A stretch of DNA of 40,011 nt from a virus: IMG/VR virus record IMGVR_UViG_3300025325_000066, positions 1 through 40,011 of that record, one strand, 5' to 3'. Position numbers and translations under genes: made by a program. Below the pieces are notes generated by a model. It did not search any database, was not told where the DNA came from, and saw only the letters and a program-made list of their open reading frames with translations. This document shows positions 1 to 40,011 of the stretch, in pieces (positions within the stretch are counted from its first letter, which is position 1; each line of letters opens with the position of its first letter).

Positions 1-732
1 AGGAATACTATCTTCCAGCTTTTCTCCCATATCTTCTATGAGCGCAGGCATGGCTTCGGCAATGTGAAACCACGGTAAGAGTCCTTCAACTAGGAATGAG
101 CCCACCCCGATCTTGGCGGCCTCTACCCGGTCCTGCCACTCATCCAACGCGAGTTCCCATTCTCGGGTCTTTGCTACGGATTCCGCACTGAGAATCAGAT
201 TATCTTCAATGGATGCCGCATTCGCTCGAAGAGCATCGCCACCCTCAGCTAGCAGTGGATTAAGAACCGCCCAATTGCGCCCAAAGATCTTCGAGAGTTC
301 GGCCGCCCTCTCGGTAGGACTTTCCATAGCTTTAAGTCGATCCGCCAACTTCGCCAGATTTTCAACCGAGGGTTCAAAACCATTCTTGGCCGCCAGCTGC
401 AGGGAGGTTCGGACTTCCTCTATCGAGATCTTGAAATCATCCGATACCTGAATTAATCGGCTGGTTTCTTCAGTGGAGATCCCAAGATTGGTTGAGAGCT
501 CTCGGACCTGCTGACCATATTGGACGTAGGATCCAATGGTCGCATCCAGACCCTTGCTGACCGTGAAGATGGCCGCAGCCCCGGCTCCCAGAACTTTGGT
601 GAAATCCTTGAATCCTGCCATCACCTGATCGGTTTTCTTGGCAGTCTCACCAAGACCCTGATTGAACTTATTCAGGGTCGGGGTAGCCTTATCCTTTGCC
701 TCCAGAACGATGGACAGCTTGCTCTCAGCCAT
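1..732 (-). CDS. Tail tape measure protein, N-terminal part (cut by window start)
   Basis: This is the first 244 residues of the tape measure protein, a second-strain copy of the complete gene at 38030-39859. The start is the ATG ending at 732, overlapping the stop of the upstream chaperone gene by 8 bases, exactly as in the other copy. The protein is alanine- and glutamate-rich and helical, beginning with the MAESKLSIVLEAKDKAT motif typical of siphovirus tape measures. It is incomplete only because the window begins here; on the circular map it continues into the other copy. Confidence 0.9.
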   Translation of the reverse strand, partial: MAESKLSIVLEAKDKATPTLNKFNQGLGETAKKTDQVMAGFKDFTKVLGAGAAAIFTVSKGLDATIGSYVQYGQQVRELSTNLGISTEETSRLIQVSDDFKISIEEVRTSLQLAAKNGFEPSVENLAKLADRLKAMESPTERAAELSKIFGRNWAVLNPLLAEGGDALRANAASIEDNLILSAESVAKTREWELALDEWQDRVEAAKIGVGSFLVEGLLPWFHIAEAMPALIEDMGEKLEDSIP

Positions 733-884
733 CTTGCATGAGCTCCGTCAGGGCCTCCAGCATCTTGAGCTGATCGGTATTCATCTTGTCGAGTTTTCTA
801 TCGTGGGTGTGCATCCGCCAGATGTCATACGAATTGGCGCAAGCCAGCATCCGGTCGAGTTCGCCGGCACGCTGGTCATCCGTT
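1..884. repeat. Terminal near-repeat, copy A
   Basis: These bases align gaplessly with 39128-40011 (constant offset 39,127). By eye there are about 58 substitutions, clustered at 121-480 and 541-640. Only about three of the 244 tape-measure residues covered differ (for example V/A, I/V, K/Q), so the differences are mostly silent. Gapless, mainly synonymous divergence is what related strains show, not sequencing error. The repeat implies a circular or permuted map with ends drawn from two genotypes. Confidence 0.93.
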
Positions 885-991
885 CCGCCCGCCCGCGGAA
901 GGATTCCCCAGGTGCGCCAGCGGAGGAAGCGGGAGAGTTCGGGCGGCGGCACACCTTCCCCATTGGCGTACCGCACCGCCGCCCGGATCAT
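725..991 (-). CDS. Tail assembly chaperone, distal (T-like) frame
   Basis: An 88-residue protein lying directly between the chaperone-like gene 988-1278 and the tape measure, the position of the T part of G/GT tail assembly chaperones. Its ATG overlaps the upstream stop (ATGA). It also lies in the -1 frame relative to that gene, just after a slippery CCCCCCG heptamer (994-1000). It could therefore be made by re-initiation, by -1 frameshifting as a GT-type fusion, or both. The sequence is charged and helical with Trp residues and no other recognisable motif. Assignment rests on position and frame. Confidence 0.75.
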   Translation of the reverse strand: MIRAAVRYANGEGVPPPELSRFLRWRTWGILPRAGGTDDQRAGELDRMLACANSYDIWRMHTHDRKLDKMNTDQLKMLEALTELMQDG

Positions 992-1278
992 TCCGGGGGG
1001 ATTGTCAGCGCCTGCGCGATATGCGAATCGAGCTTCTGGGCAAGCCAGGCCACAGCCGCAGGTTTCATCCCATCCACATCTTCAGCATGGATGGTATTCA
1101 AGATCCCTGCCTTGCAACCGGCCCGCACATAATTCCCGAGACGCTGAGGGGTGGAGAGATCCAAGTTCTTCTCTCCCCCCAAGTCACGCAAGGCGACAAA
1201 GTACGCCTCGACATGCCGCTGGAGCAGCTCGTCTTGAAGCTCGGCCGACACGCCGAGTTTCTTATGTTCTAGCCTCAT
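988..1278 (-). CDS. Tail assembly chaperone, proximal (G-like)
   Basis: A 96-residue helical protein directly downstream of the tail tube gene, the usual place for the G-type chaperone that keeps the tape measure soluble during tail assembly. I take the ATG at 1278, which overlaps the stop of the tail tube gene (ATGA); a longer upstream reading would run into that gene. Two codons before its TGA the message carries C CCC CCG in frame, a canonical -1 slippery heptamer leading into the next gene. Function is inferred from synteny. Confidence 0.72.
   Translation of the reverse strand: MRLEHKKLGVSAELQDELLQRHVEAYFVALRDLGGEKNLDLSTPQRLGNYVRAGCKAGILNTIHAEDVDGMKPAAVAWLAQKLDSHIAQALTIPPE
994..1000 (-). 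promoter_or_regulatory. Candidate -1 ribosomal frameshift heptamer (CCCCCCG)
   Basis: Read on the minus strand the zero-frame codons are ATC CCC CCG GAA TGA, so C CCC CCG fits the X XXY YYZ pattern. A -1 slip moves into the frame of the gene 725-991 without meeting a stop. The location is the end of the first of two tail chaperone genes, where this event is common in siphoviruses. The ATGA overlap offers a second, non-exclusive route. Confidence 0.6.
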
Positions 1279-1730
1279 GCAGTGACGCCCTTCAAGATAT
1301 TGGCCGTCCGGACCACGATCGAGAACGTCAGAGGATCTGGGCTTCCCGCATCCCCACCGATCCACGGGGCGGTCGTGATCTTCCCGGTCCCCGTGAAGCT
1401 GATCTTGCCAGTCCCGGCCCCACCCTGAGGTGAAAACCGGAGAATGACCTGGGAGCCATCAGCCGTCTGGTGATAACCACGGAAACGCTCGAACGGATCG
1501 GAAGTTCCCTCAGTCCAGACGCAGGTATACCCGAGGTCGATCGGAGTCCGTTTCCCGAAGGTCACGATCCCGATGTCGCCATCCGCGGTGTAGACCTCAC
1601 CAGCAAGACGATCGCCGCCCGAGACCTCCACCATATTGGCAAACCCGGAGATGTCCGTGAAGGACGATCCGGAGGTGGAGTATTCCACTTTCGCATTGAC
1701 GAAACTAACCCCGCCAGTTGTTTGGGCCAT
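1275..1730 (-). CDS. Major tail tube protein
   Basis: A 151-residue, glycine/serine/threonine-rich, predicted all-beta protein between the tail terminator-like gene and the chaperone pair, the standard place for the siphovirus tail tube subunit. The N-terminus (MAQTTGGVSFVNAKVEYST) and the later stretch with FGKRTPIDLGYTCVWTEGTS resemble major tail proteins that polymerise around the tape measure. No transmembrane or signal segment is visible. It is probably highly expressed. Confidence 0.75.
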   Translation of the reverse strand: MAQTTGGVSFVNAKVEYSTSGSSFTDISGFANMVEVSGGDRLAGEVYTADGDIGIVTFGKRTPIDLGYTCVWTEGTSDPFERFRGYHQTADGSQVILRFSPQGGAGTGKISFTGTGKITTAPWIGGDAGSPDPLTFSIVVRTANILKGVTA

Positions 1731-1733
1731 CTG

Positions 1734-1934
1734 CTACTCCTTGGGTTTGGGAATGGAAGGAACCGCGCTCGAACTCGAGCTCGCAGTCGCGCTCACCTTT
1801 TCGATGGCGCCCATCTCAAGCAGGATCTTGGTCCCTTCCTTATTCGGATCTAGTTCCACTTCGCTGTCGCGATAGATGTTCGTATCGCCCATAGCGAGGT
1901 ATCCAGCCAATACGCGAAACCGTTGATTAGCCAT
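1734..1934 (-). CDS. Small virion-module protein, unknown
   Basis: A 66-residue protein between the tail terminator-like gene (8 bp overlap with 1927-2352) and the tail tube gene. The first half contains a YRDSEVELDPNKEG segment suggesting a small beta fold. The C-terminus is a serine run followed by a Pro/Lys tail. Similar small proteins occur near head-tail connectors in phages, but I do not recognise a family. It is likely structural or an assembly factor, judging from its position. Confidence 0.6.
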   Translation of the reverse strand: MANQRFRVLAGYLAMGDTNIYRDSEVELDPNKEGTKILLEMGAIEKVSATASSSSSAVPSIPKPKE

Positions 1935-2352
1935 GTCCCTCCACCGTTGTCACCAGCGCCCAATACTGCTGTTCGCCGACGACCTCATTTGAGGATAACG
2001 CTACAGTCCAAGAAATCGGGCCTCTGCCCAGAGCTTTGGCATGGATGGGTGTGATCGCTCGGAGTGCCGTAGAGAGAGCGTCGATCAGATCCACCACCGC
2101 CGCATGGTTCAAGGGCACCGTCCCTTGGCCGATCGGTTCTACCAAGATCACCAGCTGCCCTCGGAAGGTCGGCCAGCCCCCAGAAGTCTCTACAGTGAGA
2201 GGTCCTTCCGATCCCTCCACCGCCCGAGGAAAGGAGAGCGGAAGATCCGCGGTATCCCCTCTCGTCGGCGGTCCATCCAGCTTTCGTTGAACCCCAGTAA
2301 CCGCGAGATCCGCCAGGTTGTTGATGAAGGTGTTGTAGCTGGTGAGGGTCAT
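1927..2352 (-). CDS. Tail terminator / neck protein
   Basis: A 141-residue protein after the head-tail adaptor and before the tail tube, where the tail terminator that caps the tail and joins the head normally lies. It starts with a helix (LTSYNTFINNLADLA) followed by strands, and contains a LVILVEPIGQG segment like tail terminators of the gpU type. The ATG overlaps the upstream adaptor stop by 4 bp. Assignment is from synteny plus general fold pattern. Confidence 0.6.
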   Translation of the reverse strand: MTLTSYNTFINNLADLAVTGVQRKLDGPPTRGDTADLPLSFPRAVEGSEGPLTVETSGGWPTFRGQLVILVEPIGQGTVPLNHAAVVDLIDALSTALRAITPIHAKALGRGPISWTVALSSNEVVGEQQYWALVTTVEGHG

Positions 2353-2951
2353 GCTGCCTTCACAAACCTCTTGCGGTACGGATCAAGGATCTGCCGCACG
2401 TCATGCGGCAAGCTGGAGGGCATGATCGTTACCCCGTCTCCGGTCAGGAGCGGCCGGTCCAGATCGGCATTTGAATCCTTCTGCCGATAGAGGAAAGCCG
2501 CTAACCGGGTCGTAGCCTGCACCACATCCTCTGGGGGTGTGACGGAATAGCGAAAGTTCGCCACCACCGTGATCCCCATCTCGGGATCGTCCTGGTAATC
2601 CCATTCCTTGTTCGCGGAGGCCAGGAGTTTGACTCCGAAGTACGGTGTTTTGTTTCTCGGAATCGTCACATAATGCGCCGAGGTGATGGCTTCTGTCCCA
2701 GAATCCGCGTCCGCCCGATTGGTGATCGAAGTGATGGAGACCACATCCTCATCAAAGAACAGAGTCCGATCATCCACATCGGCCACCGCATCGAACTTCC
2801 GAGAGGAGGTTCCCGTACCTTCAAAGACCCGCTGAGTGTAGGTTTCTACGATCTTCTGGGCCCGATCGCCGAGCTCATCGAGCAAAGCATCATCGCCCGT
2901 TCCCAGAGGACCGAGATACGCCTTGATCAGCACGGCCGAGGTATAGGTCAT
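2349..2951 (-). CDS. Head-tail adaptor (connector) protein
   Basis: A 200-residue protein that begins MTYTSAVLIKAYLG, the pattern of phage gp6-like connector proteins: an N-terminal helix, a beta insertion with the FFDEDVVSITSITN segment, and C-terminal helices. It would form the ring between portal and tail. It overlaps both neighbours by 4 bp (ATGA), consistent with coupled translation in the neck module. Confidence 0.75.
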   Translation of the reverse strand: MTYTSAVLIKAYLGPLGTGDDALLDELGDRAQKIVETYTQRVFEGTGTSSRKFDAVADVDDRTLFFDEDVVSITSITNRADADSGTEAITSAHYVTIPRNKTPYFGVKLLASANKEWDYQDDPEMGITVVANFRYSVTPPEDVVQATTRLAAFLYRQKDSNADLDRPLLTGDGVTIMPSSLPHDVRQILDPYRKRFVKAA

Positions 2952-3142
2952 TTCTTCCGAGCAGCTGTTTTCTTAGCAGCCACTTTCTCGGCAGATACCT
3001 CGACTTTCGGTCCATCGACAAGCTCTACATCGCCGGATCTCAAGAACAGAGCCGCTCGGTCCTCGCCCCATTCCTGAATTTCTCCGGCGTCGATGGCCCA
3101 GCCATTGCCCTGGATTCCGACCTTGGCCTTGACTTTTGGCAT
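2948..3142 (-). CDS. Small basic virion-module protein, unknown
   Basis: A 64-residue protein with a compact beta-like N-terminal half (KVGIQGNGWAIDAGEIQEWG) and a lysine/alanine-rich C-terminal tail. The start is the ATG at 3142, preceded by an AGGAG ribosome site; a longer reading would cross the hairpin 3155-3190. Similar small proteins with Lys-rich tails sit next to capsid genes in many phages, but I cannot name the family. Confidence 0.6.
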   Translation of the reverse strand: MPKVKAKVGIQGNGWAIDAGEIQEWGEDRAALFLRSGDVELVDGPKVEVSAEKVAAKKTAARKK

Positions 3143-3154
3143 AGGATGCTCCTG

Positions 3155-3190
3155 GGGGAGACGGCCGAAGGCCTGCTCGACCGTCTCCCC
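3155..3190 (-). promoter_or_regulatory. 10-bp perfect stem-loop between structural genes
   Basis: GGGGAGACGG (3155-3164) pairs perfectly with CCGTCTCCCC (3181-3190) around a 16-nt loop that itself contains GGCC-TTC-GGCC. In the leftward transcript it sits after the stop of 3198-3623 and ends about three bases before the AGGAG of the next gene. There is no T-tract after it, so it is not a normal terminator. RNA processing, 3' end protection of the capsid message, or masking of the next ribosome site are the likely roles. Confidence 0.7.
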
Positions 3191-3197
3191 GTTTAGA

Positions 3198-3623
3198 TTA
3201 AGCGAGCGCCACTGTAACATCCTGCGTCGGAGGAAGTGCTCGCGACCCCCGATACAGGACAGCCACAGCCGCACAGGCCATCGTTGCGGTCCCGCTCCCG
3301 CCTCCCGTCCCATACAGCTTCAAGAACGGCTTGGCGGCAGTGACGGCAAACTCCAACTGATAGGCTTTGTTCGAGGTGGTATTCGCCATCGTCCCGAGAG
3401 TGCCGGAGGCCAGCGCATACGTCCCTCCAGTCGTAGCGGAGTGGTAAAGACTGGTCCGGAGGGTGTTCTTGGTTCCCCCCGTCTGAGTGCCTCTTTGGAC
3501 GACGAAGCACACTCGATCAAAACCAGACGCGTCTACCTCAACCGGAGTCCAGCCCCCCGAGGTCGAGAGGTTGGCAACTCCGGCCACCTTGAACTTTGCA
3601 TCTGACGTGATTAGATGGGCCAT
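3198..3623 (-). CDS. Probable capsid decoration / minor structural protein
   Basis: A 141-residue protein directly downstream of the major capsid gene. It is rich in Gly, Thr, Ser and Ala, with predicted beta structure throughout and no signal or membrane segment. Position next to the capsid gene and the beta-rich composition fit a head decoration protein or a minor structural protein. I see no family-defining motif. A strong stem-loop follows the gene, as is common after highly expressed capsid genes. Confidence 0.6.
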   Translation of the reverse strand: MAHLITSDAKFKVAGVANLSTSGGWTPVEVDASGFDRVCFVVQRGTQTGGTKNTLRTSLYHSATTGGTYALASGTLGTMANTTSNKAYQLEFAVTAAKPFLKLYGTGGGSGTATMACAAVAVLYRGSRALPPTQDVTVALA

Positions 3624-3632
3624 GTCAGCCTC

Positions 3633-5546
3633 CTAACTCAGGATCAGGTGCTTGAAGGCTTCGGCCTGGCCGGGCATTCCACCTCGGCGGAACTTCGCCA
3701 AGAGCCCGATCTGCCCGTTGCCAGCATAGAGCTCATCCAGCCGTTGGATGATCAGGCCCATGCGCTCCACCACGAAGTAATAGCTGAAGTCGCCGATGAG
3801 GAGCGGCTTCAAGCCCGTGGTCATGGCGGGCATGGTTTCATCCGAGTAGAACGGCACGCCGTCGATTCGACGGGTGAACTGATCGCTTCCCCCGACCGCG
3901 CTTCCGGCCGGCGTTCCCTGGAACAGGAACGGATTGCCAGTCAGGGCGAAGATCGAGCCCTGAGTCGCCCGCTTGGAAACCAGCGCCACGGATGGGCTGG
4001 AGGCATACGGCGCCCCCAGCGAGTAGATCAGCGAGCTCACGTTCGCGGCGGTGATGGCATTAGTGCCCGCCGCGGTTACCCCCAGCCCCGATTCGATCAG
4101 AGCTGCCTTCGGCTGAGAGGTACCCGTGCCAACCGAGATGAAGTAGTAGTTTTCCCACTCGGCTTCGGCCCGGCTGAAAGCATTGGTCAAGAACGGCCCC
4201 AGATTGGCCTTCTCGTCGCCCAACAGTTCCTCGGAGATCTTCACCAGCTTGGTCGCCTTGTGAACCGTTGCCACGACTTGCCCGAAGGTCGGCTCGTCCT
4301 CGTTCACTGCCGCCTCTTCAGCCGTGATGGCAAACTTAGCCATCGAGGTGCCCTCGGTCGGGATCAATACCCGATCGAGTGAGGTCTGGATCACCGTCGC
4401 GCCCGCCCGCCGGATGACGCTCATGTCGTCCCGCTTGGCGACGACCTGATTGAAGAAATCATCCGGGACCAGGAAACCGCCTTCCCCGTCGGTTTGACCT
4501 TGCAGCGCAGCCTTGACTTCCGGGATGTCATCATTCATCGCCAGCTGGAGCTTCGCCGCTTCTGCGTAGACCTTCTGATACGGCTTGTTGTCGCGGGTGC
4601 GAAGCATGTGGAAGTACGCCTTCAGGCCACCCACATCGCTCCCGGTTTCAGCAACCCGCATCGTGTTGAAGCCACCCCTCCAGGCCGGGGTATCGGCTTC
4701 CCACTTCTTCTTTTCCTCAGCCAAGCGGGTCTGGAACTTGGCTTCCTCGGCGGCCTTCGCTTCCTGTTGGGCGCCGAGAATGGCGACCACTTTGGCAGCG
4801 ATGGCATCGGCATCGACCCCAGGGGTCTCTACCTTCAACTTCTCATCAGGCATTGTCTTTACCTCTTTCGTTTTGGGTTCTGTCTCGCCGCCGGTCTTCT
4901 TGCCTACGTTCGCCTCTTCGGCCTCATTGAACGTCTCTGGCAAAGTTAGCCCAGCCGCGTCAAACAGCGATTTGAGTTGCGTCACCCCGATGGTGCGTGG
5001 TTCAGCCGGTGTCGGGGTGAGCGAGTATTCCACCACCGGCCAGCGCAGGATTTTTCCACCGTTGCGTCGTGCAAGATGCGAGGCTGTGCCGCTCGAGAGC
5101 CCGATCACGCCCTCGCCAATCAACTGCAATACGGCATCGACATAGGCTTTGGAACGGTCCAGCTGCGCTTCGATCCAGACTCCCACTTCATCGGCTTCTT
5201 CGATCTTCACCGATCCAACCGCCCCGGTCACTTTCTCATTCAGCGTATGGTCATAGAACATAGCCTTGACTGGAACATAGGTCAGTTCCAACTCGGTCTC
5301 CACGGTGAAGGTATCCCCTTCGAGATCCTTGCCTCCGAAGACCACGCCATAGCCGGCGATGATGGCTTCGGTATCGGTGCTCGATTTGATCGTGACAGGT
5401 CCCGGTTTTCTCAAACTCTTACCCTCCCTCCACTTGCTCATGCAGATCGCTACGGCCTGATCCTGCTCATTCCCCTCGTCCACCATCATGGGAACGCATC
5501 GAGCCATGAATTCATCTTGTGACTCATTCTCTCCAGGCTCAGGCAC
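3633..5546 (-). CDS. Prohead protease - scaffold - major capsid fusion protein
   Basis: A single 637-residue ORF joining two normally separate head proteins. Residues about 45-190 are a U35-type prohead protease: His100 in FYDHTLNEK, Ser151/152 in GLSSGTASH and VVEYSLTPTPAEPR near 171-184. Residues about 205-300 are a charged, Ala/Glu/Lys-rich segment suited to a scaffold (delta) domain. From about 320 onwards is an HK97-fold capsid, with GGFLVPDDF and a LIGDFSYYFVVER segment near the C-terminus. The start is a GTG overlapping the upstream TAG. An internal ATG (4853) with AGAGGT upstream could yield a separate scaffold-capsid product. Self-cleavage of the fusion is expected. Confidence 0.9.
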   Translation of the reverse strand: MPEPGENESQDEFMARCVPMMVDEGNEQDQAVAICMSKWREGKSLRKPGPVTIKSSTDTEAIIAGYGVVFGGKDLEGDTFTVETELELTYVPVKAMFYDHTLNEKVTGAVGSVKIEEADEVGVWIEAQLDRSKAYVDAVLQLIGEGVIGLSSGTASHLARRNGGKILRWPVVEYSLTPTPAEPRTIGVTQLKSLFDAAGLTLPETFNEAEEANVGKKTGGETEPKTKEVKTMPDEKLKVETPGVDADAIAAKVVAILGAQQEAKAAEEAKFQTRLAEEKKKWEADTPAWRGGFNTMRVAETGSDVGGLKAYFHMLRTRDNKPYQKVYAEAAKLQLAMNDDIPEVKAALQGQTDGEGGFLVPDDFFNQVVAKRDDMSVIRRAGATVIQTSLDRVLIPTEGTSMAKFAITAEEAAVNEDEPTFGQVVATVHKATKLVKISEELLGDEKANLGPFLTNAFSRAEAEWENYYFISVGTGTSQPKAALIESGLGVTAAGTNAITAANVSSLIYSLGAPYASSPSVALVSKRATQGSIFALTGNPFLFQGTPAGSAVGGSDQFTRRIDGVPFYSDETMPAMTTGLKPLLIGDFSYYFVVERMGLIIQRLDELYAGNGQIGLLAKFRRGGMPGQAEAFKHLILS

Positions 5547-6025
5547 TACTTCCCTTCCAGCGCCGCGTCCACGACTTCTTTCACGATGCGGCTCACTTCT
5601 TTGGATTCTCGCTCGCTCACATCCTCGGTCGTCTTCCAGCCTGTATCCCGATGATAGCGGGTCTGTTTGGATCGATCCTGCACCAGAGGACCATAAGAGG
5701 TATCACTTCCCACCACTTGCTGCAATCCTCCGCTCCGTTCTTCAACGGTCCAGCTTCCTCCAAGCCGTTCGGAATTCGGGGAAATGCCCCGCCGATAGGG
5801 CACCTGGATCTGACCTGACTTGAGCTTGGCGAAGAACCCTCTCCGCTGCAGATCGGACACGAAGGGCTGGGGGCGCCGTGAGACAGGCGGGTACTTCGCA
5901 ATCTTGCCTTTCACATGGATCGCTCCACTTCGAAGCCCTACCTTCACCGGCTGCAAGGATCCGATTTTCTGCATGATTTTCCGCAGCTCAGGCAAGCCCT
6001 CAATCCGAATTCCGACTTCAGCCAA
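5546..6025 (-). CDS. HK97 gp10-like / virion morphogenesis protein
   Basis: A 159-residue basic protein starting MAEVGIRIEGLPELRKIMQK, the typical opening of HK97 gp10-like proteins and related virion morphogenesis proteins. The middle contains YPPVSRRPQPFVSDLQRRGFF, also typical. Such proteins act at the head-tail joint, although here the gene lies before the capsid gene. It overlaps the upstream minor head gene by 8 bp, and its TAG overlaps the GTG of the capsid fusion. Confidence 0.72.
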   Translation of the reverse strand: MAEVGIRIEGLPELRKIMQKIGSLQPVKVGLRSGAIHVKGKIAKYPPVSRRPQPFVSDLQRRGFFAKLKSGQIQVPYRRGISPNSERLGGSWTVEERSGGLQQVVGSDTSYGPLVQDRSKQTRYHRDTGWKTTEDVSERESKEVSRIVKEVVDAALEGK

Positions 6026-6710
6026 CGGTTACTCCTACGAATTCATGTGATAACCAGCACCTGCATCTTGGATGAAGGGGAGGGGGTTCATTCCATCCAT
6101 CTCCTTCTACCTTGTCGGCCAGCGGGCCGCATAAGGGACACACCAATTCATCTTCAGAAGTCCGCCAGATCGCTTCCATCTGCACACCCTGCGATGCCAG
6201 CTCATTAACAACACTGAGTTCACCTTGCACGGCCGCCCGAGTCACTTCGGTTGAGGCGATCAGATCTGCTCTCACCGGCCCGTAGAGTTCGGAGAGCGCC
6301 GCCCGCAAATCCCCGATCGTCTGCTGCTGTTCGAAGAAGGCAGCTACGGCGTCGGATACAGCCCTCCTAGTCGTCTCGGTGATTCCTTGGACGAGATCGA
6401 AGCTGTATCGTCTCGCCCAATTGATCGCATTCTGATTGACAATCCCCCAATCCACTCCAATAGGTTGAGCATCGAGTATCTGTTGGGCTGCTGCGGTGTA
6501 GATGCCCTGAAAATTGCGGCTGAGGGCCGCTTGTAACTCCTCTCCCGTTTCTGTCCAGAAGGAAGCAGGCACGTTGTTAATGTCCGGTGGATCGCCCAGC
6601 TCTTCAAGCAGTCGCCCTAGATGAGCTCTCTCAATCTTCCCCAGCTCTCTCGCAAGATCTCCCTCCCAATCCATCCGATCATTGAGTTCTGCCACAAATG
6701 AAACGCCCAC
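6018..6710 (-). CDS. SPP1 gp7 / Mu F-like minor head protein
   Basis: A 230-residue protein with the classic C-terminal signature of the phage Mu F / SPP1 gp7 family. STEVTRAAVQGE is followed by WRTSEDELVCPLCGPL and then PPPLHPRCRCWLSHEF, giving a probable Cys/His metal site. The family is a minor head component involved in ejection or portal function. The start is a GTG at 6710; no in-frame ATG precedes it. Normally the gene directly follows the portal; here about 7 kb of accessory genes separate the two. Confidence 0.88.
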   Translation of the reverse strand: MGVSFVAELNDRMDWEGDLARELGKIERAHLGRLLEELGDPPDINNVPASFWTETGEELQAALSRNFQGIYTAAAQQILDAQPIGVDWGIVNQNAINWARRYSFDLVQGITETTRRAVSDAVAAFFEQQQTIGDLRAALSELYGPVRADLIASTEVTRAAVQGELSVVNELASQGVQMEAIWRTSEDELVCPLCGPLADKVEGDGWNEPPPLHPRCRCWLSHEFVGVTVG

Positions 6711-6770
6711 TCCATTCGGGAGCGGGCGCAGATGCGGCGGCTCGATTAGGCGGGACCCCTACGGGTGCGG

Positions 6771-6866
6771 CTATTTGGCTTCGGTTATTGTATATCGTTT
6801 CTCAATGGCGTGGACGACCATCAGGAGCGCCCGGCGGATGAGGATCCAGAAATCCTTCTCGCTCAT
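6771..6866 (-). CDS. 31-residue peptide, unknown (phage small-protein type)
   Basis: A short ORF (MSEKDFWILIRRALLMVV, then HAIEKRYTITEAK) whose ATG overlaps the TGA of the upstream gene (ATGA), indicating coupled translation. It is amphipathic with a Trp and a basic stretch. Very similar tiny proteins of the form aromatic-x-x-IRRA-x-LM-x-x-V-x-x-IEKRY occur beside phage structural genes. Function unknown. The following 60 bp (6711-6770) hold no gene. Confidence 0.65.
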   Translation of the reverse strand: MSEKDFWILIRRALLMVVHAIEKRYTITEAK

Positions 6867-7138
6867 GCCGTGATCTTCCGCCGCACAAACAGATGCCCCT
6901 CCGCGGCTGCCACGACAGCTCCAGTCCCAACCCAGCGGTGATACCAGATACCTTCCTCATCCACAACGATGTCCTTCAAATAGGCACCCGTCCCACTATT
7001 GGATGGTGTGGATGTCCCTGCATTGCCACTGGGATCTGTGACTTTCAGCACGACGCTGGATGGATTGGTCGCCACATCATTGACGGTGAAATTGGCCGTC
7101 AGGCGGATGCCGTCTCCTACATCGTAGACATTGCTCAT
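6863..7138 (-). CDS. Beta-sandwich structural protein, unknown
   Basis: A 91-residue, predicted all-beta protein (MSNVYDVGDGIRLTANFTV, later VVLKVTDPSG and GIWYHRWVGTG) that looks like a single Ig-like or jelly-roll domain. It overlaps the small gene 7135-7416 upstream by 4 bp. Its N-terminal logic (input strand, then time/space modifiers) resembles the first domain of the larger proteins 7646-8914 and 9510-10835, so it may be a stand-alone version of that module. Role inferred as accessory virion protein. Confidence 0.6.
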   Translation of the reverse strand: MSNVYDVGDGIRLTANFTVNDVATNPSSVVLKVTDPSGNAGTSTPSNSGTGAYLKDIVVDEEGIWYHRWVGTGAVVAAAEGHLFVRRKITA

Positions 7139-7416
7139 CGAAGGGTATCCGAAACGACCACATCGAAACGAACGTCATCCATGAGAGTCACGTCATGGTA
7201 GAGGAGCTGGTCTGAAAGAACGACATCGTAATACGCCAGGTCCGCAACAGAGACATCTCCAATCGCGAACCCGGCTCCGATCGTGACGCCGCTATAGCCC
7301 CAGCCACTTTCCTGTCGCCATTCTCGATCATGGACCGCGTTAGGCGTGACCGAAGAAGGTGCTCCTGGATTGAGAGAGACCGCGGAAGCCCGTTTTTCAG
7401 CGGTATCAAGTGCCAC
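7135..7416 (-). CDS. KRAS-motif small structural protein, paralogue C
   Basis: A 93-residue protein beginning with GTG. Its first 15 residues (MALDTAEKRASAVSL) are identical to those of the next gene upstream (7418-7645). Both share the later EWRQE-GWGYSG motif, showing a recent local duplication. After the motif the C-terminus diverges into a repeat-like acidic segment (YYDVVLSDQ, YHDVTLMDD, FDVVVSDT). Short proteins with a KRAS motif and a conserved W-x-YSGI end are found in tail or baseplate regions of phages, with unknown roles. Confidence 0.65.
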   Translation of the reverse strand: MALDTAEKRASAVSLNPGAPSSVTPNAVHDREWRQESGWGYSGVTIGAGFAIGDVSVADLAYYDVVLSDQLLYHDVTLMDDVRFDVVVSDTLR

Positions 7417-7417
7417 A

Positions 7418-7645
7418 TCAATTCCACTTGCCTGGGCGATCCCGATAGCCGGGCATGGTGGGTATGCCCTGCATCCGGATCATGGTCGGCTGTCCACCTA
7501 TGGCCGTGATGCTGATCCCGGAATATCCCCAGCCGGCCTCCTGCCGCCACTCACTATCATGACTTGCATTAGGAGTGACGGTAGGAGGCGCGGCATACGC
7601 CAGGGAAACAGCTGAAGCCCGTTTCTCGGCGGTATCCAGAGCCAT
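7418..7645 (-). CDS. KRAS-motif small structural protein, paralogue B
   Basis: A 75-residue protein with MALDTAEKRASAVSL at the N-terminus, EWRQEAGWGYSGISI in the middle, and an ending of the form MQGIPTMPGYRDRPGKWN. This ending is nearly the same as that of paralogue A (9274-9510). It lies immediately after the repeat-rich gene 7646-8914, as paralogue A lies after the large gene 9510-10835, so large-plus-small gene pairs appear to have been duplicated. Function unknown; accessory virion component likely. Confidence 0.65.
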   Translation of the reverse strand: MALDTAEKRASAVSLAYAAPPTVTPNASHDSEWRQEAGWGYSGISITAIGGQPTMIRMQGIPTMPGYRDRPGKWN

Positions 7646-8914
7646 TTACGGACCAGCGACCATTTCAGCTTCGGAGTAGACCGAACCATCATCGGTGAGC
7701 GTCTTCTTGGCGATCACCGTTCCGGCATCGTTATAGATCTCCTTGAAGTCGGAAGCCCCAGCGGTGTCGATGTCCAGCCGGTTCCTGAGCGCCATATAGA
7801 GCAGCATCAAGGCCGTCCGTACTGTCGGAGTCGCTGTGGGGATCGCTTGGGAGAGTTCGGCGATCGCGCTATCCAGTGCATCATTGACTTCGCTCTCGAC
7901 CTCCGCATCCCAAGCCGCATTCCACGGGACAGCAGTAAGCCCAGCACCGGCCACACCGATGTCATCGGTATCAGCGAGTATCGCGGCGATACTCGCACCC
8001 AAGAACGGCGTGCTGTCGCTCAGGATCGAGTCTCTGATTTCCTGAACGGCAGAGGTTGCCAGTTCTGACGCGGCGATCGTGTCAGCCGCCACCTTATCTG
8101 CCGTGATCGCATCCGTCCCCAGGTTGATCGCTAGGATCGCAAAGTCCGCGATCTTGGCTGAGGTGATGGCATCGGCTCCTATCGCCCCTGCGTCAATTGC
8201 ACCATCTGCGATTTCGGAGGCCCCGATGGCATTGGCCGCGATCTTATCTGAGGTAATCGCGTCCGTTCCGATCTTCGCTGCCGTGATAGCAAAAGAGGCG
8301 ATAGCCGATGCGTCAATTGCTCCAGCCGCAAAGGTGGCCGCATCGATAGCCGAGTTCGCGATAGCCGCCGCATCGATCGCCCCCGCCGCAAACGTCGCAG
8401 CATCAATGGCACCGTTCGCGATCTCTGAGGCACCGATCGCATCCGCGGCGATCTTGGCTGCTGTGACCGCGTCCGTAGCTAACAGGCCAGCAGTTAAGAA
8501 GAAGGCATCATAGTTCGACGTACCCAAAGCTCCCGACGTATTGTCGAGATCAAGCCCTACTTCGCCGGCCGCCGTCACATCGATTGATCGACCCGTAGTG
8601 GTCGGGAAGGCCAGATCCAGCAGCTGCCGGGTTGCGGTGTACATCACATTGACCGCAGTTTTGGCATCGGTGGTCGTGGTCTTGGTGATCGTGGTCACGA
8701 TGTCGGCGTTCGCTTCTGTGGAAGTCAGGAGCAGCTTGTAGATTCCGCTTGCCCCTACTTCTGTCGCCTCGTTCGTGGCATCGATAAAACCACCGGCATC
8801 CTTGTCCACTTCCGAATCCAGCGCCGCGGCAGAACTCACTAAATCCCCGTCATTGTCATAGATCGGGAATGTGACGGTGAATGCCGCGTTCTTTTTTACA
8901 GGCCAGTCTGCCAT
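7646..8914 (-). CDS. Repeat-rich fibrous structural protein
   Basis: A 422-residue protein in three parts. Residues about 1-85 form a beta domain shared with 9510-10835 (DKDAGGF, then LTSTEANADIVT). Residues about 145-300 are a tandem array of roughly five- and ten-residue units of the form ADAI-x-A-x-x-IA, as in fibrous or beta-helical phage proteins. The C-terminal domain is again shared with 9510-10835 (LLYMALRNRLDI, AEMVAGP). It probably forms an elongated spike or fibre. A long reading frame on the opposite strand is only the mirror of the repeats. Confidence 0.7.
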   Translation of the reverse strand: MADWPVKKNAAFTVTFPIYDNDGDLVSSAAALDSEVDKDAGGFIDATNEATEVGASGIYKLLLTSTEANADIVTTITKTTTTDAKTAVNVMYTATRQLLDLAFPTTTGRSIDVTAAGEVGLDLDNTSGALGTSNYDAFFLTAGLLATDAVTAAKIAADAIGASEIANGAIDAATFAAGAIDAAAIANSAIDAATFAAGAIDASAIASFAITAAKIGTDAITSDKIAANAIGASEIADGAIDAGAIGADAITSAKIADFAILAINLGTDAITADKVAADTIAASELATSAVQEIRDSILSDSTPFLGASIAAILADTDDIGVAGAGLTAVPWNAAWDAEVESEVNDALDSAIAELSQAIPTATPTVRTALMLLYMALRNRLDIDTAGASDFKEIYNDAGTVIAKKTLTDDGSVYSEAEMVAGP

Positions 8915-9283
8915 TTACTCATCTTCCTTTCCGAACAAATCTCGTAGTTTATCTTTCAGATTCTTGTTAGGCTTGGGATGGATTTCTTCTGGTATATGAA
9001 CCTCCCTCAACCAGTTTTGTTCCTCGGTTGGTTCCATACTGGTCACGAGGGAGGGTCGTAGACCACTTACCCGCACTCGATCCTTGGGGCTGATCGCCAG
9101 ATTTGCCTGAGAAGTTCCCTTTCGCACATCATACTTGACTTTGAGGAAAATATCATCTGCTTCATCGCCAGGAGGAGCATCTTCGATCCCAACAAGCTGG
9201 GCAATGAAGGTCCCTTTCCGCTTGTGGTGGATCAAGTAAACTTGGCCGATTTTGAGTTCCTTGGTGGTTTCCATCAGTTCCAT
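8915..9283 (-). CDS. Small soluble protein with probable SH3-like barrel, unknown
   Basis: A 122-residue charged protein. The first half (LKIGQVYLIHHKRKGTFIAQ) reads as a small beta barrel of SH3 type; the end is a basic/acidic helix (LKDKLRDLFGKEDE). Two start codons are possible, at 9283 and 9274; the second would just abut the upstream gene. It has no shared motif with its structural neighbours and could be a regulator or assembly factor inserted among them. I do not recognise it. Confidence 0.55.
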   Translation of the reverse strand: MELMETTKELKIGQVYLIHHKRKGTFIAQLVGIEDAPPGDEADDIFLKVKYDVRKGTSQANLAISPKDRVRVSGLRPSLVTSMEPTEEQNWLREVHIPEEIHPKPNKNLKDKLRDLFGKEDE

Positions 9284-9510
9284 CTCCCTGGGCGATCCCG
9301 GCTCCCTGGCCCGGTCGGGATGCCTTGAGTCCGCTTCATGAACGGCTGGCCCCCCGCGGCTACTTCCGATGAAATCCCGGAGTAGGTCCAGGCGATATGC
9401 TGCCGATCGAGCTGCGAGATCGTTCCGTCGGGGGCGGGAGGAGCTAGATTGTAGGATTCAATGATCTGGACCGAGGACCGGCGCTTGCTGGTCGTGTCTA
9501 GGTCCGGCAT
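9274..9510 (-). CDS. KRAS-motif small structural protein, paralogue A
   Basis: A 78-residue protein with TTSKRRSSVQII at the start, a PDG-x-ISQLDRQHIAWTYSG core, and an ending GIPTGPGSRDRPGRWN that nearly matches paralogue B (7418-7645). It overlaps the upstream large gene by one base. This copy looks the most like the common phage form of the family (KRAS, then PDG, then DR, then YSGI). It probably works with the large protein 9510-10835. Confidence 0.65.
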   Translation of the reverse strand: MPDLDTTSKRRSSVQIIESYNLAPPAPDGTISQLDRQHIAWTYSGISSEVAAGGQPFMKRTQGIPTGPGSRDRPGRWN

Positions 9511-10835
9511 TATGGGCCAGTCCCGATCTCCCCACGCGTGTAAGTCGTGGCATCGTCCGAGACCGTCGCCTTCTGATCCACGGTAGCCGCATCGTCAGCG
9601 AATACCGAAAGCGTGGTCGAGGTTTGAGTGATCTTGTTCCTCAGGAACTTGTAGAGATAGCCGATCTTTTTGACCAGCGTCGTCGTCGCGGGCGGGGCTT
9701 CCTGGCCCGGCTCGGCGAAGGTATCGACGTTCAGCACGTCCAAGACTTCGGTGTTGATCGCGGCCGTGGCATCTCCGCCTTCGATCAGAACTGTATTTGC
9801 ATCGACCTCACCAGTCGCTTGTTGTAGGAGCATTTCAAACAAAGGACCCGCAGGAGGAAGGATCACAAATCCGTCGCCGTCTCCAGGAGCTTCCGTAAAT
9901 GGTTGATTGAACGCGCAGTTCTTGCTCCCTCCCGTATATGTAGAAATAATCCGGGCCTGACCAGCCAAAGGCCCTTGAATGAATCTCAGCAGATGTCCGT
10001 TGTAATGATTATTGGTCGCTTCCACCAAGAAAGTATCGAAATCACTGGCCGTCGGACTGCCATCATTAACCGAGACCGATTCATAGCCCATTGAGACAAT
10101 CAGGCTAGTTAAACTTAGTTCGTCGCCTTGAATCAGATCAGATACATCTCTGCCGAGAATCCTCGTAGCGGCCGGATCTCCTAGATCGAATGCTCCAGCA
10201 GCAGGGAGAATTTCATAGGTTATTCCTGCTCCAATAGATGCGGTCGCATCTGGAGTGAATGAAAGCGTGTCCGTCGCGGCGACGAAATCCGTAATCAACC
10301 GGACCTGGTTTGCCACCGCGCCCGAAGTAAATAGAATCCAAGCCCCGTTCCAAACATCATCCGCTTCGGTCCGGGCCGCGTCGAGCATCGTCGATGTTGA
10401 GCCGCCGGCATCGGAAGTTCCGGTCACTAAGGCGCGCAATTCGGTTGTTACATCAGCTGCAAGCGAAGCCGCAGTGACCACATTCGCGGCCATCGCTCCT
10501 ACAGTCACTACCTGATCCGAATCTTGAGTGGTTTGGATGCACAGCACGAAATCGGCCCATTCCTTCGGGCTGGTCTGATCGATGCCCACAAGAGTCACTA
10601 CATCGGCATTCATCTCAGTAGATGATAACGTGATAAGAACAAGGACCGACGAGGCCGGACTTACCGAGGGAAGCGTCGCCAAGTTGGTCAAGCCACCCGC
10701 ATCCTTATCAACCTTGAAATCCCCCGCCGCAATGGTCGGACTGGACTTGAACGACCCGGAATTCGCCATGTCTTCCAAGGAAATCCGGATCAGGAAGTCT
10801 TCGTTTTTCTTTGGAGGATTGTAAGGAGCGGCCAT
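9510..10835 (-). CDS. Large beta-rich structural protein, paralogue of 7646-8914
   Basis: A 441-residue protein with an N-terminal domain (KKNEDFLIRISLEDM, DKDAGGLTN, LSSTEMNADVVT) and a C-terminal end (LYKFLRNKITQT, then TYTRGEIGTGP) that both match the layout of 7646-8914. The middle instead contains repeated beta domains with the form AGQARIISTYTGG and NQVRLITDFV. These resemble small phage and virion domains in which fluid or surface gain is noted by a GxLxRxIxxYxG pattern. Likely an accessory fibre or head/tail surface protein. Confidence 0.65.
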   Translation of the reverse strand: MAAPYNPPKKNEDFLIRISLEDMANSGSFKSSPTIAAGDFKVDKDAGGLTNLATLPSVSPASSVLVLITLSSTEMNADVVTLVGIDQTSPKEWADFVLCIQTTQDSDQVVTVGAMAANVVTAASLAADVTTELRALVTGTSDAGGSTSTMLDAARTEADDVWNGAWILFTSGAVANQVRLITDFVAATDTLSFTPDATASIGAGITYEILPAAGAFDLGDPAATRILGRDVSDLIQGDELSLTSLIVSMGYESVSVNDGSPTASDFDTFLVEATNNHYNGHLLRFIQGPLAGQARIISTYTGGSKNCAFNQPFTEAPGDGDGFVILPPAGPLFEMLLQQATGEVDANTVLIEGGDATAAINTEVLDVLNVDTFAEPGQEAPPATTTLVKKIGYLYKFLRNKITQTSTTLSVFADDAATVDQKATVSDDATTYTRGEIGTGP

Positions 10836-10839
10836 CTAA

Positions 10840-12006
10840 CTAGATCCTCTGATAATGAGCGCTGGGGATAAGTTTAGAGACAGATGCCATTATAGCGTCT
10901 ACCGGTGTATCCGCCCAAAAAGCTACCGAGAATGGAAAAAGAAATCGTGGGACGCAACATAACCATTTAATGTTAAAGTTTAGATTGGTCAACATAGTCT
11001 CTGCACCCCAAGTGCTTCCGCCATCTTGTGACACTTTGTAATAGATGTTGATGGAGGTAAGAAACGTCTCGCTTCCATCACTTTTTCCGCCGTAGAAGAC
11101 ATACCAGTATTGAGTTTCTGTATCAATCCCAATGGCAGCTAATCCTTGATCATCCGTAGAATTTAGGACCACATTGGTTACTTCAGTAATCGTCGTATCG
11201 GTGATTGTCCAGCACCGCAGATCCGCGTTAGCCGTATCTATAGCGCTCCAAGCCACCACAACATTCTGACTGTTAGCAATGTCCACTGTAGCGGCAACAT
11301 GAGGAAATGCCGTAGCGGCAACTTGGTCTGTCATACTCGTCGCGATACTGGTCTCGGCCCAGCTATTCCCTGAATCATCGTATCGTTTGACGCTGAGTTC
11401 CTCCGCGCTAGCATCCCAAAAGATCAACATTACATCCTGGGTATCGGCATTCCATCCCGGCAGGAGAAGATACTGATCTTGAGTCGCTCCTTCACTAGGA
11501 TCGGCAATCGCAGAACCCCACGTCGCGCCTACATCGGTCGATTCCCAGGCGCCATCCTCTGCACCCGCATCAATCGATCCGGTCACAACAAGATTGCCGC
11601 CTCGGGCACGGGTGATCGAAAGCGCGCCTCCGCTAGCTGTAGTCCCCCCAGCAAAAACAGTTGTCTGAGTGCCGAGGCCATCGCTGTTCTCAGTATCAAT
11701 GGAGCGGTAGAGAATGTCATCGCCGACGCTTTCGGTATAAGCGCAATGAATCAATCCTGCAGCAATGCCACTCCAACGGTCATACCAGATCGATAATGCC
11801 GTGGCTGAACCTGTAAATATGGTAGTTTGAACACTCCAAGATAAGCCGTTATCGCTAGATTTCTTAAATGCCACATCGTTGAGGCCATCCACATAAATGC
11901 AATAGAGAATACCCGACGGTGTTGTGACAAGATATGAGGTCCCACCGCCAGAGTATTGGATTGTAGGAGTGAACTCGGCCACAACAGCATCTACCCGATT
12001 CGCCAT
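10840..12006 (-). CDS. BNR / Asp-box beta-propeller protein, sialidase-like
   Basis: A 388-residue protein containing at least three Asp boxes of the S-x-D-x-G-x-x-W type: SSDNGLSWS (about 49-57), STDVGATWGS (about 155) and SQDGGSTWG (about 330). These mark a six-bladed sialidase-like propeller. The family includes exo-sialidases and non-catalytic glycan binders; the catalytic Arg triad cannot be confirmed by eye. No signal peptide. As part of a virion gene block it is most likely a receptor-binding or glycan-cleaving surface protein. Confidence 0.7.
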   Translation of the reverse strand: MANRVDAVVAEFTPTIQYSGGGTSYLVTTPSGILYCIYVDGLNDVAFKKSSDNGLSWSVQTTIFTGSATALSIWYDRWSGIAAGLIHCAYTESVGDDILYRSIDTENSDGLGTQTTVFAGGTTASGGALSITRARGGNLVVTGSIDAGAEDGAWESTDVGATWGSAIADPSEGATQDQYLLLPGWNADTQDVMLIFWDASAEELSVKRYDDSGNSWAETSIATSMTDQVAATAFPHVAATVDIANSQNVVVAWSAIDTANADLRCWTITDTTITEVTNVVLNSTDDQGLAAIGIDTETQYWYVFYGGKSDGSETFLTSINIYYKVSQDGGSTWGAETMLTNLNFNIKWLCCVPRFLFPFSVAFWADTPVDAIMASVSKLIPSAHYQRI

Positions 12007-12024
12007 AATATCAACTCATTTGCG

Positions 12025-12237
12025 TTATTGCGGTTTTCGTTTCACCATGAGCATAATTTGCGCGTAATTTTCATGACCCGAGGACCCAATCTGGATGATA
12101 TAACTCCGACCACCGACATCCATCTGAATGCTGTCGTGAACGAAATCCCGCTGGAAGAGCGTCCCGTCTTGCAAGGCATCCCAAGCGGTATCCAGCCGAT
12201 TGAGAATCTGTGTTCGGACTTGTGCAGGAACGGGCAT
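12025..12237 (-). CDS. 70-residue protein, unknown
   Basis: A small protein (start ATG at 12237) with an N-terminal helix (VPAQVRTQILNRLDTAWDAL) and a short beta segment (IQMDVGGRSYIIQIGSSG). It lies between the subtilisin gene and the propeller gene, with a few bases on either side. The sequence does not recall a known family. It may be a chaperone or partner for one of the neighbours; this is only position-based. Confidence 0.55.
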   Translation of the reverse strand: MPVPAQVRTQILNRLDTAWDALQDGTLFQRDFVHDSIQMDVGGRSYIIQIGSSGHENYAQIMLMVKRKPQ

Positions 12238-12241
12238 GTCG

Positions 12242-13747
12242 CTACGGCACCATCCGAACGCCTTTGAAGTACGTCCCGGTCGCGGCCAGCGAAAAGCCGC
12301 GCAGTTCAATCTCCACATTGATCACCGTCAGACCCCCCTTGACATCCACGTCGCACGTCAGATAGAACGGCGAACCCGAGGCCGTCCATACCGCGCCGCC
12401 CGTGATTTTGCCACAGACTGCGGTGCCCGGCTGGCGCGTCGGAGTCAAAGTCGGGATTGAGGTGTTCGTAGGAATCGGGGTCTCAGTCGGTATGAGTATC
12501 TCCGTTGGAGTGAGCGTTACGGTGGGTTGCAATGTCGGAGTCGCGGTCGGGAATTCTCCGCCGAAGGTCAGCGCGGCAAAGGCATCAACTAGGCCGAACC
12601 CGTAGAACTTATCCCAGCCGACTGTTCCCTTGTCGGCCGCGGTGAGCTGCAAAACCTGACGAGCCTCAGCATTCGTCAGTGCGGGCCGAAAACTCAGTAG
12701 CAAGCCCCCGGTTCCCGCGGCGTGCGGAGTCGCCATCGAGGTTCCTGAGAGAGAACGATAACCCGAAGGATCGCACAAGCTACATGAGCCGGTCGGGACG
12801 CTACTGAGATTCCCTACCCCCGGCGCGGCTAGTTCCACTTCCAAGCCATAAGTCGAGAACGAGGCCCGATTGTCCAAGGAATCGGTCGCCGCGACCGCAA
12901 TCACGCTGTCATAGCGAGCCGGATAGAGCACGCCTTCTCCGCCCGAATTCCCTGCCGCGGCAAAGATCAGCACGCCTTTGGCGTACGCGTAATCCACCGC
13001 GTCCTTCATGACCTGGCTGAAGCCGGACCCGCCCAAGCTCATGTTGATGACATTAGCCCCGTTGTCGGCCGCCCAGATGTTTCCCGCGGCCACGGCTTCC
13101 CATGTCCCCGATCCGCCTGAGTTCAGAACCTTCACGGGCTGGACTAGGCATGCCCAGCACATCCCGGCCACGCCGAGACTATTGTTCGTGTTGGCCGCCG
13201 CGATGCCGGCGACGTGCGTCCCGTGCCCATGATCGTCAGCTGGATCAGGGTCGTTGTTCACGAAGTCAAACCCGGCTACGCACTTGCCTGCTAAATCCTC
13301 ATGGCCGCAGGCGACCCCGGTGTCGATCACCGAGATGATGACGGCATCCGAACCGGTCGAGAGATCCCAAGCCTGCGGACCCTTGATCCGAACTGGGCCG
13401 TATTGCTCGGTCCAGCGCGGGTCGTTCGGGATCGTTTCCACGGCAAAGACCAACCCATCGACCTCGGCATAGACCACGGGGTCGGTCGCCTCCAGTTGGT
13501 CGATGACAGCCAGTTCCTCGCCCTCACGGACTCCCGCGACCGTAACATCGATTTCCGGGATCTCCGACTGATACCAAGCCCCGAACTGTTTGAGGTGGGC
13601 ATCCCGAGCCTGGATCGGAAGCCCGGGCTTGAATCTGACGAGGATCTGCCCCGGCGCGAACTCTGAGATCGGCTGATCGGCTTGGGCCGGGAATCCTATG
13701 AAGGCAATGGCAATCAGAACTAAGAGTGCGGCGATCCATTTCTTCAC
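12242..13747 (-). CDS. Secreted subtilisin-like serine protease (S8)
   Basis: A 501-residue protease with complete secretory design. Residues 1-23 are a signal peptide (MKKWIAALLVLIAIAF, ending AQA). About 24-105 is an I9/fervidolysin-type propeptide. The S8 domain carries the full set: Asp142 (VIDTGVACGHE), His175 (HGHGTHVAG), Asn267 (AAAGNSGGEG) and Ser337 (SGTSMATPHAAG). A Thr/Pro-rich linker (400-440) leads to a C-terminal beta domain of about 60 residues. The GTG start overlaps the portal TGA (GTGA); an ATG five codons earlier (13762) is possible. Its place directly after the portal gene is unusual, since head maturation already has a U35 protease. Confidence 0.92.
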   Translation of the reverse strand: MKKWIAALLVLIAIAFIGFPAQADQPISEFAPGQILVRFKPGLPIQARDAHLKQFGAWYQSEIPEIDVTVAGVREGEELAVIDQLEATDPVVYAEVDGLVFAVETIPNDPRWTEQYGPVRIKGPQAWDLSTGSDAVIISVIDTGVACGHEDLAGKCVAGFDFVNNDPDPADDHGHGTHVAGIAAANTNNSLGVAGMCWACLVQPVKVLNSGGSGTWEAVAAGNIWAADNGANVINMSLGGSGFSQVMKDAVDYAYAKGVLIFAAAGNSGGEGVLYPARYDSVIAVAATDSLDNRASFSTYGLEVELAAPGVGNLSSVPTGSCSLCDPSGYRSLSGTSMATPHAAGTGGLLLSFRPALTNAEARQVLQLTAADKGTVGWDKFYGFGLVDAFAALTFGGEFPTATPTLQPTVTLTPTEILIPTETPIPTNTSIPTLTPTRQPGTAVCGKITGGAVWTASGSPFYLTCDVDVKGGLTVINVEIELRGFSLAATGTYFKGVRMVP

Positions 13748-15174
13748 GGGTATCCTCTCCATGCCTCAGCAGCTCGCATGATCTCGGTGACATCGGCCGC
13801 GGTTTTGGCCGCTTCGAGCTGGCCTTCAATGGACTTCTTGAGTGTAGCAGGAATGTGCTCCGTAGTGAAAGCCCGAAGTACCTGGCCGCGCTTCATTCGG
13901 TTAATGGCGAAGCGTTCCCACTGGCGCATCTCTTCCCCCATCATATCCTCGCGGCCATTCTGTCGAGGTCCGGGTCGGGGCTGCTGGGCGAATACCGGGA
14001 ACTCTCGTTGAGGCTTTTCCTTGGCGGGTTTGACTTCCAATTCTTCGGCTGCTGCTTGGGGATCTTCGATGCCTTCTCTTACCAGAGTAGCGTGTCTCTC
14101 GGCCTCGATCTGCTGATCCTCGGCCATGACTTCCAGCTTATCCCAGCGCCACTTGAATCTCAGGCCGGGCTGGAACTCGTCCAGATATTCCGCTTCAATG
14201 ACCCCGCTGAGATACTCGCCCCGAGGCTTGATCGCATTGATGATCAGGGCTTTCATCTGCTCTCGAGAGGCTGCAAAATTGGCGGCCTCCCAGGCTCCAG
14301 CAATCGCCGGCGGGACTCGAAATACTGCACACACATCCCGTCGCACCTCCGCCAGGATCTCGGCCAGTGCCAGATCCTTGGTGGGATACCCGATGATGTT
14401 CGGCTTCATCCCGTGGGTAGTGAAACCGGCTCGATGTTGATTCTCTTTCTTTCCGAAGGCCCGTTTCCATGCGGCCACGATCTTATCCAAGGTGGATTCA
14501 TCAATGGATTGATCGGATGAGAACACGATCGGGGGAATGGCATAGTTCTTGAAGAAGGCGGCTGTATATTCCGCGGCGTTCACGCCGGCGTTCACGGCCG
14601 CCATCGCAACCGAGAGCTTTGAGAGTCCCCCCAGATCATTGAAGGGATCATATTCCCGAAAGTACATCACATCTTCCCGCGGGAACGTCCGATCAGCCGA
14701 AGCCCGGCCAGGGAGCCTTTGAGTGAATCCCTTGATCCCCTCACTGTCCGCTTCCAGCTTGATGGTCGAGGGATTGAGCCGCATCAGACCCTTGATCCTT
14801 TGAGTAGCCTGCCCTCGGGCCTTCAGCCAGTAAGCGACCCCGAAGATGTCCAAATCCGATTCGGTCGCCCGCATCAGATCATTCCCGTTCATCTCGGGAT
14901 TGACTTCCTTCAAAGTTTGTACTGCAGGGTGTGTCGCTTGAAGCGGACTATCCTCATCGGTCTCAGGCACGATCTCCCATTCAACCCCTGCAATGGCATC
15001 GGCCCGGATGGTGATGCAGGCATAGGCCCATACCGAGGCCTTATAGGCTTTGATGAGATCGGTCGATGAGACCCCCTCGCTCCGCTCCCAAACCTTATCA
15101 GCCTGCCAGCCCGGAAGGGTGACGATGGCCTTGAAATCCTGCCCGTTGATCTTCCCGAGATTGATTATGCCCAT
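13744..15174 (-). CDS. Portal protein (HK97 type)
   Basis: A 476-residue portal that forms the dodecameric DNA channel of the head. It has the family hallmarks KASVWAYACITIRADAIAGV, a DLDIFGVAYW segment, and a FFKNYAIPPIVFSSD / RRDVCAVFRVPPAIAG region typical of HK97-like portals. I place the start at the ATG ending at 15174 (MGIINLGKINGQDF), which overlaps the terminase stop by 10 bp; a 34-codon upstream extension would only repeat terminase sequence out of frame. The acidic/Pro-rich C-terminus (about 400-440) precedes a helical end. Confidence 0.92.
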   Translation of the reverse strand: MGIINLGKINGQDFKAIVTLPGWQADKVWERSEGVSSTDLIKAYKASVWAYACITIRADAIAGVEWEIVPETDEDSPLQATHPAVQTLKEVNPEMNGNDLMRATESDLDIFGVAYWLKARGQATQRIKGLMRLNPSTIKLEADSEGIKGFTQRLPGRASADRTFPREDVMYFREYDPFNDLGGLSKLSVAMAAVNAGVNAAEYTAAFFKNYAIPPIVFSSDQSIDESTLDKIVAAWKRAFGKKENQHRAGFTTHGMKPNIIGYPTKDLALAEILAEVRRDVCAVFRVPPAIAGAWEAANFAASREQMKALIINAIKPRGEYLSGVIEAEYLDEFQPGLRFKWRWDKLEVMAEDQQIEAERHATLVREGIEDPQAAAEELEVKPAKEKPQREFPVFAQQPRPGPRQNGREDMMGEEMRQWERFAINRMKRGQVLRAFTTEHIPATLKKSIEGQLEAAKTAADVTEIMRAAEAWRGYP

Positions 15175-16400
15175 CGGAAGCTCGGCTCTCCACCGAGCAT
15201 GAGTTCGGTCAAGACCCACACCATCGCATCGACCCGGTTGGGAGACCAGTCTGATTCGCCGGGTACCCAGTTGCACATTTCGTCTTCCAGCTCGGCCTGC
15301 TCACCCACATGATGAATGCGGCCTTTCTCGTAGAGTGCTGCAATCGGTTCAGCGCGAACCATCTTGCCTCTCGAGGCTCGCACGGAAGTATAGGCTACAC
15401 CCGAACCCTCGGATACATTGCGGATGACGTTTTCCACCATGTCTCCGCCGTGGTTCACTTCCCCAATGATACGGTCAGCCTTGTTCTTGTGATAGGCCGA
15501 GACGACCGCGCTTCCCCATACAGCCGGCTTGACCCCCGGAGCGGGCGTCGCATCCTCCAGAATGTAGGCATGATACTCATCCCCTATCTTCGCTTTCCCA
15601 GCCACGATGATGCCTGTCTGCCCGGTCGAGGATTGAGGATCTACGCCTACCGCGATTCGAATGAGCTCAGGATGCTTATTCACCCGGTCAATGAGATCGC
15701 GGTTCCATAATGCCCGTGGATCATCATCGACTTCGGCCGCCAGGATCTCGGCCTTGTACGCCAGCTCGGTCATGTCGGTTGAGATCTCAGCCAGAGCCTC
15801 CCGGCTGAGGTAGGGATTCTCCAGGCTGGAGAACAAGAACGATTCCCATCTCCCGGTCGTGTCTTCAGAAGCCCGCTTGTAGAGTTCCTTGGAATGATTC
15901 TTGCCCCGCTTCTGGGTGAAGATAAAGACCGCATCGCCGTCATTGTCCAGGAGCATCGGAGCTCCAACCTCGTTCCAAGTGTCCTCGCTCATCAATTGGA
16001 ACTCATCGAGAATCAGTAGATCCGCATAGTCCCCCCGGAGGGTATCCGCATTCCAGGCTGTCTTTCCTCGAATGCGTTGCTCGGTGCCTTCTAGCTCAAT
16101 GGTGTGCTTGGTCTCGTTCTTGTTATAGACCCCATGATCGATCGGTTCCTGCAGGGCGATTTTGCATTCATGCCAGAAGCGATCGACCTGATCCTGGGTA
16201 GGTGTAGCGTAAAGAATGCGCCTCCCTTCGAGGAAGGCGCGGATGGCAAGAACAGCGACCCCGGTGGTCTTTCCGCTCCGGCGGCCAGCACGAATAACCT
16301 TACGCTTGGCAGAGGAATCAATGAATTGGAGTTGCCGGTCGTGCGGGCGCCTCAGCGTTACGGTGAGGTCGAGGGGTGTTTTCGTATTGGACGCGGACAA
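15165..16400 (-). CDS. Terminase large subunit
   Basis: A 411-residue DNA-packaging motor. The ATPase domain has Walker A RAGRRSGKT (37-45) and Walker B LLILDEF (128-134). The RNase H-like nuclease follows, with probable metal ligands Asp254 (VGVDPQSS), Glu314/Asp320 (GEVNHGGD) and Asp391 (NRVDAMVW). Start is TTG at 16400, giving an 83 bp overlap with the small subunit; no closer ATG exists. It is a compact member of the family. The nuclease type is compatible with headful or cos packaging; the sequence alone does not decide. Confidence 0.93.
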   Translation of the reverse strand: MSASNTKTPLDLTVTLRRPHDRQLQFIDSSAKRKVIRAGRRSGKTTGVAVLAIRAFLEGRRILYATPTQDQVDRFWHECKIALQEPIDHGVYNKNETKHTIELEGTEQRIRGKTAWNADTLRGDYADLLILDEFQLMSEDTWNEVGAPMLLDNDGDAVFIFTQKRGKNHSKELYKRASEDTTGRWESFLFSSLENPYLSREALAEISTDMTELAYKAEILAAEVDDDPRALWNRDLIDRVNKHPELIRIAVGVDPQSSTGQTGIIVAGKAKIGDEYHAYILEDATPAPGVKPAVWGSAVVSAYHKNKADRIIGEVNHGGDMVENVIRNVSEGSGVAYTSVRASRGKMVRAEPIAALYEKGRIHHVGEQAELEDEMCNWVPGESDWSPNRVDAMVWVLTELMLGGEPSFRWA

Positions 16401-16830
16401 TCACTTCTCCCTGTGTACTCGTTTCAACATGCTGTGTCCGATGGCCCATTTCCGCTGCAATATCATCCAATAATCCTCGATATTGATTGAGTGCCTTAGC
16501 TGATAATGCACCGGGGATTGTCAGCAACGAGAACATCTGCTCTGCCAATTGGTTCAGGTCAGCAATACGCTTCCAGTATAGTGCATACCCTGACTCCATA
16601 GCGGTTTCCTTCAGCCGATCAAGGTGCGCTTTGGCAACCTCGGCGTCTTTGTCTTTGACACGCTGCTGCCAACCATGATGAACTGACCACTGAGCTATGG
16701 TGCGGATATGTCTTGTTGGGGGTTTTGCAGTACCTTCGCGATATATCTGATGAAGAGCACGATGGGAGCGCGAAGGACCTAGCGCGTAGTAATCATCAAA
16801 GGCCTTTGCGGCCTTGGGGCTTTCCTGCAT
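16318..16830 (-). CDS. Terminase small subunit
   Basis: A 170-residue protein directly upstream of the large subunit. Its N-terminal part (SPKAAKAFDDYYALGPSRSH, then IRTIAQWSVHHGWQQRV) is the helix-turn-helix DNA-binding domain of phage small terminases, followed by a long helical oligomerisation region and a polar C-terminal tail. It recognises packaging sites and recruits the large subunit. No strong promoter is visible just upstream, so it is probably read from the glycan operon or from a late promoter not recognised here. Confidence 0.82.
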   Translation of the reverse strand: MQESPKAAKAFDDYYALGPSRSHRALHQIYREGTAKPPTRHIRTIAQWSVHHGWQQRVKDKDAEVAKAHLDRLKETAMESGYALYWKRIADLNQLAEQMFSLLTIPGALSAKALNQYRGLLDDIAAEMGHRTQHVETSTQGEVIVRVQYENTPRPHRNAEAPARPATPIH

Positions 16831-16839
16831 GATTTCATA

Positions 16840-16923
16840 TTAGCATAGAAATCCCAGCAATCCTATAATCTGTTCTTTCGTCAAATCAAACCATTCCCCA
16901 TTCATGCGATGGGCGGCAAAATA
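16840..16923 (-). pseudogene. Remnant of a GIY-YIG / T5orf172-type nuclease C-terminus
   Basis: In the minus-strand frame ending with TAA at 16840, an ORF fragment reads YFAAHRMNGEWFDLTKEQ followed by a leucine-rich end. The pattern of a small helix, His, Arg, then GEWF-x-L-x-x-E-x-I is the usual C-terminal end of GIY-YIG endonucleases. Just upstream the frame has stop codons, so only this end survives. An overlapping 23-residue reading (16902-16973) is coupled to the preceding glycosyltransferase gene but looks non-functional. It marks one boundary of the glycan block. Confidence 0.5.
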
Positions 16924-16965
16924 CTTATGTCAGATTCATAGAATCGTTGGACGATTTGTTTGTAG

Positions 16966-17661
16966 TCAATCATACCGCGCCCTCGCTAACTCAATCTCTT
17001 TCCCAGCCGTCCCATCCGCATTGAATCTCGCTTCGGCCTGATCGGGCCTACGGAGATAGATGCCAAGGACTTCCCGCACATGATAGAAGGTCTGGTCGTA
17101 GGCCGCGAGTCGCAACCAGAATTCGTAGTCTCCTACGCTCTTGAACGTTCCATCGAATAGGCCGTACTTATCATGTAAGGACTTCCTCCACATCGGTTGA
17201 GGGCCGAGGAAGCAGTGTTTCATCAGCTCGGATAGTCCACCCTCAGCCCAGCGGAAGTAGCCAATGCGCCAGGCGTATTCAAACCCTCCCGCGAGGTCGG
17301 CAACGATGTCCACGTCTCCATAAGCCACGGCCACATCGGGATGGCGATCCAGAATGCCGGCGAGCCTCTCTATTCCATATCGAGCCAACCGATCATCGGC
17401 ATTGGCGCTCGTCAGATACTCGCCTTGAGCAGCAGCCGCCCCGATGTTCCAGGCCTCGTAGATGGTGAGATTGGGTTCTGCATCAATCAGAAGATCGCCA
17501 GCCAAGGGATTGAGCAATCGATCCGCGATGTCGTATTCCTTGGAGCGGGTGGGAGCGATGACGATAATCTGGGGCCGCAGGTTCTGATGGATGAGATTCG
17601 CAATCCGGCCTTCAAGATAGGACTCGCAGAAGTAGGCGCTGACAATGGCGGAAACTTTCAT
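16966..17661 (-). CDS. GT2-family glycosyltransferase
   Basis: A 231-residue GT-A fold enzyme. It starts with VSAIVSAYFCESYLEGRI and has the nucleotide-sugar region LTIYEAWNIGAAAAQGEYL followed by SANADDR (86-91), the probable metal-binding DD of GT2 enzymes. A later segment, SVGDYEFWLRLA, fits the acceptor-side catalytic loop. It is the last gene of the glycan operon and overlaps the FkbM gene by 4 bp. It probably adds a sugar to a virion or host-surface glycan; donor and acceptor are not visible from sequence. Confidence 0.85.
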   Translation of the reverse strand: MKVSAIVSAYFCESYLEGRIANLIHQNLRPQIIVIAPTRSKEYDIADRLLNPLAGDLLIDAEPNLTIYEAWNIGAAAAQGEYLTSANADDRLARYGIERLAGILDRHPDVAVAYGDVDIVADLAGGFEYAWRIGYFRWAEGGLSELMKHCFLGPQPMWRKSLHDKYGLFDGTFKSVGDYEFWLRLAAYDQTFYHVREVLGIYLRRPDQAEARFNADGTAGKEIELARARYD

Positions 17662-18440
17662 CGACGGGCAAACAGTGTCGAGTGTCCGGGCCAGATCGTG
17701 CCCAGCTCGTAGGGTTCTACTTTCATAGATTCCCTATTTACCCAGTCCAATTTATAGTCACTATCCTTCAATTGTCTGGCTAGATTATCTTGGGCATTTG
17801 TCTCGGTCTGATTTCCTGCATGCGCCTCGATGATCCATGACTCAATCTTCATGGATCCAAGTGCATCAGGAACAACCATGTATTCTGCCCCCTCGATGTC
17901 CAACTTCACGACTTCGGCTTTGGGATCGATGTCCATAAGCCGGATCGCTTCGACCGGAATGCCCGTAGATACAAGCGCCCCATTGGACTGTCCATTGTAG
18001 TGAACGGTACCGTTCTCCTTCCAAAGAACAGCCGCCTTGAGTATCCAGGGCCAATCCTGAAATCCGTTGAGGGCGATATTCACTTCGGCGATGTCAAGGT
18101 TAGAAGGATGCGGATCAACGAGCGTGACCCAGTTTGCCTTCTGGCTGAGAAGGATCAGACCATAATGTCCATGATGGCAACCGCCGTCCACGATCCGCTT
18201 GTTCTTCAGTGGGATGTTATCAAGCACCCATTGATATTCTAATAAAGCATAGGAGCGAGGAGGATCGTACCAATCCTTTGCTAATGGAGTCCCGACAAAG
18301 AACTCGAGATCGTTAATTCCGTGTTGGATGATATAGGGCTCAAACTGTTCCATGCGCCAATGTCCTGAGGCTAGTTGAAATAATTTCTTCGATTCATCGG
18401 GCAACCAGGCCACGATATGCCTCGTAGTCTGCGACATCAT
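17658..18440 (-). CDS. FkbM-family methyltransferase
   Basis: A 260-residue protein with the SAM-binding loop VDGGCHHGHYGL and the FkbM hallmark KLDIEGAEY, followed by a PxALGSMKIESWIIE strand. FkbM enzymes O-methylate sugars and other small or glycan substrates. With glycosyltransferases on both sides, methylation of a glycan is the best inference. The ATG at 18440 gives a 47 bp overlap with the nucleotidyltransferase gene; a GTG at 18416 or nearby is a possible alternative start. The spacing to the following GT2 gene is an ATGA overlap. Confidence 0.85.
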   Translation of the reverse strand: MMSQTTRHIVAWLPDESKKLFQLASGHWRMEQFEPYIIQHGINDLEFFVGTPLAKDWYDPPRSYALLEYQWVLDNIPLKNKRIVDGGCHHGHYGLILLSQKANWVTLVDPHPSNLDIAEVNIALNGFQDWPWILKAAVLWKENGTVHYNGQSNGALVSTGIPVEAIRLMDIDPKAEVVKLDIEGAEYMVVPDALGSMKIESWIIEAHAGNQTETNAQDNLARQLKDSDYKLDWVNRESMKVEPYELGTIWPGHSTLFARR

Positions 18441-19020
18441 GATAATAGTCCATCTGAATGGTGTAGTGCTTGACCTGTTCCAAGGCTAGATTGAGCGCGT
18501 CGGTATGATGGGTGAGATAAGTCTCGTATAAAATCCTCATCACAGATTGGGGCCAGCCGAGCACGCCCCAGGCTTTGAGGAACTGGCCTCGATTCTCTGG
18601 GTTTTTGTCGTCAATCCGACTGTCTCGCCATACTCCATACCGATGCCCTTCCAATGTGTCGAAGAGACCGATCATCATGAAACTCAGATGTGGAGGGTGG
18701 GGAAAGACGGTTTCAGGAAAGACTGTATCCGGCATGGCAAAGAAATAATAATCCGCCTCAAGGGTCACAGAGCGAATGCCCGAGAGCAGGGTATCTCCAT
18801 TCTGAAGCACGAAGCAGACATTGGAGAAACCTTCGAGCTCCTGAGCATGCTGGGCGATCTTGTCGGGGTTACTGATTACGACGACGGCATCGGAAACCTT
18901 CCACAGGATGCGCACCGTCCGATGCAATAGGGATTCCCCAGAGTCCCAAGGAAGCAACTCCTTGAGAAGTCCTCCGAAGCGTTCGGCCTTTCCTGCAGCC
19001 GGGACGATCCCGACGATCAA
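18394..19020 (-). CDS. Sugar-phosphate nucleotidyltransferase-like protein
   Basis: A 208-residue protein with the opening GIVPAAGKAERFGGLLKELLP, the nucleotide-binding signature of sugar nucleotidyltransferases (glycine-rich loop, then a Lys). It also has VVVISNPD and a later PDTVFPE segment. The family activates sugar phosphates to NDP-sugars. It is somewhat short, lacking a C-terminal hexapeptide domain. Next to glycosyltransferases it would supply the donor sugar. It overlaps the GT2 gene upstream by 4 bp. Confidence 0.82.
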   Translation of the reverse strand: MIVGIVPAAGKAERFGGLLKELLPWDSGESLLHRTVRILWKVSDAVVVISNPDKIAQHAQELEGFSNVCFVLQNGDTLLSGIRSVTLEADYYFFAMPDTVFPETVFPHPPHLSFMMIGLFDTLEGHRYGVWRDSRIDDKNPENRGQFLKAWGVLGWPQSVMRILYETYLTHHTDALNLALEQVKHYTIQMDYYHDVADYEAYRGLVAR

Positions 19021-19634
19021 TTGAAGACCCTCCAGTCTTTCTCATCTCCAATCTGGATCTTGTGCTTGGTCTCAAGATAGAACTTGTTCTTCAGACGAAT
19101 CTCAGAATAGCGCGGGACCGCCCAGCGGGTTTTCCCTCCATAGTGCAAAACAGGGAGGTTGGATTTCTCAATCCGGAAGCCCGCCTGCTGCGCTCGGAGA
19201 CAGTAATCAGTATCGTCAAAGCCGCAGACTTCGAAGGCTTCATCGAAAGACCCAACTGCTTCCCTTACGGACCTTGGTATAGCGAATAACCACAGCCCCA
19301 GCCAGCGCAGATCCCCAAACGTGATCAGCTGATTCCCCCAGAGTGCGTCATGGGTCATCCAGGCCAGCGCCTCCCGGATGGATCCGGTCGCCACGATGTC
19401 ATTGTTGAGAACCACGATCCAGTCCGGGTCCCCGGCGGCCGCGATCCCTACGTTGATCGCCGCGGCGTAGCAGACCCGAGCCGGAAGCTGGATCGCATCG
19501 GGGTAAGGCGTGTCGGACGCATTGTCGATCACGATTAGATCAATGCCAGGATCGAAAGCTTGAATAGATTTAATGGCCGGCTGGGTCCATTCATGCCAGC
19601 CATTGATTCCGACGATAATGATCAAGACGTTCAA
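19017..19634 (-). CDS. GT2-family glycosyltransferase
   Basis: A 205-residue GT-A enzyme with VIDNASDTPYPD (about 35-46), VLNNDI (75-80, the DXD-like metal site) and the acceptor motif GFDDTDYCLRAQQAGF. These are the usual landmarks of rhamnosyltransferase-like GT2 enzymes. The gene overlaps its neighbours by 4 bp on both sides. It is shorter than bacterial relatives, having only the catalytic domain. The acceptor is not identifiable. Confidence 0.87.
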   Translation of the reverse strand: MNVLIIIVGINGWHEWTQPAIKSIQAFDPGIDLIVIDNASDTPYPDAIQLPARVCYAAAINVGIAAAGDPDWIVVLNNDIVATGSIREALAWMTHDALWGNQLITFGDLRWLGLWLFAIPRSVREAVGSFDEAFEVCGFDDTDYCLRAQQAGFRIEKSNLPVLHYGGKTRWAVPRYSEIRLKNKFYLETKHKIQIGDEKDWRVFN

Positions 19635-19909
19635 TGAATAACCTCTTCCAACATGCTCTCCCCAAGATCACCGGCCACATCGGTCCAATAGAGTGGGAAC
19701 CAAACATCCATGAAGGCCGGCGGGGGATAACCATTCCTGCGGCTCAAAATCGTGGCAATCTTGCCGCTATGATCTATCCCCCATCTCTGAATCTGATTTT
19801 CATTGAAGGATTTAATGCGAACTTTCTGTCCGACTTCGAATTGAAAACGCCGATCATTGGAACTATCCCCTCCGCTAAGAATCTGATCCATGACCTGACT
19901 CATATTCAT
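19631..19909 (-). CDS. Small beta-barrel protein in glycan operon, unknown
   Basis: A 92-residue protein with the segment RFQFEVGQKVRIKSFNEN, characteristic of small SH3-like barrels, and an aromatic patch (PPPAFMDVWFPLYW). It sits between two glycosyltransferases, overlapping the upstream gene by 35 bp and the downstream one by 4 bp. It has no signal peptide. It might bind nucleic acid or act as a cofactor for the enzymes; I do not recognise a family. Confidence 0.6.
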   Translation of the reverse strand: MNMSQVMDQILSGGDSSNDRRFQFEVGQKVRIKSFNENQIQRWGIDHSGKIATILSRRNGYPPPAFMDVWFPLYWTDVAGDLGESMLEEVIH

Positions 19910-21344
19910 GCCAATCTCCTTTCTCGAACACCTCCAGCGCCGAATTGGGTGTCAGATTAAACACTCGTCGACTATCCGCCTCGAATGCGATCTTCGCCAT
20001 CTGATAGGCCGCAGCCGATCTCATAAGGTCCGGCGCATGCCACTTATTCCCGTCCGAGAAATACCGCGAGTCGAAGTGATTGGGATCCTCGCCCTGCGCG
20101 ACCAGTTCCTGATTTGGACTTCCCTCGTGAATATAGCGATGATCCACTCCTACCAGGAGAACGGTTGAGAAACCCATCCAGTAGGCCAGTTGGAGAGCCA
20201 CAAAAGAAACGGTGTGCCCTTCATAGAGGCCCCGCCTCGGATCGGGGAAGAACAAGGTGTCGCCCAAAGATCTCACAGGAACCACAGTCGGCTGCTGGGC
20301 CACTGCCAGATTCTGCGCCAGATAATGCTCAGAAAGAAAGAACCGCTTTACCTTCCCTTTATAGGCTTGCAGCATCTCGCGCCCGAACTGATCTAACACG
20401 AGCGGATTGACCGCCGCGTAATAGTACGGCGTGAAGCCGGCCAACCGATAGATGCGGTTCGTCCCGAAGGATGGATACTTCTGCAGGAACTCAAGCGGGA
20501 TGTCTTTCAGCGAGGGCCCATTCCCGATGATGAGTCCTGTCTCGCCCTTGTGGATGTCTTTGAGCTCCTGCCACTTTCGTTCGGCATCCTGCATGACCGT
20601 AGGATCATTCAACCAAGGTTCTGGACGCGTCCGGGTCGATTGATCAGGAACCAACTTGCCCTGACGAATAAGCCAGGGTCGCTCATCAATCCACATCGTA
20701 TCTTGATGAGGTGAGATCAGGCGCATGTCGCAGTAGAGCTTAATCCCAGCCTTCCGGCACTTCTGGGAAAAGTCCCAATCCTCTCCAAGGAAAGTATCCT
20801 CCCCATCCTCATAGATCATTCGGAACCAGGGATAACGAAAGCCCTTGGCTTCCAGTTCAGTAAAGACCTTCCTCCGAATACAGAGCGCGGCGGCACCCAC
20901 GATGTCCGCCTCCATCACCCCGGCGGTCCATTCGATCGGCTGGGCCAAGTCCTCCCCTTTCATCACATAGACCTGGGGATCGAAGGGTTCGCCTCTTCGG
21001 AATGCCAATGCCCCAACAACCGGGAGATTGTCTTCGATGAGTTTCAAGACCACATCATGGGAATGCAGATGATCGGTATCGAGCATCGTCAGTGAGGATT
21101 CAGGATGCGTGGTGATCTCCATGAATTTCTTGGCGATCCGGTTGCGGGCGACATCTACCCTAGCATAGGGATGTCTAACCCGCCGAATCCCGTGAAGCGC
21201 ACAGAAGGCAGCCATATCCTCACGAGCATCGGTGACCTCAGAAGAGATGTATCTTTCATTCAAAAAACCAAACCAATGAGTAGGCCCAGGCCCTTCCTGT
21301 TTGACTTCAGGTTGGCGATGTGGCCGGCGCTGGCGGCGCCTCAT
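19875..21344 (-). CDS. Two-domain glycosyltransferase: GT-A plus DUF115/MAF-like
   Basis: A 489-residue protein. Residues about 30-225 form a GT-A-like domain with LTMLDTDHLHSHD (DTD at 89-91) and the acceptor segment FLGEDWDFSQKC. Residues about 265-480 carry GLIIGNGPSLKDI (274-279 being GNGPSL), the signature of DUF115 / MAF-type glycosyltransferases, which attach sugars (often nonulosonic acids) to protein. The C-terminal part has SFVALQLAYWMGFSTVLLVG. The fusion may extend and transfer the same glycan. It is the first enzyme of the operon and starts by ATGA coupling to a short gene. Confidence 0.83.
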   Translation of the reverse strand: MRRRQRRPHRQPEVKQEGPGPTHWFGFLNERYISSEVTDAREDMAAFCALHGIRRVRHPYARVDVARNRIAKKFMEITTHPESSLTMLDTDHLHSHDVVLKLIEDNLPVVGALAFRRGEPFDPQVYVMKGEDLAQPIEWTAGVMEADIVGAAALCIRRKVFTELEAKGFRYPWFRMIYEDGEDTFLGEDWDFSQKCRKAGIKLYCDMRLISPHQDTMWIDERPWLIRQGKLVPDQSTRTRPEPWLNDPTVMQDAERKWQELKDIHKGETGLIIGNGPSLKDIPLEFLQKYPSFGTNRIYRLAGFTPYYYAAVNPLVLDQFGREMLQAYKGKVKRFFLSEHYLAQNLAVAQQPTVVPVRSLGDTLFFPDPRRGLYEGHTVSFVALQLAYWMGFSTVLLVGVDHRYIHEGSPNQELVAQGEDPNHFDSRYFSDGNKWHAPDLMRSAAAYQMAKIAFEADSRRVFNLTPNSALEVFEKGDWHEYESGHGSDS

Positions 21345-21466
21345 TTGAATTCCTGGGGCGAGAGGGAGTTCATGCGTGCTTCCATACCTGTTGATTCAGG
21401 ACCTCCCTCACGGGCGCGCTTCCCGCAGGCTCGAACACCCTCGCCCCCCAGAAACTCAAATGGCAC
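21341..21466 (-). CDS. 41-residue peptide linking HNH gene to glycan operon
   Basis: A GTG-started short ORF (opening PFEFLGGEGVRACGKRA) that begins 2 bp after the HNH stop. Its own TGA overlaps the ATG of the glycosyltransferase (ATGA). The continuity of overlaps argues that it is translated, but the sequence is low in recognisable features. It could be a small structural peptide or a decayed end of the HNH gene. Low confidence. Confidence 0.4.
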   Translation of the reverse strand: MPFEFLGGEGVRACGKRAREGGPESTGMEARMNSLSPQEFK

Positions 21467-21467
21467 C

Positions 21468-21995
21468 TCATGCCTGCTGGCGCCGGCCCCAATATCTCTG
21501 CTTTCTGATTGCGTCGGCTGTATTCTGTTTTGGCGTTCCATCATAGAGATGTGCTGGATTGACACAATTCGGATTGTCGCATCGATGGAGTGCCCAATTT
21601 TCCGGCCAGCGACCATGGGCCAGATAGAATGACATCCTATGTGCATATCGAACAGGAGGAACAAATGCTCGGCTTGAGAATAACCCATAGCCTTGACGGT
21701 AGGTATGCCCCGTCCATGGCCAACACTCATCATCAGAGCGACGATCTACAAAATGCCAGAATCGCTCTAGGGCTCCCTTTATCCGGTAATCATCTGCAAT
21801 TCCCGCCCAGATCCTAGCATCAATCTTCCTACGGACGAAATCGATTGACTGTGGTTGTGATATGCCAAGGCATATTTGTCTGACTCTTTCCCTGGTTAGC
21901 CCATATGATGCACCGATAGACGCGAGGGTATGGCCCTGCGCTCGGAGATCCCGAATATTGCTGTTCCGTTTTTGGATACCCAGCTCTTCTGACAC
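21468..21995 (-). CDS. HNH endonuclease with N-terminal HTH
   Basis: A 175-residue protein. The first 50 residues carry a sigma-like HTH (LASIGASYGLTRERVRQICLG); residues about 85-165 are an HNH_3-type nuclease (CWPWTGHTYRQGYG, then WALHRCDNPNCVNPAHLYDG). This is the usual form of a free-standing phage homing endonuclease. Start is GTG with a GGAGGA ribosome site just upstream. It lies at the upstream edge of the glycan operon, and the GIY-YIG remnant lies at the other edge. Confidence 0.87.
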   Translation of the reverse strand: MSEELGIQKRNSNIRDLRAQGHTLASIGASYGLTRERVRQICLGISQPQSIDFVRRKIDARIWAGIADDYRIKGALERFWHFVDRRSDDECWPWTGHTYRQGYGLFSSRAFVPPVRYAHRMSFYLAHGRWPENWALHRCDNPNCVNPAHLYDGTPKQNTADAIRKQRYWGRRQQA

Positions 21996-22043
21996 CGCCT
22001 TCCTCCAGACATATCCTCGATCAGCCCACCGAACCCAACTCGG

Positions 22044-22205
22044 CTAGGATGGCTTTGAGTTACGCCGATTCTTCTTGTAAGCCTGTTCGATCAGTCTCCG
22101 CAAAATATAGGATCGGGAACGGTCCTCTTGGCGACAGAGATCATCGAGCATTTTGGCCTGTTCCGGGGTCAGCCGGGCGGCAATCATCACGGTTACAGGT
22201 TCCAT
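22044..22205 (-). CDS. Ribbon-helix-helix (CopG-like) regulator
   Basis: A 53-residue protein in the minus frame: MEPVTVMIAARLTPEQAKML, then DDLCRQEDRSRSYILRR and a basic tail. The short beta strand, helix, SRSYILR turn and second helix are the ribbon-helix-helix fold of CopG/Arc repressors. It is expressed from a consensus promoter whose -10 ends six bases before the ATG, so the message is probably leaderless. A palindrome overlaps the same promoter and may be its own operator. It lies at the divergent centre of the genome, a logical site for an early/late switch. Confidence 0.8.
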   Translation of the reverse strand: MEPVTVMIAARLTPEQAKMLDDLCRQEDRSRSYILRRLIEQAYKKNRRNSKPS

Positions 22206-22211
22206 GCCCAC

Positions 22212-22239
22212 AGTATAAGCTCTAGTTATACCATGTCAA
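22212..22239 (-). promoter_or_regulatory. Promoter of the RHH regulator (TTGACA-N16-TATACT)
   Basis: On the minus strand TTGACA (22234-22239) and TATACT (22212-22217) are separated by 16 nt. The -10 ends six bases upstream of the ATG (22205), placing the transcription start at or beside the start codon. No ribosome site fits in this space, so initiation would be leaderless. Confidence 0.75.
22213..22231. promoter_or_regulatory. Palindromic candidate operator GTATAA-N7-TTATAC
   Basis: GTATAA (22213-22218) and TTATAC (22226-22231) form a perfect 6-bp inverted repeat with a 7-nt centre, lying over the -10 and spacer of the regulator promoter. A further TTATAC half-site lies at 22281-22286, near the rightward early start. 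RHH proteins bind such palindromes as dimers; autoregulation and control of the early arm is an inference. Confidence 0.6.
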
Positions 22240-22262
22240 ACAATTTTAAGGTAATCGTAGGT

Positions 22263-22289
22263 TTGGAAATGATTGATTTGTTATACAAT
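22263..22289 (+). promoter_or_regulatory. Possible early rightward promoter (TTGGAA-N15-TACAAT)
   Basis: The -35-like TTGGAA (22263-22268) and -10-like TACAAT (22284-22289) have a short 15-nt spacer, so the match is weak. A promoter must lie in this interval since the early genes begin at 22313. The spacing suggests activation by a factor or an alternative -10. Confidence 0.35.
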
Positions 22290-22312
22290 GGCCTCAAGAG
22301 AAGGAGCTTCCG

Positions 22313-22507
22313 ATGATAGAACAGGCGTTCGCCCCAGAGCCCCACCAACAACTGATCGACGGCCTGAATGCCCTGATGCTGGAGGGCCAACTCGACAAGG
22401 CCGAGGCCCTGAAGATCATCGCGTACTATAACGAGATGCATCCACATGCTAGTTGGCTGGATGGCTCCGTTCTCTGGCAGCTTCGAAAAGACTTGGGGGC
22501 AGCATGA
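22313..22507 (+). CDS. First early protein, 64 residues, unknown
   Basis: A small soluble protein (opening MIEQAFAPEPHQQLIDGLNA) made of two or three predicted helices. It has an AAGGAG ribosome site seven bases before the ATG. It is the first gene of the early arm and overlaps the next by ATGA. The helical, acidic character is that of small anti-host or anti-defence phage proteins, but no family is recognised. Confidence 0.7.
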   Translation: MIEQAFAPEPHQQLIDGLNALMLEGQLDKAEALKIIAYYNEMHPHASWLDGSVLWQLRKDLGAA

Positions 22508-22749
22508 ATGTCTTCCCCAGCCGATACCGAGACCGCTGCGGAACCTGCCTACTTCCTATTCGCAAGGGTGAGCTGATCCGCCGATTGGAAATCCCAGCGA
22601 GAATTGAGATCCTCGAGCGCTACAACTACGACAAACAGCGAACCGAGGGCGGCGGAATCCGAAGCCTGAAATATGCTCATGCTCGATGCCCGAACCGCTG
22701 CCCGATCTGCGGGCAGGCTGAACCCCATGTATGTCGAGAAAGTCTATAG
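22504..22749 (+). CDS. Zinc-ribbon-like early protein
   Basis: An 81-residue protein with two Cys pairs (DRCGTCLLPI near residue 10, and CPNRCPICG near 65), followed by HVCRESL. The pattern fits a small zinc ribbon, typical of DNA- or RNA-binding phage accessory proteins. The start is the ATG at 22504, overlapping the stop of the first gene. It precedes the ERF gene by nine bases, with AGGAGAGG between. Confidence 0.7.
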   Translation: MNVFPSRYRDRCGTCLLPIRKGELIRRLEIPARIEILERYNYDKQRTEGGGIRSLKYAHARCPNRCPICGQAEPHVCRESL

Positions 22750-22758
22750 GAGAGGACC

Positions 22759-23415
22759 ATGACTGACAACGGAAAGATTGGAACGGCTATTCTGGGAGTG
22801 ATGTCCGAGGTCGGCTATGTACAGAAGCAGCGGGCCGCCGGGCTGAATTACAGCTTTGCGTCCGAGGCCGCCTTGATCGAAGCCCTGAGGCCGGCAATGC
22901 TGAATCATGGCGTCTTCGCCTCGGTCGTAGGTCTCACAGAGATCACGCAGGATGGGTTCGTCACTAAGAGTGGGACTGCGATGAACCGCACTTTCGTTCA
23001 TGGAGTCGTGCGGTTCACTCATCCAGCCAGCGAGACCTTCATCGATGTCCATGCGATGGGTGAAGGAATGGATGCGGGAGACAAGTCCGCAAACAAGGCG
23101 GCGACTGGTCTCCTGAAATATGCCCTGCGCCAAACCTTTTTGATTGAGACCGGCGATGATCCAGACAAGGATTCAAGCAGCTTCCAAGAACGAGCAGAAC
23201 CTGCAATGAAGACCTCGATCTCGACCAAGAAGTCAGAGATCAAAGAACCGATCAAACTCAGCGAGGATTGGACCACAATGTTCTGGCAGCTCGCCAATCA
23301 ATATGAGCTCGATAAAGAGCAAGCGGCGGAAGTGCTGCGCAATCACGATGGAAATTTTCATCATGCCTATGAAGCTCTCAAGGCAAGCCTTAAGCCGGAA
23401 GGCCCAGCTCAATGA
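22759..23415 (+). CDS. ERF-family single-strand annealing protein
   Basis: A 218-residue protein with the ERF core: LNYSFASEAALIEALRPAML near the start and the hallmark GDKSANKAATGLLKYALRQ followed by FLIETGDDPD. ERF proteins anneal complementary single strands during recombination and replication-linked repair. The C-terminal 45 residues (EQAAEVLRNHDGNFHHAYEA) form a UBA-like helical domain after a Lys/Ser linker. With no phage polymerase in view, this is the main DNA-metabolism protein of the early arm. Confidence 0.9.
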   Translation: MTDNGKIGTAILGVMSEVGYVQKQRAAGLNYSFASEAALIEALRPAMLNHGVFASVVGLTEITQDGFVTKSGTAMNRTFVHGVVRFTHPASETFIDVHAMGEGMDAGDKSANKAATGLLKYALRQTFLIETGDDPDKDSSSFQERAEPAMKTSISTKKSEIKEPIKLSEDWTTMFWQLANQYELDKEQAAEVLRNHDGNFHHAYEALKASLKPEGPAQ

Positions 23416-23471
23416 GACTCTGGATCAAACTCAAGTGGTTCCGCTTCAGAGACTGGGTACGGACCCGATGA
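23412..23471 (+). CDS. Possible 19-residue basic peptide
   Basis: A tiny ORF (opening MRLWIKLKWFRFRDWV) coupled by ATGA to the end of the ERF gene. It is rich in Trp, Arg and Lys, resembling an amphipathic membrane-active peptide. There is no other support; it could be noise next to a regulatory interval. Confidence 0.3.
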   Translation: MRLWIKLKWFRFRDWVRTR

Positions 23472-23479
23472 GGGGACTC

Positions 23480-23531
23480 CAGGCCGATCCGACCGTGACC
23501 CTGCAATACTCCCCCGCGGAGGATCGGCCTG
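23480..23531 (+). promoter_or_regulatory. 11-bp inverted repeat after the ERF gene
   Basis: CAGGCCGATCC (23480-23490) pairs perfectly with GGATCGGCCTG (23521-23531) around a 30-nt loop. It lies in the roughly 150 bp between the ERF gene and the next gene. There is no T-tract, so it is not a normal terminator. It may stabilise the ERF message, act as a processing site, or serve as a protein-binding palindrome at DNA level. An uninterrupted reading frame crosses it but has no start of its own. Confidence 0.6.
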
Positions 23532-23562
23532 TATCCCAAGGCGAGGGTCGATAGGAGAAACA

Positions 23563-23790
23563 ATGATTGAGAACTGGGTACTAGAGATCGTCGAAGCGAG
23601 TGGTTTCCCAGGGGCGACTCTGAAAGTTGGCGCAGTCGTCCGACATCCTGACGGACGAGAAGTGAAAATTACACACGGGCGCTTTTGGGGAACCTATGGC
23701 GTGTCGAATTTTTGGTACTGGGCACCGATCCTAGCGAATGGCGAATTCGGCCCAGAAGAACACGGATATGGCTGGGATCCGAAGAGTTGA
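23563..23790 (+). CDS. Small early protein, unknown
   Basis: A 75-residue protein with a beta-rich look (TLKVGAVVRHPDGREVKITH, then RFWGTYGVSNFWYW). It has a GGAG ribosome site upstream. The segment VVRHPDGREVKI resembles a small KOW/SH3-like turn as seen in proteins that bind nucleic acid, but this is not diagnostic. The following 106 bp contain a promoter and a structured leader. Confidence 0.65.
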   Translation: MIENWVLEIVEASGFPGATLKVGAVVRHPDGREVKITHGRFWGTYGVSNFWYWAPILANGEFGPEEHGYGWDPKS

Positions 23791-23795
23791 GTTGT

Positions 23796-23803
23796 GCTAT
23801 GAT
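23796..23803 (+). promoter_or_regulatory. Extended -10 promoter (TGCTATGAT)
   Basis: TG followed by one base and TATGAT (23798-23803) gives an extended -10 element. No recognisable -35 lies 17 nt upstream. Initiation would be near 23810, directly before the hairpins of 23811-23890. The same TATGAT hexamer is used by the promoter at 24300-24328. Confidence 0.45.
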
Positions 23804-23810
23804 GCCTCTT

Positions 23811-23890
23811 GACCTTAGCCACACGAGGTCGGTACGTCCCGCCCCTGGCCCCTCGAAGTCGGAAGCTCCGAATAGGCTCGGGGCGGGTCG
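23811..23890 (+). ncRNA. Structured leader RNA before the 63-residue gene
   Basis: Three helices fit into 80 nt. GACCT (23811-23815) pairs with AGGTC (23826-23830). CG-T-CCCGCCCC (23835-23845) pairs with GGGGCGGG-T-CG (23880-23890) with one internal T/T mismatch. Within its loop TCGGA (23859-23863) pairs with TCCGA (23867-23871) around AGC. The large stem ends six bases before the ATG at 23897, where no ribosome site is evident. A cis-regulatory leader or a small RNA is likely; no known class is recognised. Confidence 0.55.
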
Positions 23891-23896
23891 CGTCTA

Positions 23897-24088
23897 ATGA
23901 TCGTCTGGGCCCGGTTGGAGTATGGACGGGTCTACCATGCCTGGGATCTCAAATGGCCTAATCAGCGATACGTGCGGTCCGTCTGCGGCAAATGGAGGAA
24001 AGCATGGCAACTCGGAGGCCACCCCATCGGAAGGAAATGCAAAGGATGCCGGCTCGAACTCCGGCGCCACCAGAAGCGCCCCTGGTAA
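23897..24088 (+). CDS. Small Trp/Arg-rich putative zinc protein
   Basis: A 63-residue protein (opening MIVWARLEYGRVYHAWDLKW) with SVCGKW near the middle and IGRKCKGCRLEL near the end, a spacing suggestive of a metal site. Small early proteins of the form H-A-W, then S-x-CG, then C-x-x-C-R are common in actinophage-like genomes, with unknown role. It begins directly after the strong stem 23835-23890 and lacks a ribosome site, so its translation may be controlled by that structure. Confidence 0.6.
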   Translation: MIVWARLEYGRVYHAWDLKWPNQRYVRSVCGKWRKAWQLGGHPIGRKCKGCRLELRRHQKRPW

Positions 24089-24111
24089 AGGCTCCCATTC
24101 CGATCGGGTTC

Positions 24112-24276
24112 ATGGAGATCATTCAGGTTCGGGATGTGCGTTTCTTGGGTCGTATCCCGTTCGTCACCGACACGGCCGATGAGTTTGTCTTGGAGCGCAC
24201 CGTGCCCTGCATGATCTGGAATCCTGTCGAGATGAGCGACTTAATGCGGAATATGTTGGAGGGTCGGTCGAAATGA
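24112..24276 (+). CDS. Small early protein, unknown
   Basis: A 54-residue protein (opening MEIIQVRDVRFLGRIPFV) with a compact beta/alpha look. The frame stays open upstream to 23992, and an alternative ATG at 24001 has a good GGAGGA site but would overlap the preceding gene by 88 bp and add a low-complexity Pro/Arg segment. I therefore prefer 24112 without excluding 24001. No family is recognised. Confidence 0.5.
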   Translation: MEIIQVRDVRFLGRIPFVTDTADEFVLERTVPCMIWNPVEMSDLMRNMLEGRSK

Positions 24277-24299
24277 CCGGCAGGCGTGGCGATTGACAC

Positions 24300-24328
24300 T
24301 TGACCCGAAAGGACTGTAGGCTTATGAT
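24300..24328 (+). promoter_or_regulatory. Consensus promoter TTGACC-N17-TATGAT
   Basis: TTGACC (24300-24305) and TATGAT (24323-24328) are separated by exactly 17 nt, a strong sigma-70-type match. It predicts a start near 24335, the exact 5' edge of the helix that opens the structured region 24334-24516. No protein start with a ribosome site follows for 350 bp. Confidence 0.75.
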
Positions 24329-24333
24329 ATGTC

Positions 24334-24516
24334 TGTGGACTTGGCAAAGTGCGCCGATGGCGCACCATACGACCGCTACCGAAGCGGTGGACTTGCGGAC
24401 CAAAAAGGACCGCCAAGTCCACACCGCAAGGCCCACCGCCCCGGAAGCGGTCGATGCTTTAATAGACACCGCTGACGGTGGCGACAACGCCGCCATCGCC
24501 CAGCGGCGTTTCGTTT
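24334..24516 (+). ncRNA. Candidate structured small RNA, about 180 nt
   Basis: Helices are read directly from the sequence. P1 is TGTGGACTTG (24334-24343) with CAAGTCCACA (24414-24423), 10 bp. Inside it lie P2 TGCGCC-GAT-GGCGCA (24350-24364), P3 ACCGCT-ACCGA-AGCGGT (24372-24388) and P4 GCGGaCC-AAAAA-GGaCCGC (24395-24413, one A/A mismatch), making a four-way junction. Downstream are ACCGC/GCGGT (24435-24451), CACCG-CTGA-CGGTG (24467-24480) and a terminator-like hairpin. A second GTGGACTTG (24387-24395) can compete for the 3' strand of P1. With its own promoter it looks like an independent RNA gene; I recognise no known family. A 125-codon frame crosses it but lacks a real start. Confidence 0.65.
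24486..24516 (+). terminator. Terminator-like hairpin ending the small RNA
   Basis: AACGCCGC (24486-24493) pairs perfectly with GCGGCGTT (24503-24510) around a 9-nt loop, followed by TTTCGTTT. An 8-bp GC-rich stem plus a T-rich run fits an intrinsic terminator, although the T-run is interrupted by CG. Confidence 0.6.
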
Positions 24517-24692
24517 CATACCAGGAAAGAGGGAGAACCGCACTCTCGGACAAGCGCGGAGGTTATCGGGCCTTACTCGGCGTCATGGATGAAACCCTGG
24601 CGCGGACTGACAGAAGAGGCCTTGCCGAGGCGCGTAGGCGCTGCAAAGAGTCCGCTGCAATTGCACTTTGTTCTTAGGGAGGAATCCGTTCA
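24517..24692 (+). other. Intergenic tail with 7-bp inverted repeat, no clear gene
   Basis: Between the small RNA and the gene at 24693 no convincing coding frame is seen. GCGGACT (24602-24608) and AGTCCGC (24649-24655) form a 7-bp perfect inverted repeat enclosing 40 nt. A second, weaker pair is CAAAG/CTTTG just before the next gene. The region could be a 5' leader for 24693-25541, whose GGAGG site ends it, or part of a longer RNA. Confidence 0.45.
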
Positions 24693-25541
24693 ATGTCCGA
24701 TGCTCTAACCGAACTCAGTAAAGCCGAGACAGCCCTAGCGAAAGCCTCGGACATCGTGCAGATGAAGCAGCTCAGGGACCAGGCCGCCGCCCTGGCAGTC
24801 TTGGCCGAGGCCCAAGGCTTTGAACATGCCGCCCAGCAGGCCAAGATCTTCCAGCTCAAGGCAGAACGCAAGGCGGGGGATTGGCTAGGGAAACACGGTC
24901 CCAAACCGGGAAATCCCCAATTGTCGCACGATGCGACAATTGGAAAAGCCCTTCCGCCACTTCCGGAGTTAGGCATTTCGAGGGACCAATCCTCCCGCTG
25001 GCAGCTTGAGGCCTCGGTACCAGAGCCGGTATTCCATCAATGGATCGGAGAGCAGGTTGATTCGGGCGCCGAGGTCACGAGCCGAGGCCTTCAGAATCTC
25101 GCCAAGCGATTACGGGGCGGGCCTACAGCACCAGCAAAGGCGACCCATGCCTGCCCGATCTGCGGCAAGGTTCATACGATCGAAGGCGGGGAAGGGGCCG
25201 AATTCCGCCAAAACGAGATCCGCAAGATCGCCGAACTCGCTTTCCGGGAAGTTCGGCCTATTGATTGGCCGGCGAATGGAAAAGAACTAGGCAAACGGTT
25301 CTTTCAGCCGTTACGTCGGATGTGCGAGATGGCGAAGTGGAATCCAGAAAAGGTCGTTGTCCTGATCTGGGAGACGGATCAAGAGATGGGCAAGCACGGC
25401 TGGAGCGTGAGCGCGCCCGACAGTATGCTCAAGACGGCCAATAATCTGTTGGGGGAATTCCGCAAAGGCAAGCGTAAACCCAATCCGAGTCTCGAAATGA
25501 AAGCGAGGAGTTTCCTTGAGCAACATCTTCCACGATCCTAG
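24693..25541 (+). CDS. Early DNA-binding-like protein with HTH and zinc motif
   Basis: A 282-residue protein with a GGAGG ribosome site. Residues about 1-60 are helical (LTELSKAETALAKASDIVQM, then KAERKAGDWLGK). Near 85-105 is a segment LGISRDQSSRWQLEASVPE, the form of HTH-like ends in ParB-associated phage proteins. A Cys/His pair (HACPICGKVH, about 150) follows, then a C-terminal domain including KVVVLIWETDQEMGKHGW. It probably acts on DNA, perhaps in replication start or partition, but a precise function cannot be given. Confidence 0.65.
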   Translation: MSDALTELSKAETALAKASDIVQMKQLRDQAAALAVLAEAQGFEHAAQQAKIFQLKAERKAGDWLGKHGPKPGNPQLSHDATIGKALPPLPELGISRDQSSRWQLEASVPEPVFHQWIGEQVDSGAEVTSRGLQNLAKRLRGGPTAPAKATHACPICGKVHTIEGGEGAEFRQNEIRKIAELAFREVRPIDWPANGKELGKRFFQPLRRMCEMAKWNPEKVVVLIWETDQEMGKHGWSVSAPDSMLKTANNLLGEFRKGKRKPNPSLEMKARSFLEQHLPRS

Positions 25542-25887
25542 GGTGTATGTCACGCCGAGCCAACTGCCGCCCGAGGCCGAGCATTGGCAGCGCCAGGAAA
25601 AAGCGATCGGCCGCATCGTCTTCGCCAAAGCGATTGAGAAACAGAGTGCGCATTGCTTGAACTGCATGGATCTGGGCGAAGTCTATCTGACCGTGTGTAC
25701 TTCAGGTCCGTATGATGGCTGGCCGTCGGGTGCTAAAGCCACCTATTTTCCGGGCAGCGAACAACATGGCGAGGGCATCTACATCGTGCGGGAGACGCGG
25801 ACTTTCTTGTGCCCGGCTTGTCAAGGAAAACCTGGAGAGGAACTTGAAGTGGATCTTCCGGCCTCACCTCATTGGACCGAGTGGTGA
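25516..25887 (+). CDS. Zinc-ribbon early protein
   Basis: A 123-residue protein starting at TTG, preceded by GAGGAG, overlapping the preceding gene by 26 bp. Two Cys pairs (HCLNCMDLG near residue 48, and FLCPACQGKPG near 99) enclose a beta segment, giving a split zinc ribbon. The N-terminal helix (LPPEAEHWQRQEKAIG) is charged. DnaJ-like and TFIIS-like ribbons have comparable spacing; a role in nucleic acid binding is an inference. Confidence 0.65.
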   Translation: MSNIFHDPRVYVTPSQLPPEAEHWQRQEKAIGRIVFAKAIEKQSAHCLNCMDLGEVYLTVCTSGPYDGWPSGAKATYFPGSEQHGEGIYIVRETRTFLCPACQGKPGEELEVDLPASPHWTEW

Positions 25888-25897
25888 GCGAAGCCTC

Positions 25898-26257
25898 GTG
25901 GCTCTGACAGGTGAAGATAGTCACGTCTTAGGTCTAACCAATCCTGATCCAGTTGGAGAACTACTAGGAATAGGATACTTAAGATTTCAATCGCCGACCG
26001 GTATCGACGGCTTGGCGAAAGAGGACGGCGACCGTCTTGATCTGCTCGCATTTAACGCGCTGATCCCTGGTACCGGCCAGTTTCGGAGATTCATTCAGCG
26101 ATGCAAGCGGGAGTATGAAACGATCTGCATCTGGGAAGTCTGGAATCCGATGCTTCACGAAGTCCTGCAGCGATATGAGTTTCGAGCTTATTCGGAAATG
26201 GACCGAGACACAGGAGAGCCGCTTGAGGGGTATCGCTATGATGCCGGGCGCAAGTAA
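25898..26257 (+). CDS. GNAT-like fold protein, uncertain
   Basis: A 119-residue protein from a GTG at 25898; upstream codons of the same frame overlap the previous gene and look non-coding. The C-terminal half (RRFIQRCKREYETICIWEVW, then NPMLHEVLQRYEFR) has the pattern of phage N-acetyltransferase-like proteins: a helix, a V-W-x-V strand, NP-x-L and a final R-Y/G-F turn. The usual acetyl-CoA loop (Q/R-x-x-G-x-G/A) is not clear, so activity is doubtful. Confidence 0.5.
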   Translation: MALTGEDSHVLGLTNPDPVGELLGIGYLRFQSPTGIDGLAKEDGDRLDLLAFNALIPGTGQFRRFIQRCKREYETICIWEVWNPMLHEVLQRYEFRAYSEMDRDTGEPLEGYRYDAGRK

Positions 26258-26483
26258 TCCTCCCCAGAAGTGCAAAGCCTGTTCCGCGCCGATCTTCTTC
26301 GTCAAGACCGCCGCAACAGGAAAGTTCATGCCTCTCGACGCGCGACCCGAACGTCGCATCTGGCTCGACAAGGCCGGCAAGGCGCATTCGGTGTCGGTGT
26401 ATGTACCTCACCACGTCAGTTGTCCGAAGGCCGATCAATTCAGAAAGGAGAGACAACATGGCGGACAAAGCCAAACCCAATAA
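26238..26483 (+). CDS. Small zinc-ribbon phage protein
   Basis: An 81-residue protein with CKACSAPIFFVKTAATGKFM followed by PLDARPE and a later VSCPKADQF. This is the common phage early ribbon of the form C-x-x-C-x-x-x-I-x-x-x-x-T-x-x-GK-x-x-P-x-D. The start is ATG 26238 (a second ATG follows directly), with GAGGGG upstream, overlapping the preceding gene by 20 bp. Its function in phages is unknown. Confidence 0.75.
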   Translation: MMPGASNPPQKCKACSAPIFFVKTAATGKFMPLDARPERRIWLDKAGKAHSVSVYVPHHVSCPKADQFRKERQHGGQSQTQ

Positions 26484-26685
26484 GCGTGTTGGTTGGGGTG
26501 TCGTAGCATCGTTGATGTCGGCGGCACCCATCGCCATTCTCTGTGTACTCTGGTTGGCTCGGGAGGGTCCAGCTCCATTGGCGGTTTCTGTTCTCTCTAC
26601 ACTTGGAGCGGGATTCATCACCGCGATCTGGGCTATCGTGCCGTTTTTCATTTGGGATGCTCTTTACAATCGCCGATATGACTGA
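26458..26685 (+). CDS. Small membrane protein, two helices
   Basis: A 75-residue protein (start ATG 26458, GGAGA site) with a basic N-terminus (ADKAKPNKRVGWG) and two membrane helices: VVASLMSAAPIAILCVLWLA and LSTLGAGFITAIWAIVPFFI. It overlaps both neighbours. Placed in the early arm, it is not the holin of the lysis module; it may modify the host envelope, exclude other phages, or anchor replication. Confidence 0.65.
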   Translation: MADKAKPNKRVGWGVVASLMSAAPIAILCVLWLAREGPAPLAVSVLSTLGAGFITAIWAIVPFFIWDALYNRRYD

Positions 26686-26932
26686 AAACTCCGGCACCAA
26701 GAAATGGCGCGCCATGTCAATAAGAATCGGCCCGCGCGCTTTCCCGGTCAGCCTCACCGGACCCGTCCAGCCGCATGTGGCCGAGTGGATCCGGGTGAAC
26801 GCCGAGTACGTCGCGGCAGGCGCCGGGAAGGATCGAGAGCGAGATTTGTGTGAGGGCGGAGTAATGAACGGGAGGCCGTGTCGTTATCCGGCCCGGCCGG
26901 GAAGGAAGAGCTGTGGCCGATCTCATGACTGA
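26678..26932 (+). CDS. Small early protein, unknown
   Basis: An 84-residue protein overlapping the membrane protein by 8 bp, opening MTENSGTKKWRAMSIRIGPR. It has a Cys pair near the C-terminus (RDLCEGGV and RPCRYPAR) that could bind a metal. No family is recognised. A 13-codon frame follows (about 26926-26967) and is probably not significant. Confidence 0.5.
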   Translation: MTENSGTKKWRAMSIRIGPRAFPVSLTGPVQPHVAEWIRVNAEYVAAGAGKDRERDLCEGGVMNGRPCRYPARPGRKSCGRSHD

Positions 26933-26962
26933 AGCAACTCCGGGCACAGGAGGCCAGATAGC

Positions 26963-27133
26963 ATGACCACACATGAGGGACTCTACGCAGAAGCAATAAG
27001 GGCGCTTGCGGATTTGTTCGCTGATACCTCGGTAAGCCAGTTGGAGACCGCATCCGATCTACGGGCAATTGCCGATGAGATTGAAATGATGATTGGCGCT
27101 CTCGCCACCGCCCAAGAGCCCCAGCCTGAATGA
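26963..27133 (+). CDS. 56-residue helical protein, unknown
   Basis: A short ORF with an AGGAGG ribosome site (about 9 nt upstream). It encodes MTTHEGLYAEAIRALADLFA followed by a second amphipathic helix (LETASDLRAIADEIEMMIG). Alanine/leucine/glutamate-rich helices suggest a small dimeric helical protein. Coupled by ATGA to the membrane peptide downstream. Confidence 0.6.
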   Translation: MTTHEGLYAEAIRALADLFADTSVSQLETASDLRAIADEIEMMIGALATAQEPQPE

Positions 27134-27210
27134 CCGCCCTCATCCTGCTGGTGATGTGGCTGGTTGGGCGGATTCCGGTTTGTGCGAAGGCAGAGGAAAA
27201 CAATGCCTGA
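27130..27210 (+). CDS. 26-residue membrane peptide
   Basis: A tiny ORF overlapping both neighbours (ATGA at the start). It encodes a single hydrophobic helix (MTALILLVMWLVGRIPV) and a short polar end. It is one of several single-helix peptides of the early arm. Its translation is plausible from coupling; function unknown. Confidence 0.45.
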   Translation: MTALILLVMWLVGRIPVCAKAEENNA

Positions 27211-27424
27211 AATCCCTAGCCAGATCGGTCGATGGGCATTGGGCGATTTCGCTCACGACAGGGCCAACGGGAAGCTCTATAAAGTGATCGGCTTCATCAT
27301 GTCGCCATCGATCGTGTTCCGGGAAATACCAGGTGAAGGCTCAGGCGATAATCGAGTCGAGGTACCTGGCTCCCTGATTGAGCAGAGCCTTGAGCAATAT
27401 CGAAGAACTGAGGAGAAGGCATGA
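27203..27424 (+). CDS. Small early protein, unknown
   Basis: A 73-residue protein (start ATG 27203, with a GAGGA site) opening MPEIPSQIGRWALGDFAHD. It looks like a small beta-rich domain with the later segment VEVPGSLIEQSLEQYRR. It overlaps the next gene by ATGA. Probably related to proteins with a KLYKVIGFIM strand near the N-terminus; family not recognised. Confidence 0.6.
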   Translation: MPEIPSQIGRWALGDFAHDRANGKLYKVIGFIMSPSIVFREIPGEGSGDNRVEVPGSLIEQSLEQYRRTEEKA

Positions 27425-27690
27425 GCGAGACAATCTGGAAGTTTCATCTTCCTATCCTTGATAAGTTCTTTCTTGACATGCCCGAGGGTGCCCACCTCTT
27501 GAAGGCTGAAGCGCAGAGTGGCGAGGCTATGCTCTGGGCGCAAGTGAATCCAGATCTGCCTACCGAGAGACGGTATTTCGCCCTCTGCGGGACCGGCCAT
27601 CCGCTTCCCGCATCCTATTGCGTTCACGTCTCGACATTTCAGATGCCGCCTTTTGTGTGGCATCTATTTGAGTTCGTCACGCCACCATGA
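27421..27690 (+). CDS. DUF7352-like small phage protein
   Basis: An 89-residue protein with IWKFHLPILDKFFLDMPEGA near the N-terminus, MLWAQVNPD in the middle and FALCGTGHPLP towards the end. This order (IWKF, MP-x-GA, LWA, GTGH) is that of the DUF7352-type phage proteins, whose function is unknown. Coupled by ATGA to its upstream gene. Confidence 0.75.
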   Translation: MSETIWKFHLPILDKFFLDMPEGAHLLKAEAQSGEAMLWAQVNPDLPTERRYFALCGTGHPLPASYCVHVSTFQMPPFVWHLFEFVTPP

Positions 27691-27764
27691 TCGTTTTGAT
27701 TGCGGTCTATGTGGCGCTGCTGATTGCTGCGATTGCTATGGCATCTTTGCTTAGACTTCGATGA
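27687..27764 (+). CDS. 25-residue membrane peptide
   Basis: A single hydrophobic helix (MIVLIAVYVALLIAAIAM, then ASLLRLR) coupled by ATGA at both its start and its end, the latter to the methyltransferase. The tail is basic, predicting an N-out/C-in orientation. Function unknown; it may be a small regulator of a host membrane protein. Confidence 0.5.
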   Translation: MIVLIAVYVALLIAAIAMASLLRLR

Positions 27765-29407
27765 ACTCTTCCGCCTTGATCGCCCAGGCCAACTGTTTCC
27801 GCATCCCGCTTCCCGACAGGAGCGTTCACTGCTGTGTGACGAGTCCTCCATACTGGGGTCTTCGCAAGTACGCCGGCGACCAGGGTGACGAGCCGCTGGG
27901 CCTGGAGCCGACCCCCGAGCGCCACATCGAGCGTACCGTCCAGTGGGCCAGGGAGGTTCACCGGGTGCTGCGGGATGATGGGGTCGCGTGGATAAATTAC
28001 GGGGATGTTTACGCAACGAGCCAGAACGGTCGAGCGGCGGCCGACATTGTGAATGACGATCGCACATTCAGAGACAAGCCTTTCAACACGGCGGAGTTCT
28101 TGCCTGCCGGCAATCTCATGCTTATGCCCCACCGTGTCGCACTCGCCCTTCAGGCCGATGGCTGGATCGTGCGCCAGGACCTTGTGTGGGCCAAGCCAAA
28201 CCCGATGCCCGAGAGCGTGGCTGGGTGGCGATGGCAAGACGGGGAACTTCGCCGAGGCTCATTCAGGCACACCCGCTCCCATGAGTACGTCTTCATGCTG
28301 ACCAAGCAGATGCAGTATTGGAGCGACCAAGAGGCGGTCAGAGAGATCACTGGCTCCGAGATGAGCCATGCAGAATATGCAACTAAAACAGAACCTGGGG
28401 CTACTTGGCAAAGCGGAGGCCTAGAGCTAAATGCTGGTCAGCATAAGAAGGACGGCGGTCTGTCACATCCCGGCGGCCGCAACCCCCGCTCCGTCCTCCA
28501 CATCGCGACCGCGCCGTATAAGGGAAGCCATTATGCAACTTTCCCACCAGCCCTCATCGCGCCGCTGATCCTCGCCACCTGCCCCCGCTGGTGTTGCCCG
28601 GTGTGTGGGCAGGGGTGGGCGCCGGTGGTGGAGAAAACTGTTCCACCAAGACATGAGGAAAAGAAGGGAAAGAAGGCGCACAGTCGCAACGATGGCGACA
28701 TCAAGGTAGTGGGCGACGCCTGGTATGAGTTCAAGAGGAACAGCCCGGACAGTGTATCCGGCCACCGCCCCACCTGCGGCTGTGCTGCCGGACTCTCGCC
28801 AGACGACCTAGAGACTATAGCTACGCCGACTGGAAATGGCACAGACGATCCCACTATGCAAACTGGTCGCAAGGGGATGAACCGAAGGCGTAACGAAAGC
28901 GAGGGCGTCCGATTGACAACTCGTTATGAGCAACGGCGATACGCCGAACAGATCAAGGCATCACGAAGCCGAGCCAAGATGCGCAAACAAGCGGGTGAGG
29001 CATTTGCGCATTACATCAGGACCGACAGTAACGGTGCCCGTCCTGTGCCCTACGACTTATTGGAGACTTGGATTACCGCCGGGTGGATAGATCGTGTCGA
29101 AATTCCTACAGCCAAGAGTTCTTTCGAGGCCGTGCCTGGCATCGTCTGCGACCCGTTTGTCGGGTCGGGTACAACGGTTATGGTCGCCCAGCAGCTCCTG
29201 CGGCGCGGCATCGGGTTCGATTTGAGCATGGAGTATCTCGACCTTCAGGCAACCCTGCGGACAGGCATCGGAAGCCCCAGCAATCAGCTAGATAATCTGC
29301 CTCTCTTCGGAGGCAGAGAGAGCGATGAGTCCACAATCTCGAAACAAGATGCTCTTGGAAAACGCACTTATACAGGCTTCAACGCGCGCTGGGATGACCG
29401 GGAATGA
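27761..29407 (+). CDS. DNA methyltransferase (N4/N6 amino type)
   Basis: A 548-residue enzyme with SPPYW (28-32), the catalytic motif of amino-methyltransferases, and CDPFVGSGTT (463-472), the SAM-binding loop. The catalytic motif comes before the SAM loop, as in the beta group. The large middle insertion carries a split zinc ribbon (CPRWCCPVCGQGW and RPTCGCAAG) and may hold the target-recognition region. It probably protects phage DNA from host restriction. Recognition sequence and base (N4-C or N6-A) cannot be read. Confidence 0.9.
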   Translation: MNSSALIAQANCFRIPLPDRSVHCCVTSPPYWGLRKYAGDQGDEPLGLEPTPERHIERTVQWAREVHRVLRDDGVAWINYGDVYATSQNGRAAADIVNDDRTFRDKPFNTAEFLPAGNLMLMPHRVALALQADGWIVRQDLVWAKPNPMPESVAGWRWQDGELRRGSFRHTRSHEYVFMLTKQMQYWSDQEAVREITGSEMSHAEYATKTEPGATWQSGGLELNAGQHKKDGGLSHPGGRNPRSVLHIATAPYKGSHYATFPPALIAPLILATCPRWCCPVCGQGWAPVVEKTVPPRHEEKKGKKAHSRNDGDIKVVGDAWYEFKRNSPDSVSGHRPTCGCAAGLSPDDLETIATPTGNGTDDPTMQTGRKGMNRRRNESEGVRLTTRYEQRRYAEQIKASRSRAKMRKQAGEAFAHYIRTDSNGARPVPYDLLETWITAGWIDRVEIPTAKSSFEAVPGIVCDPFVGSGTTVMVAQQLLRRGIGFDLSMEYLDLQATLRTGIGSPSNQLDNLPLFGGRESDESTISKQDALGKRTYTGFNARWDDRE

Positions 29408-29721
29408 CCCACTCGAAATTTCATAACATCCCGAAGCGCGTCGACGGCATTCTCTTCCAGTCAACCAAAGAGAGCCGTCGCTATTCTGAACTCAAAGCCT
29501 TGCAGCAGGCCGGAGTGATCCAAGATTTAGAAATGCAGCCCAAGTTCAAGCTCGAAATCAATGGCGTTCATATCACAACCTACTACGCGGACTTCCGCTA
29601 TCACGACAACGAGCGTCGCGCAGAAATAGTCGAGGATGTGAAAGGCATGCGAACCCAGCTCTATATTATCAAGCGCCGGCTGATGCAGGCTATCTACGAG
29701 ATAGAAGTGGAGGAACCCTAA
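29404..29721 (+). CDS. DUF1064 endonuclease-like protein
   Basis: A 105-residue protein with the DUF1064 layout: GILFQSTKESRRYSELKALQ, then QPKFKLEINGVHITTYYADF and AEIVEDVKGMRTQLY. The E-x-x-RY, DF and E-D-V-K-G elements correspond to a PD-(D/E)XK-type core. Such proteins are proposed junction or repair nucleases in phages. It overlaps the methyltransferase stop by ATGA. Confidence 0.85.
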   Translation: MTHSKFHNIPKRVDGILFQSTKESRRYSELKALQQAGVIQDLEMQPKFKLEINGVHITTYYADFRYHDNERRAEIVEDVKGMRTQLYIIKRRLMQAIYEIEVEEP

Positions 29722-29943
29722 GTGAACCGAGTAGAAGCCAACATGGCTACTGCTAAATACATGGCTCAGAACGCCGCACTTAAATCACAAGTGCGCTGGC
29801 TTCGGAAGATGCTCCGTCAAGCCTATGCACACATCAGTACTGATCTGGACGACGAGGATCGTATTGAGGAGTGGCTTGCAGAATACAGCAAGCATATGCG
29901 GATCGGGAATGGGATTGGGAGGGCCAAAGAATTGGGCCTATGA
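29722..29943 (+). CDS. Small helical early protein, unknown
   Basis: A 73-residue protein from GTG (29722), directly after the nuclease gene. It contains helices including NAALKSQVRWLRKMLRQAYA and the acidic DLDDEDRIEEWLAEY. A coiled-coil or DNA-binding role is possible; no family is seen. It is coupled by ATGA to the next gene. Confidence 0.6.
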   Translation: MNRVEANMATAKYMAQNAALKSQVRWLRKMLRQAYAHISTDLDDEDRIEEWLAEYSKHMRIGNGIGRAKELGL

Positions 29944-30167
29944 TCTACGCTCGCAAGGATCGCTATGGGATGCTCTATCAGTTCCGCACCGGCGATGGCG
30001 AGGAACTGGGCATCGCCCTGGAGTATGCCAAGGCCAAGCACGGCGATGATCTAAGCGGCACGGTCTACGGTAGGCCGCCCATGATCCAGGGCGTGGAGGA
30101 GGATCCGTCGATCCCCGAGGGGTACTGGCTGTTTGAACTGAAGGCGGCTGAGGCTCCCCCCGGCTAA
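29940..30167 (+). CDS. Small early protein, unknown
   Basis: A 75-residue protein (MIYARKDRYGMLYQFRTGDG) with a beta-rich start and a Pro-rich end. The start overlaps the upstream stop (ATGA). The stretch GIALEYAKAKHGDDL is helical. It ends the coupled run of the early arm; 66 non-coding bases with a promoter follow. Confidence 0.55.
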   Translation: MIYARKDRYGMLYQFRTGDGEELGIALEYAKAKHGDDLSGTVYGRPPMIQGVEEDPSIPEGYWLFELKAAEAPPG

Positions 30168-30194
30168 AGGCAGTTTTCAGATCCTCGAAATAGC

Positions 30195-30223
30195 TAGACT
30201 TGCCTCCCGAACCGTGTTATAAA
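30195..30223 (+). promoter_or_regulatory. Promoter TAGACT-N17-TATAAA before HTH gene
   Basis: TAGACT (30195-30200) and TATAAA (30218-30223) have a 17-nt spacer. The expected start lies about 4 bases before the ATG at 30234 and no ribosome site is present, so translation is leaderless or nearly so, as for the RHH regulator. Confidence 0.5.
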
Positions 30224-30233
30224 TCGGTAACAA

Positions 30234-30491
30234 ATGCCAACTCGGGAACAGGTACTGCGGCTCCACGATAGGCTGAAAACATGGCGTGCGGTAGGAGAAC
30301 GCCTGAACGTCAGCCCTGCCGTCGCCTGGCGGTATGCCAATGAAAAAGGCTGGGAGCCGAAACGAAAGGCGATCCGAGAGCGGCTCGGGCTAGGTGAACT
30401 CATCCTACGAAAGCAAGTCGTCAAACGCAATCAGGCAACTGGTCGCTTCGAACCCATTGAGCAAGATCAGGATCAGGAGAATGAACCATGA
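30234..30491 (+). CDS. Small HTH DNA-binding protein
   Basis: An 85-residue protein with a central helix-turn-helix (WRAVGERLNVSPAVAWRYAN, then EKGWEPKRKAIRERLGL). This is the pattern of small phage/plasmid HTH proteins related to terminase-type or Cro-like regulators. The C-terminal tail is acidic and polar (EPIEQDQDQENEP). It has its own promoter, near-leaderless, which fits a regulator. Coupled by ATGA to a membrane peptide. Confidence 0.75.
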   Translation: MPTREQVLRLHDRLKTWRAVGERLNVSPAVAWRYANEKGWEPKRKAIRERLGLGELILRKQVVKRNQATGRFEPIEQDQDQENEP

Positions 30492-30598
30492 GCTTCCCCG
30501 CCAAACTCTTCCTCATCCTGATCGCTGTATCCATTGCCTTTCTGGCCTTCGGTTGGCTGATCGATTGGGGAGTCTTCCTGTTGATTAGGTTCTTCTGA
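30488..30598 (+). CDS. 36-residue membrane peptide
   Basis: A single or double hydrophobic helix (MSFPAKLFLILIAVSIAFLA followed by FGWLIDWGVFLLIRFF). It is coupled to the HTH gene by ATGA and is the last gene of the rightward arm. Function unknown. Confidence 0.55.
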   Translation: MSFPAKLFLILIAVSIAFLAFGWLIDWGVFLLIRFF

Positions 30599-30606
30599 TT
30601 TAAGAC

Positions 30607-30639
30607 GAACGGCCCCGGTACGCCGAGCCGGAGCCGTTC
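30607..30639. terminator. Hairpin between convergent arms
   Basis: GAACGGC (30607-30613) pairs with GCCGTTC (30633-30639). After one mismatch CCGG pairs with CCGG (30615-30618 / 30628-30631), enclosing a 9-nt loop. It lies between the ends of the rightward early and leftward late arms. No clear T-tract occurs on either strand, so termination would be factor-assisted or inefficient. Confidence 0.55.
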
Positions 30640-30665
30640 TCCCAGAGGAGGAGGGAAGACCGCGC

Positions 30666-31073
30666 TTATCCTTTTCCGTATTGCCTGTCTTTGATCCCCA
30701 CATACGCCCGCTGACTGAAGACCCAATTCACCAGCATCAGGATCAGCGCCTGCACGTTGGGCGGTATGATCTTCAGCACATCGAGCGACAGTAGCGAGCT
30801 GCCTACAAAACCCAGAACAGCGGCCAGGGCAAGCGGCACCACAGTCTTGATCCATACTGGCAACGCGTGCCAGAAGGCCAAGTTCTCCAGGAAGTAGGCG
30901 ACGAAGTAGCCGGCAAGGACCATCGCCCCGCCCCCGGCCACCACCCACACCAGCAGTTCCTCGAGGGTCCCGAAGCTGTCTGGCTGGAAAGCCATCAGAA
31001 ACAAGGACAACCAGACCAGCAGCCCCATCAGAAACATGACCGGCAGATTGATTCGTCTAAGGTTTGACTTCAT
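30666..31073 (-). CDS. Holin-like membrane protein
   Basis: A 135-residue protein with a basic N-terminus (MKSNLRRINLP), then hydrophobic helices near 12-30, 38-62, 72-97 and 105-125, and a short basic tail. The ATG at 31073 is preceded by AGGAGA. Its position at the end of the lysis module, directly after the transglycosylase, suits a holin that triggers lysis by membrane holes. Size is at the upper end for holins; the four-helix count is by eye. Confidence 0.65.
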   Translation of the reverse strand: MKSNLRRINLPVMFLMGLLVWLSLFLMAFQPDSFGTLEELLVWVVAGGGAMVLAGYFVAYFLENLAFWHALPVWIKTVVPLALAAVLGFVGSSLLSLDVLKIIPPNVQALILMLVNWVFSQRAYVGIKDRQYGKG

Positions 31074-31081
31074 GTTCTCTC

Positions 31082-31732
31082 CTATTCCATTCGGACCGGA
31101 TGTCCCCAAACCAATCGCAAGAAGAGTTCTCGATATTCTACCTCCAGTTTGTGCCATCTTCCTAAACCCCATCGATACCCCAACGTCGCGAGCCAATCCC
31201 CTACACGGTCGGAAGTGATCGCTTCTCCGGCGAGCCGCATGCGGAAGACCGGCACCCAATATCCAATGATCCGGTCCGCGTACGCATACCCACCATAACG
31301 GCCGCACAGCCCCGCGTCAAGTCCTACGAATCCGCAATTGTAGGCCCCGAGGCTCCGGCGCAGGTCGCCGTCGGTTTGCTGAAGCGTTCCCGATAGCATC
31401 CGCATCCCGACGTACAGATTGAATCCCGGATCCTGCAGCTGCGTCCGGGTCCCAGTCCAGGATCTCGGAATGATCTGCATGAGTCCGATCGCGTGAGACC
31501 CGGTAACATCGGAGACGTGCGGGAAGCCCTGGCTCTCCTGAGCGATCACGCCGAGGACCCAGGCCGGATCGAGTTCGGGGAAGTCGGAATGCCAGCGCTC
31601 GACAAGCGGAAGCCAGCGAATGACGTTCCGGATCAGCCATTCGGGAGGGGCTTTCTCTTGGGCTGGTGATTGTAGAGGGGAGAGCGCAGATCTGAACGCC
31701 AGCAGTAGGATCAGCGCCCCGCGAGCTAACAG
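31082..31732 (-). CDS. Lytic transglycosylase (SLT), start uncertain
   Basis: A 216-residue protein with the SLT hallmarks: VLGVIAQESQGFPHV (catalytic Glu), then GSHAIGLMQIIPRSW and LGAYNCGFVG. This type cleaves peptidoglycan between MurNAc and GlcNAc. A signal-like hydrophobic segment (LARGALILLLAF) lies at the N-terminus. The frame has no ATG, GTG or TTG ahead of the catalytic motif; the first plausible start is CTG at 31732 with a GAGGT about 9 nt upstream. An ATG at 31760, coupled to the upstream gene, is in another frame. A single-base change or a frameshift may be involved. Confidence 0.8.
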   Translation of the reverse strand: MLARGALILLLAFRSALSPLQSPAQEKAPPEWLIRNVIRWLPLVERWHSDFPELDPAWVLGVIAQESQGFPHVSDVTGSHAIGLMQIIPRSWTGTRTQLQDPGFNLYVGMRMLSGTLQQTDGDLRRSLGAYNCGFVGLDAGLCGRYGGYAYADRIIGYWVPVFRMRLAGEAITSDRVGDWLATLGYRWGLGRWHKLEVEYRELFLRLVWGHPVRME

Positions 31733-31756
31733 GAGCTCGTGACCTCAAAGTGCCAG

Positions 31757-31873
31757 TCATCGAAATTCAAACGCGCCTCCAAATAACATCTCACCGATCA
31801 TCAACAGGATCACGATCATTAATCCGAACGCGCCCAGCACGAATCCGATGGGCAGCAACCATTCGCCTTTCAC
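31757..31873 (-). CDS. 38-residue membrane protein
   Basis: A GTG-started ORF overlapping the LCP stop (GTGA). It encodes one membrane helix (LLPIGFVLGAFGLMIVILLM) and ends with GGAFEFR. It may assist lysis or the LCP enzyme. Its TGA overlaps an ATG in the frame next to the transglycosylase, which suggests that the transglycosylase once started there. Confidence 0.6.
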   Translation of the reverse strand: MKGEWLLPIGFVLGAFGLMIVILLMIGEMLFGGAFEFR

Positions 31874-32802
31874 GGATCGGCCTCGCAGATCTGATCGAAC
31901 ACGCAGTCGAGCATCCAGAGTTCAAGGTCATAGCTCGGCACCATGCCCCGGATTTCCAAGGGCGTGTCTCCGCGTTGGATATATGGTTCCTCCAGCTGAA
32001 TGAAGCGCACGATCTGCTCGGTCGTTTTCACCCGATAAGCCAGCTCGGCCAGGGCATAGAAGTCCCGCAAGCTGTCGAGATCGGTCTGCAGGAGCGGACC
32101 CCAGCGCGAGAGTACGAGGCTGGCTGCAGCGATCGGGTCGCTCGTGACATATTCGAAGCCCCGGCTCCAGATCGCGGATAGGACCCCGAACGCTCGCTGC
32201 TCGGCATCGTAACTCCCGAGCCCCCAGTTCGCATGATTGTCTCTCAGGTAGACCAGCGTCTCGGCCCCGGTCAGCTTTTCTGAACCCGCGGGCGCGACTC
32301 CGCCCAAGTCATCAATGAAGATCTCGAAGCGGTCCATGTCGGTGTAGAAGATGCCGTCGAGCGCGACTCCGAAGACCTCCTGGAAATAGAGCTGCAGGCC
32401 AGTCCATCCATCCCGACCCCAGACCGCGAACAGCCACTGATCTTCCAGGCCCCGGACCGGGACGTAGAGATTGCGCGGGAACTGGACGACCGAGATGTCG
32501 AGAGGATCGGTTTCTAAGACCGAGACCAGGATCATGACATCGGTCTTGTTGCCCCAGCCGGTGCCGGCCCGGTGCGCTCGGTAGTCTCCGCCCAGGATCA
32601 GCCAGTTGGTGCGATCGACAATCGGCTCGTTGAAAACCGGATCCCGCTGAACGGTGAACGGAGTAGGGTAATTCGGGATCGTCGGAAGCGGGATCGGGGT
32701 CTGGCGCGGGACTAGATTCGGCTCTCCCGTCGGGGTCTCCGTACCAGATCCGCAGGCGACGAGAAAAGCGAGCACGAAACTGACGATGAGCCAGTGGATC
32801 AA
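31870..32802 (-). CDS. LytR-CpsA-Psr (LCP) family lipoprotein
   Basis: A 310-residue protein with an N-terminal lipoprotein signal ending in LVAC (Cys17), a Thr/Pro linker (about 22-48), and an LCP domain. Its markers are LILGGDYRAH, NKTDVMILVSV, VVQFPRNLYVPV, then LVYLRDNH and YDAEQRAF. LCP enzymes transfer glycopolymers from lipid carriers to peptidoglycan or protein. Two positions deviate: Lys replaces Arg in the (R)TD motif, and Asn replaces Asp in the usual PRD. The start is TTG 32802 with no ribosome site. A phage copy inside a lysis module is unusual; it may modify the host wall or attach glycans. Confidence 0.85.
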   Translation of the reverse strand: MIHWLIVSFVLAFLVACGSGTETPTGEPNLVPRQTPIPLPTIPNYPTPFTVQRDPVFNEPIVDRTNWLILGGDYRAHRAGTGWGNKTDVMILVSVLETDPLDISVVQFPRNLYVPVRGLEDQWLFAVWGRDGWTGLQLYFQEVFGVALDGIFYTDMDRFEIFIDDLGGVAPAGSEKLTGAETLVYLRDNHANWGLGSYDAEQRAFGVLSAIWSRGFEYVTSDPIAAASLVLSRWGPLLQTDLDSLRDFYALAELAYRVKTTEQIVRFIQLEEPYIQRGDTPLEIRGMVPSYDLELWMLDCVFDQICEADP

Positions 32803-32826
32803 CAGGAGAGTGAGGTTCTCATCGGA

Positions 32827-33183
32827 TTATGTTTCCGCCTTCTCTTCCTGAACTATTCTCACGGCTTCCGCAGCCATGATCTTGGCGGCGGCGGCTCTTG
32901 TACTCTCATCATGCCGCGTGAGAATCTCGGCCACTCTTGCCAGCTGGTTAGTGTTAACCCCGAGCTGTTGAACGATCCGCTCGCTATCGTCCCGTCGAGT
33001 ATCTCTTTCTTGAGTGAGGAACTCACGCCAATCCTTATCCCGATCGACGCGCTCGCTTCTTGCCTCTCGGTCTCTACCGCTCATGTGCCGAACAAAGAAT
33101 CCGGCCAAGGTCAGAGTGAACGCCATGAAGGCGCCCACCATCCCTACCTGGAAGTAAGGATTCAGAGCGAGGCTTGGATCCAT
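32827..33183 (-). CDS. Membrane-anchored coiled-coil protein
   Basis: A 118-residue protein with one membrane helix (VGMVGAFMAFTLTLAGFFV) followed by a long charged coiled coil (DREARSERVDRDKDWREFLT and further). Its ATG overlaps the lysozyme stop. Topology with a short N-terminal arm and cytoplasmic or periplasmic coil could be a spanin-like or holin-partner component. Similar one-helix coiled-coil proteins occur in Gram-positive phage lysis modules. Confidence 0.65.
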   Translation of the reverse strand: MDPSLALNPYFQVGMVGAFMAFTLTLAGFFVRHMSGRDREARSERVDRDKDWREFLTQERDTRRDDSERIVQQLGVNTNQLARVAEILTRHDESTRAAAAKIMAAEAVRIVQEEKAET

Positions 33184-33926
33184 TAGACCACCCACCCGTG
33201 CGCCCGCGCCTCAGTTTCGAGCTTTATTACCCTCTCCTCAAGTGTCGGAGGTGACGGTTCCAGGCCAAGGAATACCCGTAGCTGTTCTTCGGTCGCATTC
33301 GCCACGTTGTAATCGAGCGACTCTGACTGTACCCCGACTGGCTTGCCCCCGCTAGTCCATTGGTGCATAGCCCATTGGTCCCAGCCCTTCGCGAGTGAGA
33401 CGGGCTGCTTGGGGGCTTCGGGTTGCTGGCTCTTCGTGATCCCACCACGGGGAGCGCTGAGGATATATTCGGCTTCGATCAATGGATAGGTGTTCTCCCA
33501 GCCGGCCGCAACGGTCCACCACCAGGAGGCCGTATAGACGAGGATTCGTTTCTGCAAAGCGGCGCTCACACGATCCAGCCATATTTTCGCTTGAGCTTGG
33601 ATCGCGGCTTTGGTCAGCCCGTGGTCGAGCTCTACATCCAGGACCGCCAGATCGACCGGGCCGCAGCGGGCCAGGAAATGATCCGCTTCACGAATCGGGT
33701 TCTTGTTGGCGGGCCACAGGACATGATAGGCCCCGAAGATCATGCCGTTATCCCGAGCCTGCTTCTGGCTGTTGTGATAGAAGTCTAGGGAACGTCCAAC
33801 TGAGGAGCCATCCTCTGAGAGTCCGATCGTGCAGCGGGCCACAATCCCGCAGAAGCCCGCGGCCTTGATCTTCGCGGCATCGATCATGCCTTGATAGCGG
33901 CTAGTGTCAATCAGGGCAGCTCTCAT
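33183..33926 (-). CDS. GH25 lysozyme endolysin
   Basis: A 247-residue muramidase. The GH25 domain (about 1-205) has IDTSRYQG (Asp7), LDVELDHG (Asp97 and Glu99, catalytic) and ILVYTASWWW, followed by the domain-closing YNVANATEEQL. The C-terminal 40 residues are a charged helix. I place the start at ATG 33926, coupled by ATGA to the preceding gene; a GTG three codons earlier is possible. No signal peptide, so release would need the holin. Confidence 0.9.
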   Translation of the reverse strand: MRAALIDTSRYQGMIDAAKIKAAGFCGIVARCTIGLSEDGSSVGRSLDFYHNSQKQARDNGMIFGAYHVLWPANKNPIREADHFLARCGPVDLAVLDVELDHGLTKAAIQAQAKIWLDRVSAALQKRILVYTASWWWTVAAGWENTYPLIEAEYILSAPRGGITKSQQPEAPKQPVSLAKGWDQWAMHQWTSGGKPVGVQSESLDYNVANATEEQLRVFLGLEPSPPTLEERVIKLETEARAHGWVV

Positions 33927-34603
33927 ATCGAACACAATCCCATCAATGTAAACATTGAATCATCATCGAATTCCGCGAAGCCTCCGCCTGCGCTCACAGT
34001 CAGTGAGGTAATCGCATTAGCCGTATTGATCCATTGACCTCCCCCATGACGCAGAGCGATGAAGGATAGATCACCCTCTTCCACCGTATTTGGAGAATAG
34101 TCCCAGCCCTTCCACACAACCGCACGTTTAGTCGCCGAGCTCTGAGCTAGTCGGTAATTCAAGATGTTCACTTCGCAGGCACAGAAATTATTGTTATCTA
34201 GACTTACGTTCCCAGCGGTATGTCCCAGTCGAATGGCGCTGGCCGTTCCTGTGCTACTTCCAATCCCAGTATGAGCATCTGTGGGAACAGCATCCCGGAT
34301 ATGCTCCATCGAATAGGAATGATAATTGCTTCCAGAATCTCCATTGAAAGTTAATTGCATGGCCGCGCCGATTGAGGGTGATACGGCTCCAGCATGGATA
34401 AGAAGCCACAGATGAGTAAAACCCTGATTGATGGCACTGAAAGTTATTTCCGTCTCACTTCCATCGACAATTTGTGTTTCGAGACAAACCAGTCCGCCAG
34501 AAACCGAGACCCCGATTTCTTGCGTCTCCAATCGACGCAAACGGGCCTCGTGATTGTCCAGGTTTTCAAGGAGCCTCCTGAGATCCTTATCCGAGATTGA
34601 CAT
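33923..34603 (-). CDS. Tail fibre / minor tail protein with beta domain
   Basis: A 226-residue protein. The N-terminus (MSISDKDLRRLLENLDNHEA) is a trimerising-type helix; the rest is a beta domain with ETEITFSAINQGFTHLWLLI and AAMQLTFNGDSGSNYHSYSM. This layout is typical of phage minor structural proteins near the receptor-binding tip. The ATG at 34603 overlaps the upstream gene by 17 bp; a longer upstream reading lies over that gene. Likely a receptor-binding fibre. Confidence 0.7.
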   Translation of the reverse strand: MSISDKDLRRLLENLDNHEARLRRLETQEIGVSVSGGLVCLETQIVDGSETEITFSAINQGFTHLWLLIHAGAVSPSIGAAMQLTFNGDSGSNYHSYSMEHIRDAVPTDAHTGIGSSTGTASAIRLGHTAGNVSLDNNNFCACEVNILNYRLAQSSATKRAVVWKGWDYSPNTVEEGDLSFIALRHGGGQWINTANAITSLTVSAGGGFAEFDDDSMFTLMGLCSI

Positions 34604-35696
34604 ATTCTGCCTCAATCCCGGCATCGATTTCCTCGCGATCTTTTCCTCGCAACGTGATCGTGATGGACTGGACAAAGCCCTCAAATTGAAATCCAAAGGC
34701 AGTCGCCGGAACCTTGTCGCCAAATCCCCAATGCACGTCGTAGAGACTGCCGGGGACCGATAACAATCTTCCGCTCAGGCGTCTTCGCGGCCGGCTGGAG
34801 ACCAAGCGGGCAAAGGCTTTCTTGGCGACCCCCAGGACTGTTTTCTCTCCCCGAGCATCCTGAAACCCCTCCCTACGATTCCAGATCGTCCGGAAGATCC
34901 GGCCCACATCCTTTTCAGGATCGATCACCCGATCCTGGCCTTCTCCTTGTCCTCCTCCGTAGATGATGTTCCGCTCTTCCGTCCAATCCTCTTCCCATCG
35001 AGGATCGGTCATGTTACCGAATTCCTGGCCGAAGGTGAGTGCCACCGGATCTATCGTCCGATCGATGCCGCGCTGGTTCACAAAGGTTCGGAACTGGAAA
35101 TTGCCGGGCGAGATCTGCACCACGTCCCAATAGGTTGGGATCCCCTGTGCATAGGCGTGATCGGAGATGTCCTGCAGGGCATCGGGAAGGGCCTGCCATT
35201 GAAAGTCGCCATCGTATTGAGGCCCGGCCCCCACATCGGCAGCGACCGTGAAATTAGATTGCACTCTCGAACGGCCATAAGGATCATTACCGGAACTGGG
35301 CGCCACATTCTCGCGCACCAAAGCCTTCATGACATTATCCGCCAACCCCGACTTTTCGGTCTCGGCCTGGCCTCCCAGATAGGCCACGATCCGATTATCG
35401 ATGATGTGATTTTGTCCCGGTCCTTCGATGAAAACATGGGTTTGGCCTCGCAAGGTCTCGGCTCCCCAGCGTCTCAGGAAGCCGGTCATCTGCCACTGCA
35501 AATGACCTCCCGGCGGAGAGCGCCAGATCTCAATCAATCGATCGAGTTCCAGGACCGATAAATCGAAGTCATGGGGAAGGTGCATCTGCACCCAGCCCTG
35601 ACCATTGACCGACCGGGTATAGCGCAGCAGGGTGTAGTTTTCCAAGAGCAGGATAGGCTCTCCATCCGGCTGCGCCAGCCAAATCTCATGGGTCAT
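34587..35696 (-). CDS. Siphovirus Gp37-like tail protein
   Basis: A 369-residue protein that begins IWLAQPDGEPILLLENYTLL. It has a TQEFG-like core (ALTFGQEFGNMTDPRWEEDW, then ERNIIYGGGQGEGQDRVI), matching the siphovirus ReqiPepy6 Gp37-like family. Such proteins form part of the tail tip hub between Dit and fibres. It overlaps the Dit-like gene by 4 bp (ATGA). Confidence 0.85.
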   Translation of the reverse strand: MTHEIWLAQPDGEPILLLENYTLLRYTRSVNGQGWVQMHLPHDFDLSVLELDRLIEIWRSPPGGHLQWQMTGFLRRWGAETLRGQTHVFIEGPGQNHIIDNRIVAYLGGQAETEKSGLADNVMKALVRENVAPSSGNDPYGRSRVQSNFTVAADVGAGPQYDGDFQWQALPDALQDISDHAYAQGIPTYWDVVQISPGNFQFRTFVNQRGIDRTIDPVALTFGQEFGNMTDPRWEEDWTEERNIIYGGGQGEGQDRVIDPEKDVGRIFRTIWNRREGFQDARGEKTVLGVAKKAFARLVSSRPRRRLSGRLLSVPGSLYDVHWGFGDKVPATAFGFQFEGFVQSITITLRGKDREEIDAGIEAEYVNLG

Positions 35697-36631
35697 GCAC
35701 CGCCGCCATCAATCGACCAGTGGGTAATCTGCCACCGGAAATGCAGGGTAGTGTCTCCCGTCTCTTCGGCGATATAAGCGATGATGTCGTTACTGCCAGG
35801 CAGCAATCGGAATGTTCCGAAATCAGAACCGCGCTTGGGTTGCAGCGCGTACTGCCTCCAATTGCTGGTAATAGATTTCTTCTGAGGACGGAAGTCGATC
35901 GTGATCTCTTCGCCCTCCTGAGCTTCCAGATTGAAGTACAGTCTGTCTCCCGAGGTCGCATTCTCAAGCCAGATCAGTGTGCCGGGTCCCGTGAAGGTCA
36001 CGATGGGGTAAGCGGCGGCCGTCCCGATATTGCTGATCGTCGTCTTGTCTCCCGCTTCTGCCGCTCCTGTTCCATAATGACCGGCATAGACGGTCTTTCC
36101 GATGCTGCCCAAGGAGAGAACAATCGGATTCGTTCCACCAAATCCGGTATTGGGGAGATCGATGTCGGTCTTCACGAAGGTGGATCCATTCCAAATCCCG
36201 AGGTTGGACATCTCCAATCCCCCGGTAGCGGTCAAGAAAGCCCCACCCAACCAGAGCTGCCCATCCACCCAGGCGAAAGCATAGACCGTATCCGAGACCC
36301 CGGTCTCCATCGCCAGCCAATCCGAACCCCCCCAGACCGCGATCCGGTTGACGGTATTTCCGGAAGCTGTCGTGAAATCCCCTCCAGCGTAGAGCTTGCC
36401 ATCGGGACTGAAAGCCAGCACTTCACAGAGACCATTCAACTGACCATTGCCTCCGACTGCTGAGGCCGCGGCCGTCGTGACATTCCATTTGGCGACTCGA
36501 TTGGTTGCAACCCCGCTGAAGTTGGTGAAACTTCCACCCACGAAGAGATTCCCATCCGGCGCGATCGCGAGAGTTCGTACCGCATCGTTAGCGCCGGTCC
36601 CCACCGCCGACCACATAGACAACCCCATCAA
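35693..36631 (-). CDS. Dit-like tail protein, C-terminal part (propeller and C-domain)
   Basis: This 312-residue frame continues the propeller of 36588-38033 in another frame. Residues about 8-200 are propeller blades (LAIAPDGNLFVGGSFTNFSG, then FSPDGKLYAGGDFTTASG and others). Residues about 210-312 are a Dit-type C-terminal beta domain (TFTGPGTLIWLENATSGDRL, GSDFGTFRLLPGSNDI). The apparent start (TTG/ATG around 36616-36631) lies inside the overlap and has no ribosome site. Together with the upstream ORF this was probably one protein of about 800 residues. Confidence 0.75.
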   Translation of the reverse strand: MMGLSMWSAVGTGANDAVRTLAIAPDGNLFVGGSFTNFSGVATNRVAKWNVTTAAASAVGGNGQLNGLCEVLAFSPDGKLYAGGDFTTASGNTVNRIAVWGGSDWLAMETGVSDTVYAFAWVDGQLWLGGAFLTATGGLEMSNLGIWNGSTFVKTDIDLPNTGFGGTNPIVLSLGSIGKTVYAGHYGTGAAEAGDKTTISNIGTAAAYPIVTFTGPGTLIWLENATSGDRLYFNLEAQEGEEITIDFRPQKKSITSNWRQYALQPKRGSDFGTFRLLPGSNDIIAYIAEETGDTTLHFRWQITHWSIDGGGA

Positions 36632-38033
36632 TCCCCACCGTTACGGCTCGGGCTGTGCCATTGAGCCCGGTCCCCATAAGGGCGTAGCCGCCCGCCGTCG
36701 TGTAAGACACGGCTCGGTTGGCAGAGGTTCCATTATCGACGGCCGTGAAAGTCCCGACGATATAGGCGGTTTCGTCAGGACCAACCGCAATGTCCTGAAC
36801 ATTCCCGTTATCAATACCGGCCCCCACGGCAGTAATCACATCATTGACCAAGGTGACGATCCGTTTGGAATTCGAGACCCCGGCGAAGTCGGTGAAGGGA
36901 CCCCCAAAGTAGATGATCCCGCTGGGGGAGATCGCGATGGCCCGCACAAAGTCATTGGCTCCGGTCCCGGTAGGGAATGCCCAGGTCCCATCTTTTCTGC
37001 GGATGATCCGATTCCAATTGGGGGCCGAGGTGTAGTCGATCACCGCGACCTGCTGCCGATCCTCATACCAATAGGGATCGGGAGCGAACAGCCGCAATCC
37101 CAGAGTCTCGGCAAATCCCATTCGATCGCCTTCCTCCAATCCCCCTTCATAAAGAAAGTCGGCGTAGACCGGGTTCGTTGGGGCGGTGTAGTACAGCCGG
37201 AAGGGAGCCGGGTTCGAGATCCGATCCAGCTTGACTGCATTCAGTAGAGCCTGGCGGACTTGGTGAAGATTGTTGAGGGTTGAGGCACCTTTCGCCAAAG
37301 CCACCAGATTAGCTACTCGGCCTCTGACTTGAGTATCCTCATAGACCGAGCCAGGGAGTTTGGCGAAGGGCTGTTGATTCACGATGACCGGCGGCATTCC
37401 CATGCCGGTGAAATCCAAATCAGTGAGCGAGGCATGGAGATCCGCAAAGGTCTTGATCGCTCCACCGGGCCCAAAGGCTTCTCTCAGGGAGGTGCTTCCG
37501 TGCTCTACACCACTCCAGGAACATCCCTCCTGATCGCCGTCGCAATACGTCCCGGCCGCGGTTTTCTGTTCGACCTGAATCGCATCGACATATAACACCT
37601 GAGAAACCCCGCTATTGTCATTGGTGACACGGACATGGATACTGGAGGAGGTTCCGGTCGTGATCGTTTTCTCCACTCGCTTCCATTGAGCGGAAGCGAG
37701 GACCTGGAGATTGCCCAACTCCACAGAACTGTTATTCCAGATTGCCAAGCGTGCATCATCCGAAGGATTGTAGATATAGACGCTCACCGTATAAGAGGTC
37801 GAGGTCCCGACAGAAATCCCCGCCCCGGCCGTATAGTAGTAAGCCCCTCCTAAAGCGGAGGTCCCGGTCGTGACGGCCAGAGAGTACCGGCCGAAACGGG
37901 CTTGAGTATTATTGCGGGCGATGGAGGCCCCGGACCCAACCGCCGACCATTTTGTCGTGTTGGTTTCCAGGGATGGGTTTGCGCCCAGATTCGTGGTCGC
38001 TTCGGGAGTGACGATCTTGAAGAGTGCCATCAA
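36588..38033 (-). CDS. Dit-like tail protein, N-terminal part (CBM and first blades)
   Basis: A 481-residue frame in several parts. Residues about 10-160 form a CBM4/9-like jelly roll (LGANPSLETNTTKWSAVGSG, then YVDAIQVEQKTAAGTYCDGD). About 185-330 is a phage tail (Dit/tail-family) section (DFLYEGGLEEGDRMGFAETL, FAPDPYWYED). From about 345 propeller blades begin (GANDFVRAIAISPSGIIYFG) and break off at VVYVVGG in a stop. The rest of the propeller is in 35693-36631. The protein likely forms the distal tail ring with added glycan-binding domains. Confidence 0.8.
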   Translation of the reverse strand: MMALFKIVTPEATTNLGANPSLETNTTKWSAVGSGASIARNNTQARFGRYSLAVTTGTSALGGAYYYTAGAGISVGTSTSYTVSVYIYNPSDDARLAIWNNSSVELGNLQVLASAQWKRVEKTITTGTSSSIHVRVTNDNSGVSQVLYVDAIQVEQKTAAGTYCDGDQEGCSWSGVEHGSTSLREAFGPGGAIKTFADLHASLTDLDFTGMGMPPVIVNQQPFAKLPGSVYEDTQVRGRVANLVALAKGASTLNNLHQVRQALLNAVKLDRISNPAPFRLYYTAPTNPVYADFLYEGGLEEGDRMGFAETLGLRLFAPDPYWYEDRQQVAVIDYTSAPNWNRIIRRKDGTWAFPTGTGANDFVRAIAISPSGIIYFGGPFTDFAGVSNSKRIVTLVNDVITAVGAGIDNGNVQDIAVGPDETAYIVGTFTAVDNGTSANRAVSYTTAGGYALMGTGLNGTARAVTVGIDGVVYVVGGGDRR

Positions 38034-39859
38034 TGAGCCCCGCTCACCAAAGCCTTCATCATGGCGAACTGTCCGACCAGATCCTCGCTATCGGCCATCG
38101 ATTGAATCGTGAGGCTCATATTGTTCGTTACTTGAGGACTGACCGTTACCCGTTCACCGGGACTTGCCCGAAAGGAGACCATCTGGCTGTCCGGGCCGCC
38201 CTGCCCTCCCACGACGAAACTCCCACCGTGTTGAAAGGCTCGGACCCCTCCCACTCGAGTATTTGCAGGCATCAATCGGAGTTCAGTATTCATTCCGCGA
38301 GCAGCGCCTTCCACGTTGTTGAGCTGCTCCTGGAGTCTCATGAGATCCTCAACGAACAATCCCGACTGATCCCCGGCCGCATCCATTTCTGATGCCGAAG
38401 CTCCAATCGCCTCGATCAACCTCTGCGCCGATTCATCGATAAGGCCCAATCCGCTGGGACCCGCGAGTTTACTCAAGGCAGTCAATTCCTCTTCGGTGAA
38501 TCCGCCTTGTGCGAGTCGCTGCTGTGCCAGATCAAAGATCATTCGCTTGGTCTGTGCATCCCAGGCCTCGGTGATGCTCTCGATCTTCTCCTTGATCGAT
38601 GCAGTTCTTTCGTTATATTCTTCATCCAATGCGATCAGTTCTTCTACACTGACACTTCCTAATTCTTGGATCGCCGTGCCTTGTTCTTTAATCTCCGCGG
38701 TGAGCTGGCTGATCTCCATCTCGGCTGCAACTCTAGTGGCCTGGCTAGTAGCATCGGTGAAATCGCCCATCCTGAGCCTAGCCAGAAGTAGGTCATCTTT
38801 GAGTTCTTTCAGGTGGTCTTTGGCTTGCTCTAAATCCTCAAGCCGTTTTGCCTCTAGCTTGAACTTATCGTCAATCCTTTGCTGGCCCAGATCCTCGAGT
38901 TCTTGGTTGAGACCCGCGATCTCCTCCCGAGTATCGAAGAAATCTTCCTGGATGTCTGTCCGAACGAGCAAGGCCAGATGCTTGAGGGCTTCGTCAATTT
39001 GTTCGGGCAGCATTTCAATGGTTTCTGCAGCCGTTTCACTGATGCCCTCCAAAGCCTCGGATATATCCTCTCCCGCGCTTTGTCCCACCTGACCCATCCG
39101 AAGCCACCGTCCGATTTGACTCTCGGCAGGAATACTATCTTCCAGCTTTTCTCCCATATCTTCTATGAGCGCAGGCATGGCTTCGGCAATGTGAAACCAC
39201 GGTAAGAGTCCTTCAACTAGGAATGAGCCAACCCCGATCTTGGCGGCCTCTACCCGATCCTGCCATTCATCCAACGCGAGTTCCCATTCACGAGTCTTTG
39301 CTACGGACTCTGCACTGAGAATCAGATTATCCTCAATGGATGCCGCGTTCGCTCGAAGAGCATCGCCACCTTCAGCGAGCAAGGGATTCAGGACCGCCCA
39401 ATTGCGCCCAAAGATCTTCGAGAGCTCGGCCGCCCTCTCGGTAGGACTTTCCATAGCCTGAAGTCGATCAGCCAACTTAGCTAGATTTTCAACAGAGGGT
39501 TCAAAGCCATTCTTAGCCGCCAGCTGCAGCGAGGTACGGACCTCCTCAACGGAGATTTTGAAATCATCCGATACTTGAATCAGTCGGCTGGTTTCCTCGG
39601 TAGAAATCCCAAGATTGGTTGAGAGCTCTCGGACCTGCTGACCATATTGGACGTAGGATCCAATAGTCGCATCTAAACCTTTACTGACCGTGAAGATGGC
39701 CGCTGCCCCTGCTCCCAGAACTTTGGTGAAATCTTTGAAACCCGCCATCGCTTGATCGGTCTTCTTGGCGGTCTCACCAAGACCCTGATTGAACTTATTC
39801 AGGGTCGGGGTAGCCTTATCCTTTGCCTCCAGAACGATGGACAGCTTGCTCTCAGCCAT
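38030..39859 (-). CDS. Tail tape measure protein (complete)
   Basis: A 609-residue protein, helical and coiled-coil throughout (for example about 265-420), with a Gly-rich C-terminal end including HGGSFVVGGQGGPDSQMVSF, the usual closing motif of siphovirus tape measures. Using about 0.15 nm per residue the tail would be roughly 90 nm. Its ATG lies 8 bp inside the upstream chaperone gene. A second-strain copy of its first 244 residues is at 1-732. Confidence 0.92.
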   Translation of the reverse strand: MAESKLSIVLEAKDKATPTLNKFNQGLGETAKKTDQAMAGFKDFTKVLGAGAAAIFTVSKGLDATIGSYVQYGQQVRELSTNLGISTEETSRLIQVSDDFKISVEEVRTSLQLAAKNGFEPSVENLAKLADRLQAMESPTERAAELSKIFGRNWAVLNPLLAEGGDALRANAASIEDNLILSAESVAKTREWELALDEWQDRVEAAKIGVGSFLVEGLLPWFHIAEAMPALIEDMGEKLEDSIPAESQIGRWLRMGQVGQSAGEDISEALEGISETAAETIEMLPEQIDEALKHLALLVRTDIQEDFFDTREEIAGLNQELEDLGQQRIDDKFKLEAKRLEDLEQAKDHLKELKDDLLLARLRMGDFTDATSQATRVAAEMEISQLTAEIKEQGTAIQELGSVSVEELIALDEEYNERTASIKEKIESITEAWDAQTKRMIFDLAQQRLAQGGFTEEELTALSKLAGPSGLGLIDESAQRLIEAIGASASEMDAAGDQSGLFVEDLMRLQEQLNNVEGAARGMNTELRLMPANTRVGGVRAFQHGGSFVVGGQGGPDSQMVSFRASPGERVTVSPQVTNNMSLTIQSMADSEDLVGQFAMMKALVSGAH

Positions 39860-40011
39860 CTTGCATGAGCTCCGTTAGGGCCGCCAGCATCTTGAGTTGA
39901 TCGGCGTTCATCTTGTCGAGCTTTCTATCGTGGGTGTGCATCCGCCAGATGTCATACGAATTGGCGCAAGCCAGCATCCGGTCGAGTTCGCCGGCACGCT
40001 GGTCATCCGTT
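39128..40011. repeat. Terminal near-repeat, copy B
   Basis: Matches 1-884 without gaps; see copy A. The boundaries coincide with the contig ends on both sides, so the true repeat could be longer. A tandem gene duplication is not needed to explain it. Confidence 0.93.
39852..40011 (-). CDS. Tail assembly chaperone, C-terminal part (cut by window end)
   Basis: The last 52 residues of the distal chaperone whose full copy is at 725-991. A few substitutions separate the copies (for example T/A in the LDKMNTDQLKMLEAL region and E/A nearby). It runs off the window end because the contig ends inside the circular overlap. Confidence 0.85.
   Translation of the reverse strand, partial: TDDQRAGELDRMLACANSYDIWRMHTHDRKLDKMNADQLKMLAALTELMQDG

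Follow-up and report, generated by a model that had tools for sequence, protein, structure and literature searches.

A covarying pseudoknot that may mask the start codon of predicted leaderless early mRNAs in uncultured phages

Mutually complementary segments within a phage leader RNA are familiar from the CI RNA of phage P4 and the C4 antisense RNA of phage P1, and put-like leaders, as in HK022, make polymerase resistant to termination. In translational pseudoknot riboswitches such as preQ1 (PMC9410914), a 5'-proximal pseudoknot overlaps the translation start site and masks the ribosome-binding site. The mRNAs of type I toxins (hok; aapA3, PMC6733600) shut their start site during and after transcription through alternative or metastable hairpins, masking the Shine-Dalgarno sequence by hairpins or by long-distance pairing, and have an antisense RNA as well. 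Leaderless mRNAs such as lambda cI carry the start codon at the 5' end, and ribosomes bind start codons that lie at or near that end (review PMC9031893). How leaderless translation is controlled is poorly understood.

Here we describe a structured element in the IMG/VR virus record IMGVR_UViG_3300025325_000066, the 40,011 bases of which are the whole stretch analysed (the window). By protein families the window is a tailed phage (terminase, portal, capsid and tail genes) that also codes for an Erf-like annealing protein, a DNA methyltransferase and a Holliday junction resolvase. Protein-guided and DNA-pattern scans revealed the element in eight other viral contigs, and five sequence types can be told apart among the copies: type W (the window, IMGVR_UViG_3300002407_000128 with an identical copy, L003 and a partial L004), type 2 (L015 = L014), type 3 (L016), type 4 (L022 = L023) and type 5 (L063). 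Within type W the element is 98–99% identical or better, whereas the genes around it show about 85% identity or no relationship; between types of equal length, pairwise gapless identity is 24–43%. A Blast of the element against phages and plasmids gave no match, exact-pattern and A4-protein scans of genome contigs gave no relative, and TTTAAY-context pattern scans returned the known contigs plus chance matches lacking the fold. The initial annotation had recognised no known RNA family, and indeed no Rfam 15 covariance model matched at gathering score in the window or in six related loci; sub-threshold matches were judged chance-like, among them one to COG2827 that we rejected (a GC hairpin, below gathering and missing in L003). 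The features of the element are collected in Table 1.

Table 1. Features of the element, in window coordinates
Feature	Position	Strand	Remarks
Sigma-70-type promoter TTGACC-17-TATGAT	24300..24328	+	predicted +1 at 24335
P1 5' strand	24334..24345	+	includes start codon
Putative leaderless ORF, 46 codons	24335..24475	+	GTG at predicted +1; TGA stop 24473-24475
P2 hairpin GTGCGCC-GAT-GGCGCAC	24349..24365	+	
P3 5' strand (long hairpin)	24370..24398	+	second GTGGACTTG at 24387-24395
Linker within P3 loop, ACCAAAAAGGACC	24399..24411	+	8-14 nt across the 5 types
P1 3' strand	24412..24423	+	in P3 loop, directly adjoins P3 3' strand
P3 3' strand	24424..24453	+	
Conserved motif TTTAAY	24458..24463	+	in-frame codons TTT AAT (Phe-Asn), ~4 nt past P3
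P5 GC-rich hairpin region	24468..24512	+	terminator-like, poor U-tract; overlaps and follows the stop codon

The promoter proposed in the initial annotation was borne out: with 10 of 12 matches it is the best promoter-like site within 23–26 kb. Its −35 box is likewise clear in L003 and L016 (TTGACA-17-TATCAT) and is weak in L015, L022 and L063. In all five types exactly 6 nt separate the −10 hexamer from an ATG or GTG, which places the predicted +1 on the opening base of the start codon. Simple base frequencies put the chance of an ATG or GTG at +1 at about 1/32 for each type, although the types are not fully independent.

The same annotation had stated that no coding gene fits this interval, which on this evidence is wrong, as a putative leaderless frame does fit and has comparative support from its start at +1, its in-frame lengths, its stop swaps and its domain fusions. 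The distance from the start codon to the in-frame TTT of TTTAAY is 123, 123, 123 and 105 nt in four types and 126 nt in L063 (where the motif reads TTTTGA), a multiple of three in every case. Every type keeps the frame open across the module, and the frame ends at the same codon, as CFNRH[RP]-stop, with TGA in the window, TAG in L003 and TAA in L015; in L016, L022 and L063 it runs on past that position. In L022 it leads into a protein whose sigma-70 region 4-like HTH begins at residue 38 and whose T5orf172 domain begins at residue 73; in L063 it leads into an O-like replication-initiator protein (HTH_36) whose domain matches begin at residue 66. The encoded peptides share little outside their last residues. 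Taken together, we consider it likely that the frame is translated. A separate candidate gene, the frame at 24324–24677 (117 aa), was rejected, since its start falls within the −10 box and L003 and L004 do not retain its downstream part.

These observations bear on the original proposal of a non-coding structured RNA, read as a stand-alone or trans-acting small RNA in which the open frame would be incidental. Its own promoter, a compact conserved fold with strong covariation and the lack of a known family all stand, and openness by itself says little, as frame +1 is also open through the module. Against such an RNA are the ATG or GTG at +1 everywhere, the multiple-of-three distances, the swaps among three stop codons and the domain fusions, as well as the lack of any conserved terminator or of a conserved sequence able to pair with a common target; the non-coding part of the proposal is probably wrong, and we regard the small RNA as improbable. 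A leader-peptide attenuator would accommodate the frame. Here a ribosome at the stop codon (24473–24475) would prevent P5 from forming and transcription would continue into the operon, with the P1/P3 fold setting how often the leader is translated. It suits this scheme that the frame in the window, L003 and L015 stops at one common codon, within or beside a GC-rich hairpin, whereas P5 lacks a good U-tract and the frame in L016, L022 and L063 passes the codon without stopping. The terminator-like stem that had been described here (24486–24510) was not listed by the terminator scan, which called no intrinsic terminator on the + strand near 24486–24516. We give the attenuator little credence on its own; it is partly compatible with a lock on the start codon (below) and could be added to it, because the stop codon touches P5.

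Genes downstream of the element vary between phages, while a small conserved gene (motif TDLRIK..GKPWRTVRAM) lies upstream of it, immediately so in L003, L015 and L016. The gene after the element is an unknown 282-aa protein in the window, an unknown ORF in L004, an HNH-like protein in L016, an HTH-T5orf172 protein in L022 and an O-like initiator in L063; in these five, the differing genes just after TTTAAC resemble an insertion hotspot.

Folding of the element in the window is much stronger than that of its shuffles, with z = −7.1 both for 24330–24520 (191 nt) and for 24334–24423 (90 nt). A 10-bp helix had been noted between 24334–24343 and 24414–24423; the helix, P1, is real and extends to 12 bp. 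It had been placed at the base of a four-way junction, but that fold is not conserved: the other types have weak local hairpins between the P1 strands or none, and the conserved partner of P1 is instead the long hairpin P3, the loop of which holds the P1 3' strand in every type. The predicted conserved fold is thus an H-type pseudoknot, in which the 5' end pairs with a long hairpin's loop. P1 has 11–13 bp in the five types (9 + 4 with a bulge in L015), and its 5' strand begins within 3 nt of the predicted +1 in each. P3 has 28–33 pairs where its foot is clear, and 0–1 nt separate the P1 3' strand from the P3 3' strand. The sole change of P2 in L003 converts a G-C to a G-U pair, and P2 is missing from L016, which is 18 nt shorter.

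Little sequence within the fold is conserved between types. The strands of P1 are GTGGACTTGGC/GCCAAGTCCAC, ATGGCTGCA-CACC/GGTG-T-TGCAGCCAT and GCCTGGGAAGC/GCTTCCCAGGC in the first three types and GTGGGCAAGAGA/TCTCTTGCCCAC and TGCTCTCAGGC/GCCTGAGAGCA in the remaining two; being unrelated between types and nonetheless always able to pair, they display covariation in its plainest form. The initial annotation had called for homologues with which its helices and its alternative pairing could be compared, and across the five types collected P1 and P3 covary, with the alternative pairing supported in L022 besides the window. Helices were checked in each sequence individually, per-column pair counting having been dropped because P3 of L016 is out of register by about 2 nt in the MAFFT alignment A5; few pairs are common in a gapless coordinate comparison because registers shift between types.

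A scan for the architecture a-b-a'-b' covered 271 kb of these phages. The elements gave P3 energies of −49 to −56 kcal/mol, while ten shuffles (2.7 Mb) gave one match below −45, with a P1 of 9 bp, and 217 kb of other viral contigs gave −43.2 at best, also with a P1 of 9 bp. The scan was designed after the first four types, and as the fifth (L063) was found by it, this is an independent success. By a rough energy sum (P3 state, P1 duplex and a pseudoknot penalty that we took to be 9.6 kcal/mol) the pseudoknot beats the best nested fold by 0.6–8 kcal/mol in the window, L003, L015, L016 and L022. Holding P1 together with a P3 of full length may be difficult: with a connecting strand as short as L1 (7 nt in L016), P1 would have to lie alongside P3, or the two may alternate.

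Two further explanations concern the fold itself. A DNA-level inverted repeat, such as a recombination site or an origin, might merely resemble RNA; the long near-palindromes, and sequences after TTTAAC that belong to different genes in each phage as at a mosaic junction, would fit, while the pseudoknot order of P1 and P3 and the exact register of P1 with +1 and the start codon are features of RNA, making such a repeat scarcely credible. The fold might also protect the 5' end from decay, or act as a put-like leader that makes polymerase resist termination. The position of P1 at the predicted 5' end in all types and of the element at the head of early genes that differ between phages agrees with either role. 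The exact start codon, the in-frame lengths and the stop swaps would be left unexplained, and an RNA that binds polymerase would be expected to conserve sequence; we therefore think these roles quite unlikely.

In all five types the ATG or GTG lies wholly or partly inside P1, paired to the P3 loop, and the predicted conserved helix thus includes the start site, as in pseudoknots that mask it. Retention of the fold through nearly complete sequence change suggests that the RNA probably acts as a lock on translation. The covariation of P1 and P3, their register with the promoter and the open frame together favour, as somewhat more likely than not, the reading that a leaderless early mRNA of the phage begins with a structured module in which P1 keeps the start codon in a duplex and so controls translation. 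Transcription would begin on the first base of the start codon, and the first 11–13 or so nucleotides would pair with the loop of the long hairpin made by codons ~12–40, the structured part spanning the first 35–42 codons of the frame across types. P1 would block ribosome loading on the 5'-terminal start codon, and initiation would be possible only on nascent RNA before the loop strand is made, after refolding, or where a factor opens P1. Since the start codon would be free during transcription until 24412–24423 is made, the module could work as a timer by which the message is translated while nascent and then locked. An initiating ribosome would unfold the module, which would afterwards re-lock. 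Expression of the leading gene in the early operon would in this way be limited or timed; that gene codes for a leader peptide of 46 residues in the window and for the fusions to HTH/T5orf172 or replication-initiator domains in other phages. Some bacteria use GTG poorly as a leaderless start (review PMC9031893), which counts against this reading, as do the openness of frame +1 and the scant sequence common to the encoded peptides.

The alternative hairpin of the window type would be one example of such refolding. The initial annotation had described two mutually exclusive pairings, and the second copy of GTGGACTTG (24387–24395) can indeed pair with the same strand in the window; this feature is conserved only in part. 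Its strength corresponds to a z of about −5 in the window type and −2.6 to −4.2 in L022, whereas it does not clearly exceed chance in L015 or L016 and is not evident in L063 (for L063, by energy only). In the window type, and probably in L022, the top of the P3 5' strand would trap the P1 3' strand locally and so would free the start codon. Self-complementary segments, with near-identity within types and strong divergence between them, would also suit RNA immunity or copy control of the P4 CI or C4 kind, in which the loop strand would act in trans on 5' ends of the same type and the sequence types would be specificity groups. A perfect second copy occurs only in the window type, however, no C4 match was found in Rfam, and no tyrosine integrase (PF00589, the one integrase family sought) was found in ten records, several of which are fragments. 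We judge this reading very unlikely.

Masking of the start codon, our preferred reading, gains support from the L015/L014 phage, in which a second, mirrored pseudoknot lies about 1.3 kb upstream of the element (L066 17093–17166, minus strand; the same place in L057). In the loop of its long hairpin, GAGACTCCTTCC forms a predicted 12-bp helix with GGAAGGAGTCTC, a Shine-Dalgarno sequence that immediately precedes an ATG, so that the loop holds an anti-Shine-Dalgarno. One phage would thus use a hairpin loop at two places to pair with a translation start site, the topology being reversed between them. The P3 energy of the mirrored pseudoknot (−43.8) is nearer to background than that of the main element, which makes it supporting rather than decisive.

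Other sites were noted in these phages. A second promoter-led structured leader (window 23798–23897, L003 2179–2291, L016 6167–6293) is identical over 68 nt between the window and L003 and 66% identical in L016; its outer stem covaries (CCCGCCCC/GGGGCGGG vs CATCCCCCG/CGGGGGATG), and it ends in GTCGCGTCTAATG, with no Shine-Dalgarno before the ATG of ORF 23897. The conserved stretch GAGCGAAGCSYCGTG..CTCYGAYAGGTGAAGATAGYCRCGYCTTAGG (window ~25880–25935, also in L003, L015 and L016) precedes a conserved 123-residue gene, and its 3' end resembles that of the 23.8-kb leader. In L003, at ~4280–4400, a tRNA-like stretch (TTCGTCTAGCGGCAGGACTCC ... GAGGGTTCGATTCCCTC) was not called by ARAGORN and is possibly a decayed tRNA gene.

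Set beside the known systems, the element resembles P4 CI and P1 C4 RNA in the mutually complementary segments of a phage leader, and differs in lacking a C4 match and a tyrosine integrase as detailed above. With type I toxin mRNAs such as hok and aapA3 (PMC6733600) it shares alternative hairpins bearing on the start site and compensatory variation within hairpins. Unlike those mRNAs, which mask the Shine-Dalgarno sequence and have an antisense RNA, it gave no toxin-like peptide, nor any minus-strand promoter-like site at 24300–24520. Like the preQ1-type riboswitches (PMC9410914), it has a 5'-proximal pseudoknot over the translation start site; it differs from them in that it would mask a leaderless, 5'-terminal start codon, with the fold inside the frame and without a conserved binding pocket, no riboswitch-type ligand-binding core being conserved across the five types, which have little common sequence. 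Its start codon, predicted to be 5'-terminal, would match that of leaderless mRNAs such as lambda cI, and it differs from them in the strong conserved structure that pairs this codon, a lock of a kind not described in the searched text of the review (PMC9031893) or elsewhere in the literature searched. If translation is controlled as proposed, the module would be a compact example of leaderless control with natural compensatory variants. It also indicates that a fold which overlaps an open reading frame can persist although hardly any of its sequence is conserved, so that sequence search alone would miss the element across types. We suggest, tentatively and with slightly less than even confidence, that these pseudoknots form a new class of regulatory RNA in phages, one that evolves fast and uses the loop of a long hairpin within the coding sequence to mask a leaderless start, with a mirrored counterpart masking a Shine-Dalgarno sequence and a head joined in frame to interchangeable early genes. 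The element is new to Rfam; masking of a start site by a pseudoknot is a known kind of action, and its application to a leaderless start appears to be new within the literature searched.
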